Shown here: positions 1 to 64,000 of the stretch, one piece after another
How the letters are laid out: each line of letters opens with the position of its first letter
Position numbering within the stretch: the first letter of the stretch is position 1
Assembly: GCF_000424625.1 (NCBI RefSeq)
Contig: NZ_AUKG01000004.1
Location: 310,001-374,000 of the forward strand
From: Conexibacter woesei Iso977N
GTDB lineage: Bacteria > Actinomycetota > Thermoleophilia > Solirubrobacterales > Solirubrobacteraceae
Direction: 5' to 3'
DNA: 64,000 bases
The notes under the pieces: model-generated
Databases searched by the model: none
What the model was told of the DNA's origin: nothing
Seen by the model: the letters and a program-made list of their open reading frames with translations, nothing else
Position numbers and translations under genes: made by a program

Positions 1-1181
1 ACATCGCCCTCGATCTCGGCCTCGTGGAGCTCGAGCCGTCGTCGGCCCGATGGGATGAGGCCCTCAGGCCGCAACACCATCATGATCAGCAGGAAGAACC
101 CGAAGACCCCGAACGAGATCGACGTGAAGTCGAACCCGAGCGGGCCGGACAGGTTGTCCAGCTGCGGCAGCCCGTAGCGGTTCATCATCGACAACGCCAC
201 GGCGCCGACGATGACGCCCCAGATGTTGCCCATGCCGCCGACGATGACCATCGCCAGGATGAACACCGAGAACCCGAACTCGAACTGGTCGACGTTCACC
301 GTGTTGTTGTAGGACCCCAGGAACACGCCCGCGAAGCCGCCGAACGCGGCGCCCATCGCGTAGGCCCACAACTTGGTCCGGACGAGGTTGACGCCCATGG
401 AGGCGGCCGCGACCTCGTCCTCGCGCACGGCGATCCACGCGCGGCCCAGCCGCGAGTCGCGCAGGCGCCGGTTGACGAAGATCGTGAACACGACCATCCC
501 GAGGACGACCCAGTACGCGGGTCTCAGGTTGGCGTCCGTGTAGACCGCGTTGTGCGACCACGGCAGGTTGATGGTGTCGATCGGCGTGATGCCTTGGCGC
601 CCGTGCGAGAAGTCCGTCGAGCCGATGCCGAACAGGCCACTCGTCGAGTTCTCGAAGATGCGCGGCACGATCTCGCCGAACGCGAGCGTGACGATCGCCA
701 GGTAGTCGCCACGCAGCCGCAGCGTCGGCGCACCGAGCAGCACACCCCACGCCGCCGTGATCGCCATCGCGATGAAGATCACGATGAAGAAGTTGATGTG
801 GATGCCCGCGATGTCCAGCCGCCCGCCCGAGAGCTTGGGCTGGAACGTCGAGCGGTCCGACACCAGGATGTGGATGCCCTTGCCGCCGTTGACGTCCGGG
901 AACTGCTGCGACCCGAACCAGCCGATGACGAACGCGCCGATCGCGTAGAACGCCACGTAGCCGAGGTCGAGCAGACCCGCGAAGCCGACCACGATGTTCA
1001 GGCCCAGGGCCATGATCACGTAGGCCAGCGTCTGGATCGACGCGTCAAGGAAGTCGCCTCCGCCCGTGATGTACGGGAAGAAGACGGCGGCCACGAAGAA
1101 GATCAACATCCACGCCCAGCGCGGAAGCGCGCCGGCGACCGTGTCGCCGGTGTCGCGCAGAGCCTTCACCTGTGTGCTCAT
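1..1181 (-). CDS. livM: Branched-chain amino acid ABC transporter permease LivM (C-terminal end cut by window edge)
   Basis: Inner-membrane permease that pairs with LivH to import leucine, isoleucine, valine or related compounds. About 393 codons lie in the window and the frame is still open at base 1, so the C-terminus is missing. The protein starts MSTQVKALRDTGDTVAGALP, then has a long run of hydrophobic segments with the family patterns GLNIVVGFAGLLDLGYVAFYA and LRLRGDYLAIVTLAFGEI and, further on, GGMGNIWGVIVGA. The ATG is at 1179-1181, 49 bases after the livH stop, in the same direction, so the two are likely cotranscribed. Identification follows from these LivM motifs and from its place behind livH and a binding protein. 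The substrate cannot be told from sequence alone, since this family also carries urea and aromatic compounds. Confidence 0.9.
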   Translation of the reverse strand, partial: MSTQVKALRDTGDTVAGALPRWAWMLIFFVAAVFFPYITGGGDFLDASIQTLAYVIMALGLNIVVGFAGLLDLGYVAFYAIGAFVIGWFGSQQFPDVNGGKGIHILVSDRSTFQPKLSGGRLDIAGIHINFFIVIFIAMAITAAWGVLLGAPTLRLRGDYLAIVTLAFGEIVPRIFENSTSGLFGIGSTDFSHGRQGITPIDTINLPWSHNAVYTDANLRPAYWVVLGMVVFTIFVNRRLRDSRLGRAWIAVREDEVAAASMGVNLVRTKLWAYAMGAAFGGFAGVFLGSYNNTVNVDQFEFGFSVFILAMVIVGGMGNIWGVIVGAVALSMMNRYGLPQLDNLSGPLGFDFTSISFGVFGFFLLIMMVLRPEGLIPSGRRRLELHEAEIEGD

Positions 1182-1230
1182 CGAACGTGCCTCCCGCATG
1201 ACGTACCGCTTGGCTTTGCAGCGTTCGACC

Positions 1231-2289
1231 TCATCCTTCTCGCGTCTCCTCACCGAAGAGGCCCTGGGGACGGAAGACCATCACCATGATCAGGACGCCG
1301 AAGACGACCGCCGGCGTCCACTCCTCCCCGAGCTGCAGGCCCAGGAAGTTGCCGCCGTCGGAGATCGCCTGGATCACCCCGATGATCAACCCGCCGATCA
1401 CCGCGCCCTTGAGGTTCCCGATGCCGCCCATGACCGCCGCGGTGAACGCGATCAGGCCGGCCGTGAAGCCCATGTTGAAGCGGACGGTCAAGTTGTACAA
1501 CGCGTAGATCAGGCCGGCCGCGCCGGCCATCATCCCGCCGAGCAGGAACGTCAGCGAGATCGTCCGGTCGACGTCGATGCCCATCAGGCGCGCGGCATCC
1601 GGGTCCTGCGCGGTCGCGCGCATCGCCTTGCCGTACTTGGTGGTGTTGACGAACCACAGCAGCGCGATCAGCAGCGGCACCGTGATGATCACGGCGAAGA
1701 CGTCCGAGTGCAGGATGTCCACCCTGAACACCGTGAAGTACGTGGCGTGGGACCCGATCAGGTCGGGGACCGAGTCCGGCGTCGGCCGCCACAGCAGGCC
1801 GACGTTCTGCAAGATGAAGGACATGCCGATCGCGGTGATCAGCGGCGCCAGCTTCGGCGCGTTGCGCAGCGGTCTGTAGGCCGACCGCTCTATGAGCACG
1901 TTGAGCGTCGCGCTCGCGAGCATCGCGCAGACCAGGACGATGACGATCGAGACGACGATCAGGGCGATGCTCGTCGTCTGCGTGACGCCGAACGTCTGCC
2001 ACAGCGACAGCGAGACGAACGCGCCGATCATGAAGACCTCGCCGTGGGCGAAGTTGATGAGCTCGACGATGCCGTAGACCAGCGTGTAGCCGAGCGCGAT
2101 GAGCGCCCAGACCATGCCGTTGGACAGGCCCGTCTTGACGTTCGCCAACGTGTCCGTCGGCTGGTAGATGAACTGCGCCACCAACGCCAGGCCGAGGACG
2201 ATCGGCAAGGCATAGGCGTTGAGAACGTCTCCGACTTTCCGCGCGGGCGGCGGAGCGGAGGCGGTCTCGGTGATCGATGCGGCTTCCAT
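1231..2289 (-). CDS. livH: Branched-chain amino acid ABC transporter permease LivH
   Basis: Integral membrane permease, partner of LivM. From the ATG at 2287-2289 the product is 352 residues; the frame is open further upstream, but this start has a GGGAGGGG ribosome site about 11 bases before it and gives a usual length. Family signatures seen are NGMVWALIALGYTLVYGIVELINFAHGE near the first membrane spans, the loop MGIDVDRTISLTFLLGGMMAGAAG, and GGIGNLKGAVIGGLIIG near the end (quoted in part). There are about eight hydrophobic segments. It lies between the binding-protein gene and livM on one strand, which is the standard order J-H-M; the ATPase genes livG/livF would be expected beyond base 1. 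Confidence 0.93.
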   Translation of the reverse strand: MEAASITETASAPPPARKVGDVLNAYALPIVLGLALVAQFIYQPTDTLANVKTGLSNGMVWALIALGYTLVYGIVELINFAHGEVFMIGAFVSLSLWQTFGVTQTTSIALIVVSIVIVLVCAMLASATLNVLIERSAYRPLRNAPKLAPLITAIGMSFILQNVGLLWRPTPDSVPDLIGSHATYFTVFRVDILHSDVFAVIITVPLLIALLWFVNTTKYGKAMRATAQDPDAARLMGIDVDRTISLTFLLGGMMAGAAGLIYALYNLTVRFNMGFTAGLIAFTAAVMGGIGNLKGAVIGGLIIGVIQAISDGGNFLGLQLGEEWTPAVVFGVLIMVMVFRPQGLFGEETREG

Positions 2290-2354
2290 GGGTGTGGGGT
2301 CCCCTCCCGAGGCGTTTGAGTCCGACAACTCGACGCGAGCGACGCGGGCGGGCC

Positions 2355-2384
2355 GCCGGCCGGGGTTCCTCAACCCCGGCCGGC
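2355..2384 (-). terminator. Intercistronic stem-loop between binding-protein gene and livH
   Basis: A perfect 13-bp inverted repeat (2355-2367 pairing with 2372-2384, loop CCTC) lies between the stop of the binding-protein gene and the livH start. There is no T run on the minus strand after it. Such hairpins commonly cause partial termination or protect the upstream mRNA so that the binding protein is made in excess over the membrane subunits. That role is inferred; the hairpin itself is seen directly. Confidence 0.7.
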
Positions 2385-2409
2385 GCGCCCGCGCGCTCAG
2401 ACGTGTGGC

Positions 2410-3675
2410 CTAGGAGGTCTGGGCCTTGATCACCTTGTCGAAGATGAGCTTGCCACCCTCGATCTTGTTTCCGCCGTAATCGGTCAGCGTCGTGTCGCCG
2501 TTCTGATCGATCGAGTACGTGCCGAGCACCGACTCACGGTTCCTGACCTTGAAGAACTGGTCGATGACCGACTGGCGGTCGTTGCCCTTGTCGCCGGCGT
2601 TCTTGATGGCCTCGAGGACGACGCTCATCGCCTCGTAGCCGTAGATCGCGTAGGCCTCCGGGTCAGCGCCGTACTTGGCCTTGTAGTTCCTGAAGAACTC
2701 CTGGCCGGACTTCGGGTACAGCTTCGGATCCAGCGTCGGGTTGGTCACGTAGGTCTGCTTCTCGACCTTCGAGCCCAACTTCGACGCGAACGCGACCTCG
2801 GCGACGCCGTCCGGACCGAACAGCTTGGCCGACGGCATCGTGGCGTTGAGGTCCTTGAACAGCTGGACGGCGTTGTTCTGGGTGATGCCACCGAAGAACA
2901 CGCAGTCGGCGCCGGTGCCCTTGATGGTCCCGGCCAGCGCGCGGTAGTTGGCGGCCTTCGGGTCGATGCCCTGGTTGCCGAGCACCGTCAGGCCGGCGGC
3001 CCTGGCGCGCGGGGCGACCTGATCGGCGAGGCCCTTACCGTAGACCTCCTTGTCGTTCAGGATGTACACCTTGGTGCACCCCTGGTCCTTCTGGTAGGTC
3101 ACCTGCGCCGCCGCCTGGATGTGGTCGGCGGGCACGACGCGGCCGTAGGTCCGCTTGCCGGACGGGTAGTACTTGTCCGGCTCGCCCTTGTCGGCGCCCT
3201 CGGAGCGGGTCAGGCCCACCGCCGTGTTGGACGGCGACACCTGCAGGATGCCGGCCTCGTTGAGGATCGGCAGCGAGATCGCGGTGGCGCCCGAGTTGAA
3301 CTCACCCAGGTAGGCGATCGTCGACTTGTCCTGCGCGGCCTTGCGGGCGTCGCCCGAGGTCGCGCCCGGATCCCACTTGCCCGCCGACGCCGTGGCGTCG
3401 TCGAGCTTCTTGAAGGTCACCCTGAAGTTGCCGGCCTTTCCACCGGCGGAATCCAGCGCCATCTGCTCGCCGTTGTTGACCGAGACCGACTGCGGGCGGG
3501 AGTCGCCCTGCAGCGGCAGGCTGGAGTAGATGGTGATGTTGGAGCCACCCGAGCTTGCGCTCGTGGAGCTCCCGGTGCTTCCGCCACTGTCGTTGTTGTC
3601 GCTGCCGCACGCGGCAACTCCGAACGACAGCGCGGCAAGCAAGCAGCCCGAGGCTGCCACATGACGTACGCGCAA
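2410..3675 (-). CDS. Branched-chain amino acid-type substrate-binding lipoprotein
   Basis: Extracytoplasmic binding component (LivJ/type-1 periplasmic binding fold) of the importer encoded downstream. 421 residues. The N-terminus MRVRHVAASGCLLAALSFGV is a lipoprotein signal peptide ending in a lipobox with Cys at about residue 23 (AAC-GSDN), followed by a Ser/Gly-rich linker, so it is anchored to the outer face of the membrane. The mature part has the family features: a start like ITIYSSLPLQGDSRPQ, VAYLGEFNSG-type segments, and TFGPDGVAEVAF and AYAIYGYEAM in the second lobe (approximate). The start ATG is preceded by a GAGGAGGGGA ribosome site. Own promoter at 3716-3745. First gene of the liv operon. 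Confidence 0.92.
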   Translation of the reverse strand: MRVRHVAASGCLLAALSFGVAACGSDNNDSGGSTGSSTSASSGGSNITIYSSLPLQGDSRPQSVSVNNGEQMALDSAGGKAGNFRVTFKKLDDATASAGKWDPGATSGDARKAAQDKSTIAYLGEFNSGATAISLPILNEAGILQVSPSNTAVGLTRSEGADKGEPDKYYPSGKRTYGRVVPADHIQAAAQVTYQKDQGCTKVYILNDKEVYGKGLADQVAPRARAAGLTVLGNQGIDPKAANYRALAGTIKGTGADCVFFGGITQNNAVQLFKDLNATMPSAKLFGPDGVAEVAFASKLGSKVEKQTYVTNPTLDPKLYPKSGQEFFRNYKAKYGADPEAYAIYGYEAMSVVLEAIKNAGDKGNDRQSVIDQFFKVRNRESVLGTYSIDQNGDTTLTDYGGNKIEGGKLIFDKVIKAQTS

Positions 3676-3715
3676 CGTGTCCCCTCCTCAAGGGATCGAA
3701 TACGGAGAGAGCGCG

Positions 3716-3745
3716 AGTCTAAACAGACCCACAGACGCTGCGCAA
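3716..3745 (-). promoter_or_regulatory. Promoter of the liv binding-protein gene
   Basis: On the minus strand a -35-like TTGCGC (complement of 3740-3745) is followed after 18 bases by TAGACT (complement of 3716-3721). About 40 bases separate the -10 box from the start codon at 3675, leaving room for the clear Shine-Dalgarno sequence. The same TAGACT hexamer occurs in front of several other genes in this window. Seen in sequence; promoter activity is inferred. Confidence 0.6.
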
Positions 3746-3797
3746 TGGTCACTTCGCCACACCACAGGATGGGCATGTGGCTTGACCACACGGATGG

Positions 3798-3813
3798 CCC
3801 GCCTTCAGGCGGG
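3798..3813 (-). terminator. Short GC hairpin after the 54-residue membrane protein gene
   Basis: CCCGCC-TTCA-GGCGGG forms a 6-bp stem just downstream of the stop at 3822 on the minus strand. On the plus strand it is followed by TTT, on the minus strand by no T run, so it could act in either direction between the trpA transcript and the liv promoter. Confidence 0.5.
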
Positions 3814-3821
3814 TTTCGTGG

Positions 3822-3986
3822 CTAGCTCTGACGCTTGGACGGCAGGTACTTCTGCAACATCTGGATCGTCACGGCGACGATCATGATCAGCGCGGCAAGC
3901 AGGAAGCTGTCGAGGGCCTTGGCCCCGAGCGCCCACAGGACGATCCACAAGGCAAGCGCCGCGACGATGGAGTAGACGAGTCCCAT
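3822..3986 (-). CDS. Small hydrophobic membrane protein (54 residues)
   Basis: A short open frame starting MGLVYSIVAALALWIVLWAL and ending QKYLPSKRQS. It has two predicted membrane segments, residues 3-21 and 27-44, and a basic C-terminal tail, so it should be an integral inner-membrane peptide. The ATG at 3984-3986 is preceded after 10 bases by TAGGAT, the same leaderless promoter layout as many neighbours. It follows trpA by 57 bases on the same strand and is closed by a hairpin. I do not recognise a family and assign no function. Codon use is GC-rich like the neighbours, which supports it being real. Confidence 0.65.
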   Translation of the reverse strand: MGLVYSIVAALALWIVLWALGAKALDSFLLAALIMIVAVTIQMLQKYLPSKRQS

Positions 3987-4043
3987 AGCGGCCCAGATCC
4001 TACTGCGAGCAGGCGCTCTGAGGCGTTGCGGTTGCGCGCCCGG

Positions 4044-4835
4044 TCAGGCCGCGGCCAGCGCCGCCGAGAACGACGCGACGACCTCGCGGACCGCGGCGGC
4101 CGGGTCGTCGGCCTCGGCCGCTGCGCGGACCAGGCGGCTGCCGACGATCACGCCGTCGGCGCCGGCCTCCATCGCCTGCACGGCCTGCTCGGGCGCGCCG
4201 ATCCCGAAGCCGAGCGCGACCGGGACGTCGGTGTGGGCCTTCGCGCGCGCGATCGTGTGCGCGAAGGTGTCCGAGAGCGTCGTGCGCTCGCCGGTCGTGC
4301 CGGTGACCGAGACGGTGTAGACGAAGCCGCGCGCCCGGGCGCCGATGCGCTCCAGGCGCTCCTCGGGGGTCGTGGGCGCGACCAGCGGGACCAGCGCGAT
4401 GCCCGCCGCGTCGCAGGCCTCCAGCAGCGGTCCGGACTCCTCCAGCGGCAGGTCGGGGACGATCAGGCCCGAGCCGCCGGCCTCGACGAGGTCGGAGACG
4501 AACTCCGGGACCCCGCGCGCCAGGATCAGGTTGGCGTACAACATCATCACGACCGGGACCTGCGGGCCGAGGACCCTGCAGACGTCGAAGACGTCGGCGA
4601 CCGTCGCGCCGGCCGCGAGCGCCTGCGTCCCGGCCGCGTGGATGACCGGGCCGTCGGCCAGCGGGTCGCTGAACGGGACGCCGAGCTCGATCAGGTCGGC
4701 GCCGCCGTCGACGTAGGCCTGGCCGATCTCGATCGACTGCGCGACGGTCGGGAACCCGCCCATCAGGTAGGGCATGAGGGCCGCTCGCCCGTGGGCGTTG
4801 GCGAAGGCGTCGGCGATGCGCTGGGGTCCGGACAT
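4044..4835 (-). CDS. trpA: Tryptophan synthase alpha subunit
   Basis: Splits indole-3-glycerol phosphate into indole and glyceraldehyde 3-phosphate; indole passes to TrpB. 263 residues, the usual length for this TIM-barrel enzyme. The two catalytic acids are present: Glu50 in DLIELGVPFSDPLADGP and Asp61 in the same stretch. The phosphate-binding loops GFGIG and VGSRLV are also clear. A TAGGCT hexamer lies 11 bases before the ATG, so it may be transcribed on its own as a leaderless mRNA. Unusually it is not adjacent to trpB: an opposite-strand gene and a repeat region lie between them. Confidence 0.97.
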   Translation of the reverse strand: MSGPQRIADAFANAHGRAALMPYLMGGFPTVAQSIEIGQAYVDGGADLIELGVPFSDPLADGPVIHAAGTQALAAGATVADVFDVCRVLGPQVPVVMMLYANLILARGVPEFVSDLVEAGGSGLIVPDLPLEESGPLLEACDAAGIALVPLVAPTTPEERLERIGARARGFVYTVSVTGTTGERTTLSDTFAHTIARAKAHTDVPVALGFGIGAPEQAVQAMEAGADGVIVGSRLVRAAAEADDPAAAVREVVASFSAALAAA

Positions 4836-4885
4836 GTGGTCGTCGAAGCCTACGACCAGTTCGCGTCCTATGCTCGCTGCGGTCG

Positions 4886-5971
4886 ATGACCGACACGCGC
4901 GACGACACCAGCACCGAGGACGAAGGCCGCACGCGCGTGCGAGACGCCTTCATCATGCCCGGCCCGAGGGGTCGCACGGCGCTGATCTGGTTCGGGTCGA
5001 CCGCGCTGCTGATCCTCGTGATCTACCTGCTGATCCCGCACCTGGCGGGCGTCGAGGACACGTGGAACCGGATCAAGAACGGCTCGCCCGCGTGGCTGGC
5101 CGCGGCGATCGGGCTGGAGACGTGCTCGTACCTCGGCTACGCGTGGAACATGGCGGCGGTCAGCGCCGCCGACGGCGTGATCCTGGGCGTGAAGCGCTCG
5201 GCGCTGATCACGCTGGCCGCGACGGCGGCGACGCGGTTGGTCGCCGCCGGTGGGGCCGGCGGGATCGCGGTGACGACGTGGGCGCTGTCGCGGGCCGGGC
5301 ACGGGCCGAGGCAGGCGGCCAAGCAGGTCTCGCAGCATCTCGTGGCGACCTACGGCGTGTTCATGGCGCTGGTGATCGCGGTCGGGACCGCGCTGGCGAT
5401 CGCCGGCGAGGACCCGCTGCTGTCGGCCGTGCCGGCCGTGATCGCCGCGCTGTGCGTGGCGACGTTCCTGGTCGTGATCCAGGCGCCGGACTGGATCCGG
5501 CGGCATCTGGACACCGGGCCGAAGTGGCGCCGTCGGTTGCTCGCCGCACCCCAGGCCCTGGCCGACGGGACCCACTTCACGATCGAGCTCGTCCAGCGCC
5601 GCGAGCGCGGCCTGTGGGGCACCGTCTTCTGGTGGATCTTCGACTTCGCAACGCTCTGGGCATGCTTCTGGGCCTTCGGCGGCCACCCGAACGTCCCGGA
5701 CTTGTTGATGGCCTACCTCCTCGGCCAGCTCGGCAACCTGCTGCCCCTTCCCGGCGGAGTCGGCGGCGTCGAAGGCGGCATGGTCGGCGCAGCGGCCGCC
5801 TTCAACATGGACGCCGGCGTGGCCCTGGTGGCCGTGCTGGCCTACCGCGCGATCTCCGTCTGGCTGCCGGCCCTCCCCGGCGTCCTGGCACTGGCGACGC
5901 TGCGCAAGGCAGCAGAAGGCGCCGACGTCATCGACGACGCACCCGAAGCGGACGCCGACGAAGCGGCCTAG
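4886..5971 (+). CDS. Flippase-like membrane protein (lysylphosphatidylglycerol synthase TM / UPF0104 family)
   Basis: Polytopic membrane protein of 361 residues with a charged N-terminal tail of about 30 residues and roughly eight hydrophobic segments. The C-terminal half carries the family hallmark LGQLGNLLPLPGGVGGVEGG (about residues 280-300), as in the YbhN/AglD2 group and the membrane domain of MprF. Family members move or modify lipids, but the substrate is unknown and there is no aminoacyl-transferase domain here. It is read divergently from trpA (50 bases between starts), with TATGCT 11 bases before the ATG. It separates trpA from trpB, so it looks like an insertion into an ancestral trp block. 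It ends just before a 47-bp palindrome. Confidence 0.82.
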   Translation: MTDTRDDTSTEDEGRTRVRDAFIMPGPRGRTALIWFGSTALLILVIYLLIPHLAGVEDTWNRIKNGSPAWLAAAIGLETCSYLGYAWNMAAVSAADGVILGVKRSALITLAATAATRLVAAGGAGGIAVTTWALSRAGHGPRQAAKQVSQHLVATYGVFMALVIAVGTALAIAGEDPLLSAVPAVIAALCVATFLVVIQAPDWIRRHLDTGPKWRRRLLAAPQALADGTHFTIELVQRRERGLWGTVFWWIFDFATLWACFWAFGGHPNVPDLLMAYLLGQLGNLLPLPGGVGGVEGGMVGAAAAFNMDAGVALVAVLAYRAISVWLPALPGVLALATLRKAAEGADVIDDAPEADADEAA

Positions 5972-6020
5972 CCGCGCGATTGCGAGGCGGGACTGCCGTC
6001 GCGGACATGACGGCCGCGCG

Positions 6021-6067
6021 GTCAACGGTGCATTTGGGTTCGTATAGGACCAAAATGCACCGTTGAC
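6021..6067. repeat. 47-bp imperfect palindrome, AT-richer than surroundings
   Basis: GTCAACGGTGCATTT (6021-6035) is matched exactly by its reverse complement at 6053-6067. After one mismatch the pairing continues for about five more base pairs around a small loop (about 6042-6046). It sits 50 bases after the stop of the flippase-like gene. There is no T run as in a normal intrinsic terminator. It could be a terminator, a protein-binding site or a mobile palindromic element; the sequence alone does not decide. Confidence 0.75.
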
Positions 6068-6203
6068 GGAAGTTGACGAACACGCGCGGCGCGGCGCGGC
6101 GACCATCACCACCCGGAGGCCCGCAGCAGCGAGCCGATGGCCGCGGACGCGGCCGCTCGCCGCACCGCTGCGCTGCGTTGCCGCGTGTGCCGAGAGGCGA
6201 CGC

Positions 6204-6566
6204 CGGCGGAGACCGGCAAACGGTCGCGGTGTTACGACCGACGACGCATCGGTACACCCAGCGATCACGCCGGCGGAAGTGTGGCCGCGGACACGACCGG
6301 TCGCGCTGCCGCGACGCTTCGAGCCGCGGGTACCGAGGACGGCGGAGACCGGCAAACGGTCGCGGTGTCACGACCGACAACGCATCGGTACACCCAGCGA
6401 TCACGCCGGCGGAAGTGTGGCCGCGGACACGACCGGTCGCGCTGCCGCGACGCTTCGAGCCGCGGGTACCGAGGACGGCGGAGACCGGCAAACGGTCGCG
6501 GTGTCACGACCGACAACGCATCGGTACACCCAGCGATCGCGCAGGCGGAAGTGTGGCCGCGGACGT
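6204..6566. repeat. Tandem repeat, 136-bp unit, about 2.7 copies
   Basis: Units start at 6204, 6340 and 6476 with CGGCGGAGACCGGCAAACGG and are nearly identical: copies 1 and 2 differ at only a few positions, and copy 3 matches to about 6566 and then diverges. The array lies in the 698-bp space between the convergent flippase-like gene and trpB. No credible gene is seen here on either strand; long open frames across it show no protein-like pattern. A 15-base stretch of the unit, ACCGGTCGCGCTGCC, recurs in the spacer at 38756-38770. Confidence 0.9.
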
Positions 6567-6669
6567 GACGCCCGCAGCACCACCGCGCTCCGATACCGCG
6601 TGTGCCGAGAGGCGACGGGTGGCGAGAGGTGGCGGCTGCGCCGTCGAGAGGCGGTGGTTGCGCCGGCGG

Positions 6670-7847
<1,178 letters not shown>

Positions 7848-7851
<4 letters not shown>

Positions 7852-8600
7852 GCCGCGGGCCGGACCGGCGAGCGACGGCCCGCGGGCGTAGATGTAGGAC
7901 TCGGCCTGTCGTCGTCGTGCCGCGGGCGCGCGGGCTCCGAGCCGGCCGGCCAGGTCGACTTCACGGCCTCGGCGAAGGCCTTCATCTTCTCGGGATCCTT
8001 CACGCCCGGCGACGCCTCGACCCCGCTCGCCACGTCGACCGCGAACGGATGCACCGCCGCGATCGCGCTGACGACGTTCTCCGGGTTCAGCCCGCCGCTC
8101 AGGATCAGCGGCACGTTCGACGAGCGCCGCGAGACCATCGCCCAGTCGAACGTCTCCCCCGTCCCGCCGCGCAGCCCGTCGCGGTGGGTGTCGAGCAGGT
8201 GGAAGTCCGTCCGGAACGCCTGGACCGCGACGACGTCGGCCGCCAGCTTGACCGACTGCGCCTTGATCACCTTGCAGCCCGTCCGCCGCGCGATCTCCTT
8301 GGCGTACGAGGGACCCTCGTCGCCGTGCAGCTGGATCATCGACAGCTGCAGCATGTCGGCCAGCGCCGCGACCTCGTCCATCTCCTGGTTGACGACGACG
8401 CCGACGACCTCGACCTTGCGCCGCAGCGCGTTGGAGATCCGGACGCCCTCCGCCGGATCGCACGCGCGCTTGGACCCCGGCCACAGGATCAGCCCGATCG
8501 CCCAGGCGTCGAGCGAGACGGCCAGCTCGGCGTCGGCGAGCGACGTCATGCCACAGAACTTGATGCGCGTGCGGTGCTGCGAGTCGTCCACGCCCACCAT
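7848..8600 (-). CDS. trpF: Phosphoribosylanthranilate isomerase
   Basis: Amadori rearrangement of N-(5'-phosphoribosyl)anthranilate in tryptophan synthesis. 250 residues with the TIM-barrel motifs [15 protein letters not shown] (catalytic Cys near residue 16), QLHGDE, and [12 protein letters not shown] and [16 protein letters not shown] at the phosphate site. The C-terminal 30 residues are a low-complexity Arg/Pro-rich tail beyond the usual end. The ATG at 8598-8600 may not be the true start: a GTG three codons on (8591) lies seven bases after a TAGGAT box, matching the leaderless pattern of this genome. Overlaps trpB by ATGA. Confidence 0.95.
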
Positions 8601-8628
8601 CCTAGGGCGGCGCCGCGCGCGCCCGCGC

Positions 8629-9855
8629 CTAGCCGGTCTGCAGCGCCGACGGGCGCTTGGTCAGCGTGACCGTGACGTCCCTGGTCGAGCCCTTCTGGCG
8701 CACGATCTCGAGCTTGACCCTGTCGCCCGGCCTGTGCGACGACACCAGCTGCGCGAGCTGGTCCGACGTCGTGATCTTCGTCCCGTCGACCTTGGTGATG
8801 ATGTCGCCGCCCAGGACCACCGGGTCGGACGAGCCCTGCATCGTCGCCTGGATCGTCCCGGCCCTCAGCCCGGCCTGGCCGGCCGGCGACCCGGACTCGA
8901 CGGTCTGCACGAGCGCGCCGTGGTTGGCCGCCACGCCGACCGCGTCGAACTGGCCGTCGACGGTGATCGACGTCACGCCGAGGTAGGCGCGCTGCACGGC
9001 CTCGCCGGACTTCAGGCTGGTGAGGATCTGCTTGGCGGTGTCGATCGGGACGGCGAAGCCGATCCCGACGTTGCCCTCCGACCCGCTGCCGCCGGTCTCG
9101 ATCTGCGAGTTGATCCCGATCACGCGCCCGGCCGAGTCGATCAGCGGCCCGCCCGAGTTGCCCGGGTTGATCGCCGCGTCGGTCTGGATGACGTCCTTGA
9201 TCGCGAAGCCGTTGGGCGCCTGGATCTGGCGCTGCAGCGCCGAGACGACGCCGGTCGTCAGCGTGCGGTCGAGGCCGAACGGGTTGCCGATCGCGATCGT
9301 CGGGTCGCCGACCTGCACGTCCCTGGACGAGCCGAGCGGCAGCGGCCTGAGGTCCAGGCCCTCCGGGTCGACCCTCAGCAGCGCCAGGTCGGTCGACGGG
9401 TCCTTGCCGACGACCGTCGCCCTGAGCGTCTTCTTGTCGGCGAACTGGACCGTGATCGAGCCCCTGGTCGCGCCGTCGATGACGTGGTTGTTGGTGAGGA
9501 TGTCGCCGCGCGCGTCGATGACGAACCCGGAGCCGGTCGCCTCGCTCTTCTGCGCGCCGCCGAACCCGAAGTCGAACGGGTTGTTGGTCTGCTCGATGAT
9601 CTCGGACTTGATGTAGACGACGCCGGGCGCGTAGCGCTTGTAGATGTCGGCGGCGGTCAGGCCCTCGGCGACGTTGGACTGCTTGCCGTTGGCGCCGGTG
9701 GCGGCCATCGCGGGCTGGCGGATCACCGTCGTGGTGTGCCCGTCGGAGTCCGAGTTGTTCTCCAACAAGCTCGTCACCCCCGCGGCGACGCCGCCGCCGA
9801 GCAGCGCGGCGACGAGCAGAGGAGCGAAGAGGGCCTTGGAGTTGGAGGTCGGCAT
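8629..9855 (-). CDS. HtrA/DegP-type trypsin-like serine protease with PDZ domain
   Basis: Membrane-anchored or exported quality-control protease. 408 residues: a hydrophobic N-terminal segment (residues 9-30), a linker, a chymotrypsin-fold protease (about 65-290), and a C-terminal PDZ domain (about 290-400). The catalytic triad is intact: His124 in LTNNHVIDGA, Asp156 in PSTDLALLRV and Ser234 in PGNSGGPLID. It sits inside the trp gene run between trpC and trpF but has its own 114-base upstream region containing six helically phased hexamers, so it is probably regulated separately, perhaps by a cell-envelope stress response regulator. No functional tie to tryptophan synthesis is evident. Confidence 0.95.
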   Translation of the reverse strand: MPTSNSKALFAPLLVAALLGGGVAAGVTSLLENNSDSDGHTTTVIRQPAMAATGANGKQSNVAEGLTAADIYKRYAPGVVYIKSEIIEQTNNPFDFGFGGAQKSEATGSGFVIDARGDILTNNHVIDGATRGSITVQFADKKTLRATVVGKDPSTDLALLRVDPEGLDLRPLPLGSSRDVQVGDPTIAIGNPFGLDRTLTTGVVSALQRQIQAPNGFAIKDVIQTDAAINPGNSGGPLIDSAGRVIGINSQIETGGSGSEGNVGIGFAVPIDTAKQILTSLKSGEAVQRAYLGVTSITVDGQFDAVGVAANHGALVQTVESGSPAGQAGLRAGTIQATMQGSSDPVVLGGDIITKVDGTKITTSDQLAQLVSSHRPGDRVKLEIVRQKGSTRDVTVTLTKRPSALQTG

Positions 9856-9861
9856 ACGAGG

Positions 9862-9918
9862 CTGAGGTTCCTGAGGATCGCTGAAGCGACCCTGAAGTCG
9901 GTCTAAAGATTGCTAAAG
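9862..9918 (-). promoter_or_regulatory. Six phased CTRARG hexamers upstream of htrA
   Basis: On the plus strand CTGAGG (9862, 9871), CTGAAG (9881, 9892) and CTAAAG (9903, 9913) follow one another with start-to-start distances of 9, 10, 11, 11 and 10 bases. Read on the gene's strand these are CTTTAG, CTTTAG, CTTCAG, CTTCAG, CCTCAG, CCTCAG. One CTTTAG overlaps a TAGACC that could be the -10 box. Spacing by one helical turn is the hallmark of OmpR/PhoB-type response-regulator arrays; which regulator binds is unknown. Confidence 0.7.
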
Positions 9919-9969
9919 CGCCCGTCGTTGCTGGACGTCCGGCCGGTGCCGTTTGGCCCAGGCGAGCGC

Positions 9970-10776
9970 CTAGAGCGCGTCCTCGCCGCCCCCGCCGTGC
10001 CCGATCAGCTCGCGCAGGGCGGCCTCGGGCTCGGGCGCGCGCATCAGCGTCTCGCCGATCAGGACGGCGTCGACGCCGACCCGCTCGAGCTCCTCGATCT
10101 GCGCCCGCGTGTGGAACCCGGACTCCGAGACCACCGTCTTGCCCGCCGGGACGTCGGAGAGCAGCTCGTAGGTGCGCTCGACGTCGACCGTGAAGTCCAC
10201 GAGGTTGCGGTTGTTGATGCCGATCACGTCGGCGTCGACGACCTCCAGCGCGGTCTCCAGCTCCTCCTCGTCGTGGACCTCGACCAGGATGTCCAGGTCC
10301 AGCCCCTGGGCCTCGGCGTACAGCGACGCCAGCACCTTGGGCTCCAGGGCCGCGACGATCAACAGGATCGCGTCGGCGCCCGCCACCGCGGCCTCGACGA
10401 TCTGGTAGCCGTCGACGACGAAGTCCTTGCGCAGGATCGGCAGCCCGACCGCGCCGCGCGCCTCCTCGAGGTCGGCGAGCGTGCCGCCGAAGTGCGGGCC
10501 CTCGGTCAGGACCGACAGCGCCGCCGCGCCGCCGCGCTCGTAGGCCTGGGCGATCTCGGTGACCGTCGCCCCCTCCCGGATCTCGCCGGCCGAGGGCGAG
10601 CGGCGTTTGTGCTCGGCGATGACCGACACGCCGGGACGAACGAGGGCCTCCGCGAACGGGCGGCCCTCGCGGTGGGGCCCGAGCCGCGCCTCGAGGTCCG
10701 CCAGCGGGACCTCCTTGCGGCGGCGGCGGACTTCGTCACGCGTGACATCGACGATGCGCTCAAGGACGTTGCTCAC
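9970..10776 (-). CDS. trpC: Indole-3-glycerol phosphate synthase
   Basis: Closes the indole ring in tryptophan synthesis. 268 residues, TIM barrel. Family motifs are VIAEHKRRSPSAGEI (catalytic Lys), ALSVLTEGPHFGG, PILRKDFVVDGYQI, the acid in DILVEVHDEEEL, IGINNRNL, and the phosphate loop VSESGFHTRAQI and VLIGETLM. The gene lies between trpD (40 bases upstream) and htrA on the same strand. It encodes TrpC alone; TrpF is separate, as in most actinobacteria. Confidence 0.97.
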   Translation of the reverse strand: MSNVLERIVDVTRDEVRRRRKEVPLADLEARLGPHREGRPFAEALVRPGVSVIAEHKRRSPSAGEIREGATVTEIAQAYERGGAAALSVLTEGPHFGGTLADLEEARGAVGLPILRKDFVVDGYQIVEAAVAGADAILLIVAALEPKVLASLYAEAQGLDLDILVEVHDEEELETALEVVDADVIGINNRNLVDFTVDVERTYELLSDVPAGKTVVSESGFHTRAQIEELERVGVDAVLIGETLMRAPEPEAALRELIGHGGGGEDAL

Positions 10777-10816
10777 TGTTGTTCACGCTTTCGAGCGCGA
10801 CGAAGTCGGGCCTTGC

Positions 10817-11854
10817 TCATGCTGTTGCGGGGGAACGTTCCCTGGTCAGGCGGACGTAGTCCTCCAGCGCCCGTGCCGCGGCGCCCGAGGTGAGGGTCTC
10901 GCGGGCCAGCTCGACGCCCGACTTCAGGTCGTCGGCCGCGCCCGCGGCGTAGATGGCGGCGCCGGCGTTGAGCAGCACCAGGTCGGTGTCAGGGCCCGAA
11001 GCGCCCTCGAAGACGGAGCGCGTGACCGCGGCGTTGACCCCGGGGTCTCCCCCGGAGATCGCGTCCGGCGACGCCTCGGGAAGGCCGACGTCGGCAGGGC
11101 TGACGTCGTAGCGGCGCAGCTCGTCGCCGTTGACCTCGACCACGTGGGTCGGTGCGGACGTGCTCATCTCGTCGAGGCCATCCGCGGAGGAGACTACCAA
11201 CGCGCGATCACAGCCCAGCTGGGCCAGCGCGCCCGCGAGCGCCTCGATGTAGTTGGGGTCGCTGACGCCCACGACCTGGCGGCGCGCGCCGGCCGGGTTG
11301 GTCAGCGGGCCGAGGAAGTTGAAGATCGTCCGGACCGCCAGCTCCTTGCGGACCGGGATCACGAACCGCGTGGCGCTGTGGTGGCGCGGCGCGAACATGA
11401 AGCCGAAGCCGACCTCGTCGATGCACGCGCCGACGTCCTCGGGCGTCAGGTCGATCCGGACGCCCAACGCCTCCAGCACGTCGGCCGAGCCGGACGCGCG
11501 CGTGGCGGAGCGGTTCCCGTGCTTGGCGACCGCACAGCCCGCGCCCGCCGCGACCAGCGCGGCCGTCGTCGAGACGTTGAACGTGTGGCGCCCGCCGCCG
11601 GTCCCGGCGGTGTCGAGCAGGTCCTCGCGCCTGGTCGGGACCCCGACCGCCAGCGCGCGCATCGCGGCCGCGAGGCCCGCGATCTCCGCGACCGTCTCGC
11701 CCTTCGTGCGCAGGGCGATCAGGAACGCCGAGATCTGCACCTCGGAGCCGTTGCCGGCCATGATCTCGGTCAGGACCGCGGCGGTCTGCTCCTGGCTGAG
11801 GTCGCGACGCTCGGCGAGCAGGTCGATGGCGGCCGTGAGGACGTCGTTCTGCAT
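10817..11854 (-). CDS. trpD: Anthranilate phosphoribosyltransferase
   Basis: Transfers phosphoribose from PRPP to anthranilate. 345 residues. The glycine-rich PRPP loop DTAGTGGGRHTFNVSTTAA (about residues 82-100) and the conserved KHGNRSATRASGSADVLEAL are intact, as is the NFLGPLTNPAG segment. Fifteen bases separate it from the end of trpG upstream. Single-function enzyme, not fused to TrpG. Confidence 0.97.
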   Translation of the reverse strand: MQNDVLTAAIDLLAERRDLSQEQTAAVLTEIMAGNGSEVQISAFLIALRTKGETVAEIAGLAAAMRALAVGVPTRREDLLDTAGTGGGRHTFNVSTTAALVAAGAGCAVAKHGNRSATRASGSADVLEALGVRIDLTPEDVGACIDEVGFGFMFAPRHHSATRFVIPVRKELAVRTIFNFLGPLTNPAGARRQVVGVSDPNYIEALAGALAQLGCDRALVVSSADGLDEMSTSAPTHVVEVNGDELRRYDVSPADVGLPEASPDAISGGDPGVNAAVTRSVFEGASGPDTDLVLLNAGAAIYAAGAADDLKSGVELARETLTSGAAARALEDYVRLTRERSPATA

Positions 11855-11869
11855 CGAAGGCGAAACAGC

Positions 11870-12435
<566 letters not shown>

Positions 12436-12439
<4 letters not shown>

Positions 12440-13896
12440 GCCCAGTCCCTCTGCGACGCGGCCACGGCGATGGCGCCCTTGACGGCCTTCGACTTGTTCA
12501 CGGACTCCTCGTACTCGTACTCGGGCTTGGCGTCGGCGACCGTGCCGCCGCCCGCCTGGATGTGCGCGGTGCCGTCCTTGATGACCACCGTGCGGATGTG
12601 GATGCAGGTGTCGAGGTCGCCGGAGTAGCTGAGGTAGCCGATCGCCCCGCCGTAGCCGCCGCGCTTGACGGGCTCCAGCTCGTCGATGATCTCCATCGCC
12701 CGGACCTTCGGCGCACCGCTGAGCGTCCCTGCGGGGAGGATCGAGCGCAGCGCGTCCATCGGCGAGACGTTCGCGCGCAGCGTCCCGGACACCGCCGAGA
12801 CGATGTGCATGACGTGCGAGTACAGCTCGATCGCCTTGAAGCGGTCGACCCTGACGGTCCCGTACTCGCAGACGCGCCCGAGGTCGTTGCGCCCCAGGTC
12901 CACCAACATCACGTGCTCGGAGATCTCCTTCTCGTCGCTGAGGAGCTCCTCGGGATCGGCGTCGCGCGGGCGCGTGCCGGCGATCGGCGTCGTCGACGCG
13001 TGCCGGCCGTGGACGGTCAGCAGCGGCTCCGGCGAGGCGCCCGCGATCTGGAAGTCCAGGAAGTCCAAGAAGTACATGTACGGCGACGGGTTGACGACCC
13101 GCAGCCCGCGGTAGACGCTGAACGGGTCGATCCCGCCGAGGTCGGCGCTCCAGCGCTGCGAGGGCACGACCTGGAACGCGTCGCCCGCGTGGACGTACTC
13201 GACGATCCGGCCGACCATGCCCTCGAACGTCGCGCGGTCCATGTTGGAGGTGAACTCCGGGACCTCGCGCTCGGCGCGCGCGGCGTCCGGCTTGGGCACC
13301 GGTCCGTCGAGCAGCGCGCGGGCGTCGGCGATCCGCTGGACCGCCTCGGCGTACGAGGTGTCGACGTCGCCGGCGCGGACGTTGGCGAGGATCGTGACCG
13401 TGTGCTTGAGGTGGTCGAAGACCACCAGCAGGTCGGACAGCATCAGCGCCATGTCCGGCAGCCCGAGCACGTCCGGGTTGGGCTCGCCGAGCGTCGTCTC
13501 GACGGTCCGGACCAGGTCGTAGCCGAAGAAGCCGACCGCGCCGCCGGTGAACGGCGGGGCGTCCTCGAACGGCGCCTGCCTGTGCGCCGCGGCCTCCTCG
13601 GCCAAGCTGTAGGGGTCGCCGTCGTCGCCCAGCGACCAGCGCACGACGTCGCGCGGCTGGACGCCGATGAACGAGTAGCGCCCGACCCTCTGGCCCTGCT
13701 CGGCGGACTCCAGCAGGAAGGCCGGCGTCTGCTTCTCGGCCCCGCGCAGCTTCAGGAACGCCGAGACCGGCGTCTCGCAGTCGTCGATGAACGTGTGGCG
13801 CAGCGGGACGAGGTCGTGCTCGCGCGCGAGCGTGCGGACCTCCTCCAGCGACGGCGCGACCGCGAGCGCCGCCGCGGCGTCAGCGGGCGCGCTCAT
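12436..13896 (-). CDS. trpE: Anthranilate synthase component I
   Basis: Converts chorismate to anthranilate with ammonia from TrpG. 486 residues. The C-terminal chorismate-binding domain shows [51 protein letters not shown], and the region [22 protein letters not shown] (quoted in parts). An LLES-type tryptophan feedback element is present near residue 60 ([10 protein letters not shown]). The start overlaps the end of hisIE by 17 bases. No leader peptide rich in Trp codons or T-box is seen upstream of the operon. Confidence 0.96.
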
Positions 13897-14482
13897 GCAG
13901 CACCTCCGTGGCGTCCGAGAGGGAGCGATCGCGCGAGCGCAGCAGGACCATCAGGTGGTAGAGGACGTCGGCCGCCTCGTTGTCGACGCGGTCGTCGGTC
14001 TCCTCGCGGGCGGCGCGGGCGACCTCCTCGGCCTCCTCCTGCACCTTCTCGCCGATCAGCGGCGGGTTGTCCAACAACTCGACCGTGTAGGAGCCCTCGG
14101 GCCGCTCGGACTGCCGCGCGCGCAGGACGCGCTCCAGCGCGGGCAGCACCTCGAACGGCGCGGGCGCCATGTCGCCGCGGTAGAAGCAGGTGCGCTCACC
14201 GGTGTGGCACGCCGGGCCGTTCGGGATCACCAGCGCGACGAGCGCGTCGGCGTCGCAGTCGTAGCGCAGGCCCTTGACCTGCTGCGTGTGCCCGGAGGTC
14301 GCGCCCTTGTGCCACAGCTCGTTGCGCGAGCGCGACCACAGGTGGAGCTCGCCGGTCTCGCGCGTCCGCGCGACCGCTTCGGCGTTGGCGTACGCCAAGG
14401 TCAGGACCTCACCGGAGTTCCAGTCCTGGATGACGACGGGCACGAGGCCCTGGGCGTCGTAGTTGATCGCGCTCGGCTCCAT
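13880..14482 (-). CDS. hisIE: Bifunctional phosphoribosyl-AMP cyclohydrolase / phosphoribosyl-ATP pyrophosphatase
   Basis: Second and third steps of histidine synthesis. 200 residues in two domains. The HisI part (about 1-115) has [20 protein letters not shown], the zinc site [11 protein letters not shown] and the [14 protein letters not shown] motif. The HisE part (about 115-200) has the [15 protein letters not shown] and [15 protein letters not shown] acidic helices of the MazG fold. It is the first gene of the trp run: TAGACT ends nine bases before the ATG, so transcription probably starts here with a leaderless message. A histidine gene heading a trp operon links the two pathways that share PRPP. 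Confidence 0.95.
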
Positions 14483-14534
14483 GGGCGCCGGAGTCTACGA
14501 GGCGTTCGGCCGAGTGCCGTCCACAGCGTCTAGC

Positions 14535-17036
14535 TCATGAGGGACTTCCGGAACCGACGCGCTCGAGCAGCGGCTCGATCTCGTCGGCCGGTGCCGGGCG
14601 GCCCAGCAGGTAGCCCTGGGCGAGCGGGCAGCCGCGGTCGACGAGGAACGCGCGCTGGTCCTCGTTCTCGACGCCCTCGGCGACCGCCTCCATCCCGAGC
14701 GCGCGCGCCAGCTCGATGATCGCGGTGACGATCGCGGTCGCCTGGACGTCGTGCGGGACGCCCTGCAGGAACGTCTTGTCGATCTTCAGCACCTGGACGG
14801 GCAGCGTGCGCAGGCGGCTCAGCGACGAGTAGCCGGCCCCGAAGTCGTCGACGGCGATCTCGACGCCGGCCGCGACGAGGTCGGCGAGCACCGGGTCGGT
14901 GCGCAGTGGGTCGGCCATGGCGGCGGACTCGGTGATCTCGACCGTGAAGCGGTCGGCCATCTCGTCCGGCGTGACGAGGCCGAGCAGGCGCGCGCCGAAG
15001 TCCGGGCGGCGCAGCTGACGGGGCGAGACGTTGACGGTCACGCGCGGCGGGCGGAAGCCGTCGCGCTCCCACGCGAGGATCTGGTCGCGCGCGGCGCCGA
15101 CGACCCAGTCGCCGACGCGGTCGACGAAGCCGGTCTCCTCGGCGAAGGCGATGAAGTCGTCGGGCATGACCAGGCCGCGGAACGGGTCCTGCCAGCGGAC
15201 CAAGGCCTCCAACTTGCGGAGGGCGCCGTCGCGGGGGTCGACGATCGGCTGCCAGTGCAGGATCAGCTCGCCGCGGTCCAGCGCCTTGCGCAGGCGCGAG
15301 GTCATGCTCAGGCGCTCGAGCGGCTCGTGCGGGTCGCCGTTGTAGACCGTGACCGTGTTGCGCCCCGCGGCCTTCGCGGCGTACATCGCGGCGTCGGCGT
15401 GGCGCAGCAGCTCGTCGGCGTCGGCGGCGTCGCGCGGGTAGAGCGAGACGCCGATCGACGCGCCGATGTGGAACTCGGCGCCGGAGATGCTGAACGGCTC
15501 GGCCATCGCGGCGAGCAGGTCGTCGGCGACGCCGCGCGCGTGCTGCTCGGCCTCCTGGCGCTCCAGGCCGGTGAGCAGCAGCAGGAACTCGTCGCCGCCC
15601 TGGCGCGCGAGCAGGTCGGAGCCGCGGCGGCGCTCGGACAGGCGCATCGTCACGTGGCAGAGCAGCTCGTCACCGGCCGGGTGGCCGAGCGAGTCGTTGA
15701 CGAGCTTGAAGCCGTCGAGGTCGAGGTAGAGCAGGCCGACCGCGTGGCCGCTGCGGCGCGCCCTGGCGAGCGCGAGGTCGAGGTGCTCCTGCAGCAGCGC
15801 GCGGTTGGGCAGGCCGGTGAGCGAGTCGTGGTAGGCGAGGTAGGCGATCTGCTCCTCGGCCGCGCGGCGCTCGGTCAGGTCCACCCCGCTCGACATCATC
15901 GCGTTGACGCTGCCGTCGGCGTCGCGGACGACCGTGTCGCGCCAGGCGATCGTGCGCTCCTCGCCGGACTTCGTGACGACGACCGACTCGTGGACGGCGT
16001 CGTCGGCCTCGGCCTGCAGCTCCTCGGCGTAGGCGGCGCGCCCCTGTTCCTGTAGGCGTTGCGGCACGACGGCGTCGTACCAGTCGCGGCCGATCAGCTC
16101 GCCCTCGTCGTAGCCGAGCAGCTCGGCGCCCGCGCGGTTGAGCAGCGTGATCCGCGCGTCGGCGTCGAGGATCACGATGATCGCGCCGGCGATGTCGAGG
16201 TAGCGCTGCGCGCGGTGGCGCTCGTCGGCCAGCTCGCTCTCGGTCGCGCGCGTCGGGGTGACGTCGACCAGGACGCCCTGGGAGAAGCGCGGCGCGCCGT
16301 CGGCGCCGCGGACGACGGTCTCCTTGTCGCGGACCCACAGCTCGCGGCCGTCGCGGGCGATCATCCGGAACTCGATGTCGACGCGCGTGCCGGCGGCGTA
16401 GGAGTCGCGCTCGGCCTGCTTGACGCGCTGCACGTCGGCCGGGTGGATGCAGCGGTACCAGAGGTCCTGGTCGTCGATGAACGCCTGCGGCGGCCAGCCG
16501 AGCAGCCGCTCGATCTGGGGCGAGATGTAGGTCAACGTCGCGTGCGCGTCCCAGTCGGCGATGTAGGCGACGGCGGGGACGTGCTCGACGAGCGTCCGGT
16601 AGCGCGCCTCGGCGAGCGCGAGCTGGTCGAGCGCGTCGAGGCGGTCGGTGACGTCGTCGACGACGGCGATCCAGTCGGTGGCGGCGCCGTCGCCGTCGCG
16701 CACGGGCGTGATGCGCATCTCCGCGCGGAAGGAGGTGCCGTCGCGGCGGTGCAGGACGAACGTCGCCTCGTGCGCGGTCTGGTGGTGCAGCGCGGCCGCG
16801 AGCGCGTGGCGAGCGCCCGTGTCCTCGATCGCCTCGCCCACGAGCTGGGCGACGTCGTAGCCGACGAGCTCCTGCGCGGTGCGGCCGAACAGCCGCTCGA
16901 ACGCGCCGTTGACGTAGGTGATCGCCGGGCTCGGCGTCCTCGCGTCGCAGACCAGGACGCCGGAGGTCGCGACGTCCAGCGCGCGCACGAGCGCGGGCGC
17001 GCGGTCGTCCTGCGGTGGGGGCGCGTGGTCAGCCAT
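14535..17036 (-). CDS. PAS-PAS-PAS-GGDEF-EAL cyclic-di-GMP signalling protein
   Basis: Probable cyclic-di-GMP turnover enzyme, soluble. From the ATG at 17034-17036 it has about 833 residues: three PAS sensor domains (roughly 15-130, 140-265 and 275-395), a GGDEF domain (about 400-565) and an EAL domain (about 580-830). The diguanylate cyclase signature is intact (RQGGDEFLLLL). The phosphodiesterase residues are also present: LEALVRW, VTVNVSPRQLRR, VEITESA, VDDFGAGYSSL, LKIDKTFL and EAVAEGVEN. No membrane segment is seen. The frame is open about 56 codons further upstream, but that part looks like intergenic sequence. Which activity dominates cannot be told. Confidence 0.93.
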   Translation of the reverse strand: MADHAPPPQDDRAPALVRALDVATSGVLVCDARTPSPAITYVNGAFERLFGRTAQELVGYDVAQLVGEAIEDTGARHALAAALHHQTAHEATFVLHRRDGTSFRAEMRITPVRDGDGAATDWIAVVDDVTDRLDALDQLALAEARYRTLVEHVPAVAYIADWDAHATLTYISPQIERLLGWPPQAFIDDQDLWYRCIHPADVQRVKQAERDSYAAGTRVDIEFRMIARDGRELWVRDKETVVRGADGAPRFSQGVLVDVTPTRATESELADERHRAQRYLDIAGAIIVILDADARITLLNRAGAELLGYDEGELIGRDWYDAVVPQRLQEQGRAAYAEELQAEADDAVHESVVVTKSGEERTIAWRDTVVRDADGSVNAMMSSGVDLTERRAAEEQIAYLAYHDSLTGLPNRALLQEHLDLALARARRSGHAVGLLYLDLDGFKLVNDSLGHPAGDELLCHVTMRLSERRRGSDLLARQGGDEFLLLLTGLERQEAEQHARGVADDLLAAMAEPFSISGAEFHIGASIGVSLYPRDAADADELLRHADAAMYAAKAAGRNTVTVYNGDPHEPLERLSMTSRLRKALDRGELILHWQPIVDPRDGALRKLEALVRWQDPFRGLVMPDDFIAFAEETGFVDRVGDWVVGAARDQILAWERDGFRPPRVTVNVSPRQLRRPDFGARLLGLVTPDEMADRFTVEITESAAMADPLRTDPVLADLVAAGVEIAVDDFGAGYSSLSRLRTLPVQVLKIDKTFLQGVPHDVQATAIVTAIIELARALGMEAVAEGVENEDQRAFLVDRGCPLAQGYLLGRPAPADEIEPLLERVGSGSPS

Positions 17037-17337
17037 GCGACACGTCAGAGGGTACGCCCGGACCGGGCGGACCGCCGGAAACCCGCATTTTCTGGGTGTC
17101 GTGGAGGGGCCGACTAGGACAGACGTCCGTTCGGGCAGGAACGGCACTCCAGGAGACGGGGACCCCGCCGACAACCGGAGAGACAACAGGCGAATGCGAC
17201 CCAAGGACGGGTCGGCCCTGCTGATGAGCGTCGCTTCTGGAGGGAGCGCGGCGCCATCGCAAACGGGACCGCCATGGATCTGAGTCGAGATCTTTCGCCA
17301 CCTATACGCCTCCCACCGGAGGGGACATCCACGGTGC
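17037..17337. other. Spacer between the GGDEF-EAL gene and the zeta-like toxin gene
   Basis: About 300 bases without a credible gene on either strand. On the minus strand it forms the upstream region of the GGDEF-EAL gene; TACCCT 12 bases before its ATG is a possible -10 box. I looked for known riboswitch cores, including both cyclic-di-GMP classes, and for stable RNA genes and found none I could support. A plus-strand terminator-like hairpin follows, so an unannotated plus-strand small RNA ending near 17375 is possible. Confidence 0.5.
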
Positions 17338-17367
17338 GGACCCGAGCGACGACGGTTGCTCGGGTCC
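17338..17367. terminator. Terminator-like hairpin
   Basis: GGACCCGAGC (17338-17347) pairs perfectly with 17358-17367 around a 10-base loop. On the plus strand GTTCCCGTTT follows, a weak T-rich tail. On the minus strand it lies just after the stop of the zeta-like toxin gene. It may end that transcript, a plus-strand transcript, or both. Confidence 0.6.
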
Positions 17368-17375
17368 GTTCCCGT

Positions 17376-17957
17376 TTAACCGCCCAGCGCGGTGAGCTCG
17401 GCCGGGGCCCAGGTAGGCCAAGCCGGCGGGTGCAGGGGGCGACCGTGTTCGTAGGTCGCCATGACGCGATACGCAGCGCGGTCCGACATGTTGTCGTAGA
17501 AGGTCGCGCGGTGGACGAGCGGGCAGGCCGCTGCGACGAGCGACCACAGACGGCGATAGCGCTCGCGGATCTTCGTCTCGGGCACGGAGTGACCGCCGAG
17601 CCCCACGCGATGCCCGACGCGCACCACCGCGATGTCCTCGGAGACCACGATCGCGTGCAGCTTCACGACGTAGCCCGCTTCGAGGGCCTGCGTGATCAGG
17701 TCGACCTTGCTCGGGTGGCTGAAGACCGTCTCGGTGATGAACGACCTGCGCGCGGCGATGGCCTCGTCACGTGCCTGCGCCGCGGCCTGCGACGCGTCAT
17801 AGGCGTGCTCTTCCTCCGCCCCCGGCCAGCGCTCCGCGGCGATCACGTCCGCGTTGATGAACGGCAGGCGCGTCAGCGGCTGGAGCGCCACGCGGACGAA
17901 CGTCGACTTGCCGGAGCCGTTCGGCCCGGCGAGGACATGCAGGGTCTGTGTGCTCAC
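17376..17957 (-). CDS. Zeta-toxin-like P-loop kinase
   Basis: 193 residues beginning MSTQTLHVLAGPNGSGKST, a Walker A P-loop at residues 11-19, followed by FINADVIAAERWPG, FITETVFSHPSKVDLI and a basic C-terminal half with RVGLGGHSVPETKIRERY. This set matches zeta/PezT-like kinases, which phosphorylate UDP-N-acetylamino sugars or other small molecules. The GTG start overlaps the upstream antitoxin-like gene by GTGA. Role as toxin is inferred from the family and the paired small upstream gene; solitary homologues with other roles exist. Confidence 0.8.
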   Translation of the reverse strand: MSTQTLHVLAGPNGSGKSTFVRVALQPLTRLPFINADVIAAERWPGAEEEHAYDASQAAAQARDEAIAARRSFITETVFSHPSKVDLITQALEAGYVVKLHAIVVSEDIAVVRVGHRVGLGGHSVPETKIRERYRRLWSLVAAACPLVHRATFYDNMSDRAAYRVMATYEHGRPLHPPAWPTWAPAELTALGG

Positions 17958-18322
17958 GCAGCGGCGTCAGCTGCGTCGCCGCGCACGACGACATTGCCGT
18001 TCTCGTCGCCCACGTACCACGGCTTCCCGGTCGCGCGCAGCTCACTCTCGAGGTCGAGCGACGCGAGGCGCTCGGTCAACTGCACGTCCCACTCCGCTCG
18101 CACGATCGCCTGCGCCCGCTCGTCCTTCAGGTCGTCGTACGACGCCTGGCCGGCGAGCACACGCGCGATCTCGCCGTGGGTGACGCCCGGCGACGACTCC
18201 AGCTCCTTGCCGATGCGCGCCCAGTGGGCCAGCTGCTGCGCGGCGCTGCGGCTGTGCACCTCGCCGGCGGCCCTCGCCGCGTCGAAGAGCGCTTGGTCGA
18301 TCCGGGTGGGCATCGTCGACAT
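17954..18322 (-). CDS. ParD-like antitoxin paired with the zeta-like kinase
   Basis: 122 residues from the ATG at 18320-18322. The N-terminal half, TRIDQALFDAARAAGEVHSR and then AAQQLAHWARIG, resembles the ParD-like/ribbon-helix-helix type found in toxin-antitoxin antitoxins; the C-terminal half is acidic and probably binds the toxin. It is read first, as antitoxins usually are, and overlaps the toxin gene by GTGA. TACATT ends six bases before the ATG, inside a cluster of small palindromes that likely bind this protein. The pairing of a ParD-like antitoxin with a zeta-like kinase is less usual than epsilon-zeta. Confidence 0.7.
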   Translation of the reverse strand: MSTMPTRIDQALFDAARAAGEVHSRSAAQQLAHWARIGKELESSPGVTHGEIARVLAGQASYDDLKDERAQAIVRAEWDVQLTERLASLDLESELRATGKPWYVGDENGNVVVRGDAADAAA

Positions 18323-18332
18323 GGGCGAAATG

Positions 18333-18351
18333 TAGCACGTTGCTACGTAGC
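18333..18351 (-). promoter_or_regulatory. Palindromic operator candidate of the zeta-like TA pair
   Basis: TAGCA-CGT-TGCTA (18333-18345) overlaps a perfect 10-bp palindrome GCTACGTAGC (18342-18351), and a further GTAG-like half site follows at about 18354. They lie 11-30 bases upstream of the antitoxin start, next to the TACATT -10 box. Autorepression by the antitoxin is the expected mode in this kind of system; not shown here. Confidence 0.6.
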
Positions 18352-18439
18352 ATCCTACTACCCGAGCTTTGCAGTCAGCGCGCGGAATTGCGCGGTTATG
18401 GCCTAGACGATCAATATCGCTCATGCGTAGGATGCGGGC

Positions 18440-19729
18440 ATGACGAAGATCGCGTTCATCGGCGCCGGGAGCGTCTCGTTCACGCGGGAGCTGCTGACGG
18501 ATCTGTTCTCGTACGCCGAGCTGGCCGGGACGCTGGAGATCGCGCTGCACGACATCGACGAAGGTCGGCTCGAGACGGCGAGGCGCGTCGCGGAGCGGAT
18601 CGACGGCGACAAGGGCGCCGGCGCGCGGATCTCCACGCACCTCGACCGGCGCGCGGCGCTCGACGGCTGCGACTTCGCCATCAACATGGTCCAGGTCGGG
18701 ATGCACGAGGCGACGGTCAAGGACTTCGACGTCCCGGACGCGCACGGGCTGACGCAGACGATCGGCGACACGCTCGGCGTCGGCGGCATCTTCCGCGCGC
18801 TGCGGACGATCCCGGTCATGCTCGGAATCGGTGAGGACCTCGCCGCGGTCGCGCCGGGCGCGTGGTTCCTGAACTACACCAACCCGATGGCGATCCTGAT
18901 CCAGGCCTACGCCGAGGCCTCGCCGCACAAGCAAGTTGTCGGCCTGTGCCACTCGGTGCAGAACACCACGCGGCAGATCGCCGAGCTGGCGGGCGTCCCG
19001 TTCGAGGAGGTCAGCTTCACCGGCGCGGGCGTCAACCACCAGGCGTTCATCCTGCGCTTCGAGCGCGAGGGCGAGGACCTGTACCCGCTGCTCGACGCCG
19101 CGCTGGCCAAGGACCCTGAGTTGAGCCGACGTGTACGGGTCGAGATGTACAAGAAGCTCGGCTACTTCCCGACCGAGTCCTCCGAGCACTCCTCCGAGTA
19201 CCTCCCGTGGTTCCTGCACCACCCCGCCGAGGTCGAGCGCTTCCGGCTGGAGCCGCGCGAGTACGTCCGCCGCTCGCTCGAGAACCTCCAGGAGTACGAC
19301 GACGTCCGCGCCGCGCTGGACTCCGGCGCCCCGCTGCCTGACGAGCGCTGCTACGAGTACGCGCCCGAGATCATCCACTCGATGGTCACCGGCCAGCAGC
19401 GCACGATCTACGGCAACGTCCGCAACGACGGGCTGATCGCCCAGCTCCCGCCCCAGTCGGCCGTCGAGGTCCCGATCCTCGTCGACAAGACCGGCCTGCG
19501 CCCCACGATCGTCCGCGACTACCCGCCGCAGCTCGCCGCGCTGAACCGCACGTTCCTGAACGTCGCCGACCTCACGGTCCGCGCGGCGCTCGACGGCAAC
19601 CCGGACCACGTCCGCCACGCCGCGATGCTCGACCCCAACACCGCGGCGTCGCTCACGCTCGACGAGATCGACGCGGTCGTCACCGAGCTGCTCGCCGCCC
19701 ACGCCGGCGCGCTGCCCGCGGGCCTCTAG
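18440..19729 (+). CDS. Glycoside hydrolase family 4 enzyme (alpha-galactosidase-like)
   Basis: 429 residues. GH4 enzymes use NAD and a divalent metal, oxidising C3 of the sugar to cleave the glycosidic bond. Seen: the NAD-binding start KIAFIGAGSVSFTRELL, NYTNPMAI (145-152), the metal-binding Cys170-His171 in GLCHSVQNTTRQ, and His200 in TGAGVNHQAFIL. The CHSVQ form and non-phosphorylated type resemble MelA-like alpha-galactosidases. No signal peptide, so it acts in the cytoplasm on imported oligosaccharides. It heads a plus-strand operon with two kinases and a DeoR regulator. TAGGAT ends six bases before the ATG. Given the neighbours, the substrate may be an alpha-galactosaminide rather than a plain galactoside. 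Confidence 0.9.
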   Translation: MTKIAFIGAGSVSFTRELLTDLFSYAELAGTLEIALHDIDEGRLETARRVAERIDGDKGAGARISTHLDRRAALDGCDFAINMVQVGMHEATVKDFDVPDAHGLTQTIGDTLGVGGIFRALRTIPVMLGIGEDLAAVAPGAWFLNYTNPMAILIQAYAEASPHKQVVGLCHSVQNTTRQIAELAGVPFEEVSFTGAGVNHQAFILRFEREGEDLYPLLDAALAKDPELSRRVRVEMYKKLGYFPTESSEHSSEYLPWFLHHPAEVERFRLEPREYVRRSLENLQEYDDVRAALDSGAPLPDERCYEYAPEIIHSMVTGQQRTIYGNVRNDGLIAQLPPQSAVEVPILVDKTGLRPTIVRDYPPQLAALNRTFLNVADLTVRAALDGNPDHVRHAAMLDPNTAASLTLDEIDAVVTELLAAHAGALPAGL

Positions 19730-19742
19730 CGTCAAGACCACC

Positions 19743-20651
19743 ATGTTGGACGTCCTCGTCGTCGGCGACCTCAACCCGGACCTCCTGCTCTCCGGCGACG
19801 TCGTCCCGCGCTTCGGCCAGGCCGAGCAGGACGTCACGGCGACCGTCGCGCTCGGCGGCTCCGGCGGGATCTGCGCGGCGGCGCTGGGGCGACTCGGCCT
19901 GCGCACCGCGCTGGCCGCGGCGGTCGGCGACGACGACCTCGGCGCGCTCGTCACGCAGCGGCTGGCCGACCGAGGCGTACACCTCGACCAGCTCCAGCGC
20001 GCGGCGCAGCCGACCGGCCTCAGCGTCCACCTGCTCCGCGACGACGACCGCGCGATCCTCACGCACTCCGGCGCGATCGACGACCTCGACGTCGCCTCGG
20101 CGTGCCGTGCGATCCGCGCCGCCAAGCCACGCCACGTCCACGTCACGTCGGTCTTCCTGATCCGCGCGCTGCGCGAGCGCGGCGCCGACCTCCTCGACGC
20201 CGCGCGCGACGTCGCGGCCGTCGTCTCCGTGGACACCAACTACGACCCCGCCGAGCGCTTCGACGCGCCCGCCTGGCTGCTCGACGCCGACGTCCTGCTC
20301 CCCAACGCCGCCGAGGCCCGCGGCCTGGCGAGGAGCGTGGACGTCGAGCAGGCCGCGCGCGAGCTCTCCGCCCGCGGCGCGACGGTCGTCGTCAAGCTCG
20401 GCGCGCAGGGCGCCCTCGCGGTGACCAGCGGCGAGACGCTGCGGGTCGCAGCGCCCGCACCCACCGTCCCGATCGTCGACACCGTCGGCGCCGGCGACGC
20501 CTTCGACGCCGGCTTCATCCGCGCCCGCCTCGACGGCCACGACCTCCCAACCCAGCTCGCCCACGCCACCGCCGCCGGCACCCTGAGCACCCGAGCGGGC
20601 GGGGATGCCGGACAGCCGACCCTCGAAGACGTCCTCGGCGTGGCACGCTAG
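19743..20651 (+). CDS. PfkB-family carbohydrate kinase
   Basis: 302 residues, ribokinase-type sugar kinase. N-terminal signature VVGDLNPDLLLSGDVVPRFG and a Gly-rich GGSGGICAAALGRLG (about 39-52); the C-terminal signature DTVGAGDAFDAGF holds the catalytic base Asp252 and the anion hole. It starts 13 bases after the GH4 gene and ends seven bases before the next kinase, so the three are cotranscribed. The sugar is not readable from sequence; in this setting galactosamine or a hexosamine released by the glycosidases is a reasonable guess, which would give the 6-phosphate substrate of the SIS-family isomerase. Confidence 0.88.
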   Translation: MLDVLVVGDLNPDLLLSGDVVPRFGQAEQDVTATVALGGSGGICAAALGRLGLRTALAAAVGDDDLGALVTQRLADRGVHLDQLQRAAQPTGLSVHLLRDDDRAILTHSGAIDDLDVASACRAIRAAKPRHVHVTSVFLIRALRERGADLLDAARDVAAVVSVDTNYDPAERFDAPAWLLDADVLLPNAAEARGLARSVDVEQAARELSARGATVVVKLGAQGALAVTSGETLRVAAPAPTVPIVDTVGAGDAFDAGFIRARLDGHDLPTQLAHATAAGTLSTRAGGDAGQPTLEDVLGVAR

Positions 20652-20658
20652 GAGCACC

Positions 20659-21606
20659 ATGATCGTCTGTGCCGCCCCGAACCCCTCCATCGACAAGCTG
20701 TTCATCGTCTCCGACGTCAGCGTCGGCGAGATCCACCGCCCGGACCGCCTCATCACCCGCGCCGGCGGCAAGGGCCTCAACGTCGCCCGCGCGGCCCACA
20801 CGCTCGGCGCCGACGTCGTCGCCGTCGCGCTGCTCGCCGGCCACGCCGGCCGCTGGATCGCCGACGAGCTGATCGAGCAGGGCGTCAGGGTCGAGACCGT
20901 CTGGGGCGAGGGCGAGACCCGCTCCTCGCTCTCCGTCGCCCACGCCGGCGGGCAGATGACCGAGTTCTACGAGCGCGGCGTCAACCCCGGCCCGGTGGCC
21001 TGGGAGACGTTCGTCGCCGCGGTCCGCGCGACCGTCCGCGGCGGCGCGCGCTGGCTGTCGATCTCCGGCTCGATGCCGCCCCACATCGCGGCCGAGGACG
21101 CCGCGCTGCTCGTCCACGCCGGCCACGAGGCCGACGCGCTCGTCGCCGTCGACCAGCACGACGCCACCCTCGCCGCCGCGCTCGCCGCGGGCCCGGACCT
21201 CGTCAAGGTCAACCAGCACGAGGCGCGCGACCTCACCGGCCACGACGACCCCGCGACCGCCGCCGCGGCGCTGCGCGACCGCGCGATCGCGGGCGGCGCC
21301 GACGCCGCCCACGCGCTCGCGGTCGTCACGCTCGGCGCCGAGGGCGCGCTGATGCTCACGCCCGACGGCCGCACGATCCACGGCGACCTCGACGTCGTCG
21401 CGCCCTACCCGACCGGCTCCGGCGACTCGTTCCTCGCCGGCCTGCTCTCCGCCAACGACGCGGGCTCCGACTGGCCCGACGCGCTGGCCGTCGCGCTCGG
21501 CGCCGCCACCGCCAACGCCGAGGCCGAGGGCGCCGGGACCTTCGACGCCGCCCGCGCCCGCGCGCTGGCCGAGCGCGCACGAGGACGCGTGACCGTCAAC
21601 GCATGA
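20659..21606 (+). CDS. 1-phosphofructokinase/tagatose-6-phosphate kinase family enzyme
   Basis: 315 residues from the ATG at 20659, with GGAG eight bases upstream; the frame extends further up, but this start begins with the family N-terminus MIVCAAPNPSIDKLFIV. The substrate loop RAGGKGLNVARA (35-46) and the catalytic PYPTGSGDSFLAGLL near the end place it with FruK/LacC kinases that phosphorylate fructose 1-phosphate or tagatose 6-phosphate. In a galactosamine route it would convert tagatose 6-phosphate to the 1,6-bisphosphate. Third gene of the plus-strand operon; its stop overlaps the regulator start by ATGA. Confidence 0.87.
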   Translation: MIVCAAPNPSIDKLFIVSDVSVGEIHRPDRLITRAGGKGLNVARAAHTLGADVVAVALLAGHAGRWIADELIEQGVRVETVWGEGETRSSLSVAHAGGQMTEFYERGVNPGPVAWETFVAAVRATVRGGARWLSISGSMPPHIAAEDAALLVHAGHEADALVAVDQHDATLAAALAAGPDLVKVNQHEARDLTGHDDPATAAAALRDRAIAGGADAAHALAVVTLGAEGALMLTPDGRTIHGDLDVVAPYPTGSGDSFLAGLLSANDAGSDWPDALAVALGAATANAEAEGAGTFDAARARALAERARGRVTVNA

Positions 21607-22354
21607 GCGCGACCGAGGAACCGCGTACGCTGCGCCCGATGAACCGCGCCGAGCGACTGGGAGCCATCCTGCAGGCGCTCTCGGAACGCGGGAACGTGGA
21701 CGTCGAGGACCTCACGCGCGACCTCGACGTCTCCCCCGCCACCGTGCGCCGGGACCTGCAGGCGCTGCACGAGCAGCGCCTGCTGGAGCGCACCCACGGC
21801 GGCGCGGTCGCGATCGGCGGGTTGTACGAGCTGCCGATGCGCTACCGCTCCTCACGCCAGCGCGAGGAGAAGCTGCGGATCGCGCAGGCCGCGATGGCCC
21901 ACGTCCGGGACGGCATGTCGATCGCGCTGACCGGCGGGACCACCACGACCGAGATCGGCCGCGCGCTCGTCGCCTATGAGGAGCTGACGGTCGTGACCAA
22001 CGCCATCAACATCGCCGCCGAGCTGGCCGTGCGCTCCAACATCCGCCTCGTCGTCACCGGCGGCGTGGCGCGCAGCGCGTCGTTCGAGCTGGTCGGCCCG
22101 CTGGCCGAGTCGGTCCTGCAACAGCTTCATGTCGACCTCGCGTTCGTCGGCGTCGACGGCATCGGCGCCAGGACCGGCCTGTCGACGCACCGCGAGGTCG
22201 AGGCGCACACGAACCGCATCATGGCCGAGCGCGCGCAGCGCGTGATCGCCGTCGCCGACGGCACGAAGGTCGGCGCGACCGCCCTGGCGCGCATCTGCGG
22301 CGCCGACGCGATCCACGGCCTGATCACGACCGCCGACGCGGACGCCGACGAGCG

Positions 22355-23611
<1,257 letters not shown>

Positions 23612-23626
23612 CTCGAGACTCCCTAC

Positions 23627-24460
23627 CTAGCCCTTCACCGCCGACGAGGCGAGCGAGCGGACGAACGTCTTCTGCGCGGCCAGGAAGGCCAGTAGCACCG
23701 GCAGCGTGGCGAGCACGTTGGCCGCCATGATCGCGGACTCGTTGGTCTGCGTCCGGCTCTTGAAGCTCGCGATCCCCAGCGGCAGCGTGTCGCGCGTCTC
23801 CGAGGACAGCGCGATCGCCGGCCACGACACGTCGTTCCAGGTCACCAGGAACGTGATCACCGCGACCGTCGACAGCGCCGGGCGCGCCAGCGGCAGCACG
23901 ATCGTCCACAGGATCTTCCAGCGCGAGCAGCCGTCGATCCACGCCGCCTCCTCGACCTCGCGGGGCAAGGACAGGAAGAACTGGCGCAGCAGGAACACGC
24001 CGAACGGCAGCACCAGCGACGGGACGATCACCGCGCCGAGCGTGTCGATCAGGTGCAGCCTCTCCATGATGATGAACGTCGGGATCAGCGTCAGCTGGTA
24101 GGGGATCAGCAAGGTCCCCAACATGATCGCCAGCAGCAGGCGCGAGCCGCGGAAGGCCAGCCGCGCGAACGCATAGCCGGCCATCGAGCAGAACACCAGG
24201 TTGGCCGCGACGCAGACGAGGCTGACGATCGCCGAGTTCAGGAACCACGTCGGCAGCTCGGCGTTGGCGAACAGGTAGCTGTAGCCGTCGGTGTGCAGCG
24301 AGCCCGGGATGATCGTCGGCGGGAACCGGTTGAGCTGCTGGTTGTTCATGAACGACGCGAGCAGCATCCACACCAGCGGCGCGGCCAGCAGCGCGGTCGC
24401 GGGCGCGAGCACGAGGTGCCACGGGTCGAACGGCAGGCGGCGGCGCAGCGCGGCGATCAC
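23627..24460 (-). CDS. Sugar ABC transporter permease (MalG type)
   Basis: 277 residues, about six membrane segments. The EAA loop that docks the ATPase is PREVEEAAWIDGCSRWKILW, and the C-terminus ends KTFVRSLASSAVKG, as is common in this group. It starts with a GTG at 24458-24460 that overlaps the stop of the preceding permease by GTGA; a longer open frame runs on upstream but is the shadow of that gene. Partner of the MalF-type permease and the binding protein in the same operon. Confidence 0.92.
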   Translation of the reverse strand: MIAALRRRLPFDPWHLVLAPATALLAAPLVWMLLASFMNNQQLNRFPPTIIPGSLHTDGYSYLFANAELPTWFLNSAIVSLVCVAANLVFCSMAGYAFARLAFRGSRLLLAIMLGTLLIPYQLTLIPTFIIMERLHLIDTLGAVIVPSLVLPFGVFLLRQFFLSLPREVEEAAWIDGCSRWKILWTIVLPLARPALSTVAVITFLVTWNDVSWPAIALSSETRDTLPLGIASFKSRTQTNESAIMAANVLATLPVLLAFLAAQKTFVRSLASSAVKG

Positions 24461-25443
24461 GCGGTCGCCCTCGCGATCCGGCGGGTCCGCACGTGCGCGG
24501 CGCCCCAGGCGAGCAGCGTGACGAGCATCAGCCCGCCGGCGACCACGAACGCCGCGGCCGCGCCGGTCCCGTAGGCGACGTCGCGGATCGAGCGGTAGAT
24601 GTAGTACACGACCACGACCGTCGACTGGCCGGGGCCACCGGAGGTCGAGCCGTAGACGATGTCGAAGAGCTGGATCGCCTCGACGGTCTGCCACAGCAGC
24701 AGGAACACGAGGACGGGCGCCAGCGCCGGGAGCGTCACGTGGCGGAAGATCCCCCAGCGCCGCGCGCCGTCGATCGCGGCGGCCTCGCTCAGCTCCTTCG
24801 GGACGTCCTGGAGCGCGGCGAGGAAGACGACCGCGCAGAACGAGATGCACGAGGTCCCGGCCCAGAGGCTGGCGAGGACCAGCAGCAGCAAGGCCTGCGT
24901 GCCGTCGGCGAAGAACGGCTGCGGCGCGAGGCCGAGCTTGTCGAGCAGCGCGTTGGCGACGCCGAACTGGTCGTCGAAGATGAAGGAGAACAGGACGCCC
25001 TGGATCGTGGCGCTGACGACGACCGGGACGAACGCGAGCGTCCGGTAGACCCCGATGAACTTGATCCGGCGGTTGAGCGCGAGTGCCAGCAGCAGCCCGC
25101 CGCCGATGCTGAGCGGGACGAACAGCGCCGTGTAGAGCAGCGTGTGGTCGACCGCGCCGGTGAAGGCGGGGTCGTCGAAGAGGTCCTTGTAGTTCTGGAG
25201 CCCGACGTACTTGGTGGTCTCGGCGATCGGGTCCTTGTCCTGCGCGCTCAGCAACGCCGACCACACCAGCGGCACGATCGCCAACCCGATGATGATGATC
25301 ACCGCGGGCATGACGTAGAGCCACGCGGTCGGCGTCGCGCCGAACACCCGCTGGGCGAGCGATCGACGCGGCGCCGGCCGCTGCGCCCCGGCGCCGGAGC
25401 GCTCGGGGGCGCGACGCGGCGCCTGGGCGAAGACCGTGCCCAC
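24457..25443 (-). CDS. Sugar ABC transporter permease (MalF type)
   Basis: About 328 residues if it starts at the GTG at 25441-25443, two bases after the binding-protein stop; a start some codons downstream is possible. A basic, Pro/Arg-rich N-terminal tail of about 40 residues precedes the first span, AWLYVMPAVIIIIGLAIVPL. The EAA loop is PKELSEAAAIDGARRWGIFR. Six or so membrane spans. Second gene of the transporter set; with the MalG-type partner it forms the channel. Confidence 0.9.
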   Translation of the reverse strand: MGTVFAQAPRRAPERSGAGAQRPAPRRSLAQRVFGATPTAWLYVMPAVIIIIGLAIVPLVWSALLSAQDKDPIAETTKYVGLQNYKDLFDDPAFTGAVDHTLLYTALFVPLSIGGGLLLALALNRRIKFIGVYRTLAFVPVVVSATIQGVLFSFIFDDQFGVANALLDKLGLAPQPFFADGTQALLLLVLASLWAGTSCISFCAVVFLAALQDVPKELSEAAAIDGARRWGIFRHVTLPALAPVLVFLLLWQTVEAIQLFDIVYGSTSGGPGQSTVVVVYYIYRSIRDVAYGTGAAAAFVVAGGLMLVTLLAWGAAHVRTRRIARATA

Positions 25444-25445
25444 GA

Positions 25446-26744
25446 TCAGGAGCCCGAGAGCGCCCTGTTGCCGCCGGCCACCGCGTCGTTCAGCGCGTCC
25501 TGCGGCTGCTTCTGGCCCAGCAGCACGCCGGTGATCGCCTGGCCGAAGGCCTCGCTGAGCTTCGGATAGGCCTCGACCGTCGGGCGCACGCGGGCGGTGT
25601 CGAGCTGGTCGACGAAGTCCTGCACGCCGACGACCTTGGCGGCGTGGTCCTTCCAGACCTGCTGCTCGGCGGAGCTGTGGCGCAGCGGCAGCGAGCCGGC
25701 GTCGATGTCCCAGACCGCGTCCTGCTCGGGCTGGGTCAGCCACTGCGCGAACGTCTCGACGGCGGCGCTCTTGGCCTTGCCGTTGTTGAACAACATCCAC
25801 GTGTCGGGGCCGGAGATCGTCACCTGCTGGCCGCCGTAGGTCGGCATCGGGACGACACCGTAGTCGACCTTGGCGCTGTTGATGTCGGGCAGCTCCCACG
25901 GGCCGGTCGGGACCATGGCCATGCGGTTGTTGTTGAACACGCGGTACATCTGCTCGGAGCCGGTCGTCTTGTCGAGGTAGACCGACCTGTCCTGCTGGAG
26001 CTGCTGGGCGGTCGTCAGCGCCTTGAGGCCGGACGCGCCCTGGTAGCCGACGGACCTGCCGTCGCTGGAGAGCACGTCGCCGCCGGCGCTCCAGACCATC
26101 GGCCAGATGCGCCAGACGGTGTCCTCGTCGCCGGTTGCGGGCCAGCCGGTCCCGAAGGTCCCCTTCGAGGAGTTGGTCAGCTTCTTGGCGGTGGCGACGA
26201 AGTCGTCCCACGTCCACGGCGCCCTGGGCAGCGGGACGCCCGCGTCCTTGAAGAGCCTCTTGTTGTAGACGACGGCGAGCGCGTCGATGTCGGACGGGAC
26301 CGCGCGGACCTTGCCGTCGATCGTCACCGTCTCGCGGGCGGCCTGGTAGAAGTCGCTCCAGTTCCAGCCGGGCTGCTTGACGACGTCGGTGAGGTCGAGC
26401 ACCCTCGGGCTGCGCGCGAGGTTCGCGGCGTTGGACCCGAAGATGTAGGCCATGTCGGGGTACTTGCCGCCGGCCAGCGCGGTCGTGACCTTCTGGAGCA
26501 GCGCGTCGGACGGCGCGCCGACCTCGGAGTTGACATGGATCCTCGGGTGGGTCGCGTTGAACCTGCCGACGAGCTGGTTGAACACCTTGGCGGCGGACTG
26601 GTTCTGCCCGTGCCAGACGGTGATGCTGACGGTCTTGTTGGTGTCGTTGGCGGCGTTGTCGCTGCTGCTGCCGCCGCAGGCGGCGAGGCCGGTGGTCAGG
26701 CCCGCGGCGGCCACGATCGCGGCCACCGCCTTCATGCTCTTCAT
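25446..26744 (-). CDS. Extracellular solute-binding lipoprotein (family 1, sugar ABC importer)
   Basis: 432 residues. The N-terminus MKSMKAVAAIVAAAGLTTGL leads to a lipobox (LAAC, Cys at 23), so it is a surface lipoprotein. The mature part shows TVSITVWHGQNQSAAKVFNQ, PDMAYIFGSNAANLARS, AVPSDIDALAVVYNKRLF, and PRAPWTWDDFVATAKKL, all typical of family-1 carbohydrate-binding proteins. GGAGGAGAG lies about nine bases before the ATG. It starts 26 bases after the SIS-domain gene. The ligand is presumed to be an oligosaccharide handled by the GH4/GH114 enzymes nearby. Confidence 0.93.
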   Translation of the reverse strand: MKSMKAVAAIVAAAGLTTGLAACGGSSSDNAANDTNKTVSITVWHGQNQSAAKVFNQLVGRFNATHPRIHVNSEVGAPSDALLQKVTTALAGGKYPDMAYIFGSNAANLARSPRVLDLTDVVKQPGWNWSDFYQAARETVTIDGKVRAVPSDIDALAVVYNKRLFKDAGVPLPRAPWTWDDFVATAKKLTNSSKGTFGTGWPATGDEDTVWRIWPMVWSAGGDVLSSDGRSVGYQGASGLKALTTAQQLQQDRSVYLDKTTGSEQMYRVFNNNRMAMVPTGPWELPDINSAKVDYGVVPMPTYGGQQVTISGPDTWMLFNNGKAKSAAVETFAQWLTQPEQDAVWDIDAGSLPLRHSSAEQQVWKDHAAKVVGVQDFVDQLDTARVRPTVEAYPKLSEAFGQAITGVLLGQKQPQDALNDAVAGGNRALSGS

Positions 26745-26770
26745 GGCGCTGTCTCTCCTCCAGATGGGCG

Positions 26771-27685
26771 CTAGTGCAGGGGCTCGAGGTCGTGGTCGGG
26801 CAGGATGACCGACCGCGTCAGGTTGCGCGGGCGGTCGGGGTCGAGTTGGTGGTGTTGGGCCAGCGCGACCGCCGTGCGCTGGATCTGGACGAGCGTGGCG
26901 AGCGGGTCGCGATCGTGGGCGATCACGGTCGCGCCGGTGCGCGCGAGCTCTTCCTGTAGGGGTTGGTCGAGCGGGTCGAGCGACCAGACGACGCGGCCGG
27001 GCGCGGCGATCGCGATCGGGCCGTGGCGGTACTCGAACAGCGGGTAGCTCTCGGTCCACGCCTGGGCGGCCTCGCGCATCTTCAGGGCGGCCTCGGCGGC
27101 GAGGCCGACGGTCCAGCCGCGGCCGAGGAAGGTCCACTGGTCGTAGGCGGCGAGGTCGGCGATCGGGAGCGGGTCGGCGAGGGCCTGGGCGCCGTCGTGG
27201 GCTGCGGTGGCCGCCGCTCCGGGTGCGACGTGCTCTCGCAGGAGCGTCAGCGCCGAGGTCGCGAAGCGGGTCTGGACGACCGACTCCTCGTCGGCGAAGT
27301 CGAGGACGATCGTGGCGTCGGCGGCGTGCGCGACGGGCGTGTCGTCGACCGCGACGAGCGCGGTCGAGCGGTCGGCGAGGTCGTGACCGGTGAGCGCGTG
27401 GGCGACCTCGGAGGTCGTGCCGGAGCGCGAGATCGCGACGACCGCGTCGTAGCGGCGGCCGGAGCCGTGGGGCAGCTCGGAGGCGGCGAAGGCGTCGGTC
27501 GGGCCGAGCCCGGCGCGTTCGCGCAGCGTCGCGTAGGCCTGGGCGACGAACCAGGAGGTGCCGCAGCCGATCGCGAGCACCCGCTCGCCGGGGCGCGGGA
27601 GGTCGCTCGTGTGGTCCGCCGCCAGGGCCGCGGCACGCGGCCACAGCGCGGGCTGCGTGGCGATCTCGTCTCCCGTGATGCTCAT
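26771..27685 (-). CDS. SIS-domain sugar-phosphate isomerase/deaminase (AgaS/GlmS-like)
   Basis: 304 residues from the ATG at 27683-27685. Two SIS domains: the first with AIGCGTSWFVAQAYATLRER (residues 39-58) and the Ser-rich phosphate loop AISRSGTTSE (84-93), the second with AAEAALKMREAAQAWTESYP and FEYRHGPIA. This layout is that of the isomerase half of glucosamine synthase and of AgaS, which turns galactosamine 6-phosphate into tagatose 6-phosphate plus ammonia. There is no glutaminase domain, so it should release rather than add ammonia. First gene of the transporter operon; TATTCA ends seven bases before the ATG. Deglycases of the FrlB type are the main alternative. Confidence 0.85.
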   Translation of the reverse strand: MSITGDEIATQPALWPRAAALAADHTSDLPRPGERVLAIGCGTSWFVAQAYATLRERAGLGPTDAFAASELPHGSGRRYDAVVAISRSGTTSEVAHALTGHDLADRSTALVAVDDTPVAHAADATIVLDFADEESVVQTRFATSALTLLREHVAPGAAATAAHDGAQALADPLPIADLAAYDQWTFLGRGWTVGLAAEAALKMREAAQAWTESYPLFEYRHGPIAIAAPGRVVWSLDPLDQPLQEELARTGATVIAHDRDPLATLVQIQRTAVALAQHHQLDPDRPRNLTRSVILPDHDLEPLH

Positions 27686-27755
27686 TTGTGCATGAATACA
27701 TGGTGAAACGATCAAAAGCAAGCACGATCGTGTTGGGGTCAGAATGGAGGGACCG
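27686..27755. promoter_or_regulatory. Divergent control region of the SIS/transporter operon and the GH114 gene
   Basis: A 70-base AT-richer space. It contains a perfect palindrome CACGATCGTG (27723-27732) and, on the plus strand, ACGATCAA at 27708-27715; the same 8-mer occurs upstream of the GH4 gene at 18407-18414. On the minus strand TATTCA serves as a possible -10 box for the SIS gene. On the plus strand GGAGGG precedes the GH114 start. A DeoR-type operator here is plausible but unproven. Confidence 0.5.
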
Positions 27756-28481
27756 ATGCTGCTGCCGCCTGCCAACGCCGTGTTCGACTACCAGCTCGGG
27801 GGCGCCTACGCGCCTGCCGCCGAGGTCCGGATCGTGGACCGCGACCGCGCGGCGCCGCCGGTTCCCGGCCTGTACAGCGTCTGCTACGTCAACGCGTTCC
27901 AGACGCAGCCGGCGGAGCTCGCGCACTGGCGGCGCGCGCATCCGGACCTGCTGTTGAAGAAGCACGGGCGGCCGGTCGTCGACGAGGCCTGGGGCGAGCG
28001 GCTGCTCGACACGTCGTCGGCGCGCAGGCGCCGCGCGCTGGCGAAGGTCGTGGGCTCATGGATCGACCGGTGCGCGCAGTCCGGGTTCCAGGCGGTCGAG
28101 CCCGACAACCTGGACTCCTACAGCCGTTCGAAGGGCGTCCTGACGTTGAGCGACAACAAGGCGTTCGCCTCCATGTTGATCCGCCGCGCCCACGACGATG
28201 GCCTGGCGATCGCGCAGAAGAACACGGCCGAGCTGGCTCCGGCCGGTCGCGCGCTGGGGTTCGACTTCGCGATCGCCGAGGAGTGCCAGGCCTACGGCGA
28301 GTGCGACACGTACATGAGGACCTACGGCGACGAGGTCTTCGAGGTCGAGTACCCCGACAACGGCGGCATCGCCGGGTTCCGGGCCGCGTGCCGGGCGCGC
28401 GGCGGCTCGATCTCGGTGCTCTACCGCGACCGCGACGTCCTCACGCCCGGGAGCAAGGGCTACATCAACGAGAGTTGTTGA
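27756..28481 (+). CDS. GH114-type endo-alpha-1,4-polygalactosaminidase
   Basis: 241 residues, matching the catalytic domain of glycoside hydrolase family 114. Hallmarks: FDYQLGGAY (10-18), GLYSVCYVNAFQTQP (38-52), LDTSSARRR, the acidic AVEPDNLDSYSR (113-124) and AIAEECQAYGECDTY (172-186), and a closing TPGSKGYI. Characterised members cut alpha-1,4-linked galactosamine polymers. The start is taken at ATG 27756, with GGAGGG as ribosome site; an ATG four codons upstream overlaps that site. No signal peptide or lipobox is present with either start, although family members are often exported, so it may act inside the cell on imported oligomers. Read divergently from the SIS/ABC operon. Confidence 0.85.
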   Translation: MLLPPANAVFDYQLGGAYAPAAEVRIVDRDRAAPPVPGLYSVCYVNAFQTQPAELAHWRRAHPDLLLKKHGRPVVDEAWGERLLDTSSARRRRALAKVVGSWIDRCAQSGFQAVEPDNLDSYSRSKGVLTLSDNKAFASMLIRRAHDDGLAIAQKNTAELAPAGRALGFDFAIAEECQAYGECDTYMRTYGDEVFEVEYPDNGGIAGFRAACRARGGSISVLYRDRDVLTPGSKGYINESC

Positions 28482-28484
28482 TGG

Positions 28485-28817
28485 TCATTCGCCCGCGGTG
28501 AAGGCGATCGCGCTGAGCGCGAGCTCCATCCACTCGTCGGGCTCGGCGGTGGCGTCGAGCCAGTCCTTCATCCCCATGCCCTTGCCGGACGGGTCGAAGC
28601 GCTCGCCGCCGCCGGAGGCGATCCGGGCGTCGACCTCCTCGGCGCCGATCCGGGCGACGATCCGCCCGCGCCAGATCGCGACGAAGATCCTGCCCTCGAC
28701 CTTGGCGGCCGGGGTGCCGAACCACTTGCAGCGCTCGACGTCGCCGGCGACCGCGACCTCGTCGAGCACGTCGGCGAACGCGGCGAGGATCTCCGGGGCC
28801 TCGGGGTCGCGGGGCAT
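28485..28817 (-). CDS. TfoX N-terminal domain-like protein
   Basis: 110 residues with the pattern of the TfoX_N fold: CKWFGTPAAKVEGRIFVAIWRG and, near the end, GMGMKDWLDATAEPDEWMEL. In gammaproteobacteria TfoX/Sxy acts in competence control, but the stand-alone domain is common in actinobacteria and has no settled role. TAGGAT ends six bases before the ATG. It is convergent with the GH114 gene (three bases between stops) and divergent from the next gene, so it is probably monocistronic. Confidence 0.72.
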   Translation of the reverse strand: MPRDPEAPEILAAFADVLDEVAVAGDVERCKWFGTPAAKVEGRIFVAIWRGRIVARIGAEEVDARIASGGGERFDPSGKGMGMKDWLDATAEPDEWMELALSAIAFTAGE

Positions 28818-28845
28818 GCGCCGATCCTATGGGTACGCCGATGGC

Positions 28846-29283
28846 ATGGCCCGTCGTCTCGCCCCACCGCCGCTCGGCGATGATCCGATCGCCGCGCTGC
28901 GCTGGGTCCGCCGCGTCGAGATCGCCGCGGGGGTCCTCGCGTTCCCGGTCGCCGTCGTGTTCTGGGACACGCCGTGGTTGCGCTGGACGATGCTGGCGCT
29001 CGGCCTCCTCAGCCTCTCCCCCTGGCCCGGCGCCGCGGCGATCATCCGCCGCCACGAGCGCACCGGCCGGCCGACGACGACGCTCGGCCCGGAGGCCCGC
29101 CGAGCGCGCGCCCGCCGCGCCGGTCTGGCGACCATGGCCTACATCCTGGTCGGGTCGTTCGTGCTCGCGGCGGTCCTCGACGGCCCCGGCGCCGGCCTCG
29201 TCGTCGCGCTGATCGCGCTGGTCTGCTCGCTGCCGGGCGTGTGGTTGATGCTCCGCTCGACGCGCCGTGAAGCGGAGCGCTAG
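28846..29283 (+). CDS. Small membrane protein of unknown function
   Basis: 145 residues starting MARRLAPPPLGDDPIAALRW. Four hydrophobic stretches: about 24-40, 43-62, 92-110 and 113-130, with a basic cytoplasmic loop IIRRHERTGRP between them. No family recognised. The ATG at 28846 is chosen because it is the first in this frame that follows the divergent TfoX-like start; the start spacing is only 28 bases. GC-rich codon use is like the neighbours. Confidence 0.7.
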   Translation: MARRLAPPPLGDDPIAALRWVRRVEIAAGVLAFPVAVVFWDTPWLRWTMLALGLLSLSPWPGAAAIIRRHERTGRPTTTLGPEARRARARRAGLATMAYILVGSFVLAAVLDGPGAGLVVALIALVCSLPGVWLMLRSTRREAER

Positions 29284-29372
29284 GCAAGGTTGGCGAACGC
29301 TGCGCGAGGGTGAGAGCATCGCGCGTCGACAGGCCCGGCATAGGGCCGGACCGCACCGCAAGGAGGCCTGCC

Positions 29373-29735
29373 ATGGCCGATCGAGTGCTCGTCATCAGCT
29401 GGGGTCAGCCGGTTCGGGGGCGCGAGCAGCACGGGCTCGAGGTGCTCGCCGAAGCCACCGCGCTGTACGGCGAGCTGCAGGAAGGGGGCCGGATCGACAG
29501 CTTCGACCTCATCCTCATGGACCCCAACACGTTCATGAACGGCTGCTTCATCCTCCACGGCACCCACGCCCAGCTCGACGCCGTCCGCGAGGACATGCGC
29601 TTCCGCCGTTCCATCATCGACGCCGAGCTGGTCGTCGACAACCTCACCCTCACCTCCGGCTACACCGCCGAAGGCATCGAGCAGACCCTGCCCCTCTACA
29701 CCGACGCCGTCGAACGCATCCCCCAGATGGCCTGA
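29373..29735 (+). CDS. Conserved-looking small protein of unknown function
   Basis: 120 residues, starting MADRVLVISWGQPVRGREQH. A strong AAGGAGG ribosome site lies seven bases before the ATG, one of the few Shine-Dalgarno-led single genes here. It looks like a compact alpha/beta domain of about 110 residues (ADRVLVISWG, then DSFDLILMDP, then AELVVDNLTL as strands), perhaps a ferredoxin-like fold, but no catalytic motif is visible and no function can be assigned. It is closed by a perfect 11-bp terminator hairpin, so it is probably an independent, well expressed unit. Confidence 0.72.
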   Translation: MADRVLVISWGQPVRGREQHGLEVLAEATALYGELQEGGRIDSFDLILMDPNTFMNGCFILHGTHAQLDAVREDMRFRRSIIDAELVVDNLTLTSGYTAEGIEQTLPLYTDAVERIPQMA

Positions 29736-29741
29736 CCACCC

Positions 29742-29766
29742 GGGCGCGCCGCCCAGCGGCGCGCCC
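29742..29766 (+). terminator. Intrinsic terminator-like hairpin
   Basis: GGGCGCGCCGC (29742-29752) pairs with GCGGCGCGCCC (29756-29766) around a three-base loop, six bases after the stop of the preceding gene. No T run follows, as is common in GC-rich actinobacteria. Confidence 0.7.
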
Positions 29767-29992
29767 TGGTCGGCGCACACCTACAACAATCGCCGCGCGC
29801 CGCGAAGTTGATGACTTGCTCGACCACGACGCCCGGCGGAGAGCGCGACGCCGGCGGTGCCGGAGCGACAACACACCGGTTGCGAAACGCCGGCAGAGCA
29901 GCTCAGGCCGACCGCCCCGCAGCGGTCGCGCCACCGCGACGACGAGGCGCGTGTAGCGAGGACGGCGGAGAGCGCGGCGCGCCGGGGTGGCG
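29767..29992. other. Convergent intergenic spacer rich in CGACG-type words
   Basis: 226 bases between the unknown 120-residue protein gene and era. No gene seen. The sequence has the same texture as the spacers at 6.1-6.6 kb and 38.7-39.1 kb (CGGCGGAGA, CGGTCGCGC, GCGACGACGA words) but without a clear tandem period. CACCTACAACAA occurs at 29778-29789 and again at 57796-57807. Confidence 0.5.
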
Positions 29993-30889
29993 TTAGTTGT
30001 CGAAGCCGAGGCGGTCGAGGAGGGCGTCGTCGCCGCGCCAGCCGCGGCGGACGCGGACTTGGAGGTCGAGGTGGACCTTGGTGCCGAGGTCGCGTTGGAG
30101 CTCCTTGCGGGCGGCGGTGCCGATGGCGCGGATCATCTTGCCGCCGGCGCCGACGAGGATGCCCTTCTGGGACTCGGTCTCCACCCACGCCCTGGCGCGC
30201 ACGACCGTCAGGTCCTCGCGCTCGGTGTCGACCTCTTCCACGACGACCTCGACCGCGTGCGGGACCTCTTCGAACGTCCGGCGCAGGATCTGCTCGCGGA
30301 TCAGCTCGGCGAGGTGGACGAACGGCGACAGGTCGCTCAGCTCGTCCGCGCCGAACAGGAACGGCGACTCCGGCACGACGCGGAAGAGGTAATCGGCCAG
30401 CGACTCGACCCCCGTCCCCTTGCGCGCGCTGATCGGGAAGATCTCGTCGGCGATCCCCAGCTCGCCCGCGGCCTCGAGCGCGAGGATCGTGTGCGGCCGG
30501 TCCAGCCGGTCGACCTTGTTGACCGCGATGACCACCGGGCACGGCGCGTTCCTCAGCAGGTTGGCGATCCAGCGGTCGCCCGGACCCACGCCCTGCTCGG
30601 CGTTCAACACCATCAACGCGACGTCGGTCTCGCTCAGCTCGCGCTCGACGCGCCGCTGCATCCGCTCGGTCAGGTTGTCCAGCGGCCTCTGCACGCCCGG
30701 CAGGTCGGTCAGGATCAGCTGCGCGTCATCGCGCGTCGCCACGCCGCGGATCGCGCGGCGCGTCGTCTGCGGCTTGTCGGACACGATCGCGACCTTCTGG
30801 CCGACGATCGCGTTGACCAGCGTGGACTTGCCGACGTTCGGCCGCCCCGCCAGCGCGATCAGCCCAGCACGGGTCTCGGGGCTCACCAC
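29993..30889 (-). CDS. era: GTPase Era
   Basis: Ribosome-assembly GTPase that binds the 3' end of 16S rRNA. 298 residues: G domain with GRPNVGKSTLVNAI (G1), QTTRR (G2), DLPG (G3), NKVD (G4) and SARKG (G5), and a C-terminal KH domain with VGAGGKMIRAIGTAARKELQ. The start is a GTG (30887-30889), seven bases inside the ybeY reading frame. Last gene of yqeY-phoH-ybeY-era, all overlapping, a common bacterial order. The G3 motif is DLPG instead of the usual DTPG, a mild variant. Confidence 0.97.
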   Translation of the reverse strand: MVSPETRAGLIALAGRPNVGKSTLVNAIVGQKVAIVSDKPQTTRRAIRGVATRDDAQLILTDLPGVQRPLDNLTERMQRRVERELSETDVALMVLNAEQGVGPGDRWIANLLRNAPCPVVIAVNKVDRLDRPHTILALEAAGELGIADEIFPISARKGTGVESLADYLFRVVPESPFLFGADELSDLSPFVHLAELIREQILRRTFEEVPHAVEVVVEEVDTEREDLTVVRARAWVETESQKGILVGAGGKMIRAIGTAARKELQRDLGTKVHLDLQVRVRRGWRGDDALLDRLGFDN

Positions 30890-31287
30890 GACAGGATCTC
30901 CCCCTGCACGGCCAGCATCTCGCCCTCATCGGTCTCGTGATCCATCCCCACAAGGTGTAGCGCGCCGTGCACGATCGCCTCGCGGATGTTCACGGTGCGC
31001 GGCGGGCAGATCACGACGTCGCCCAGCTCACGCGGACCAACAACATCAACTTCATCCTCGTCGATCGGGAAGGACAACACGTCGGTCGGCCCCTCTTTGG
31101 AGCGCCACTCCTCGTTCAGCTCCGCGATCCGCTCCTCGGAGACGAACGACACGGCAACGTGGCCGTCGAACACACCGGCGGTCGCGACGGCGAGCGACAC
31201 CAGCCGGATGATCTCAGACTCGACCGGCAGGTCGGATCGGCCCGCCGCCAGCTCGGCGTCGAGCACCTCCACCTCGAGCGCGGGCAT
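30883..31287 (-). CDS. ybeY: Endoribonuclease/rRNA maturation factor YbeY
   Basis: Zinc-dependent RNase for 16S rRNA 3' end processing and ribosome quality control. 134 residues. The metal site HGALHLVGMDHETDEGE matches the conserved H-x3-H-x5-H pattern, and LNEEWRSKEGPTDVLSFP is the other family signature. The start ATG shares one base with the phoH stop (TGATG), and its end overlaps era by seven bases. Confidence 0.95.
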   Translation of the reverse strand: MPALEVEVLDAELAAGRSDLPVESEIIRLVSLAVATAGVFDGHVAVSFVSEERIAELNEEWRSKEGPTDVLSFPIDEDEVDVVGPRELGDVVICPPRTVNIREAIVHGALHLVGMDHETDEGEMLAVQGEILSW

Positions 31288-32285
31288 CAAGCGCGCTTGC
31301 GCTCGCCCGCGCCGCTGCCCGCGCTGCGCAGGTCCGGCGCCGCAGCCTGGTCGTGCGCGTCGTAGGCCTCGACGATCCGCTGCACCAGCCGGTGCCGGAC
31401 CACGTCGCCGCCGCCGAAGCGCACGAAGTCGACGCCGTCGACCTCCTCCAGGATGTCGCCGACCACGATCAGCCCGGACTTCTCGTTGCGCGGCAGGTCG
31501 ACCTGCGTGATGTCGCCGGTGATGACCATCTTCGACCCGAACCCGAGCCGCGTCAGGAACATCTTCATCTGCTCGGGCGTCGTGTTCTGGGCCTCGTCGA
31601 GGATCACGAACGAGTCGTTCAGCGTCCGCCCGCGCATGAACGCCAGCGGCGCGACCTCGATCACGCCCTTCTCCAGGAACCCGGCGACCTTCTCCGGATC
31701 CAACATGTCGTTCAACGCGTCGAACAGCGGTCGCAGGTACGGGTCGATCTTGGCCATCAGGTCGCCCGGCAGGAAGCCGAGCCGCTCGCCCGCCTCGACG
31801 GCCGGGCGAGTCAAGATGATGCGGTTGACCTCCTTGCGCGCGAGCGCGGCCGCGGCCATCGCCACCGCCAGGAAGGTCTTGCCGGTGCCGGCCGGCCCGA
31901 TGCCGAACGTCACGGTGTTGGCGCGGATCGAATCCACGTACCTCTTCTGGTTGACCGACTTCGGCGCGATCTTCGCGCTGCGATGCCGCCACACGACGTC
32001 CTCGAGCACCTTGGCCGGCGACTCGTGCTGGTCCAGCGCGCTGGTCACCGCATCCAACGTCCCCGGCGTGATCTGGTGCCCGCCCTGGATCAGCTCGGCC
32101 AGCTCCCGGACCACGACCGCGGCGTTCGCCACGGCCTCCGCCTCGCCCTCCAAGGTCACCAAGTTCCCGCGCAGGAACAGCTCGCAGTCGACGTGCGACT
32201 CCAGCTGGCGCAGCACCGCGTCATGCGTGCCGCTCAGCGCGGCCGCGACGTCGTTGGAAAGCTCGATCTGGCGCCGGACGCTCAT
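31287..32285 (-). CDS. PhoH-like ATPase (YbeZ)
   Basis: 332 residues. N-terminal KH-like part (about 1-110), then a RecA-like ATPase: Walker A GIGPAGTGKTFLAVAMA, RPAVEAGERLGFLPGDL, Walker B FVILDEAQNTTPEQMKMFLTR (in part), and GDITQVDLPR. In bacteria it works with YbeY in RNA metabolism, and the gene pair is conserved. It overlaps yqeY by ATGA upstream. The C-terminal tail is rich in Ala/Gly and basic residues. Confidence 0.95.
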   Translation of the reverse strand: MSVRRQIELSNDVAAALSGTHDAVLRQLESHVDCELFLRGNLVTLEGEAEAVANAAVVVRELAELIQGGHQITPGTLDAVTSALDQHESPAKVLEDVVWRHRSAKIAPKSVNQKRYVDSIRANTVTFGIGPAGTGKTFLAVAMAAAALARKEVNRIILTRPAVEAGERLGFLPGDLMAKIDPYLRPLFDALNDMLDPEKVAGFLEKGVIEVAPLAFMRGRTLNDSFVILDEAQNTTPEQMKMFLTRLGFGSKMVITGDITQVDLPRNEKSGLIVVGDILEEVDGVDFVRFGGGDVVRHRLVQRIVEAYDAHDQAAAPDLRSAGSGAGERKRA

Positions 32286-32713
32286 GCCAGCGCCTCCCGC
32301 ACCAGCCCGCTGATCCGCTTGCCGTCCGCGCGCCCGCCGGCTTTCTCGACGGCGACCTTCATCACGCCGCCCATGTCCTTCGGCGTGGTCGCGCCGGTCT
32401 CGGCGATCGCGTCGGCCACGATCGCGCGCAGCTCCTCGTCGCCCAGCTCCGCCGGGAGGTAGCCCTGGATGACCGCCGCCTCGGACTCCTCGCCCTCGGC
32501 CAGCTCGGCGCGGCCCGCGTCCCGGAAGGCGGCAGCGGACTCCAAGCGGCGCTTGCGCTCACGGCGCAGGATCGCCTGCTCGTCGTCGTTGCCGTCCTTG
32601 GCGGCCTTCTGCAACTCGGACAGGACGAGCCGCAGCGCGCCGACGCGCGCCTTCTCGCCCGCCTTCATGGCGGTCGTGAGATCCTGCTTGACGCTGTCCG
32701 CGATGCTGCTCAT
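32282..32713 (-). CDS. GatB/YqeY domain protein
   Basis: 143 residues of the YqeY family, which resembles the tail domain of the GatB amidotransferase subunit and is thought to bind tRNA. Signatures: SIADSVKQDLTTAMKAGEKA at the start, VLSELQKAAKD, and AAVIQGYLPAELGDEEL and PKDMGGVMKVAVEKAGGRAD near the end. First gene of the era operon. TACAAT ends eight bases before the ATG. Its ATG overlaps, on the other strand, the ATG chosen for the NlpC/P60 gene (shared CATG at 32711-32714). Confidence 0.9.
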   Translation of the reverse strand: MSSIADSVKQDLTTAMKAGEKARVGALRLVLSELQKAAKDGNDDEQAILRRERKRRLESAAAFRDAGRAELAEGEESEAAVIQGYLPAELGDEELRAIVADAIAETGATTPKDMGGVMKVAVEKAGGRADGKRISGLVREALA

Positions 32714-33770
32714 GTCCCTCGATTGTAGGCCGCACCATCGGACGCTCCCACGCCTCGCGGCCGGGGCGTGCGTCCTGCTGACCTTCCTGACGGCGTTCCT
32801 CCTGCACACGGCGCCCGCCCGCGCGGTCAGCATCGGGACATGGAACCTCGCCGAGCAGCACGACGTCCGGGTCGCCGGGCTGCTGCACGACCTCCCCGAC
32901 GGCGGCTTCCACGGCGAGCGCCCGCTGGCCGGGACCGAGCTCCGCGACGCCCTCGGCGCGCTCGCGACCACGCTCGGCGTCCCGCGCATCCCGGCGATCC
33001 CCGACGGCAGCGTGAGCGTCGCGGGCTTCGACCGCCTGCTCGCCGGCCAGCTCGGCGTGGCGGACACCGCGGCCCAGGTCCAGCACGAGCTGTGGAAGGC
33101 CGGCCTGGACCCCGCGCCCGCCCTCGGCTTCGAGGTCGTCGCCCGCGCCCTGGGCCTACGCGACAACCACCCGGCGAACCAGGAGCGCTTCGAGCTCTAC
33201 CCCACGCAGGCGATCACCCGCGCCGAGGCCGCGCACTCGCTCGCGGTCGCCATCAGGTGGAAGGGCACCGCCGCGCAGTGGGCCCAGGACTACTTCACCA
33301 ACTTCCTGCTGCCGGACGACACGAGCGCGCAGCGGCAAGTCCTACGTCTTGCGATCGCCAAGATCGGCATGCCCTACATCTGGGGCGGCGAGACCGACAC
33401 GGCGTCGGCGTACTTCGGCGGCCAGGTCCACGGCGGCTACGACTGCTCCGGCTTCGTCTGGCGCGTCTTCAAGTTGGGGCACTTGACCTGGGGCGCGCAG
33501 ATCCACGGCCGCACCGCCGCCCAGCAGGCCGCCGAGATCCCCAAGCAGCAACGCATACGCCTCGACGACGTCCACCCCGCCGACCTGGTGTTCTTCGGGC
33601 CTGGCCGCTTCTGGCAGCGCGCGACCGAGCGCCGGATCGTCCACGAGGGCATCGCGCTCAGCCCCGACTGGATGGTCCACTCCAGCGGCCAAGGGGTCTA
33701 CATCAGCCAGCTCCGGCTCGACCCCTGGCGCGCCAGGCGCTTCAGCTGGGCTCGGCGAGTGCTTCCGTAG
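32712..33770 (+). CDS. Secreted NlpC/P60 cell-wall hydrolase
   Basis: About 352 residues. A signal peptide (basic RPHHRTLPR, hydrophobic core AAGACVLLTFLTAFLL, cleavage after APARA near residue 38) is followed by a region of about 170 residues without a recognised domain and a C-terminal NlpC/P60 peptidase: AKIGMPYIWGG, catalytic Cys in GGYDCSGFVWRVFK, and His in RRIVHEGIAL. It probably cuts peptidoglycan stem peptides outside the cell. The middle part may be an SLH-like or wall-binding segment (TQAITRAEAAHSLAVAI). The start is uncertain because the ATG lies on the yqeY ATG in opposite orientation; the end overlaps the convergent NDH-2 gene by 29 bases. Confidence 0.85.
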   Translation: MSLDCRPHHRTLPRLAAGACVLLTFLTAFLLHTAPARAVSIGTWNLAEQHDVRVAGLLHDLPDGGFHGERPLAGTELRDALGALATTLGVPRIPAIPDGSVSVAGFDRLLAGQLGVADTAAQVQHELWKAGLDPAPALGFEVVARALGLRDNHPANQERFELYPTQAITRAEAAHSLAVAIRWKGTAAQWAQDYFTNFLLPDDTSAQRQVLRLAIAKIGMPYIWGGETDTASAYFGGQVHGGYDCSGFVWRVFKLGHLTWGAQIHGRTAAQQAAEIPKQQRIRLDDVHPADLVFFGPGRFWQRATERRIVHEGIALSPDWMVHSSGQGVYISQLRLDPWRARRFSWARRVLP

Positions 33771-35079
33771 TCTCGGTGGCGACCCCGCCGGCGTCGTCGG
33801 CGCCCAGCGCGGGCGCGCGGCCGAGGTTGCCCAGCTCGGACGTGTCGCGCCCGAACAGCAGCTGGATGTTCCAGTCGATCAGCAGCCGCCACTTGCGCTT
33901 GCCGCCCGGCAGCATCGCCAGGTGGTAGGACCGCGCCAGCCACCACGCGGGCGCGCCGCGCCAGCGGATCCCGAGCGTCGTCGCCACGGCCTGCCCCTGG
34001 CCCATGTCCACGAACACGCCCTTGGTCTTGAACGTGAACGGCCTGACCTTGCCCGAGCCGATCGCCGCCGCGACGTTCCTGCCCGCGACCTTGCCCTGCC
34101 GGATCGCGTGCTGCGCGGTCGGCGGCGTCGATCTCTGGCCCTTCTTGGCCGGGTCCGGGACCGCGGCCGCGTCGCCCAGCGCCCACACGCTGTCGTAGCC
34201 GTCGACGCGCAGCGTCTTGTCGACCCTGATGCGCCCGGCGTCGTCGAGCGGCAGCCCGAGGTTGGCGATCACCGGCGACGGCTTGACGCCCGCCGTCCAG
34301 ACCAGCGTCTTGGTCGGGACGACCTCGCCGCCCGACAGCGTGACCTCGTCCTCGCGGACCTCGTCGAGCGTCGTCGAGGTCCGGATCGCGATCCCGCGCC
34401 CGCGCAGCTCGCGCGAGGCGAAGTCGGCCAGCGGCCTCGGGATCTCGGGCATCACCTGGTCGCGCGCCTCGACGAGGATCCAGCGCATGCCCTGCGTGCG
34501 GCAGCGCGGGTAGAGGTCGATGACGTCGGCCGCGAAGTCCTGCAGCTCGGCGAGCCCTTCCAGGCCCGCGTAGCCGGCGCCGACGAACACGTAGGTCAAC
34601 CACTTCTTGCGCTCGGCCGGGTCCTCGAGCGTCTCGGCGATCTCCAGCGTCCGCAGGACGTGGTTGCGCAGCCGGATCGCCTCCGGCAGCGACTTGAAGC
34701 CGATGCCGTACTCGGCCAGGCCCGGGATCGGGAGCGTCCGGGAGACGGAGCCCAGCGCCACGATCAGGTGGTCGTAGGCCAGCTCCTCGGTCGTGCCCTT
34801 CAGCGTCTTGACCGTGACGGTCTTCGCCTCCGGGTCGCCGCCGACGACGCTGCCCAGCCGCAGGTGCGTGCGCTTGAGCTCCTCGCGCAGCGGGACCACG
34901 ACGTGGCGCGGCTCCAGCGTCCCGGCCGCCGCGCCCGGCAGCAGCGGCGTGTAGAGCATGAAGTTGACGTCGTTGACCAGCGTGATCCGCGCGGCCTGCG
35001 GCGGCAGCGCCCTTTCGAGCGCCCGCGCCGCGTAGAAGCCGCCGAACCCGCCGCCTGCGATGACCACGTGCCAAGCCAT
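33742..35079 (-). CDS. Type-2 NADH dehydrogenase (NDH-2) family oxidoreductase
   Basis: Membrane-associated flavoprotein that passes electrons from NADH to quinone without pumping protons. 445 residues from ATG 35077-35079. FAD-binding start HVVIAGGGFGGFYAARALE, NAD-binding YVFVGAGYAGLEGLAEL (about 163-179), VWTAGVKPSPVIANLGLPLD and the second FAD motif VWALGDAAAVPDP. The C-terminal part has WRLLIDWNIQLLFGRD, typical for membrane attachment. TAGGGT ends seven bases before the ATG. Related carotenoid or sulfide oxidoreductases are less likely. Confidence 0.88.
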   Translation of the reverse strand: MAWHVVIAGGGFGGFYAARALERALPPQAARITLVNDVNFMLYTPLLPGAAAGTLEPRHVVVPLREELKRTHLRLGSVVGGDPEAKTVTVKTLKGTTEELAYDHLIVALGSVSRTLPIPGLAEYGIGFKSLPEAIRLRNHVLRTLEIAETLEDPAERKKWLTYVFVGAGYAGLEGLAELQDFAADVIDLYPRCRTQGMRWILVEARDQVMPEIPRPLADFASRELRGRGIAIRTSTTLDEVREDEVTLSGGEVVPTKTLVWTAGVKPSPVIANLGLPLDDAGRIRVDKTLRVDGYDSVWALGDAAAVPDPAKKGQRSTPPTAQHAIRQGKVAGRNVAAAIGSGKVRPFTFKTKGVFVDMGQGQAVATTLGIRWRGAPAWWLARSYHLAMLPGGKRKWRLLIDWNIQLLFGRDTSELGNLGRAPALGADDAGGVATETTEALAEPS

Positions 35080-35089
35080 GGGATCGACC

Positions 35090-36442
35090 CTAGCGCCGCA
35101 GCGCGCGCCAGCGGGTGAGCACGTACGCGACAACGCCCAACAGGACCAGGACGGTCCCGGCGCGCACCGCGCTCGGCCCCGCCGCACCCGCCATCCAGAT
35201 CGCGAAGGCCAGCGCCAGCGTCGCGGTGGCGACGCGGGGCTTGGAGACCTGGGCGGTCCCGGTGTCGTCGGTGAGCGCGTGCAGCAGCTCGGCGGCGACG
35301 CTCAACACGTAGCCGAAGACGTAGACGAAGGTGGACAACAACGCCAAGGTGGTGAACAACGACAGCGCGTCGCCCGCCGCGTTGGCGAGGATCAGGACGA
35401 TCGCCAGCGCGGCGTTGACGATCAACGCGAGCACCGGGATCCCGCGCCGGTCGCGCGTGCCGGCGATCGGCGGGAAGACGCCGTCGCGCGCCGCGCCCGC
35501 GACCATCTCGGCGTTGACCATGTTCCAGCCGTTGAGCGAGCCGAGCGCGGAGAGCACCGCGACCGCCGCCATCGTCTTCGCCGCCCAGTCGCCGCCGAAC
35601 AGCTCGCGCGCGGCGTCGGCGAACGGCGCGCTCGACTGCGCGAGCGTGTCCTGCGGGAGCGTCCCCTGCACCGCCAGCGTGCCCGCGAGGTAGAGCACGG
35701 CGACGCCGATCACGCCGCCGACGATCGCGCGCGGCACGTTCTTGTGCGGGTCCTTGACGCGGTCGGTCGCGACCGCCGCGCCCTCCATGCCCAGGAACGA
35801 GAACAGCAGCAGCGCGCAGCAGGCCGGCAGCGCGTGGGCGACCGAGCCGCCGTGCGCGGTGACGTGGCCGACGTTGCCGGAGTCGAACGTGAGCAGGCCG
35901 GCGACCGCGACGATCGCCAGCGCGGCGATCTTGATGATCGTGGTGCTCAGCACCGCCGCGCCGACCGAGCGCGTCCCGATCAGGTTGTTGAGGACCGGCA
36001 GGACGAGGATGACGCTCGAGAGCGCCAGCGTCGTGCCCTTCCCGTCGCCCGCGCCGATCAGCGTCGCGAGGTACCCGGCGCCGGCCACGCTGATCGTGGC
36101 GTGCCCGGTCCAGCCCTGGATCCAGTAGGTCCACGCGGCCAGGAACCCGGCGAACGGCCCGAACGCGTCGTCGGCGTAGCGGTAGGGCCCGCCGCTGCGG
36201 TCGGTGCGCCGGACCAGCTGCGCGAAGGCCAGCGCGATCGCGATCGACCCCGCGCCGACGATCACGAACGCCGGGATCGTCAGCCAGCCGTAGCTCGCGA
36301 CCGCGGCCGGGATCCCGAAGATGCCGGTCCCGACGATCCCGCCGACGACGAGCGCGACGGTCGAGGGCAGGCCGAGGCGGTGCTGCTCAGGGACCGACTG
36401 CTCCGGAGGCGCGACGGCGTTCACCATCATGTCGGTGCCCAC
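35090..36442 (-). CDS. APC-superfamily amino acid permease
   Basis: 450 residues with about 12 membrane spans. The first span holds the family motif VALVVGGIVGTGIFGIPAAV, and span 6 has LLFSFLGMEGAAVATDRVKDP. These fit amino acid or amine/antiporter APC members such as ArcD/AdiC-like proteins; the substrate is not decidable. An in-frame ATG four codons downstream (MVNAVAPPEQ) could also be the start. It lies 10 bases upstream of the NDH-2 start on the same strand. Confidence 0.88.
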   Translation of the reverse strand: MGTDMMVNAVAPPEQSVPEQHRLGLPSTVALVVGGIVGTGIFGIPAAVASYGWLTIPAFVIVGAGSIAIALAFAQLVRRTDRSGGPYRYADDAFGPFAGFLAAWTYWIQGWTGHATISVAGAGYLATLIGAGDGKGTTLALSSVILVLPVLNNLIGTRSVGAAVLSTTIIKIAALAIVAVAGLLTFDSGNVGHVTAHGGSVAHALPACCALLLFSFLGMEGAAVATDRVKDPHKNVPRAIVGGVIGVAVLYLAGTLAVQGTLPQDTLAQSSAPFADAARELFGGDWAAKTMAAVAVLSALGSLNGWNMVNAEMVAGAARDGVFPPIAGTRDRRGIPVLALIVNAALAIVLILANAAGDALSLFTTLALLSTFVYVFGYVLSVAAELLHALTDDTGTAQVSKPRVATATLALAFAIWMAGAAGPSAVRAGTVLVLLGVVAYVLTRWRALRR

Positions 36443-36688
36443 AGGGCGCCGGAGCTATGCGGAGAGCGCCACCGGACGCCGCCCGCAGAGCAGAAACCGA
36501 CGTCGCACGCTCAACAAGACGCGCTGCCGACCACGACAAAGCGCGTGGAGTCCGCCTTTCGCACGGTTTCGCCGTGCTCGCGATGATGAGCGCGTCCGGG
36601 AGTCCTGCGCACAGCAGCCGGGCTGCGTGAAATGGGAGCCGGAGCGCATTACGCCAGCGTCGTGGCGGGGGAGTAGCTACGGTTGTCG
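36443..36688. other. Gene-free spacer upstream of the APC permease
   Basis: 246 bases with no credible gene. The texture (GCGGAGAGCGCC, CCGCAGAGCAGAAACCGACG) resembles other repeat-like spacers of the window. A short inverted repeat GAGTAGC/GCTACTC (36671-36677 and 36688-36694) straddles the stop of the next gene. Confidence 0.4.
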
Positions 36689-37315
36689 CTACTCGTTGAG
36701 GTCGTCTCGACCGTCCATCGTTGCGAGTATTGCCGCGAGCGTCGTTGCGATGAGAACGACGCCCGAGCGCACGGCCGGCGGAATAGAGCCACCGCCGTTG
36801 TCTTCGATGAATTGAGCGAGGGCTTCGAGAACTGCTTGGAAGTGCACCACCAGAAGCACGCGCTGGCGCACGGTCAGTCGCGCGTACCACGGACTAGCTT
36901 CGTCCGCCGTCTCATCGATCTCAGCGTCTTCGAGTTCGGTGAGCGTGTCGTCAACCGCGGCGGCCCAAGCTTCGGGAACCGCTACCGGGACGGAGGCGAT
37001 TGAATCCGCCATCGCACCCAGGGCCGCGCGCCACTCGTCGCGCGGCAACGTAACCCGAACAAAGAAGTCGTCCCAGTTCGCGGTCGGCAACCGTGTTGCT
37101 TCCTTCAGCGTCCTCACGACGTCCGGCGAAAGGGTCACCGACCTGCGGAACGACTCCAGGATCTCCGGCGACACGATCGCCGACCTGCGAAACGACTCCA
37201 AGATCTCCGGCGACACGATCGCCGACCTGCGAAACGACTCCAAGATCTCCGGCGACACGATCGCCGACGTTCGAAGCGTGTCTTGAATCCGCTTGAAGTC
37301 ATACGGATTGGACAT
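36689..37315 (-). CDS. Unknown protein with three 14-residue tandem repeats
   Basis: About 208 residues (start MSNPYDFKRIQDTLRT at 37315; an ATG two codons upstream is also possible). After a short head come three identical copies of SAIVSPEILESFRR and a diverged fourth, SVTLSPDVVRTLKE, all amphipathic helices. Then a mixed domain with WDDFFVRVTLPRDEWRAAL, an acidic stretch, and a C-terminal hydrophobic region (RQRVLLVVHFQAVLEALAQF and SGVVLIATTLAAILATM) that may touch or cross the membrane. No family recognised. Less GC-rich than its neighbours and next to recombinase remnants, so it may have been acquired. A role in defence or surface interaction would be speculation. Confidence 0.6.
   Translation of the reverse strand: MSNPYDFKRIQDTLRTSAIVSPEILESFRRSAIVSPEILESFRRSAIVSPEILESFRRSVTLSPDVVRTLKEATRLPTANWDDFFVRVTLPRDEWRAALGAMADSIASVPVAVPEAWAAAVDDTLTELEDAEIDETADEASPWYARLTVRQRVLLVVHFQAVLEALAQFIEDNGGGSIPPAVRSGVVLIATTLAAILATMDGRDDLNE
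37145..37270. repeat. 42-bp in-frame tandem repeat, three near-perfect copies
   Basis: Three consecutive 42-base units containing CTCCGGCGACACGATCGCCG, with only single-base differences, encode the 14-residue repeats of the unknown protein. Near identity at DNA level means recent duplication or homogenisation. Confidence 0.85.
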
Positions 37316-37483
37316 GTACATGGCTACGGTACGCCTCGCTGCGGACGGTCGTGCCACTTCAGCATTCGCCCTCGCGGGGTTCTAGTTGTAGAAGAACTGG
37401 CCGGGCTCGCGGGTGACGGGTGCCTGGACTACCCACTTGCCACATACGATCGTCGCACGCATAAGGCCGGACAAAACGTCGCG

Positions 37484-37820
37484 GCCAAACACCACTCTCA
37501 CGGCCGGAAGGAGGGCGTGGAGCTGCCACACGGATACCGGCGTTGGCTAGTCGGAAAGCGTCCGGCATTGAGGTTGGCCCAGTCTCTGCCGCCGAGGTCA
37601 CTCGCGTTTTCGACCTCATCCGCCACGAGAGCTCCGTGCGCAAGACGGCCGCGATCATGACCGAGGAGGCAGGCCGTCGGTGGCTGCCGATGACCGACGC
37701 ACGGAATGTCGCGCGCGAGGAGTACGAGCGCGCAGGCGCGCAGCGCATCATCCACCCGAAGATCTGGTCGGCGGCCCAGGCAACGATGGCGGATCGCCGG
37801 AAGCGCTCGCCGCCCGCCGC
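37484..37820 (+). pseudogene. Remnant of a serine recombinase (recombinase domain), frameshifted
   Basis: Two adjoining frames carry what looks like the middle of a large serine recombinase. One reads HGRKEGVELPHGYRRW, like the PYGYRR motif; the next, after a shift near 37550, reads VGPVSAAEVTRVFDLIRHES, then VRKTAAIMTEEAGRRWLP and HPKIWSAAQATMADRRKR, matching the usual arrangement of VFDL, IAR-LN and a closing W-x2-AQ-x6-RR. The catalytic N-terminal domain and the C-terminal part are missing. The assignment rests on pattern similarity only, so it is moderate. It marks this segment as an old integration site. Confidence 0.5.
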
Positions 37821-38768
37821 ATCTGAGCGCGTTCGATGCGCTGCCCGACGCTGTAGGTCCATGCGCTCTCCGCTGCAACCCACGCGGCGGGAGCGAGTAG
37901 AACGGGCCGCGCCCAAAGCGGGACGTCGGCGAAGGCAGCCGGGATGGCCGGCGGAAGAGCGAAGGCCCGCATACAAAGGGCGTTCAAAAAGTCGCTGGTG
38001 TCGCTTCCGTGCACGGTCATCAAGCCATCGTGAGGCGCGCACGGCGCGTTGTCGCGGTTTGGAGTAACGGGCATTTCCAACGACGTTGACGACGAGGCCG
38101 ATCTAGCTTCGGACCGCTCCGTGCGACTTCCCGACTTCGGCGTGACCATGCCTTCTGCATCGGCACGTCGGACGCGCCGTCACGCGATGTCTCGCGCTGA
38201 GTTGCGGTGGTCAGGCCGCTTGGACTGCTCGAACGCGCGCGGTTGATGGGCTTCGTGCCGGTGTCCACGTTCGGACCGTGTCCGAGGCGTTCAAGGTCGC
38301 GCGCGCAGAGGCCGATGCCGTTCGTTTGACCGCGAGCCCTCGCTCCGAGCCGCTCGCCGTCGGTTCCCAAATCCGCTGTCACGTAGGCCTTATCGGTATG
38401 CATGCGCGCGACTCAACCTGAGCGCAACCGTCATCCGGCCCCCTACTGGGGGACTTTAGGTCAGGCCGCTTACGCCCTATCGGCGCAGCGTCCCCCTGCC
38501 GGGGGATTTACGTGAGTTCCGGGTCCGCAGTGTTCGCCCCTGAACTAAACCGTGACGCTGATTCATGTCAAGGTCCGTCCATGTTCGCCGGGGTCGCTGG
38601 GGTTGCCGCGCCAATCGAGCGCGGGACGACCGGAGGACGCGCGAGTGTGGAGCGAGGAATCCGCCGAATGCCCGAAGATGTCTTCGGTGTAGCCGTAAGC
38701 CTGCCGCAAACAACCATGCGTGACCCGTGGCGGATGGATCACGGCGAAGACCGCCACCGGTCGCGCTG
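37821..38768. other. Long gene-poor segment
   Basis: About 950 bases without a gene I can support on either strand. Several open frames of 60-130 codons exist but show arginine-rich or frame-shadow composition and no conserved pattern. The segment is less GC-rich than the rest. It contains the paired C5/G5 boxes at 38439-38512 and grades into a diverged tandem repeat at 38769. It probably represents decayed mobile DNA after the recombinase remnant. Confidence 0.5.
38439..38515. repeat. Two similar C5-N4-G5 hairpin boxes 53 bp apart
   Basis: CCCCCTACTGGGGGACTTTA begins at 38439 and CCCCCTGCCGGGGGATTTAC at 38492. Each can form a 5-bp stem with a four-base loop, followed by a similar A/T-rich motif (GACTTTAGGT and GATTTACGTG). 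The distance of 53 bases is close to five helical turns. No gene start is evident beside them now. A paired binding site for a dimeric regulator or an RNA element is possible. Confidence 0.65.
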
Positions 38769-39073
38769 CCAGCGACGGCGACGATCAGCGAAGCGCACTC
38801 AACCGTGCCGTCCGCAGAACGGAAGCTGACGGCGCGGCCACAGCAAGAAGCGCTGCCGTCTACGACGACACGCGTGGCTTGATGGCAACGGATGACGGCA
38901 AAGAGCAACACCAACCGCCCCGCCAGAGACGACGACGATCAGCGCAGCGCCCTCAACCCACGCCACCCGCAGAACAAAGGCCGACGCCGCGGGCCCAACA
39001 AACGCGCCGCCGGCAACGACAACGCGCGTGACTTGATGGCGGCCGCAGCGACGGCGCGTGGCTTGATGGTGGG
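38769..39073. repeat. Diverged 154-bp tandem duplication
   Basis: Copy A (38769-38922) and copy B (38923-about 39073) align with a constant offset of 154: CCAGCGACGGCGACGATCAG against CCAGAGACGACGACGATCAG, and CGCGTGGCTTGATGGC (38871) against CGCGTGACTTGATGGC (39025). Divergence is considerable, so this is an old duplication. The array abuts the 3' end of the chemoreceptor gene, just as the 136-bp array abuts the trpB region. Shares ACCGGTCGCGCTGCC (38756-38770) with that array. Confidence 0.75.
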
Positions 39074-41311
39074 CTACGCAGCGAGCGTGAAGCGCCCGAC
39101 CAGCTCGTCGAGCTCGGTGGCGATCGTCGCCAGGCCCGCGGCGGCCGCCGCGATCTCCTGGCCGGAGGCGGTCGTCTGCTGGGCGGTCGAGGAGACCTGC
39201 TCGGTGGCGGCGCTCGTGCGCTCGGCGATCGAGACGACCTGGGTGACCTCGCTGCGGGCCCGCTCGGCGCCCGCGGCGACCTCGTCGTTGCGCGCGGCGA
39301 CCGTGCCGATCCGCTCGGCCAGCGACGCCATCGCGGTCTCGATCGCGGCGAACGCCTCCTGGGCCTGGACGATCCGGTCCGCGCCGGCGGTCGTGCGCTC
39401 GCGGCCGGTGCGCGCCTCGGTCGTCGCGGCGGCCGTGTCGTCCTGGATCTCGCCGACCAGCGTGCCGACCTGGCCGGCCGCGGCGGCGGTCTGCTCGGCC
39501 AGGCGCCGGACCTCCTCGGCGACGACCGCGAAGCCGCGGCCCTCCTCGCCGGCGCGGGCCGCCTCGATCGCGGCGTTCAAGGCCAACAGGTTGGTCTGGC
39601 CCGCGATCTCGGTGATCGTCTCGACGATCCCGTTGACGCGGTCGCTCTTGACCGCGAGGCGCTCGACGGCCTCGGCGACGCGCTGCGACGCCGCGCCGAT
39701 CTCGGCCATCGCGCCGGTCGCGTCGGCCACGACGGCGCCGCCGCGGCGCGCGGTCTCCTGCGCGTCGTGGGCGGCGGTCGTCGCCTCGCGGGCGCCGGTG
39801 ACGCCGGCCGCGGCGGCCGCGCTCATCGCCTGCGTCGCCTCGCTGGTCGCGGTGACCGCGCGCACCTGGCGCTCGGCACCGACCGCGACCTCCTCGGTCG
39901 CGCGGGCGATCTCGTCCATCGCGCGGCCGGTCTGCTCGGAGCCCTCGGCGAGGTCGCCGGCGGACGACGTGAGTCGACCCGATGTGGCGGCGAGGCGCTC
40001 GACGACCTCGGTCAGCCCGCCGGTCATGTCGCGCAGCGCGACGCCGAGGGCGTCGTGCTCGGAGGCCGGGACGACCGCGGTCGTCAGGTCGCCCGCGGCG
40101 ACGCGCTCGGCGACCGCGACCTGCTCGCGCTGGTGCTCGCCCATCGCGATGAACGCGCGGCCCAGCTCGCCGAGCTCGTCGCGGCGGCCGGCCATGTTGA
40201 TGTCCTTGCTGAGGTCGCCCTGCGCGGCGGCGCGCGCGACGACCGTGAGGTAGCGCAGCGTCCGGGTCAGCGAGCGCCACAGCGTGGCGAACAGCACCAG
40301 CGCGAGCAGGAGCGCGAGCGCGCAGCCGATCAGCACGTGGCGCTCGGCGGTTCTGAAGCGGTCGACGCGCGCGGCGAGTAGGCGTGAGAGCGCGGGCGTC
40401 GTGGCGTGCTCGAAGCGCTGGACGGCGGTGAGCGCCGCGGTGCTCGACACCATGTTGTCCGTGTTGACGGTCGTGGTGCGGGCGGCGGCGGCGAGGTCGT
40501 CGCCGAGCGTGCGCGACGCGCTTGCCATCGTCGTCGCGGCGGGCGCGACGGCGGGCTTCAGGTTGGTGTCCTTGGTCGAGCCGTAGGACGTGGCCAGGCC
40601 CGCGAGCAGGGCCTCCAGGTTGGTCGTGACCGCGCCGGCGTCGGAGGCCAGCTTGATGTGGTCGGTCAGCGTGCCACCGCCCGGGAGCTGGGAGAGCGCG
40701 AGCTGGCGATCGGCGCCGAGGCCGGCCTCGGCGGCCACGGCGGGCGCCTTGGTGACCAGCGCGTCCATCACGTAGTAGGAGTCGAGGTCCGGGTCGAGGA
40801 TCAGGTTGGAGGCGTTGCCGACCTCGGTGACCCAGCCGAGCGCGGCGTCGACGGCCTTGGTGTAGGTGTTGAGCGCCCCGGCGGCGTCGAGATCGCCCGC
40901 GGCGCGCGGGACGGTGACGGCGAGGACGGCCGTGCGCGCCTTCGCCCAGGCGGCGCGGGCGCCGAGCTGCGCGCCGACCTGCTGGTCCGCCCTGTCGCCG
41001 GCGGCGACCGCGGCCTTCAGCGCGGCGACGTCGGCGTCCGGGACCGGCCTGCCGCTCGCGGCGGCCGCGACGGCGGCGCTACGCGCGCGGACGGTGGCGA
41101 CGACGAGGTCGTTGGCCGGACCGAGCGCGGTGACGCCGGTCTGCTCGGCGGCGGAGAAGTCGATCTGCGTCTGCTGCGCGTCGTGGTAGGCGCGCCCGGC
41201 GAGGACCGCCGGGATCAGCAGGACCACCCCGAGCACGGCGAGCTGGCGCGAGACGCGCAGGCGCGCGAGCAGCGCGCCGAGGGGATCGAGGAGCCGGAGG
41301 GCCGTTCTCAT
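39074..41311 (-). CDS. Methyl-accepting chemotaxis protein
   Basis: 745 residues. N-terminal membrane segment (about 25-43), extracytoplasmic helical sensor (about 45-325), second span ([20 protein letters not shown]), two HAMP-like segments, and a long cytoplasmic coiled coil. The kinase-control tip is the classical signature [20 protein letters not shown] followed by [20 protein letters not shown]. The ligand is unknown; the sensor has no PAS or Cache pattern that I can recognise and is Ala-rich. No CheA/CheW genes lie nearby, so it works with a distant signalling array. Confidence 0.95.
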
Positions 41312-41360
41312 GGCCGTCCCGGGATCGACCGATCGGCCAGAAACTTGAGTGGCTACACGC

Positions 41361-42200
41361 CTAAACGGGTCGTCGCAGTGCCAGCGCGGACCATTCCGCG
41401 CTCTGGCGCCGGTCGGTCTCGACGAGGCCGTGGCGGGCGAAGGCGGCGGCGATCTCGTCGGCCTCGGTGGCCAGGAGGCCGGAGGCGATCAGGAGGTCCG
41501 GGACGTTGTTGTCGCGGAACCCGGCGCGCGCGACGCAGAGCAGCAGCGGCCGCAGGAGGTTCGCCAGGACCAGCGGTGCGGACGGCGCGGCGCCGCCGCG
41601 GATCAGGTCGAAGCGCTCGGCGTGGACCTCCACCCCGTTGGCCGCGGCGTTCTCGGCGGTCGCGCGGACGGATTCAAGTTCATGATCTACGCCCGCCAGC
41701 GGCGACCACCCCAACTTGCCCGCCGCGATCGCCAGGACGCCCGAGCCGCAGCCGAGGTCCATGACGCCGCGCGCTTGCGGATCGGACGGCAGCGGCTCCT
41801 CCGCGAGGATCTCCAGGCACAGCCGCGTCGTGTGGTGCGCGCCGGTCCCGAAGGCCTGGCCTGGGTCGATGACCAGGTCCATCATGTCGGTCCGCTCCGG
41901 CTCCCACGGCGGGCGCACGTACAACCTGCCCGCCACCTCGATCGGCCTGTGGAACGCGCGCCAGCGGTCGGCCCAGTCGTCGGCGACCTCGGTCGTGACG
42001 ACCTCGACCAGCGCGCCGCCGACCGCGGCCTCGACGTCCGGCAGTTCCGGCAGCTCGCCCGGCGCGCCGTAGACCGCGTACTCGATGACATTGCCTTGGT
42101 CCAGCTCCGACTCCTCGACGCCCGACGGCGCCAGCGGCAGCAGCTCGGCCAGCACGACCTCCGCGTCCTCGCGGCGGACGCGGATGGCGAGGCGAATCAC
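41361..42200 (-). CDS. prmA: Ribosomal protein L11 methyltransferase
   Basis: SAM-dependent methylation of ribosomal protein L11. 279 residues, starting with GTG (42198-42200). The methyltransferase domain shows [20 protein letters not shown], the SAM loop [20 protein letters not shown] and the NPPY-type motif [11 protein letters not shown] (Asn-Leu-Leu variant as in PrmA). It follows dnaJ with no gap. The hrcA-dnaJ-prmA order is common in Gram-positive bacteria. Confidence 0.93.
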
Positions 42201-43331
42201 TTAACGGTGGAACAGCCGGCGCAGCTTGCCGACCATCGAGTCGTCGTCGTTGCGCAGCTGCTCGGGCGTGATCGTCTCGGCGAACGCCTCCAGCGCCTGG
42301 CGCTGCTGGGCGGTCAGGCGGCGCGGGATCACGACGTTGGCGACCACGCGCAGGTCGCCGAAGCGGCCCTGGCGGCGCAGCATCGGCATGCCCTTGCCCT
42401 TGACGGTGAGGACCGCGCCCGGCTGCGTGCCGGCCGGGATCTCGACCGTGACGTCGCCGTCGGGGTGCGGGATCTCGACGCTCGTGCCCAGCGCGGCGTG
42501 CGGCGCCGCGAGGTCGGTGACCGTGACGAGGTCGTCCTCGTCGCGCAGCCAGCCGTCGCCGAGCGCGACCTGGACGACGACGTAGAGGTCGCCGGGCGGG
42601 CCGCCGCGCTCGCCCGCGTGGCCGCGGCCGCTCAGGCGGATCCGCTGGCCGTCGGCGATGCCCGCGGGGATGTCGACCTCAAGACGGCGATGGCCGACGA
42701 CGAGGCCGCGGCCGTCGCAGGTCTCGCACGGCTGCTCCGGGATCTTGCCCTCGCCGCCGCACTTGTCGCACGCGACCTGGCGCACGACCTGGCCGAACGG
42801 CGACCGCGTCACCGCCTGCAGGATCCCGTTGCCGCCGCACTTGTCGCACGTGGTGATCGGGGTCCCGGGCTCGGCGCCGTTGCCGTGGCAGTGCTCGCAG
42901 CGATCGATCGCCTCGAACGTCACCTCGACCCTGGCGCCGCGGTAGGCCTGCCCGAGGTCGATCTCGACCGCGACCGCGACGTCCTCGCCCTGGCGCGGGC
43001 CGGTCCGGGCGCCGCCGCCGAACGCGCCGCCGAAGGCCTCGCCGAAGAACGCGTTGAAGATGTCGCCGACGTTGCCGAAGCCGTCGAAGTTCGGGGCCTG
43101 GCCGCCGGAGCGCAGGCCCTCGTGGCCGTAGCGGTCGTAGGTCGCGCGGCGCTCCGAGTCGCTGAGGATCTCGTAGGCCGTCGCCGCGGCCTTGAACTTC
43201 TCCTCGGCGTCCGGGTCGTGGCTGTTGACGTCCGGGTGCAGCTCGCGCGCGAGCCTGCGGAACGCCTTCTTGATCGTGGTCTCGTCGGCATCCCTGGGGA
43301 CCCCGAGCAACTCATAGGGGTCGCTGGGCAT
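42201..43331 (-). CDS. dnaJ: Chaperone protein DnaJ
   Basis: Hsp40 co-chaperone that delivers substrates to DnaK and stimulates its ATPase. About 376 residues: J domain with the HPD motif (RELHPDVNSHD), Gly/Phe region, zinc centre with four CxxCxGxG repeats (CEHCHGNG, CDKCGGNG, CDKCGGEG, CETCDGRG) and the C-terminal beta domains. The start is taken at the ATG MPSDPYELLGVPRDAD; a TTG four codons upstream overlapping the hrcA stop (TTGA) is also possible. No dnaK or grpE is linked here. Confidence 0.96.
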   Translation of the reverse strand: MPSDPYELLGVPRDADETTIKKAFRRLARELHPDVNSHDPDAEEKFKAAATAYEILSDSERRATYDRYGHEGLRSGGQAPNFDGFGNVGDIFNAFFGEAFGGAFGGGARTGPRQGEDVAVAVEIDLGQAYRGARVEVTFEAIDRCEHCHGNGAEPGTPITTCDKCGGNGILQAVTRSPFGQVVRQVACDKCGGEGKIPEQPCETCDGRGLVVGHRRLEVDIPAGIADGQRIRLSGRGHAGERGGPPGDLYVVVQVALGDGWLRDEDDLVTVTDLAAPHAALGTSVEIPHPDGDVTVEIPAGTQPGAVLTVKGKGMPMLRRQGRFGDLRVVANVVIPRRLTAQQRQALEAFAETITPEQLRNDDDSMVGKLRRLFHR

Positions 43332-43339
43332 GGTGGAGC

Positions 43340-44362
43340 TCAAGTTCCGTACACGTCCTCGATGAATCGGGAAAGTTCGAACGCCGCCTCGCGCACGGAG
43401 CGGATGGCGCGGGCGTAGTCCATGCGGACCGGGCCGATGACCGACACGGTCCCAAGCTTGCGTGCGGGCAGGCCGTAGCCGGCGCCCACGACCGCCAGCG
43501 ACTGCAGCGCCGGGGCCTCGTTCTCGGAGCCGATCCGGACCAGGACGTCCGGCTCCTGGAGCGCGACGCGCAGCAGGCCGAGCAGCGTTGCCCGCCGTTC
43601 GAGCATGCTCATCAGGTCGTTGATCTGCGCGAGGTCCTGGACGCGGTGCTCGCCGATCAGGCGCGCGGTGCCGTCCACGTAGAGCGTGTCCTCGGCGGTC
43701 TCGGCCAGGGCGGTGAAGACCGGCATCAGGTGCTCCAGGAACGAGCGCTCGGTGTCCCTGAGCGATGGGTCATTGAGGCGCTTGGCGAGCATCCGCGCGC
43801 CGAGGCCGACGCCGTTGAGGCGCTCGTCCAGGAACTGGCCCGCCCAGGAGGCGAGGCCGGGGTCGACCGGGCGGTCGAAGGTGAACACGCGCTTGGTGAC
43901 GCCGCCGGTCGACGTGATCACGACGACCATCAGGACCTGCGGCTGCAGCAGCAGGACCTCGACGTGGCGGATCGTGGCGGTGTCGATCGGGGGCGCGGAG
44001 ACGATCGCCAGCAGGTTGGTGACCTGGGAGAGCGTCTCGCTCGTCACGCGCATCGCCTCGTCGACCTCGCGGCGGATCAGCTGCAGGCCGAGCGGCTTGG
44101 GCGCGGGGACGAGCATGGTGCCGCGCCGGAGCTGGTCGACGTACCAGCGGTGCCCCGCGTCGGTGGGGATGCGGCCCGCGGAGGTGTGTGGGTGCGCGAG
44201 CAGGCCGTGCTCCTCGAGCATCGACAGCTCGTTGCGGATCGTCGACGGGCCGGCTTCGATGTCGATGTCGGCGGCGAGGGTCCTGGAGCCCACGGGCAGG
44301 CCGGTCTCCGAGTACGCCTCGACGACCTTGCGCATGAGCAGCTCTTGACGGGGCGAGAGCAA
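43340..44362 (-). CDS. hrcA: Heat-inducible transcription repressor HrcA
   Basis: Represses heat-shock genes through the CIRCE operator. 340 residues: winged helix with GSRTLAADIDIEAGPSTIRN and LSMLEEHGLLAHPHTSAGRI, then the GAF-like and inserted domains. The start is a TTG (44360-44362) preceded after 10 bases by TAGACT, a leaderless layout. I do not see a CIRCE repeat (TTAGCACTC-N9-GAGTGCTAA) near this promoter, so autorepression through the classical site is not supported within the window. Confidence 0.95.
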   Translation of the reverse strand: MLSPRQELLMRKVVEAYSETGLPVGSRTLAADIDIEAGPSTIRNELSMLEEHGLLAHPHTSAGRIPTDAGHRWYVDQLRRGTMLVPAPKPLGLQLIRREVDEAMRVTSETLSQVTNLLAIVSAPPIDTATIRHVEVLLLQPQVLMVVVITSTGGVTKRVFTFDRPVDPGLASWAGQFLDERLNGVGLGARMLAKRLNDPSLRDTERSFLEHLMPVFTALAETAEDTLYVDGTARLIGEHRVQDLAQINDLMSMLERRATLLGLLRVALQEPDVLVRIGSENEAPALQSLAVVGAGYGLPARKLGTVSVIGPVRMDYARAIRSVREAAFELSRFIEDVYGT

Positions 44363-44399
44363 CGTGAGCTTCAGTCTAGAAGGGGTAGGAACGAGCGCG

Positions 44400-44720
44400 A
44401 TGCCACGCCGCCGCAGGACCCCGCGCGAGAAGAAGGAGCTGTCGCTGGACCGCGATCACCGGGACGCCTATGGCGAGTCGCCGCACGCCTCACGGAAGTG
44501 GATCCCGCGGCGCAAGGCCATGCATGCGCGCCACTGGCGGCGACGCGCGCGGCAGGACCTCGGCGTGACGCAGCTGCCGGAGGGCTTCGACGGCGGCGAC
44601 GCGCTGGAGGTCGAGCACCGCACCGAGCTGCCCTACTCGGGGTGGGAGAAGCAGCCCGACCGACCGCTGCGCGGCGAGGTCGAGTGGAGGCTGCGGCAGC
44701 GCGAGGACGAGCCCGGCTAG
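44400..44720 (+). CDS. Highly charged small protein of unknown function
   Basis: 106 residues starting MPRRRRTPREKKELSLDRDH. Basic in the first two thirds (about a quarter Arg/Lys), acidic towards the end, no hydrophobic core segment, so it is probably a nucleic-acid or ribosome-associated protein or largely disordered. TAGGAA ends eight bases before the ATG. Divergent from hrcA with 37 bases between starts; its stop overlaps the stop of the MaoC-type gene on the other strand by four bases. No family recognised. Confidence 0.65.
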   Translation: MPRRRRTPREKKELSLDRDHRDAYGESPHASRKWIPRRKAMHARHWRRRARQDLGVTQLPEGFDGGDALEVEHRTELPYSGWEKQPDRPLRGEVEWRLRQREDEPG

Positions 44721-45118
44721 AGGCGGAGGTCCGCGTCGCCGCGGCGGACGATCGCGGTGCCGGCCTGGGTCGCCTCGGAGGACACGTGGACGGTGCCGTC
44801 GTCGTCGACCTTGGTGACCCTGGCGGTGACGGTCAGCTCCTCTTCGAGGACGCCCATGCCGCGGAAGCCGACGCTCAGGCGCTTGAGCGTGTGGGGGCCG
44901 CCGGCGGCGTCGGTGTGGGCGCGGGCGACCTGGGCCATCGTCCAGAGGCCGTGGAGGATCCGGCCGGGGAGGCCGACCTGCTGGGCGAACTCCTCGTCGA
45001 TGTGGATCGGGTTGAAGTCGCCGGAGGCGCCCGCGTAGCGGACGGTGACGTAGCGGTCGGGCGTGACCTTCAGCTCGGGGAGGTCCTGGCCTGCTTCGAA
45101 GTGCATGTGGTCGCTCAC
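44717..45118 (-). CDS. MaoC-type (R)-specific dehydratase/hydratase, catalytic subunit
   Basis: 133 residues with a hot-dog fold. The hydratase 2 motif is intact: YAGASGDFNPIHIDEEFAQQ, where Asp and His are the catalytic pair, followed by LPGRILHGLWTMAQV. It resembles HadB of actinobacteria, which dehydrates 3-hydroxyacyl thioesters in fatty acid elongation. The GTG start at 45116-45118 overlaps the stop of the upstream subunit by GTGA; an ATG four codons on is the alternative. Works as a heterodimer with the next gene product. Confidence 0.87.
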   Translation of the reverse strand: MSDHMHFEAGQDLPELKVTPDRYVTVRYAGASGDFNPIHIDEEFAQQVGLPGRILHGLWTMAQVARAHTDAAGGPHTLKRLSVGFRGMGVLEEELTVTARVTKVDDDGTVHVSSEATQAGTAIVRRGDADLRL

Positions 45119-45543
45119 CCTCGGACGATGTTGGTCCAGGTCCCCACGGAGACGGTGTGGCCGTCCTGGTTGGTGGAGACGGACTCGAACGTGAAGAAGC
45201 CGTTGCCGGCGCGGTGCTCGACGGACTTGACGGAGACCGTCGTCGTGATCTCGTCGCCGGCGACGACCAGCGGGCCCCACTTGAACTCCTGGCCGCCGTG
45301 GACGAGGCGGGCGAAGTCGATCTCCAGCTCGGGGTCGAAGTAGGCGGGCATGATCGCCTGCGAGCAGTAGACGACCGCGAACATCGGCGGCGCGACGACG
45401 TCCGCGTAGCCCGCGGCACGCGCGGCCTCGTGGTCGAGGTGCAGCGGGTTGGTCTCCCCGACCGCGCGGGCGTACTCCTTCACCTTCTCGCGCCCGACCG
45501 CGTACAGGACCGGCGGGTACGTCTTGCCGATGGGTGGCTCCAT
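45115..45543 (-). CDS. FAS1-type dehydratase domain protein, partner subunit (HadA-like)
   Basis: 142 residues, hot-dog fold, starting MEPPIGKTYPPVLYAVGREK. The region corresponding to the hydratase motif reads GETNPLHLDHEAARAAGYAD; in the HadAB/HadBC systems this subunit shapes the acyl tunnel while the other is catalytic. TAGCAT ends nine bases before the ATG, so the pair is probably transcribed from here as a leaderless two-gene operon. The end overlaps the MaoC-type gene by GTGA. Confidence 0.85.
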   Translation of the reverse strand: MEPPIGKTYPPVLYAVGREKVKEYARAVGETNPLHLDHEAARAAGYADVVAPPMFAVVYCSQAIMPAYFDPELEIDFARLVHGGQEFKWGPLVVAGDEITTTVSVKSVEHRAGNGFFTFESVSTNQDGHTVSVGTWTNIVRG

Positions 45544-45555
45544 TGCGCGCGGATG

Positions 45556-46401
45556 CTAGGTGACGCGCGTGTGCTGGGTCGCGACGACGGCGGTGAGGAC
45601 GATGAGCGCGGCGGCGGCGGTTCCCGGGGAGATGTGCTCGCCGAGGATCAGCGCCGACCAGGTGAGGGTCAGGACCGGCTGGGAGAGCTGGACCTGGCCG
45701 ATCTTGGCGACGCCGCCGCGGGCGAGGCCGCCGTACCAGGCGAAGAAGCCGAGGAACATGGAGATCAGCGAGACGTAGGCGAAGCCGAGCCAGCTCGTGG
45801 TGCCGGCGTGCAGGCCGCTCTGCGCCGTGGCGATGGCGGCGATCACGGTCGTGGCGGGGAGCGCGGCGACGAGCGCCCAGCAGATCGTGTTGGCGCCGCC
45901 GAGGTCGCGCGCGAGCCGTCCGCCCTCCGCGTAGCCGAGCGCGCACAGGACGACCGCCCCGAGCAGCTCCACGTCCGGGCCGCTCAGGTCGCCGCCGCCC
46001 TGGCTGAGCGCGAAGCCGACGACCGCCGCGAGCCCGAACGCGCTGGCGCCCCAGAACGCCTTCGTCGGCCGCTCACCCGCGCGCAGGACCGCGAAGGCCG
46101 CCGTCATCGCCGGCAGGACCCCGACGACGACCGCGCCGTGCGAGGCCGGGACGTGGTGCAGCGCCAGCGACGTCAGCAGCGGGAACCCGACGATGACGCC
46201 GAGCGCGACGACGCCGAGGCTCGGCCACTGCCCCACGTCCGGCCTCCTGGCCCGCGTGATCCGCAACACCACGATCGCCAAGACGCCGGCAACGACCGCC
46301 CGCCCGAACGCGACGACCCACGGATCGAGATCGCGGACGGCGAGCCGCGTCGCCGGCAGCGAGAACGAGAAGCCGAGGACACCCAAGAACCCCAACAACA
46401 A
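45556..46401 (-). CDS. EamA/DMT-family transporter
   Basis: Drug/metabolite transporter with about ten membrane spans and two EamA repeats, about 281 residues if it begins at the TTG at 46399-46401 (LLLGFLGVLGFSFSLPATRL). The second repeat ends with FFAWYGGLARGGVAKIGQVQ and LTLTWSALILGEHISPG, typical for the family. The frame stays open far upstream, and an ATG at 46612-46614 would add about 70 residues of unlikely sequence, so the start is uncertain. Divergent from a MocR-type regulator with which it shares GTTACTC repeats, so it is likely controlled by that regulator. The stop is 12 bases from the next gene. Confidence 0.85.
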   Translation of the reverse strand: MLLGFLGVLGFSFSLPATRLAVRDLDPWVVAFGRAVVAGVLAIVVLRITRARRPDVGQWPSLGVVALGVIVGFPLLTSLALHHVPASHGAVVVGVLPAMTAAFAVLRAGERPTKAFWGASAFGLAAVVGFALSQGGGDLSGPDVELLGAVVLCALGYAEGGRLARDLGGANTICWALVAALPATTVIAAIATAQSGLHAGTTSWLGFAYVSLISMFLGFFAWYGGLARGGVAKIGQVQLSQPVLTLTWSALILGEHISPGTAAAALIVLTAVVATQHTRVT

Positions 46402-46471
46402 CCCGGGCGGAAGCGCGCTCGCGCGGCCGAGCCGCGTCGGCTGGGGCTCGCTGACTGCGGGTGCTTCGGGC

Positions 46472-46669
46472 GAGTAACGCTTTCTACCAAGTGCGCCCGT
46501 TTTGGAGTAACGGTTGGCGCTCGGAGCGGCTGCTCGGAGGTCCTCGGCCGGGTCGCCCGACACGACCGGGCGAGGTTGCGAGGCCGTTGACTGCAAGGCA
46601 TCGGAGCAACCCATAGAAGAATTCTGCAATTCCCCTTGCGTTACTCCGCCGCGCCCTGTAGCGTTACTC
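46472..46669. promoter_or_regulatory. Four GTTACTC operator repeats between the EamA and MocR genes
   Basis: GTTACTC occurs on the plus strand at 46640-46646 and 46663-46669, and on the minus strand at 46472-46478 and 46505-46511, most with a GC before and C after. The plus-strand pair (23 bases apart) lies just before the MocR start, the minus-strand pair (33 apart) faces the EamA gene. Direct repeats of this kind are typical MocR/PdxR sites. TAGCGT at 46659-46664 could be the regulator's -10 box. Confidence 0.7.
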
Positions 46670-46678
46670 CTCGTACTC

Positions 46679-48076
46679 ATGATTGACGGTAACACAGAAT
46701 CGCGTGTTATCGAGGATGTGCGGACGGCTGCCCGTGCCCTCCCCCCGGGCAGCCGCCTGCCTTCCGTGCGTGAGCTGATGGCTCGGCATCGCGCTTCACC
46801 GGTCACGGTGCAGCGTGCGCTGTCGCGCCTGGCCGGTGAGGGGCTCGTCGTCCCGCGACCGGGACGAGGCACGTTCGTCGCCGAGAAGCGCGCGACCACC
46901 GAGAAGGCGCCGGACCTCGGCTGGCAGGAGGTCGCGCTCGCCGACCGGCCGCCGCTGCAGGCCGCGCCGCTCGACGCGCTGCTCGCCCTGCCGCCCGATG
47001 GTGCGATCCCGCTCACCGGTGGGTACCTCCATCCCGATCTTCAGCCCGTCGCCGCGCTGGGCGCCGCGCTCGGTCGCGCCGCGCGCCGGCCGGAGCCGTG
47101 GGGACGCCTCGCGGTCGAAGGCCTGCAGCCGCTGCGCGAGTGGTTCGCGCGGGAAGCGGGCGGTCACGTCCGCGGCCACGACGTCGTCATCTGCTCCGGC
47201 GGCCAGCCCGCGCTGGCGACCGCGTTCCGCGCCCTCGCCGCGCCCGGCGAGCCGGTCCTGGTCGAGTCGCCGACCTACCTCGGCGCGATCTCGGCGCTGC
47301 GCTCCGCGGGCCTGCGCGCGGTCCCGGTCCCGACCGACGCCGACGGCGTTCGCCCGGACCTCCTCGCCGCCGCCTTCGCGCTGACCGGCGCGCGCGTCTT
47401 CTACTGCCAGCCTCTGCACGCCAACCCGACCGGCGCGACGCTCGCGCCGCACCGGCGCGCCGCGGTCCTCGACGCGGTCCGGGCGGCGGGCGCGTTCCTG
47501 ATCGAGGACGACTGGGCGCGCGACCTGCGGATCGACGGCGAGGCCCCGCCACCGCTGGCCTCCGACGACCCCGACGGCCACGTCGTCTACCTGCGCAGCC
47601 TCACGAAGTCCGCCGCGCCCGGCCTGCGGATCGCCGCGGTGTCGGCCCGCGGCGCGGCCGGCGCGCGCATCAAGGCCGCCCGGATCATCGACGACTTCTT
47701 CGTCTCCGGACCCCTACAACATGCAACGCTGGAGCTGATCTCCGCGCCCGCCTGGCGCCGCCACCTCAAGCGCCTGCGCGCGGAGCTGCGCGTCCGCCGC
47801 GACGCGCTGACCGCCGCGCTCGGCGAGCACCTCCCGGACTGGCAGCTGCAGGTCGTCCCGGCCGGCGGCTTCCACGTCTGGCTGCGCCTGCCCGACGACG
47901 CCGACGACATCGCGCTGACCGCGCGGGCCGCAGCGGCGGGCGTGCTCGTCTCCCCCGGCCGGCCGTGGTTCGCCGCCGAGCCGCCCGGACCGCACGTGCG
48001 CCTGACCTTCGCCGGCGCGCCCGCACCCGACCTCGTCGAGGGCGTGCGCAGGCTCGCGAAGGTGGCCGCGCAGTGA
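46679..48076 (+). CDS. MocR/PdxR-type regulator (GntR winged helix plus aminotransferase-like domain)
   Basis: 465 residues. N-terminal GntR winged helix: SRLPSVRELMARHRASPVTV followed by QRALSRLAGEGLVVPRPGRG. The rest is a fold-type I aminotransferase domain with ICSGGQPALATAFRALAAPG, CQPLHANPTGATLAPHRR, IEDDWARDL and the PLP lysine in YLRSLTKSAAPGLRIAAV. Such proteins sense PLP or PLP-amino acid adducts and switch a divergent gene. Start at ATG 46679. The EamA transporter next door may export the sensed amino compound. In the EamA-facing and own promoter regions there are four GTTACTC repeats. Confidence 0.92.
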   Translation: MIDGNTESRVIEDVRTAARALPPGSRLPSVRELMARHRASPVTVQRALSRLAGEGLVVPRPGRGTFVAEKRATTEKAPDLGWQEVALADRPPLQAAPLDALLALPPDGAIPLTGGYLHPDLQPVAALGAALGRAARRPEPWGRLAVEGLQPLREWFAREAGGHVRGHDVVICSGGQPALATAFRALAAPGEPVLVESPTYLGAISALRSAGLRAVPVPTDADGVRPDLLAAAFALTGARVFYCQPLHANPTGATLAPHRRAAVLDAVRAAGAFLIEDDWARDLRIDGEAPPPLASDDPDGHVVYLRSLTKSAAPGLRIAAVSARGAAGARIKAARIIDDFFVSGPLQHATLELISAPAWRRHLKRLRAELRVRRDALTAALGEHLPDWQLQVVPAGGFHVWLRLPDDADDIALTARAAAAGVLVSPGRPWFAAEPPGPHVRLTFAGAPAPDLVEGVRRLAKVAAQ

Positions 48077-48101
48077 CGCGGGCCGTGGCACCATCGCCGG
48101 C

Positions 48102-48752
48102 GTGAGCACGATCGTCGCCGTCGCCCCCACGCTGTCCGACGCCGTCCAGTCGGCCGGCGCGACCCTGCACCGCCACGCCGCCGACGGCCATCCGGTGGTC
48201 GTCGTCAGCGTCTTCACGCAGGACGGCGACCCGGACGACGCGGCGGCCGCGGCCGCCTTGGGGCTCTCCGGCGTCGTCCACCTCGCGCTGGAGCCCGCCG
48301 CGCTGCGCGGCTACGAGCACCTCGCCGCGCACGACGGCTTCCGCAGGGGCGACGAGGACACCGCGAGGGTCGCGGCCTCGGTCCTGGCGATCGCGCTCGG
48401 CAAGCTGGAGCCGGACCTGATCCTCGCGCCGCTCGGCCTGACCGGCCACGTCGACCACCTCGTCGTCGAGCGCGCCCTGGACGAGCTGGAGCTCCCGCGC
48501 CTGCGCTGGCTCGATCTCCCCTACGCGCTGCGCCGCACACCCGGCGCGCCGCTGGGCGCCGGCGAGGTCGTGGCGGTCCCGGCGTCGGAGGACGCGCTCG
48601 CCGCGAAGGTCGCGGCCGCGACCGCGTTGGGCGCCGACGCGCCGCGCCTGGCCCAGCACGCGGCCGACGAAGGCGCGCGCCTCGGCGCGGGCGGCCCCGT
48701 CGAGATCCTCGTCAAGCGCGAGCCCGCGGCGCTAGATGATGATGTTGACTGA
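48102..48752 (+). CDS. PIG-L-like deacetylase with degenerate metal site
   Basis: 216 residues, GTG start. Overall pattern of the PIG-L/LmbE fold: a first strand VAVAPTLSDAVQSAGATLHR, then VVVVSVFTQDGDPDD, and LAPLGLTGHVDHLVVERALD. In active family members the first loop reads HPDD with zinc-binding His and Asp; here it is PTLSD, so that site is lost, whereas the second motif H-x-D-H is kept. It may have lost activity or use a different metal arrangement. It follows the MocR gene by 25 bases and overlaps the convergent SDR gene by 21 bases. Confidence 0.65.
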   Translation: MSTIVAVAPTLSDAVQSAGATLHRHAADGHPVVVVSVFTQDGDPDDAAAAAALGLSGVVHLALEPAALRGYEHLAAHDGFRRGDEDTARVAASVLAIALGKLEPDLILAPLGLTGHVDHLVVERALDELELPRLRWLDLPYALRRTPGAPLGAGEVVAVPASEDALAAKVAAATALGADAPRLAQHAADEGARLGAGGPVEILVKREPAALDDDVD

Positions 48753-49517
48753 CCCGCCGTCGGCCGACCACGCCGCGCCCGCGACGTTCCCGGCGCGCTC
48801 CGAGCACAGGAAGACGACGACGTCGGCGACGTCCTGCACGTCGCCCAGCCGGCCCCGCGGGATCTTCCTCGCCGCCGCGGCCAGCGCCTCGTCGCGGGTC
48901 GTCCCGCTCACCGCCGCGACCTGATCGGCCAGGCCGCCGTCGCCGGTCCACAGCCCGGTCGCGGTCGGCCCCGGCGTGACCGCGTTGACCAGCACGCCGT
49001 CCCTGGCGTACACGTCGGCGAACGCGCGCGAGACCGAGAGCTGCCCGGCCTTGGCGACCGAGTAGGCCATGTTCGACGCCGACGGGCGCTTGCCCGACGA
49101 CGACGCGACGTTGACGATCCGGCCCCACCCGCGCGCGGCCATCAGCGGCGCGGCCAGGCGCATCAGCCGCATCGGCGCCATCACATGGACCTCATGTTGC
49201 TCGCGCCAGTCGTCCTCGGTCAGCTCGTCCAAACCGATGTTCTTGGAGAACCCGGCGTTGTTGATCAGGACGTCGAGGCCACCAAGTTGCTCGGTCGCGG
49301 TCGCGACGATCCGGCGCGCGCAGTCCGGGTCGGTCACGTCGGCGGCGATCCACTCCGCGCCGTCGATGCCCGTCGCTGCCTCGGCCAGCGCGTCCTCGCT
49401 GCGCGCGACCATCAGCACGCGCCCGCCCTCCTGCGCCAGCCGCTGCGCGGCGGCGAGGCCGATCCCGCGCGAGGCGCCGGTCACGACGCACACGCGCCCG
49501 TCGAGTCCGAGATCCAT
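48732..49517 (-). CDS. Short-chain dehydrogenase/reductase (SDR)
   Basis: 261 residues, classical SDR. NAD(P) loop VVTGASRGIGLAAAQRLAQE, structural LINNAGFSKNIG, catalytic Ser in NVASSSGKRPS and Tyr-x3-Lys in MAYSVAKAGQLSVSRA, and a C-terminal GAAWSADGGSVNIII. The acidic-residue context at the end of beta 2 (VARSED) suggests NADP preference, weakly. Substrate unknown; 3-oxoacyl-reductase-like members look the same. TAGAGT ends eight bases before the ATG. Confidence 0.92.
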   Translation of the reverse strand: MDLGLDGRVCVVTGASRGIGLAAAQRLAQEGGRVLMVARSEDALAEAATGIDGAEWIAADVTDPDCARRIVATATEQLGGLDVLINNAGFSKNIGLDELTEDDWREQHEVHVMAPMRLMRLAAPLMAARGWGRIVNVASSSGKRPSASNMAYSVAKAGQLSVSRAFADVYARDGVLVNAVTPGPTATGLWTGDGGLADQVAAVSGTTRDEALAAAARKIPRGRLGDVQDVADVVVFLCSERAGNVAGAAWSADGGSVNIII

Positions 49518-49565
49518 GGACCGCGACTCTACGACCGTGCGCTCTGCGATGCTGCGCGGCCGTCC

Positions 49566-49823
49566 ATGACCACCGCGCACCCCGTCAACGAGCTGCTCGT
49601 CGTGCTCGGCCGCCGTGCGGTGGTGGAGCTGCTGTGGACGCTGCGCGAGGCGCCGCTGCGCGCGCCGGACCACGACGCCGCCGAGCACCTGGAGGAGCTG
49701 CGGCGCAACGGGCTCGTCGCGGAGCGCGACGCCGCCTGGCGCCTCACGCCCGACGGCCGCGCGCTCGCCGACCACCTCGTCACGCTCGCCACCCGTGCCC
49801 GCCGGCGCGGCGACCTGGCCTGA
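49566..49823 (+). CDS. Small winged-helix (HxlR/MarR-like) protein
   Basis: 85 residues: NELLVVLGRRAVVELLWTLR, HDAAEHLEELRRNGLVAERD and AAWRLTPDGRALADHLVTLA. This is the core of an HxlR-like winged helix but shorter than the usual 110 residues, lacking part of the recognition helix region. GATGCT lies 12 bases before the ATG. Divergent from the SDR gene with 48 bases between starts, so it may regulate it. Closed by a hairpin shared with lepA. Confidence 0.6.
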   Translation: MTTAHPVNELLVVLGRRAVVELLWTLREAPLRAPDHDAAEHLEELRRNGLVAERDAAWRLTPDGRALADHLVTLATRARRRGDLA

Positions 49824-49844
49824 GGCGCCGCGCGGGGCGGCGCC
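49824..49844. terminator. Bidirectional hairpin between convergent genes
   Basis: GGCGCCGC (49824-49831) pairs with GCGGCGCC (49837-49844) around a five-base loop, in the 27-base gap between the stop of the winged-helix gene and the lepA stop. It can serve both transcripts. Confidence 0.6.
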
Positions 49845-49850
49845 GCCGCG

Positions 49851-51671
<1,821 letters not shown>

Positions 51672-51694
51672 GCGGCCGCCCAGGATAGAGGGCG

Positions 51695-53302
51695 CTACGT
51701 CGTGGCTGCCCGGCGGCGCTGCACGAGCCGGTGCAGCTGCTCGGCCTCGGGGATCCGCATCGCCAGGACGACCCGGATGTAGGCGAACGAGCCGAGCGCC
51801 AGGCTGCCGCCGACGGAGATGATCTGGCCGATCAGGTCGCGGCCGAAGACCCAGTCCAGGACGGCCCACGAGGCGTAGGTGACGATCCCGAACCACGCCG
51901 CCGCGATCAGCATCCCGAAGACCATCTCGGCGGTCTCCTTGAGGTTGAGCGGGTTCCTGAGCTCGCCGCGCAACACGTAGAACTGGGCGGCGGCCATGAC
52001 GATGTCGGCGATCGCGGTGCCCGCGACGATGCCGCCGACGCCGAAGCCCATCGCCACGAAGATGATCGAGACGCCGACGTTGACGATGAGGTTGCCCACG
52101 CTCAGGTAGGTGACGAGCCAGGGGCGCTGGAGGGAGAAGAAGGTTCTCGTCAGCAGGAGGTTCACGCCGCTGAACGGCAGGCTGAAGGAGAACCAGAACA
52201 GCGCGGTGGCGACCAGCTCGGTGTCGGAGGCGTCGAAGGCGCCGCGCTGGAAGACGAGGCGCGTGATGGGGGTGCTCAGGACCAGCGTCGCCGCGGTGGC
52301 GGGCAGCAACATGAGGAAGATGAGCCGCAGCCCGTTGTCCACCGTGTTGCGCAGCCCGGGCAGGTCCTTGCGGGCGGCGAGGCGGGAGAGCTGCGGGAAC
52401 AGGACCGTCGCGATCGCGACGGAGAACATGCCCTGCGGGAGCATGTAGATGCGGAACGCGGCGTCGATCGCACGGGGCGCCTCGGTCGAGACGTAGCCGC
52501 CGAGGATCGAGTTGGCGAAGACGTTGAAGTTGATCAGGCCGAGGCCGATGCAGACCGGGAGCATCAGCGCGAAGACGTGCTTGACGCGCGGGTCCCGGTA
52601 GTTGAAGTGGAACTCGAAGTGGAAGCCGACCTTGCGCAGCGTCGGCAGGGCCATGACGAACTGCACGGCGGTCCCGATCAGGATGCCGACGGCGTAGGCG
52701 TACAGGTCGTCGGAGAAGAACGGCCGGCCGAAGACCAGGAACACCATGATGACCACGTTCCAGACCAGCGGCGAGAGCGCGGGGATCGTGAAGTGGTCGT
52801 AGGCTTGGAGGATCCCGACGGTCAGCCCGTTGAGGCCGAGGATCAGGACGATCGGGAACATCACGCGGCTGAGGCCGACGGAGAGGTCCGTCATCGCCGT
52901 CGTGAACTCGGAGCCGGTGAAGAGCGGGACGATCAGGCCCGCGGCGAGGATGAAGAGGATCGTGATGACGCCGAGGGCGATCAGCATCACCATGAACAGC
53001 GTGGAGGCCAGCCGGAACGCCTCGCGCTTCTTGTTCTCCTCCAGCAGCTCGGTGAAGACCGGGACGAAGGCGGCGGAGAGCGCCGAGTCCGCGAAGAGGC
53101 TGCGGACGACGTTCGGGATGTAGAAGGCCAGCGTGAACGCGCTGAACGCCGGGCTGAGGCCGAAGTAGCTGGACGCCAGCACCTCGCGCATCAGGCCCGC
53201 GATCCGGCTGAGGCCGGTCAGGATGCTGAAGATCGCGGTGTTGCGCGCGAACGATCGGCGAGGCGCGGCCGCGCTGGTGCGTGGTGGTGCCTCGGTCGTC
53301 AC
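51695..53302 (-). CDS. murJ: Lipid II flippase MurJ
   Basis: Moves lipid-linked peptidoglycan precursor across the membrane. 535 residues, about 14 spans, MOP-superfamily fold. Motifs include [40 protein letters not shown] and [23 protein letters not shown] start at 53300-53302, with TAGCAT ending nine bases before it. Proteins of this group in actinobacteria can carry extra C-terminal domains; none is present. Divergent from rpsT. Confidence 0.94.
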
Positions 53303-53396
53303 TGCGGCAGGATGCTACGAGCTGGGCGGGATGTCGCCGCCAGGCGGCCTGCAGACCGCGCTTCGGCGCCGGGCACGCTAGACTCCGCCGTCGCTC

Positions 53397-53666
53397 ATGG
53401 CGAACATTGACTCACAGAAGAAGCGCATCCTCCGGGCCGAGCGTGAGCGCTTGGAGAACCGCCGCTACACGTCCACGATCAAGACCTACTTCCGCCGCCT
53501 CGAGACGGCGGTCGGCGAGGGCGACGACTCGGCTGCTGACACCGAGCACCGCGCCTTGATCCAGACGATCGACAAGGCCGTCAAGCGCGGCGCCCTGCAC
53601 CGCAACACGGGCGCCCGCAAGAAGTCCCGCGCCGCCCGCGTTCGCGCCGGGCAGCCGTCGGCTTAG
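53397..53666 (+). CDS. rpsT: 30S ribosomal protein S20
   Basis: 89 residues, small basic helical protein: [32 protein letters not shown], and [20 protein letters not shown]. Binds 16S rRNA in the body of the small subunit. TAGACT lies 12 bases before the ATG. Monocistronic, with a strong intrinsic terminator 26 bases after the stop. Confidence 0.98.
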
Positions 53667-53691
53667 CGTCACCGCTTCACTCACGCCTTCA

Positions 53692-53717
53692 CGGCCCCGG
53701 GAGACCGGGGCCGTTTT
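53692..53717 (+). terminator. Intrinsic terminator of rpsT
   Basis: CGGCCCCGG (53692-53700) pairs with CCGGGGCCG (53705-53713) around GAGA, followed by TTTT at 53714-53717. One of the few textbook terminators with a T run in this window. Confidence 0.9.
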
Positions 53718-53783
53718 GTCGTTCCCGGACCGCGCCCGCGCGCGGCTCGAACCCGGTGAGTCGGCGGCTCGTGAGTCGGCGGC

Positions 53784-54761
53784 TCAGTGCGCGGCGGCCA
53801 TGCGGCCGAGGGCGCGGATGGCGAGGGTGTCTTCGGAGAGGTCGCCGATGCCGCGGGTCTGGAGCTCGAGGTCGGCGAGGGTCTCGAGCGCTTTGCGCAG
53901 CGCCTCGGGATCGGTGCCGCGGGCTTCCTTGATGCGGCGGTCGAGCGCCCAGGGCGAGCCCTTCGCCGACGCCTTGACCTGTGCCGGGGACTCGCCGGCC
54001 TCCAGGCGGTCGGCGATCGCGAGCACCTCGCGCAGGCGGCGGGCCATCAGCGGGATCAGGCGGCCGACGGCCTCGCCCTGCTCGCGCAGCTCGAGGAACG
54101 AGCGGAAGACGGTCCGGCGGTCGCGGGCGACGAGCGCGTCGACGAGGCCCCAGACCTGGATCTCGGCGGAGTCGGCGGCGGCGTCGGTGACGTCCTCGGC
54201 GATGAGCTTCGCGCCCGGGCCGCGTTCCAGCGCGAGCTTCTCCAGCTCCCGGAGCAGGCGCTGCTGGCGGTCGCCGACCTGGGCGACGAGCACCTGCGCG
54301 GCCGGCAGCTCCAGCTCGATCCCGAGCCTCTGCGCCTCGGCCTGCACCCAGCGCGGCAGCTCGCGGGTCTTGACGGTCGCCTGCTCGACGACGTCGCCGC
54401 CCGCCTTCCTGACAGCCTTGGGCAGCGCGGCCGGGATCTTCGCGCGGCCGTCCTCGCGCGCGAAGAACGCGACGGTCGTGTCGGGCGCCAGGTTCGCGAG
54501 CGCCGGGACGACGTGGGCCTCGACGTCGGCCTGCCTCCACCGCTCGGCGCCGTCGACCACGACGAAGCGGCGGCCGATCGCGAACGTCATCGCGCTCAGC
54601 GCGAGCCCGACGTTCTCCGGCGTCGACTCATCGCCCTCGATGACCTCCAGCCCACCCGCACCCGACTCGGCCTCAGCCCGCGCCCGCAGGCCGGCCCGCC
54701 GCTCGGCGATCCGGCCATGGTCGTCGCCGTGGATGAGGTACGCGGGCTTCCAGGTCGCCAT
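53784..54761 (-). CDS. holA: DNA polymerase III delta subunit
   Basis: Clamp-loader subunit that opens the sliding clamp. 325 residues starting MATWKPAYLIHGDDHGRIAE. AAA-like N-terminal domains followed by the helical collar domain; family patterns are YLIHGDD at the start, TVAFFAREDGRAKIP and RELEKLALERGPGAKLIAED. TAGACT ends eight bases before the ATG. It lies downstream of comEA-comEC on the same strand, the usual comEA-comEC-holA-rpsT neighbourhood, with rpsT read the other way. Confidence 0.93.
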   Translation of the reverse strand: MATWKPAYLIHGDDHGRIAERRAGLRARAEAESGAGGLEVIEGDESTPENVGLALSAMTFAIGRRFVVVDGAERWRQADVEAHVVPALANLAPDTTVAFFAREDGRAKIPAALPKAVRKAGGDVVEQATVKTRELPRWVQAEAQRLGIELELPAAQVLVAQVGDRQQRLLRELEKLALERGPGAKLIAEDVTDAAADSAEIQVWGLVDALVARDRRTVFRSFLELREQGEAVGRLIPLMARRLREVLAIADRLEAGESPAQVKASAKGSPWALDRRIKEARGTDPEALRKALETLADLELQTRGIGDLSEDTLAIRALGRMAAAH

Positions 54762-54794
54762 CGCGCTTCAGTCTAGGTGGCGGTGCGGCGGCGG

Positions 54795-57203
54795 TCATCG
54801 CTCGGTCGTCACGGTCGCGTGGTGGGCGATGAGGTCGATGCGGGTGGTGCCGTTCTGGTCGGTCCGGAGGGTTTGGGGGACGGTGGCGTGGAGGGTTGTG
54901 AGGGTGGTTGGTGTGGGATGGCCGTAGGTGTTGTGGGCGCCGACCTCGATGAGGGCGATGTGGGGTTGGAGGCGGGTGAGGATGTCCGGGAGGCCGGGGT
55001 CGTCGGAGCCGTGGTGGCTGACCTTGAGGACGTCGATGCGTGGGAGGTCGAGGGGTTGGAGGACGTCGGACTCGGCGTCGGCGGTCAGGAGCGCTCGCGC
55101 TCCGTAGGCGGTCGCCACGGCGACGACGGCGCGCTCGTTGGGATCCTCTCCGGGCGCGGCCGTGGTGTCGCCCGGCGGCCAGAGGATGTCGAGGGTGAGC
55201 GGGCCGGCGGTGAGGTGCTGGCCCTGCTGGGCGGCGATCGCCCTGGTGGCGTGTTGTTGTAGGGGTCGGTCGATGGCGCGTGAGGTCGGCGAGCGATCGG
55301 CGCCGCGGCCGTCGAGGAGGACGCTCGTCGGGAGCGCGGTGAGGACCGCGGGCGCGCCGCCGTCGTGGTCGGCCTGCGGGTGGGTGACGACGAGGGCGTC
55401 GAGGTGGGTCACGCCGGCGTGGCGGAGCTCGGCGACGATCGGCGTTCCGGACGGTCCGGCGTCGACCAGGACGGCGTGGCCGCCGGCCTGGAGGAGCGTC
55501 GCGTCCCCCTGGCCGATGTCGAGGGCGGTGATGCGGAGGTCGCCGGGTGGAGGTGGGGCGAGCGCGCGGGTGCGGGTGAGCAGGAGGGCGAGCGCGAGCG
55601 CGGCGGCGGCTGTGAGGGCGGCGGCGACGCGGAGGCGTGGACGCGGGCGGCTGTGTTGTCGCTCCTCCCCCGCGCCCCGCCACACGATCGCCGCCGCGCC
55701 GAGCGCGCAGGCGAGCGTCAGGACCGGGAGCGGCAGCGCGACCTGCGCGGCGGGCGCCGCGGCGGCGGTCCGGGCGACGCCGGTCAGGAAGCCGAGCAGC
55801 GGCGCGGTGACGGCCATCAGCGGCGCGGCGGCGCCGGGCACGAGCTGTGCGACGGCCGCCGCGGTCATCCCGAGCCACATGATCGGCGCGACCGCGGGCG
55901 CCGCGACGACGTTCGCCGGCAGGCCGACCAGCGAGGCACGGTCGAAGTGCAGCGCGATCAGCGGCGCGGTGGCGAGCGTCGCGGCGACGGTCACCCCGAT
56001 CGCCTCGGCGGCGGCGCGCGGGAGACCGACATGATGGAGTCGCTCGGCCGTCCGCGGCGCGAGCAGCGCGATCCCCACCACCGCCGCGAAGCTCAGCTGC
56101 CAACCGGGGCCGGCCGCGGCGCGCGGGTCGAGCAGGAGTGTGGCCGCCGCGGCGAGCAGCAGCCCGTACCAGCGGCTGGCGGGCCGGCCGGCGAGCGCGG
56201 CGACGATCGTCGCCGCGCCCATGATCCCCGCGCGCTGGATCGACGGGCCGCCGCCGGCGAGCGGGATGTACACCATGATGAGCGCGAGGACGAGCGCCCA
56301 GCGGGTCCGGATCCCGACGCCGAGCGCGATCCCGAGGCCGAGCGCGAGCGCCGCAAGCAGCGCGATGTTCTGGCCGGACGCGGCCGTCAGGTGGCTGAGC
56401 GAGGCGGCGGTGAACGCATCGCGGAGGTCGTCGGGCATCCCGGAGTCGTCGCCGAGGACCATCCCGCGCGCGAGCGCCGCCTCGCCCGGTGGGAGGTGCG
56501 CGCCGAGGACGCGCTCGGCACGGCGGCGGATCGTGTCGACCGCGCCCAGCAGGCCGCCGCGGCGGCGGCCGGTGGCGCGGAGGTCGGTCGCCCGCAGCGT
56601 CGCGTGCGCGTGGAGTGCCCTCGCCGCGAGGTCCGGCGGGCGCAGCGTCCCGGAGATGTTGATGATGTCGCCGACCGCCGCAGGCGGCGCGTGCGACCAG
56701 CTCGGGATCCGCAGCAGCACCGGCTCGCTGCGGAGCCGGACGAGCGCCCGCGCACCGCCGAAGGCGTCCGGGCGCGGAGCCGAGAGGACGGTCGCGTCGC
56801 CGCGGATGTCGTGGCCGATCGGGAGCCGCGTGGCGTCGAGGTGCGCCGTCCGCGCCTGCGCAGCCCAGGCGCCGCCGACCAACACCATCGACAACACCAC
56901 CGCGACCTCCGGCCGCCGCGTCGCACAGGCGACGCCGAGCGCGACGACTAGTGCCCCAACAACGACGACCGAGTCCGGTGCGCGGCCGCCGAGGAGCAGC
57001 CCAGCGACGAGCAGCGCCAGGACGACATGCCGCGGATGCCCGCGCCCAGCAACGGCGGCGGCGAGCAGCCACTGCTGCGCGCGCTGGACGATCGCGGGAG
57101 CGATGGCGGCTGCGGCTGCAAGCGGCCACCGTCGCGCGCGGTGAGAGGCGGCGGCGCGCGACGGGATCTCGCTTGGCGGCGGGTCCGGAGGCGCGGCCCT
57201 CAC
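54795..57203 (-). CDS. comEC: DNA internalization-related competence protein ComEC/Rec2
   Basis: Membrane channel and nuclease for DNA uptake. About 802 residues from the GTG at 57201-57203. N-terminal spans and a soluble DUF4131-like part, the competence domain with ERVLGAHLPPGEAALARGMV, DAFTAASLSHLTAASGQNIA and GPSIQRAGIMG, and a C-terminal metallo-beta-lactamase domain with DIGQGDATLLQAGGHAVLVD, THPQADHDGG and VSHHGSDDPG. The frame is open far upstream over comEA but that part is a shadow. The gap to comEA is four bases. All the expected parts are present, so the uptake channel should be functional. Confidence 0.93.
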   Translation of the reverse strand: MRAAPPDPPPSEIPSRAAASHRARRWPLAAAAAIAPAIVQRAQQWLLAAAVAGRGHPRHVVLALLVAGLLLGGRAPDSVVVVGALVVALGVACATRRPEVAVVLSMVLVGGAWAAQARTAHLDATRLPIGHDIRGDATVLSAPRPDAFGGARALVRLRSEPVLLRIPSWSHAPPAAVGDIINISGTLRPPDLAARALHAHATLRATDLRATGRRRGGLLGAVDTIRRRAERVLGAHLPPGEAALARGMVLGDDSGMPDDLRDAFTAASLSHLTAASGQNIALLAALALGLGIALGVGIRTRWALVLALIMVYIPLAGGGPSIQRAGIMGAATIVAALAGRPASRWYGLLLAAAATLLLDPRAAAGPGWQLSFAAVVGIALLAPRTAERLHHVGLPRAAAEAIGVTVAATLATAPLIALHFDRASLVGLPANVVAAPAVAPIMWLGMTAAAVAQLVPGAAAPLMAVTAPLLGFLTGVARTAAAAPAAQVALPLPVLTLACALGAAAIVWRGAGEERQHSRPRPRLRVAAALTAAAALALALLLTRTRALAPPPPGDLRITALDIGQGDATLLQAGGHAVLVDAGPSGTPIVAELRHAGVTHLDALVVTHPQADHDGGAPAVLTALPTSVLLDGRGADRSPTSRAIDRPLQQHATRAIAAQQGQHLTAGPLTLDILWPPGDTTAAPGEDPNERAVVAVATAYGARALLTADAESDVLQPLDLPRIDVLKVSHHGSDDPGLPDILTRLQPHIALIEVGAHNTYGHPTPTTLTTLHATVPQTLRTDQNGTTRIDLIAHHATVTTER

Positions 57204-57207
57204 ACCG

Positions 57208-57777
57208 TCACCTGTGGCTTGAGCGGGCGAGCTTCTTCGGGCCGATCCCGGGGATCTGCGCGAGGTCGTTGATGGAGGAGAAGCCGCCGTGCTGCTGGCG
57301 GAAGGCGAGGATCTTCTGGGCGGTCGTGGGGCCGACGCCGTCGAGGGTGTCGAGCTGCTCGGCGGTCGCGGTGTTGAGGTTGACCGGCGCCGAGGCCGCG
57401 ACGCCCGGCACGGCGGAGACTCCGGCCGGCGCGGCGCCCCTGCGTGGGACGACGATCTGCTGTCCGTCCGCGACCTTCGCCGCCAAGTTGATGGCCTGCA
57501 GGTCGGCGTGCGCCGTCGCACCACCGGCGAGCCTGATCGCATCCTCGATCCGCTTGCCCGCTCCAACCCGGTAGACCCCCGCCCTCCGCACCGCGCCGAC
57601 GACATGCACCAGCGCCCCGACCGCCCTCGGCGCCGCAACCGCGACCGAGGCCCTCTCCGTCGCCGGCGCCGCAGCAGGCGCCGCGTCGTGATGCAGCACC
57701 CTGAGCCCCACCACCACGACCAACACCGCACCGACCGCGTAGGCGACGAGCTCGGTCCGCGACAGGCCAGAAGGCAT
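57208..57777 (-). CDS. comEA: Competence protein ComEA (DNA receptor)
   Basis: 189 residues: N-terminal membrane anchor (about 9-27), an Ala/Pro linker, an SLBB-like domain (VGALVHVVGAVRRAGVYRVG and VADGQQIVVPRRG), and a helix-hairpin-helix DNA-binding domain (VNLNTATAEQLDTLDGVGPT and DLAQIPGIGPKKL). Binds double-stranded DNA at the cell surface and feeds it to ComEC. First gene of comEA-comEC. Confidence 0.94.
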   Translation of the reverse strand: MPSGLSRTELVAYAVGAVLVVVVGLRVLHHDAAPAAAPATERASVAVAAPRAVGALVHVVGAVRRAGVYRVGAGKRIEDAIRLAGGATAHADLQAINLAAKVADGQQIVVPRRGAAPAGVSAVPGVAASAPVNLNTATAEQLDTLDGVGPTTAQKILAFRQQHGGFSSINDLAQIPGIGPKKLARSSHR

Positions 57778-57854
57778 GCCGCGAAGCTACGCCGACACCT
57801 ACAACAAGAGACGCGCTGTTTGCGACGCCTTTGCGCAGGAAGCAGCGCGGCGCG

Positions 57855-58745
57855 TCACATCCATCGCAGCGCATCCGTGTTCCACTCCAACAACGCTCCG
57901 CCCTCATCGGCGAGCAGCGGATCGACGAACGCGATGACGTCGGCGATCAGCTCCGCCCAGGACCCGGGCGGCGGCGCGAGGTACGCCATGCGGTCGACCA
58001 TCGCAGCGTACGGGCCCTGTCGATCAGGGATATTGCGCAATGCTGCGCTGAGCGGGATCAGCGGTTGTCCGCGATGCTCCGCCACCGACCCGACGCTCGC
58101 CCGGAGGTCACGAGCGCTGAGTGCATGCAACCGGCTCGTGACCCAGAGGTCGGCGAAGTCGCGGTCGCGCGTGCTCGTCTCCCGGCGCTGCATGGCGGTG
58201 ACGATCTTCTCGGCCAGGTTCAGCACCAGCGGATAGGCGGCGAGCCGTACCGCCGGCCGGTCGACCACCGACGTGAGCTCGATCTCGATCCACGTCCCGG
58301 GATCGCCGAAGGAGAGGTCGAGGGCGAACGGGATCTTCGCTCGTCCGAGCCCTGCGACGAGCCCGACGCGCACGCCTTGGTACTCAGCGTCTTCGCGCAT
58401 GCGCTCGGTTCGGATGCTCGCTGGATCGATCGCGATCCCGTCGTCGGGGTCAGGTTCGAGCACGCAGATCCCGGACACCACCTCGCGGAGGTCGTCCTCG
58501 CCGTTGCCGACTCCGTGCGTCGAGAGGTCTGCGTCCTTCGTCATGCGCCGGATCTCGTTGGCCGCCATGAGCATGCCGCCCTTGAGGACCATCCGGCCGG
58601 CGTAATCCGAGATCGCAAGACGCCGGAGGAACGACTCGATCGCGTAGACCACCAACAACGGCTGGGTGTTGCCGCGATGCTCGTTGCGGGCCTTGGCCTG
58701 CAGCTCCCTGAACACCACGTTCGCCGCGGCGTCCTTCTCGCTCAA
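57855..58745 (-). CDS. AbiEii-type nucleotidyltransferase toxin
   Basis: 296 residues starting at a TTG (58743-58745) that overlaps the antitoxin stop by TTGA. The nucleotidyltransferase core is YAGRMVLKGGMLMAANEIRR with the following TKDADLS carrying the metal-binding aspartates, and the conserved AAYPLVLNLAEKIVTAMQRR and DRDFADLWV segments match AbiEii/AbiGii toxins. In known AbiE systems the toxin nucleotidylates tRNA or blocks translation, causing growth arrest during phage attack. Paired with an AbiEi-type antitoxin upstream. Confidence 0.88.
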   Translation of the reverse strand: MSEKDAAANVVFRELQAKARNEHRGNTQPLLVVYAIESFLRRLAISDYAGRMVLKGGMLMAANEIRRMTKDADLSTHGVGNGEDDLREVVSGICVLEPDPDDGIAIDPASIRTERMREDAEYQGVRVGLVAGLGRAKIPFALDLSFGDPGTWIEIELTSVVDRPAVRLAAYPLVLNLAEKIVTAMQRRETSTRDRDFADLWVTSRLHALSARDLRASVGSVAEHRGQPLIPLSAALRNIPDRQGPYAAMVDRMAYLAPPPGSWAELIADVIAFVDPLLADEGGALLEWNTDALRWM

Positions 58746-59356
58746 CTGAGCAGCGCCTCCATCGCGGGCGCCAGCTGTGATGCGCCGCCAAGCGCCCGCG
58801 CCAGCTCGGCGAGGCGCGGCGGGCGGGCCTCGCGACGCCGCAGGTAGCGGCCGAGCGCGTGGAGCGCGACGTCGCGTCCGACGAGATGTGAGAGACGCAT
58901 CGCGTCGACGATCGAGCGCTCCGCCGAGTAGACCCGGAACGGCTCGCCCACATCGGTGGTCGCCTCCTGCCGTTCGAGGCCGTAGGTCGCGGCATCGAAG
59001 ACGTGGACGCGGGTCGGCGGATGCGTGATCGCGGGACGATGCGCCCCGCGAGGCACGGCGATGTGGATCCGCTCCGGGATCTCGTCCGAGAGATCCCAAT
59101 AGGCAAGCGCGGAGTTCAGGCAGATCGTCGCTGCCGGTGCGCGGGCAGCAACGATCGCCAAGCCCGACAGCATGCCCGCGCCGCCCTCGGGCAGCTGCAG
59201 CACGCCGCGGCCGACCGACATCAGCTGGCCGGCGTTGCGAAGCCGGTACAGCGTCGTCCGGCTGAGTCCAGTCTCGACAGCTTCGGCGACGCGGAACGGC
59301 CGTTCCCCGAAGCGTTCGCGGAGACGCTCAATCGGCGGTCCGGCGTTCTGGATCAT
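58742..59356 (-). CDS. AbiEi-type antitoxin/transcriptional autorepressor
   Basis: 204 residues starting MIQNAGPPIERLRERFGERP. N-terminal winged helix (FRVAEAVETGLSRTTLYRLR and AGQLMSVGRGVLQL) and the C-terminal AbiEi domain (NSALAYWDLSDEIPERIHIA, and the basic YLRRREARPPRL near the end). AbiEi proteins neutralise AbiEii and repress their own operon by binding inverted repeats. TAGGAT ends seven bases before the ATG and lies inside a 47-base palindromic operator. TTGA overlap with the toxin gene. Confidence 0.87.
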   Translation of the reverse strand: MIQNAGPPIERLRERFGERPFRVAEAVETGLSRTTLYRLRNAGQLMSVGRGVLQLPEGGAGMLSGLAIVAARAPAATICLNSALAYWDLSDEIPERIHIAVPRGAHRPAITHPPTRVHVFDAATYGLERQEATTDVGEPFRVYSAERSIVDAMRLSHLVGRDVALHALGRYLRRREARPPRLAELARALGGASQLAPAMEALLS

Positions 59357-59403
59357 GGTACAAATCCTACACACCTCAACCCATGGTGTGCAGGATTTGT
59401 ACC
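59357..59403 (-). promoter_or_regulatory. Near-perfect palindromic operator of the AbiE pair
   Basis: GGTACAAATCCTACACACC (59357-59375) and its reverse complement at 59385-59403 match at 18 of 19 positions, separated by nine bases. The left arm holds the -10 box TAGGAT (minus strand) directly before the AbiEi start, so binding of the antitoxin here would block transcription. Two inverted repeats upstream of the operon are also the known mode for streptococcal AbiEi. Confidence 0.85.
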
Positions 59404-59418
59404 GCCGCGTGGTGCGGG

Positions 59419-61887
59419 TTAGCCCCGCACCACCACGTTCACGAGCTTGTTCGGCACCACGATCTCCTTGATGACGTCCTTGCCGTCCACGTGCGCGATG
59501 ACGTTCGGCAGCGCGCGGGCCAGGGCCAGGAGCTCGTCCTTCGAGGCGCTGGCCGGGGCTTCGACGCGGTCGCGGACCTTGCCGTTGACCTGGACGACGA
59601 GCTCGAAGGTGTCGGCTTCGAGGAAGGCGGCGTCGGCCGCGGGCCAGGGCTCTTCCCAGACGCGGCGGCCGGTCAGCAGGTTGTAGGCGTCGGTCGTCAC
59701 GTGCGGTGCGAAGGGGAACATCAGGGACGATGCCGTCGCCAGCGCGAAGCGCACGGTGCCGGGGTCGGCGCTCCCGCGCTTCTCCGCCGTGACCTCGTTG
59801 AACAGCTCCCGCACCGCCGCGATGGCGGTGTTGAAGTTGAACCGCTGGTCCATGTCGTTGGTGACCTTGTCGATCGCCCAGTTGGCCTTGCGCAGGATCC
59901 GCAGCGCGTCGGGACCGAGGTCCTCGGCATCGGGCACCGGCGCGTCCGGCAGCTCCGAAGCGGCTTCGGCCGAAACCCGCCACAGGCGCGACAGGAACCG
60001 GAACATCCCCTCGACACCGGTGTCCGTCCAGTCGGCATCCTGATCCGGCGGCCCGATGAACAGGATCTGCGCCCGCGCGGTGTCGGACCCGTACTTGTCG
60101 ACGATCGAGGCAGGCGACACGACGTTCCCCTTGGACTTGGACATCTTCGCCCCGTCCTTGGTGATCATCCCCTGCGTGAACAGGGCGGCGAACGGCTCGT
60201 CGGCCTCCAAGTGCCCCATGTCGCGCAGCGCCTTGATGAAGAACCGCGCGTACAGCAGGTGCAGGATCGCGTGCTCGACGCCGCCGATGTACTGGTCGAC
60301 GGGCATCCAGTGGTTCAGGACCGCCGGATCCCATGCCGCGGCGTCGTTGTGCGAGTCCGTGTAGCGCAGGAAGTACCACGAGGAGTCGACGAACGTGTCC
60401 ATCGTGTCGGTCTCGCGCCGAGCCGGACCGCCGCACCGCGGGCAGGTCGTGTTGACCCAGTCCTCGGCGGCCGCCAGCGGCGACTTGCCCTTCGGCTTGT
60501 AGTCCGTGATGTCCGGCAGCACGACCGGCAGCTGGTCGTCGGGCACCGGGACCATCCCGTCCCTCGGGCAGTGCACGATCGGGATCGGGCAGCCCCAGTA
60601 GCGCTGGCGCGACAGCAGCCAGTCCCGGAGGCGGTAGTTGGTGGACTTGTGGCCCCTGCCCTCGCGGTCCAGCCAGTCGACGATCCGGTCCAGGGCCTCT
60701 TCCTTGTAGAGCCCGTCGAACTCCGGGTGCGAGTTGACCAGCGGCCCGCGACCGGTGAACGGCAGCTCGTCCGACCCCTCAGGATCCGCGACCACTCGGC
60801 GAATCGGAAGGTCGTAGGCGCGCGCGAACGCGTAGTCGCGCTCGTCGTGCCCCGGCACCGCCATGATCGCGCCCGTGCCGTACTCCATCAGCACGTAGTC
60901 GGCCACGTACATCGGCAGCGCCTCGCCGTTGACCGGGTTGATCACGTGGCGCCCCAGGAACACACCGGTCTTGGGCTTCTCCGCGTTCCCCCGGTCCTCC
61001 AGCGACTCGCTCGCCGCGTGGTTGACGTACGCGCGGACCTCGTCCTCGCGCCCCGTCCCCGCGATCAGCCGCTCGATGTCGGGATGCTCGGGCGCCATCA
61101 CGAAGAACGTCGCGCCGAACAGGGTGTCCGGCCGCGTCGTGAAGACGGGGTAGTCGATCGCCAGCTCGTCACACCGGAACGTGACCTCGGCGCCCTGCGA
61201 GCGCCCGATCCAGTTGCGCTGCATCGTCTTGACGTGCTCGGGCCACTGGATGTTCGCCAGGTTGTCGACCAGCTCGTCGGCGTAGTCGGTGATCCGGAAG
61301 AACCACTGCTCCAGCTGCTTGACCTCGACCTCGTGCCCGCAGCGCTCGCAGCGCCCGTCGATGACCTGCTCGTTGGCCAGCACCGTCGCGTCGTTCGGGC
61401 ACCACTTGACCGCCGCGTCCTTGCGGTAGGCCAGCCCGCGCTCGAACATCTGCAGGAAGATCCACTGCGTCCACTTGTAGTAGGACGGGTCGTGGGTCGC
61501 CAGCTCGCGCGACCAGTCGATCGAGATGCCCCACTCGCGGAACTGCCTCTGGAACGACCTGATCGCCGCGTCGGTCGAGATGCGCGGGTGCTGCCCGGTC
61601 CGGATCGCGTGGTTCTCGGCCGGCAGGCCGAACGCGTCGTAGCCCATCGGGTGCAGCACCCTCTTGCCGGTGCGGCGGTGGAAGTGCGCGACCGCGTCGC
61701 CCACGGAGTACACCTTGAGGTGGCCGATGTGCGGCTCCCCCGAGGGGTATGGGAGCATCTCCAAGACATAGGACTTGGCGTCGTGGTCGAGAGCGTCGTC
61801 GTTCGACACCTCCCACGTGCGCTCGTCAGCCCAGACCCGCTGCCAGCGGGGCTCGATCTCATGCGGGTCGTAGCGATGTTCGGCCAC
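59419..61887 (-). CDS. leuS: Leucyl-tRNA synthetase
   Basis: Charges tRNA-Leu. 822 residues, bacterial type. HIGH motif in [20 protein letters not shown], zinc-type cysteines in the two CxxC pairs of [16 protein letters not shown] and CPRCGG, editing-domain [13 protein letters not shown] and the [15 protein letters not shown] patch, KMSKS in [16 protein letters not shown]. The start is a GTG at 61885-61887 with TAGCCT ending seven bases before it; an open frame upstream is a shadow of the divergent gene. Confidence 0.98.
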
Positions 61888-61980
61888 GGATTGGAGGCTA
61901 CAGCGAGCGGCCGGAATGCCGACTACCGGGGTAGATCGCCTTGCCGGTCGGCGCGTAGCGCGTATTCTCCGCGGCCGCCC

Positions 61981-62322
61981 ATGGCCGCCGTACACGTCGA
62001 TGCGCTGCTCCGCGACGCCTCGCCCACCGAGGTGACCGAGGGGCTGGAGCGCAACCCCGGATCCCGCCGCCTCGCCGAGCGCGGCTGGCAGCCGCTGTGG
62101 TTCGAGGTCCGGGTCGCCGTGGGCGAGACCCACGACCACGAGTTCATCCACTCCTTGGTCTGGCGCGAGCCGGGCCGGCCCGCGGCCGAGGTCGCCGAGG
62201 AGGAACTGGAGCACACGCTCGACGAGGCGCTGCGCAACCTGCGCGACCTCGAGGGCCACGACGTCTGGCCCGAGGACGTCGAGCGCCGCTCGGTGCGCGT
62301 CGAGGTCACCGCCTCTTCCTGA
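61981..62322 (+). CDS. Small acidic protein of unknown function
   Basis: 113 residues starting [20 protein letters not shown]. Mixed alpha/beta: a strand-rich middle ([20 protein letters not shown]), a helix rich in Glu/Ala ([20 protein letters not shown]) and a last strand [10 protein letters not shown]. No family recognised. TATTCT ends 12 bases before the ATG, with TTGCCG 16 bases further upstream as a possible -35. Divergent from leuS, followed after 47 bases by the coiled-coil gene. Confidence 0.7.
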
Positions 62323-62369
62323 CGGCGTTCTTGCGTGCGCGAGGCCTTGCGGCGCCTACGCTTTCGCGC

Positions 62370-63032
62370 ATGTCAGATCGGTCCGACGGCCTCAGCTCGA
62401 TCAGCGTCGCCTCCGCCAAGGTGGCGGCGATCGTCGAGGCCGCCGAGCGCGCCGCCGAGGACCTGCGGCTGAAGACCGAGGAGAAGGTCCGGGCCCGGAT
62501 CGCCGAGGCCGACCGCGCCGCCGCCCTGCGCGTCGAGGCCGCCGAGGCCGAGGCGCGCGACGTCGTCGCGCAGGCCCGCCGCGACGCCGAGGCGCTGATC
62601 ACCCAGGCGCGCCTGGACGTCCAGGGCGTCCACGACGAGGCCGCGCGCGCCCGCTCCGACGCCGAGGCCGAGGCCGCGCGGATGCGCCTCGAGACCGAGG
62701 AGTACGCTAAGGAGGCGCGCCAGGCCGCCCGCGACGACGCGCGCGCGATCGTCTCCGAGGCCCAGGCCGCGGCACGCGGCGTCCTGACCGACGGCACCGA
62801 GTTGTCGGACAACTTGAGCGAGCTGAGCGACTCCCTGCGCCGCAACGCCGAGCGGCTGCTCAACGACGTCAAGCTCGCGCACGCGCGCCTGACCGCGGAC
62901 CTGGACCAGCACTCGCCGCCCGGGACGTCGAACCCGTCGACCGCCCCGACGGCGCGGCGCTCCGGGGCGTCGCCGGCCGCGGGCGCCGGCGGGGACCTCA
63001 CGGTCCCGGAGTTCCTGCCGCGGCGCCGTTGA
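62370..63032 (+). CDS. Coiled-coil protein (DivIVA/ATP synthase b-like)
   Basis: 220 residues. From about residue 15 to 175 it is one long Ala/Glu/Arg-rich helix with heptad character (IVEAAERAAEDLRLKTEEKV, AEAEARDVVAQARRDAEALI), then a disordered Pro/Ser/Thr tail ending LTVPEFLPRRR. No membrane segment. Such proteins in actinobacteria act as scaffolds in cell division or polar growth, but without a recognisable DivIVA head this remains a guess. TACGCT ends seven bases before the ATG. Confidence 0.72.
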   Translation: MSDRSDGLSSISVASAKVAAIVEAAERAAEDLRLKTEEKVRARIAEADRAAALRVEAAEAEARDVVAQARRDAEALITQARLDVQGVHDEAARARSDAEAEAARMRLETEEYAKEARQAARDDARAIVSEAQAAARGVLTDGTELSDNLSELSDSLRRNAERLLNDVKLAHARLTADLDQHSPPGTSNPSTAPTARRSGASPAAGAGGDLTVPEFLPRRR

Positions 63033-63060
63033 GGCGTCGGCCGGCGGGCCGCCGCCCCAC

Positions 63061-63090
63061 CTGACACACCCCGCGCCCGCCGTGTAGCAT
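63061..63090 (+). promoter_or_regulatory. Promoter of tRNA-Ala
   Basis: CTGACA (63061-63066) and TAGCAT (63085-63090) are 18 bases apart, and the tRNA begins 11 bases after the -10 box. A good sigma-A type match. Confidence 0.65.
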
Positions 63091-63101
63091 TTCCGGTCCC
63101 A

Positions 63102-63174
63102 GGGGCCATAGCTCAGCTGGGAGAGCGCCTGCATGGCATGCAGGAGGTCGGGGGTTCGAGCCCCCCTGGCTCCA
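63102..63174 (+). tRNA. tRNA-Ala (anticodon GGC)
   Basis: Full cloverleaf: acceptor GGGGCCA pairing with TGGCTCC, D stem GCTC/GAGC, anticodon stem CCTGC/GCAGG with loop ATGGCAT (anticodon GGC, reading GCC), T arm GGGGG-TTCGAGC-CCCCC, discriminator A. CCA is not encoded. GCC is an abundant Ala codon in such a GC-rich genome. Followed directly by a strong terminator. Confidence 0.97.
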
Positions 63175-63180
63175 CTTCAC

Positions 63181-63208
63181 GGAAACCCCCGCTTCGGCGG
63201 GGGTTTCC
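63181..63208 (+). terminator. Terminator of tRNA-Ala with TTCG tetraloop
   Basis: GGAAACCCCCGC (63181-63192) pairs perfectly with 63197-63208 over 12 base pairs around a TTCG tetraloop, an exceptionally stable hairpin, followed by GCGTTTGCG. Confidence 0.85.
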
Positions 63209-63310
63209 GCGTTTGCGGGGCAGGCGCCGGATCGGCGTTCCAGTCAACGATGGAAACGCTATGGAAACGCGCGCCGGGCCTTCGGGCTCTTAGGTGCCCG
63301 CACGCCCGTT

Positions 63311-63493
63311 TCAGTCGCGGTACTCGACGGGCACGGGCGCGCGAGCCGGCGGTGGCCCGACGCAGTGCTGATCACGCCCGACGGCACGAAGACGGCGATC
63401 GAGATCGAGTTCTCCCCCAAGTCCACCGATCGCCTGAATCGGATCGTCTGCGGCTATGGCGACGTCGTCAGGAGCAGAATCACTGATCGTTAA
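63311..63493 (+). pseudogene. C-terminal remnant of a replication-relaxation-like protein
   Basis: The frame ending at TAA 63491-63493 reads RRWPDAVLITPDGTKTAIEI, then EFSPKSTDRLNRIVCGYGDV. This matches the pattern HRPDAVL-DG-AVEVELS-KS-RL--I---Y of the nuclease-like domain in replication-relaxation proteins of actinobacterial integrative elements. Only about 60 residues remain and no start codon or N-terminal domain is visible, so it is a fragment. Its place right behind a tRNA gene, a favoured attachment site, supports an integrated element that has decayed. Family assignment is by pattern memory. Confidence 0.5.
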
Positions 63494-64000
63494 GCGATGA
63501 TGCGTCGTTGTCCCATCGGTGGAGACGACCGCGTGCCACAACCCACGACGCGAATTCGGCGCATCGCCACGGCACGGGACCTACGCGCCCACCGGGCTTT
63601 GCGACGTCGCCGTCGCCGCCGCGCACCCCCGCCCTGCCCGGCGCACCCGCGCTCTCCTCGACCCGGCGACGACGGACCTGCTGCGCCCGGCCGACGCCGG
63701 TCGATAGCGGTCGACGACGCCGCGCTCCGCGACGACCACCTTCGCGATGGGCGCGCACGACGCAGAGCCGGCCTTTGGCGTCGGCGGAAGTCGGGGCCGC
63801 CTCCGGCGTGCCGGATCCCAACACACCAACAACGACGCGCCCACGCCACCGCGAGCGGCGTCGAGACGCCGACGCACGTCGCAGGCGACGCGCGCACGAG
63901 CTGGCGAACGTGGCGGCCGCGCGCTCTTGCATCCGGGCGCGTCGAGGAGCACAATCCGCGCTCCTGACATCCTGATCGCTCAAGAATCCTGATCTACGGG
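63494..64000. other. Gene-free right end of the window
   Basis: About 500 bases. Open frames exist on both strands but are all arginine- and alanine-rich shadows with no recognisable pattern. Composition (CGACGAC, CGGCGGAAGT, GCGTCGAGACGCC words) is like the other repeat-like spacers. No tandem period found by eye. A gene or the far end of the decayed element may lie beyond the window. Confidence 0.4.

What the first reader, a model, noticed from the sequence alone, without database searches (positions are those of the whole stretch)
9862..9918. Six helically phased hexamers in front of an HtrA protease gene inside the trp cluster
CTGAGG, CTGAGG, CTGAAG, CTGAAG, CTAAAG, CTAAAG follow each other every 9-11 bases for 57 bases just upstream of the htrA start. 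The pairs change stepwise in sequence along the array. Such phasing is typical of response-regulator oligomers, and in actinobacteria HtrA-type proteases are controlled by envelope-stress two-component systems. The extent of six sites is unusual, and it overlaps the likely -10 box and leader, so repression or graded control is possible.
Basis: partly seen in the sequence, partly recalled or inferred. Interest (0 to 1): 0.65.

Follow-up and report, generated by a model that had tools for sequence, protein, structure and literature searches.

The report
Stress-type regulator sites before htrA
The repeated six-letter words are real and form a conserved control region, probably the landing strip for a stress-sensing regulator that switches on a protein-quality-control protease; it is kept across a whole order of soil bacteria and sits, oddly, inside the tryptophan gene cluster.

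Summary
Six CYTYAG hexamers lie exactly where stated and occur nowhere else in the 5.7-Mb genome. Alignment to over 90 htrA promoters of the same order (Solirubrobacterales) shows what matters. An array of up to four 11-bp direct repeats (units around TTTAG/TTCA) ends exactly 10 bp before a -10-like box, followed by 6-10 nt and the ATG. There is no -35 box and no room for a normal leader. This is the layout of a promoter activated by an OmpR/PhoB-family response regulator. Trained on 37 loci, the model passes the 1% shuffle threshold in 45 of 56 validation loci. Phasing peaks at 11 and 22 bp upstream. Hexamers 1-4 are the array. Hexamers 5-6 (CCTCAG) lie in the spacer and -10 region, step by 9 bp and are poorly conserved. 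The best regulator candidate is a PrrA/PhoP-like response regulator with its kinase (G000:C2:1663293-1665430). It is present in nearly all genomes checked, its own promoter carries similar repeats, and in one genus the same array stands directly behind its kinase gene, before a small RNA. The regulator's identity is inferred, not shown.

The parts
9913..9918 (-). unit 1 (most distal), CTTTAG
   Evidence: conserved in G001, G002 (as ATTTAG), G004, G005
9903..9908 (-). unit 2, CTTTAG
   Evidence: MTTTAG in G001, G002, G004, G005
9892..9897 (-). unit 3, CTTCAG
   Evidence: conserved in the genus (GTTCAG in G002); order-wide position of the MTTTAG box
9881..9886 (-). unit 4 (proximal), CTTCAG; ends 10 bp before the -10 box
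   Evidence: order-wide STTCAN box
9865..9870 (-). predicted -10 box, GAACCT (consensus nAnnnT), 9 nt before the ATG
   Evidence: position fixed by aligned htrA promoters; the same spacing before TATCTT in the small-RNA promoters and TAGAAC in family f2
9871..9876 (-). hexamer 5, CCTCAG, inside the 10-bp spacer; weakly conserved
   Evidence: CCTCTG, CCTGAG, GCTCAG, GCTCGG in relatives
9862..9867 (-). hexamer 6, CCTCAG, overlaps the -10 box; weakly conserved
   Evidence: CCTTCG, CCTGAG, CCTCAG, TCTCAG in relatives
8629..9855 (-). htrA: membrane-anchored HtrA-type serine protease, predicted leaderless start
   Evidence: Pfam Trypsin_2 7.8e-39 and PDZ_2 4.2e-15
9970..10776 (-). trpC, immediately upstream gene
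   Evidence: trpC-htrA-trpF-trpB order kept in most relatives
7848..8600 (-). trpF, 28 nt downstream of htrA; could be read from the htrA promoter
   Evidence: synteny

Best explanation
The array is the binding site of an OmpR/PhoB-family response regulator at a promoter that lacks a -35 box. Regulator dimers, probably phosphorylated, bind head to tail on units 1-4 on one face of the helix. The proximal dimer, ending 10 bp before the -10 box, takes the place of the -35 contact and recruits RNA polymerase. Transcription then starts at or within a few bases of the htrA ATG (leaderless mRNA), giving htrA, and perhaps the downstream trpF-trpB, a stress-responsive promoter inside the trp cluster. 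The likeliest regulator is the PrrA/PhoP-like response regulator at G000:C2:1663293-1663982 with its kinase, which also seems to control its own gene. Shown here by sequence: array, conservation, spacing, phasing, and repeats before the regulator's own gene. Inferred: binding, activation, leaderless start, stress signal, and which regulator.
For: Array unique in the genome and kept in G001, G002, G004, G005 of the genus. Order-wide model box-N5-box-N10-nAnnnT-N5..12-start, trained on 37 loci, exceeds the 99% shuffle threshold in 45 of 56 validation loci, where 1% is expected. Spacing is specific: unit gap 5 and spacer 10 give 44 passing loci; neighbouring values give 11-26. Further units peak at 11 and 22 bp upstream of box 1 and at no other offset. 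The same 4-unit array, N10 and a perfect -10 (TATCTT) recur in genus g33 directly behind a response regulator-kinase operon, before a small hairpin RNA. That regulator is the ortholog of L156 (66-67% identity). L156's own promoter has GTTGAG-N5-GTTGAT-N9-TACCAT, with similar repeats in G001, G002, G006, G023, G064, G100, G054. L156 has close orthologs in 48 of 50 genomes. PDB best match Mtb PrrA (1ys6), then PhoP, MtrA, RegX3. HtrA genes are known targets of such systems: MprAB-pepD (PMC3062566), MprAB-htrA in C. glutamicum (PMC12113857), CssRS in Streptomyces (PMC9739842).
Against: No binding or expression data. The L156 autoregulatory sites use TTGA/TTAA rather than TTTAG/TTCAG units and mostly a 9-bp spacer, and some orthologs have no such site or an inverted one. 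Several lineages (G006, g18, g10, g3) keep the regulator but have no array at htrA. G155 has the array but no close L156 ortholog (88% complete MAG). Other widely kept regulators of the same fold cannot be excluded. The -10 box GAACCT is poor. The architecture was first seen by eye in the training loci; the validation loci are partly clustered by genus, and one of them (G063) had been seen before.
Confidence: 0.72

Rival explanations
1. The same kind of site and mechanism, but the regulator is another OmpR-family response regulator of the genome, for example L158 (C5:159342), L153 (in an RR-kinase-HtrA operon on C1) or L154 (C4, near a divergent HtrA pair).
For: L158 promoters in G000, G001, G027, G056, G059 and G068 show an 11-bp repeat, 10 bp, -10 and short or no leader. 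L153 forms an operon with a kinase and an HtrA paralog, like mprAB-pepD. An array of CTTAGG/CTTTGG/CTTGAC units lies between the divergent HtrA pair about 7 kb from L154.
Against: L158 has no close ortholog in G002 and in many other array-bearing genomes (best hits about 56% or less). The L153 promoter has no array. The array-plus-small-RNA locus in g33 adjoins the L156 ortholog, not these.
Confidence: 0.35
2. The upstream units activate, while hexamers 5-6 (CCTCAG) form a second site over the -10 box that lets the same or another regulator repress at high concentration (graded control, the first reader's idea).
For: CCTCAG x2 is present in G000; CTCAG or CTGAG pairs occur in G004 and G005.
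Against: Step of 9 bp, out of register with the 11-bp units; degenerate in G001 and G002; not seen as a pair outside the genus.
Confidence: 0.12
3. It is mainly an internal promoter of the trp cluster whose purpose is to supply trpF-trpB, with htrA a passenger.
For: trpC-htrA-trpF-trpB is kept across the order and the htrA-trpF gap is only 28 nt.
Against: Second HtrA copies in genus g45 carry similar arrays of five units away from the listed trp-linked htrA. Lineages that lost the array keep trpC-htrA, mostly with trpF. HtrA is a classical target of such regulators.
Confidence: 0.1
4. A slipped simple repeat or chance array without a bound protein.
For: Direct tandem repeats can arise by slippage.
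Against: Units and spacing kept over an order while the spacers vary; unique in the genome; phasing peaks at 11 and 22 bp only.
Confidence: 0.02

Closest known systems
PhoB/PhoP-type promoters (Pho boxes, OmpR/PhoB family)
   Same: About 11-bp direct repeats, proximal unit ending about 10 bp before the -10 box in place of a -35 box, TTNA-type core (comparison from general knowledge of the family)
   Different: Unit is TTTAG/TTCAG, two to four units, start codon at or next to the predicted start of transcription, target is htrA
MprAB-pepD (M. tuberculosis) and MprAB-htrA (C. glutamicum)
   Same: Actinobacterial OmpR-family system directly controlling an HtrA protease (PMC3062566, PMC12113857). 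The C. glutamicum MprA motif TKTTAAGAAM resembles one f3 unit, CTTTAAGAAAC
   Different: There the regulator genes adjoin pepD in mycobacteria; here htrA lies in the trp cluster away from the regulator. The own-genus units (CTTTAGCAAT, CTTCAGGGTC) match the MprA motif poorly
CssRS (Streptomyces)
   Same: Two-component system that controls HtrA-family proteases under secretion stress (PMC9739842)
   Different: Orthology to the candidate here was not tested
PrrA of M. tuberculosis (PDB 1ys6)
   Same: Closest solved relative of the candidate regulator (E 1.1e-61)
   Different: No evidence that PrrA controls htrA or binds such units; no such paper was found in the one search made

Membership tests
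OmpR/PhoB-family response-regulator binding site | Direct repeats in helical register (10-11 bp) | tested here: met
   Units 1-4 step 10, 11, 11; order-wide peaks at 11 and 22 bp
OmpR/PhoB-family response-regulator binding site | Repeats placed just upstream of the -10 box, standing in for the -35 box | tested here: met
   Spacer of 10 bp preferred in validation loci; 45 of 56 above the 1% null threshold. The -10 box itself is predicted, not mapped
OmpR/PhoB-family response-regulator binding site | Regulator of the family binds the site | not testable with these tools
   Needs footprint or gel shift
OmpR/PhoB-family response-regulator binding site | Regulator gene carries or adjoins the same sites | tested here: inconclusive
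   L156 own promoter has 11-bp TTGA repeats in G000 and several relatives, not in all; array beside its kinase gene in g33
MprA regulon | MprA-type binding motif | tested here: inconclusive
   Resemblance by eye of one f3 unit to TKTTAAGAAM only
MprA regulon | HtrA gene adjoining the regulator-kinase operon | tested here: not met
   This htrA is in the trp cluster; a different HtrA paralog adjoins a regulator-kinase operon
HtrA protease family | Trypsin-like domain followed by PDZ domain | tested here: met
   PF13365 7.8e-39 at residues 108-248, PF13180 4.2e-15 at 291-398
Leader RNA (T-box, riboswitch, other Rfam family) | Match to a known RNA family in the trpC-htrA region | tested here: not met
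   No Rfam match with E up to 0.5 in window 6000-14500

The most novel reading that the evidence does not exclude
A PrrA/PhoP-like two-component system of Solirubrobacterales runs an undescribed envelope-stress regulon whose core is a leaderless htrA set inside the trp cluster, plus, in one genus, a small hairpin RNA with a CCCCC loop; tandem arrays of two to five 11-bp units tune the response.
Probability: 0.4. Interest if true: 0.6.

Novelty: new member of a known kind. Interest (0 to 1): 0.45.

Why it matters
It would give a deep, almost unstudied actinobacterial order a defined and testable stress promoter: unit sequence, spacing, -10 position, start codon and a named candidate regulator. 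It also shows a stress-type promoter kept inside the tryptophan cluster across an order, which links two unrelated functions in one transcription unit, and it offers a natural series (two to five units) for asking what repeat number does in OmpR-family activation.

Tried and rejected
Chance or slippage: rejected by uniqueness, shuffles and conservation. Six equal sites: rejected, only four are conserved. Regulon search with three-unit and two-unit strict patterns in the genus: nothing beyond htrA except single CTTCAG pairs. Family-wide MTTTAG-N5-STTCA: 8 of 19 hits at htrA; the hit before a response regulator in G009 turned out to be its -10 box TAGAGT, not a repeat. L153, the MprAB-PepD-like operon, as regulator: its promoter has no array. 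L158 as regulator: own promoter fits, but no close ortholog in many array-bearing genomes. RNA leader: no Rfam match. TRAP-like NAG repeats in a trp cluster: considered and dropped, since spacing is 9-11 instead of 2-3 nt and the units fall upstream of the predicted start (reasoning only). The original MprA-box paper (He and Zahrt 2005) was not among the search results; the M. tuberculosis consensus was therefore not compared. Literature on PrrA sites or on Solirubrobacter htrA control: no paper found.

Full report
What is there. The six hexamers are present at the stated coordinates. Read on the htrA coding strand they run CTTTAG, CTTTAG, CTTCAG, CTTCAG, CCTCAG, CCTCAG towards the ATG at 9855, with steps of 10, 11, 11, 10 and 9 bp. 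A chain of three such hexamers occurs nowhere else in the 5.7-Mb genome, and the reversed control pattern gave none. In 150 Markov copies of the window the longest chain was two. The gene is an HtrA-type protease with a trypsin-like and a PDZ domain. It stands between trpC and trpF, an order of genes kept in most relatives examined across the order.

Close relatives. The four other genus members with a close trpC-linked htrA and an array (G001, G002, G004, G005) keep units 1-4 nearly letter for letter. The CCTCAG pair varies: CCTCTG/CCTTCG in G001 and GCTCGG/TCTCAG in G002. G006 has lost all but one CTTTAG; no close trpC-linked htrA was found in G003, an 81% complete genome. In G005 the array begins 8 nt behind the trpC stop codon, so the promoter elements are probably inside the array and not upstream of it. 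Two of these genomes match public records titled Conexibacter sp., which places the window in or near that genus.

The order-wide pattern. Laying out other genera showed a common plan: a box like MTTTAG, 5 nt, a box like STTCAN, exactly 10 nt, a box nAnnnT, 6-10 nt, ATG. I then fetched further genomes. A matrix trained on the first 37 loci scored above the 99% quantile of dinucleotide shuffles in 45 of 56 validation loci. One of the 56 (G063) had been seen earlier, and the loci are partly clustered by genus, so they are not 56 independent events. Changing the spacer or the gap between boxes lowers the fit sharply: 44 passing loci at spacer 10 and gap 5, 11-26 at the neighbouring values. Hexamers like box 1 recur 11 and 22 bp further upstream and at no other offset. 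Many promoters therefore have up to four units, for example in family f3 CTTTAGAAAAC CTTTCGACTCG CTTTAGCGCCG CATCAA AGGTTCAAGG CATCCT GACCGGC ATG. In the window this plan makes units 3 and 4 (9892-9897, 9881-9886) the two core boxes, units 1 and 2 the upstream extension, GAACCT at 9865-9870 the -10 box, and the CCTCAG pair mere overlap with the spacer and -10 box.

Lineages without it. In G006, g18, g10, g3 and g21 the plan is missing at htrA. In several of these the htrA start sits directly at or overlaps the end of trpC, as if htrA had become an ordinary member of the trp operon. This is an inference from gene spacing.

Who binds. The layout is that of OmpR/PhoB-family activators (general knowledge). 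The genome has about 20 regulators with that DNA-binding domain. A search of f3 genomes with an htrA-derived pattern found a second conserved array in about nine g33 genomes. In the seven loci read, it overlaps or directly follows the 3' end of a histidine-kinase gene, has the same 10-bp spacer and in most a -10 box TATCTT, and precedes a short RNA with a long hairpin and a CCCCC loop (no Rfam match). The regulator-kinase pair beside it, read in three genomes, is the ortholog of L156 in the window's genome. Orthologs of L156 with 66-100% identity in the DNA-binding domain occur in 48 of 50 genomes; G026, which lacks one, also lacks the array, whereas G155 lacks one but has the array (only the 77-aa domain was the query). 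L156's own promoter carries GTTGAG-N5-GTTGAT, 9 bp, TACCAT, and similar sites stand before its orthologs in G001, G002, G006, G023, G064, G100 and G054. Others have an inverted pair or nothing clear. The closest solved structure is M. tuberculosis PrrA.

Rivals for the regulator. L158 has a well-fitting own promoter, but no close ortholog in G002 and many other array-bearing genomes. L153 heads a regulator-kinase-HtrA operon, the arrangement of mprAB-pepD (PMC3062566), but has no array in its promoter. L154 lies about 7 kb from a divergent HtrA pair that has its own related phased repeats. I put L156 at about one half and the other regulators together at about one third.

Relation to known systems. 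Control of HtrA proteases by two-component systems is known in actinobacteria: MprAB-pepD (PMC3062566), MprAB-htrA in C. glutamicum (PMC12113857), CssRS in Streptomyces (PMC9739842). What is new is the site and its conservation in this order, the predicted leaderless start, the position inside the trp cluster and a concrete candidate regulator. I therefore call it a new member of a known kind. Binding, activation, signal and leaderless start remain untested.

Noticed in passing
L288-L290, L258, L259, L266-L268, L286, L287 (genus g33): Conserved short RNA, GGACGAGACACA tail plus a strong hairpin with CCCCC loop and U-rich end, behind a response regulator-kinase operon and preceded by the same array and a good -10; no Rfam match.
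   Followed up: partly
L174 (G000:C4:150900-152400), L177 in G001: Divergent pair of HtrA-like genes shares an intergenic region with phased CTTAGG/CTTTGG/CTTGAC and CTGGGA repeats; an OmpR-type regulator-kinase pair lies about 7 kb away.
   Followed up: partly
L196 (G000:C1:619000-624500): Regulator-kinase-HtrA operon resembling mprAB-pepD, with an HtrA reading frame close to or overlapping the kinase end; kinase-HtrA junction also seen in G001, G002 and G006.
   Followed up: partly
L293, L294 (genus g45): Second HtrA copies with five 11-bp units, but placed further from the start codon than in the trp-linked htrA.
   Followed up: no
L301, L311, L313, L316: Orthologs of the candidate regulator whose promoter has the repeat pair in inverted orientation at a near-constant 26-27 bp from the -10 box, hinting at a switched mode of autoregulation.
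   Followed up: no
L317-L323: Another response regulator (L158 type) whose own promoter in several genomes has the same layout of 11-bp repeat, 10 bp, -10 and short leader, suggesting this layout may be general for two-component promoters in the order.
   Followed up: partly

What the first reader, a model, noticed from the sequence alone, without database searches (positions are those of the whole stretch)
46472..46669. Four GTTACTC sites arranged as two facing pairs for a MocR regulator and an EamA exporter
Two sites face each promoter with opposite orientation. This is a clear, testable regulon in which a PLP-binding regulator controls a transporter, possibly exporting an amino compound. 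The EamA start codon is uncertain and the operator layout may help settle it.
Basis: partly seen in the sequence, partly recalled or inferred. Interest (0 to 1): 0.5.

Follow-up and report, generated by a model that had tools for sequence, protein, structure and literature searches.

The report
Regulator-transporter pair sharing one start
A vitamin-B6-type regulator and a membrane transporter point away from each other from one shared four-letter start (CATG), so the switch that seems to control them is written inside both genes; the layout recurs in many bacteria, and this genome carries an unusual extra stretch with two more copies of the switch sequence.

Summary
The four GTTACTC copies are real and far beyond chance, but the two-and-two layout is not what it seems.

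The MocR-side copies (46640, 46663) belong to an operator conserved across 91 related loci: upstream box A, palindrome B (GTARCGYTAC) and box C inside mocR codons 4-5. In 81 of 83 loci with an EamA neighbour (window included), the EamA frame opens from an ATG sharing CATG with the mocR ATG. So A and B lie in EamA codons and C in mocR codons. Rare wobble bases there (T in 89/89 and 81/81) indicate selection on the DNA itself. A DNA-only pattern hit 17 of 396 genomes of the phylum, once each (reversed control 0): 17 had MocR, 15 EamA.

The EamA-side copies (46472, 46505) have no counterpart in any of 91 relatives. They lie in about 200 extra bases of non-coding-like composition, inside the EamA open frame and past every start codon before the conserved region.

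Best reading: autoregulated MocR control of a transporter, a known kind, in a compact shared-start form that I did not find described. The EamA-side copies are a local novelty of unknown function. Binding, ligand and transcript starts are untested.

The parts
46679..48076 (+). mocR: GntR winged-helix domain plus aminotransferase-like domain, 465 aa
   Evidence: Pfam GntR 2e-13, Aminotran_1_2 6e-24; K310, D278, Y200 and R317 in 92 of 92, N249 and R441 in 91 of 92 aligned homologues
45556..46680 (-). EamA (DMT) transporter open frame from the shared CATG, 374 aa
   Evidence: Pfam EamA 5.2e-30, two stretches; frame open from CATG without a stop
46678..46681 (.). CATG containing both start codons (+ ATG 46679-46681, - ATG 46680-46678)
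   Evidence: CATG at the mocR start in 90 of 92 loci; EamA frame open from it in 81 of 83 loci with an EamA hit
46636..46646 (+). Box A, TTGCGTTACTC (holds the reported copy at 46640)
   Evidence: GYTAYY at -39 in 49 of 89 loci, RRTARC at -45 in 25, GYTAYY at -46 in 2, no match in 13
46658..46667 (.). Palindrome B, GTAGCGTTAC (its right half is the reported copy at 46663)
   Evidence: At the same position in 81 of 89 loci; part of the pattern found in 17 of 396 genomes, reversed control 0
46688..46693 (+). Box C, GGTAAC, in mocR codons 4-5
   Evidence: TARC at +11 to +14 in 89 of 92 loci; codon 4 ends in T in 89 of 89
46706..46711 (+). Possible box D, GTTATC, in mocR codons 10-11
   Evidence: Conserved mainly in the nearer group of 46 loci; weaker elsewhere
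46665..46670 (+). Candidate mocR -10 hexamer TACTCC overlapping B (inferred)
   Evidence: TANNNT here in 78 of 89 loci; the window itself lacks the final T, and the TA is fixed by the operator anyway
46686..46691 (-). Candidate eamA -10 hexamer TACCGT overlapping C, inside mocR (inferred)
   Evidence: TANNNT here in 82 of 89 loci; the TA is fixed by the operator anyway; no transcript data
46441..46632 (.). Extra segment absent from the nearest relatives (edges approximate; net 207 bp against L009)
   Evidence: GC by codon position .64/.61/.66 against .72/.54/.98 in the EamA body; distances; no further copy in the genome
46472..46478 (-). EamA-side GTTACTC copy, inside the EamA frame
   Evidence: absent from 91 of 91 relatives
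46505..46511 (-). EamA-side GTTACTC copy, inside the EamA frame, 33 bp from the other
   Evidence: absent from 91 of 91 relatives

Best explanation
A two-gene module in which a PLP-type MocR regulator and an EamA transporter are read in opposite directions from start codons that share CATG. MocR most likely binds a composite operator (box A, palindrome B, box C, perhaps D) that overlaps both promoters and lies within the first codons of both genes. Occupancy would repress mocR, because B overlaps its likely -10 region, and switch eamA in response to an amino or B6-like ligand held by PLP. Shown here: gene identities, the conserved element and its fixed geometry, selection on the DNA letters, and open frames from the shared start. 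Inferred: binding, direction of control, ligand, substrate and leaderless or nearly leaderless transcripts. In this genome about 200 bp lie in the start of eamA without closing the frame and carry two more GTTACTC copies whose role is unknown.
For: EamA frame open from the CATG of mocR in 81 of 83 loci with an EamA hit, no other in-frame start in 51 of the 81. B at one position in 81 of 89 loci, C core in 89 of 92, A 23 bp from the like-oriented half of B in both of its forms (positions). mocR codon 4 ends in T in 89 of 89 and EamA codon 7 in 81 of 81, against GC3 of 0.89 and 0.91 in the gene bodies. DNA-only pattern: 17 of 396 genomes, one each, reversed control 0; MocR in 17 and EamA in 15 of these. 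22 MocR homologues outside the clade: no palindrome and no usable shared CATG. NCBI annotation has the 2-bp overlap in Arthrobacter sp. U41.
Against: No binding, transcript or protein data. In 9 of 92 loci no EamA was found, and in several the frame from CATG is short: 27, 31 and 27 codons in L081, L083 and L098, 90 in L097. With BenE as partner in Rhodococcus and Prescottella the frame closes after 28-29 codons although CATG, B and C remain, so the C of CATG may be kept for another reason. L021 and L110 are out of frame; L157 and L161 show no EamA. Deinococcus aetherius has no CATG there. NCBI chose other transporter starts in Tsukamurella, Rhizobium and Mesorhizobium. The one-mismatch hits elsewhere in the genus are no more frequent than control hits.
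Confidence: 0.72

Rival explanations
1. One reading: in this genome the extra segment gave eamA its own control region, and the two EamA-side copies are MocR half-sites there, with translation from GTG 46563 or from a TTG near 46401.
For: Two copies in the segment against none in 20,000 shuffles at that count; composition not coding-like; the 33-bp spacing differs from the 23-bp one by 10 bp, about one helical turn.
Against: Absent from 91 of 91 relatives; the copies lie past all in-frame starts before the conserved region; no promoter-like site was found by the sigma-70 scan; each copy lacks the palindromic left half of B.
Confidence: 0.2
2. eamA in this genome is being lost or has a tolerated passenger: the segment separates it from its old start and the two copies are leftovers of a rearrangement, for example an inverted partial copy of A-B.
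For: Non-coding-like composition of the segment; some similarity between the EamA-side pair and the A-B pair in reverse, matched or exceeded by 6 of 500 shuffles.
Against: Frame intact over the segment; EamA body has normal codon-position GC and 77% identity to the nearest relative. Long EamA N-termini occur elsewhere (L013, L017, L086, L088).
Confidence: 0.25
3. The conserved letters are a promoter signal of the mocR clade rather than MocR binding sites, and another factor or none acts there.
For: TANNNT hexamers coincide with B and C.
Against: B is a palindrome whose two halves vary together (GTAACGTTAC and GTAGCGCTAC forms); the element occurs with this MocR clade and not with 22 other MocR homologues; MocR operators of two to four boxes are well documented (PMC5320631, abstract and sections on statistics, motif structure and PLP regulons read).
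Confidence: 0.12

Closest known systems
MocR-TF regulons with DMT transporter targets (PdxQ and others; Suvorova and Rodionov 2016, PMC5320631)
   Same: PLP-type MocR regulator, operator made of direct and inverted boxes spaced by helical turns, DMT transporters among the targets
   Different: The sections and passages I read do not mention start codons shared by the divergent genes or operators inside both coding regions; the supplementary tables, which may list this group, could not be opened
GabR of Bacillus subtilis
   Same: MocR architecture; PDB relative of the aminotransferase-like domain (4n0b, E 9.7e-15)
   Different: NCBIfam GabR cut-off not reached (64.8 against 600); different operator sequence (recalled)
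LysG-LysE pair of Mycobacterium tuberculosis (PMC5648196, passages read)
   Same: Regulator divergent from an exporter, overlapping promoters, central inverted repeat, one leaderless transcript
   Different: LysR-type regulator and a 108-bp intergenic region, so no shared start
Bidirectional promoters of Escherichia coli (PMC12825309, PMC10268837; search listing and start of abstract only)
   Same: Symmetrical promoter DNA lets polymerase face either way
   Different: Here the two candidate promoters lie on either side of a shared start and inside coding sequence; bidirectional activity was not tested

Membership tests
MocR subfamily of GntR regulators | N-terminal GntR winged helix joined to an aminotransferase-like domain | tested here: met
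   Both Pfam domains above their cut-offs
MocR subfamily of GntR regulators | PLP-binding lysine and neighbouring pocket residues | tested here: met
   K310 in 92 of 92, D278, Y200, R317 in 92 of 92, N249 and R441 in 91 of 92; that this lysine is the PLP lysine follows from the alignment and recalled knowledge
MocR subfamily of GntR regulators | Binds PLP and its operator | not testable with these tools
   Needs purified protein
MocR-type operator | Two to four direct or inverted boxes at distances near whole helical turns (PMC5320631) | tested here: met
   A, B and C: 23 and 31 bp between like-oriented boxes, conserved
MocR-type operator | The EamA-side pair 46472/46505 is part of it | tested here: inconclusive
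   Not conserved in 91 of 91 relatives but beyond chance
PdxR (NCBIfam NF052282) | Score above the curated cut-off | tested here: not met
   232 against 320
EamA / DMT transporters | EamA domains | tested here: met
   104.9 bits against 28.2, two stretches
YddG or YedA exporters | Score above the curated cut-off | tested here: not met
   24.3 against 300 and 39.4 against 270
Leaderless divergent promoters | Transcripts starting at or next to both ATGs | not testable with these tools
   Only hexamer positions are known

The most novel reading that the evidence does not exclude
A minimal mutually exclusive switch: two leaderless mRNAs start on neighbouring base pairs of opposite strands at a shared CATG, each promoter lies inside the other gene, and one MocR assembly on A-B-C decides which way RNA polymerase faces. 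The window genome is a natural experiment in which an extra segment split the switch and supplied new half-sites to the transporter.
Probability: 0.35. Interest if true: 0.68.

Novelty: new variant of a known kind. Interest (0 to 1): 0.5.

Why it matters
Divergent overlaps are the rarest class of gene overlap: 457 of about 42,000 in one survey (PMC2478687, passages read). Another statistical study attributes their scarcity to the need for upstream regulatory sequence (PMC2174442, passages read). Here a regulator-transporter pair does without intergenic DNA over large evolutionary distances by writing the operator into both coding sequences. It makes a simple system for asking how polymerase chooses between two promoters that face apart from one point. 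It would correct transporter start annotation in many genomes, and the rare-codon signature could be used to look for other such pairs.

Tried and rejected
Mobile element as source of the extra segment: no trace. Other matches in the genome are 15-57 bp at E 0.02 or worse. In the seven genomes of the genus, the matches outside the window genome are the mocR side of this pair (three genomes) and one 27-bp match elsewhere in G006. Structured RNA in the segment: z-score -1.12. Sigma-70 promoter and terminator scan of 46380-46760: none found. A wider regulon: with up to one mismatch the window genome holds only this site, but control hits are equally common at that stringency, so weak wider sites cannot be excluded. 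Conserved neighbours that might name the substrate: among the clusters printed, the largest cover 7 of 92 loci, four of them Kibdelosporangium; flanks were at most about 2.5 kb. Inverted duplication of A-B as origin of the EamA-side pair: 6 of 500 shuffles did as well, undecided. Coupling of winged-helix residues with the A/G variant of box C was computed but phylogeny confounds it, so no use is made of it. Structure prediction was not run.

Rows dropped before counting: duplicates of the window (L001, L038, L039) and of L047 and L072 (L010, L015), leaving 92 including the window; homologues under 300 bits were not in the 92. Of these, 22 served as the control, and for several (for example L002, L003, L004) the true start is uncertain because the match begins late. 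Searches use 89 loci (without L079, L087, L110), so the C of CATG is 100% there by construction. Of the 17 hits, three (G000, G006, G013) were already in the set and at least three (L152, L158, L159) carry the same 35 bases as L116, L060 and L065, so they are not all independent. Of 17 plasmid records, 15 were listed and 8 opened. One search matched 439 papers and listed 15; one search matched 72 and listed 10.

Full report
What is in the sequence. GTTACTC occurs at 46472 and 46505 on the - strand and at 46640 and 46663 on the + strand. Four copies in 46465-46680 exceed all 20,000 shuffles, whose maximum was 2. The MocR-side copies are 23 bp apart and the EamA-side copies 33 bp.

Relatives. 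The MocR protein was searched in 101 genomes of the family and order and in the genome-contig collection, where 80 of 267 relatives were kept. Without duplicates and with a cut at 300 bits there are 92 loci: the window and 91 relatives at 44-88% identity. They are in Actinobacteria (MAGs titled Conexibacter, Rubrobacteraceae, Micromonospora, Kibdelosporangium, Streptomyces, Nocardia, Arthrobacter, Mycolicibacterium and others) and alphaproteobacteria (Acidisoma, Acidiphilium, Phyllobacterium). Plasmid records add Deinococcus, Rhizobium, Mesorhizobium, Rhodococcus and others.

Shared start. CATG stands at the mocR start in 90 of 92 loci. 83 have an EamA hit upstream on the other strand, and in 81 of the 83 (80 of 82 without the window) the EamA frame is open without a stop from the ATG in that CATG. 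In 51 of the 81 there is no other ATG, GTG or TTG before the matched region. L021 and L110 are out of frame. NCBI's annotation has the 2-bp overlap in Arthrobacter sp. U41 and puts the transporter start at this CATG in Deinococcus sp. QL22. It chose other transporter starts in Tsukamurella, Rhizobium and Mesorhizobium. Deinococcus aetherius lacks the CATG.

Loci without EamA. Nine of the 92 have no EamA hit. From the CATG, the other strand stays open for 420-426 codons in L084, L094 and L096, but only for 90 in L097 and 27, 31 and 27 in L081, L083 and L098; these frames were not identified by family. In Rhizobium and Mesorhizobium plasmids the partner is an MFS transporter whose frame is open from the CATG. 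In Rhodococcus and Prescottella it is BenE, and the frame closes after 28-29 codons, although CATG, B and C remain. So CATG is not kept only as a transporter start.

Operator. Aligned on CATG (89 loci), palindrome B (GTARCGYTAC) is at one position in 81. The core of box C (TARC, mocR codons 4-5) is at one position in 89 of 92. Box A is GYTAYY at -39 in 49 loci, RRTARC at -45 in 25, GYTAYY at -46 in 2 and unmatched in 13. In both main forms A lies 23 bp from the like-oriented half of B, and the left half of B lies 31 bp from C (arithmetic on these positions). The reported copies at 46640 and 46663 are box A and the right half of B. As the starts overlap, A and B lie in EamA codons and C in mocR codons. 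Codon use shows selection on the DNA: mocR codon 4 ends in T in 89 of 89, although GAC makes up 85% of aspartate codons in the gene body; EamA codon 7 (GCT, GTT or ACT) ends in T in 81 of 81, although GCT makes up 3% of alanine codons.

Controls. The DNA pattern TARCGYTAY-N10-CATG-N6-RRTARC, sought in 396 genomes of the phylum, matches 17, once each; the reversed pattern matches none. The + strand frame is this MocR in 17 of 17 and the - strand frame is EamA in 15 of 17. L157 and L161 give no EamA match even at E 1. Some of the 17 repeat earlier loci (see Tried and rejected). None of 22 MocR homologues outside the clade has the palindrome or a usable shared CATG, with the caveat that several of their starts are uncertain. 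In the seven genomes of the genus, the six exact matches of the B-C pattern are all at this pair; the three one-mismatch matches elsewhere are no more than the control gives.

What is special here. Against the nearest relative (L009) the window has a net 207 extra bases between CATG and the EamA homology. The segment 46441-46632 has GC of .64/.61/.66 by codon position, against .72/.54/.98 in the EamA body. Long EamA N-termini elsewhere look coding in L013 and L017 (GC3 .95 and .97) but less so in L086 and L088 (.64 and .72), so composition alone does not prove the segment untranslated. The two EamA-side copies lie in it. In the -330 to -60 stretch upstream of mocR no other locus of the 92 has GTTACTC on either strand. 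The frame from CATG is open, so both copies lie in the open frame and past all starts before the conserved region. Whether the segment is translated, is a new control region, or marks a decaying gene cannot be settled from sequence.

Mechanism. Shown: gene identities, the conserved element and its geometry, its position within both coding sequences, open frames from the shared CATG. Inferred from the family: MocR binds it as a dimer and senses an amino compound or B6 vitamer through PLP; pocket residues are conserved, but none of the 25 NCBIfam models listed reached its cut-off, PdxR coming nearest (232 against 320). Inferred from position: B overlaps the likely mocR -10 and C the likely eamA -10 (TANNNT in 78 and 82 of 89), although the TA belongs to the operator anyway and the window's own mocR hexamer lacks the final T. 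Autorepression of mocR with ligand-dependent control of eamA is the likeliest scheme. The substrate is unknown. The exchange of EamA for BenE or MFS in relatives, with BenE called a putative pyridoxine transporter in PMC5320631, makes B6 vitamers a candidate beside amino compounds.

Literature. Suvorova and Rodionov (PMC5320631; abstract, three sections and passages read) describe MocR operators of two to four boxes and DMT transporters among the targets, so the kind is known. A search for MocR with EamA gave no paper. Searches on shared or overlapping starts of divergent or leaderless genes, and on MocR operators within coding regions, listed nothing that describes this layout (listings, with passages of a few papers). 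The library holds openly licensed papers only, the lists were capped, and supplements could not be read, so the claim is only 'not found in these searches'.

Noticed in passing
window 38062-38068 (-): A fifth GTTACTC, isolated; about one is expected in the window by chance.
   Followed up: no
window 48102-48752 (+): A PIG-L family (GlcNAc-PI de-N-acetylase) gene starts 25 bp after mocR; it may be co-transcribed.
   Followed up: no
window 45115-45543 (-): A MaoC/FAS1-type dehydratase gene follows eamA on the same strand.
   Followed up: no
L143 and L146 (Rhizobium and Mesorhizobium plasmids): The same MocR clade diverges from an MFS transporter that is followed by a SidA/IucD/PvdA-family monooxygenase gene, which might hint at an N-hydroxylated amino compound.
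   Followed up: partly
L141 and L145 (Rhodococcus and Prescottella plasmids): The partner is a BenE-family transporter and the shared start is lost, yet CATG, B and C are kept.
   Followed up: partly
L144 (Deinococcus aetherius plasmid): Operator-like letters are present but the CATG is missing, and mocR is annotated further downstream.
   Followed up: partly
L157 and L161: The operator and mocR are present, but the opposite frame is short and no EamA is detected, although its first residues resemble those of EamA in relatives.
   Followed up: partly
box C across the 92 loci: Codon 5 of mocR is AAC in one half of the loci and AGC in the other, and several winged-helix residues vary with it; shared ancestry may explain this.
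   Followed up: partly
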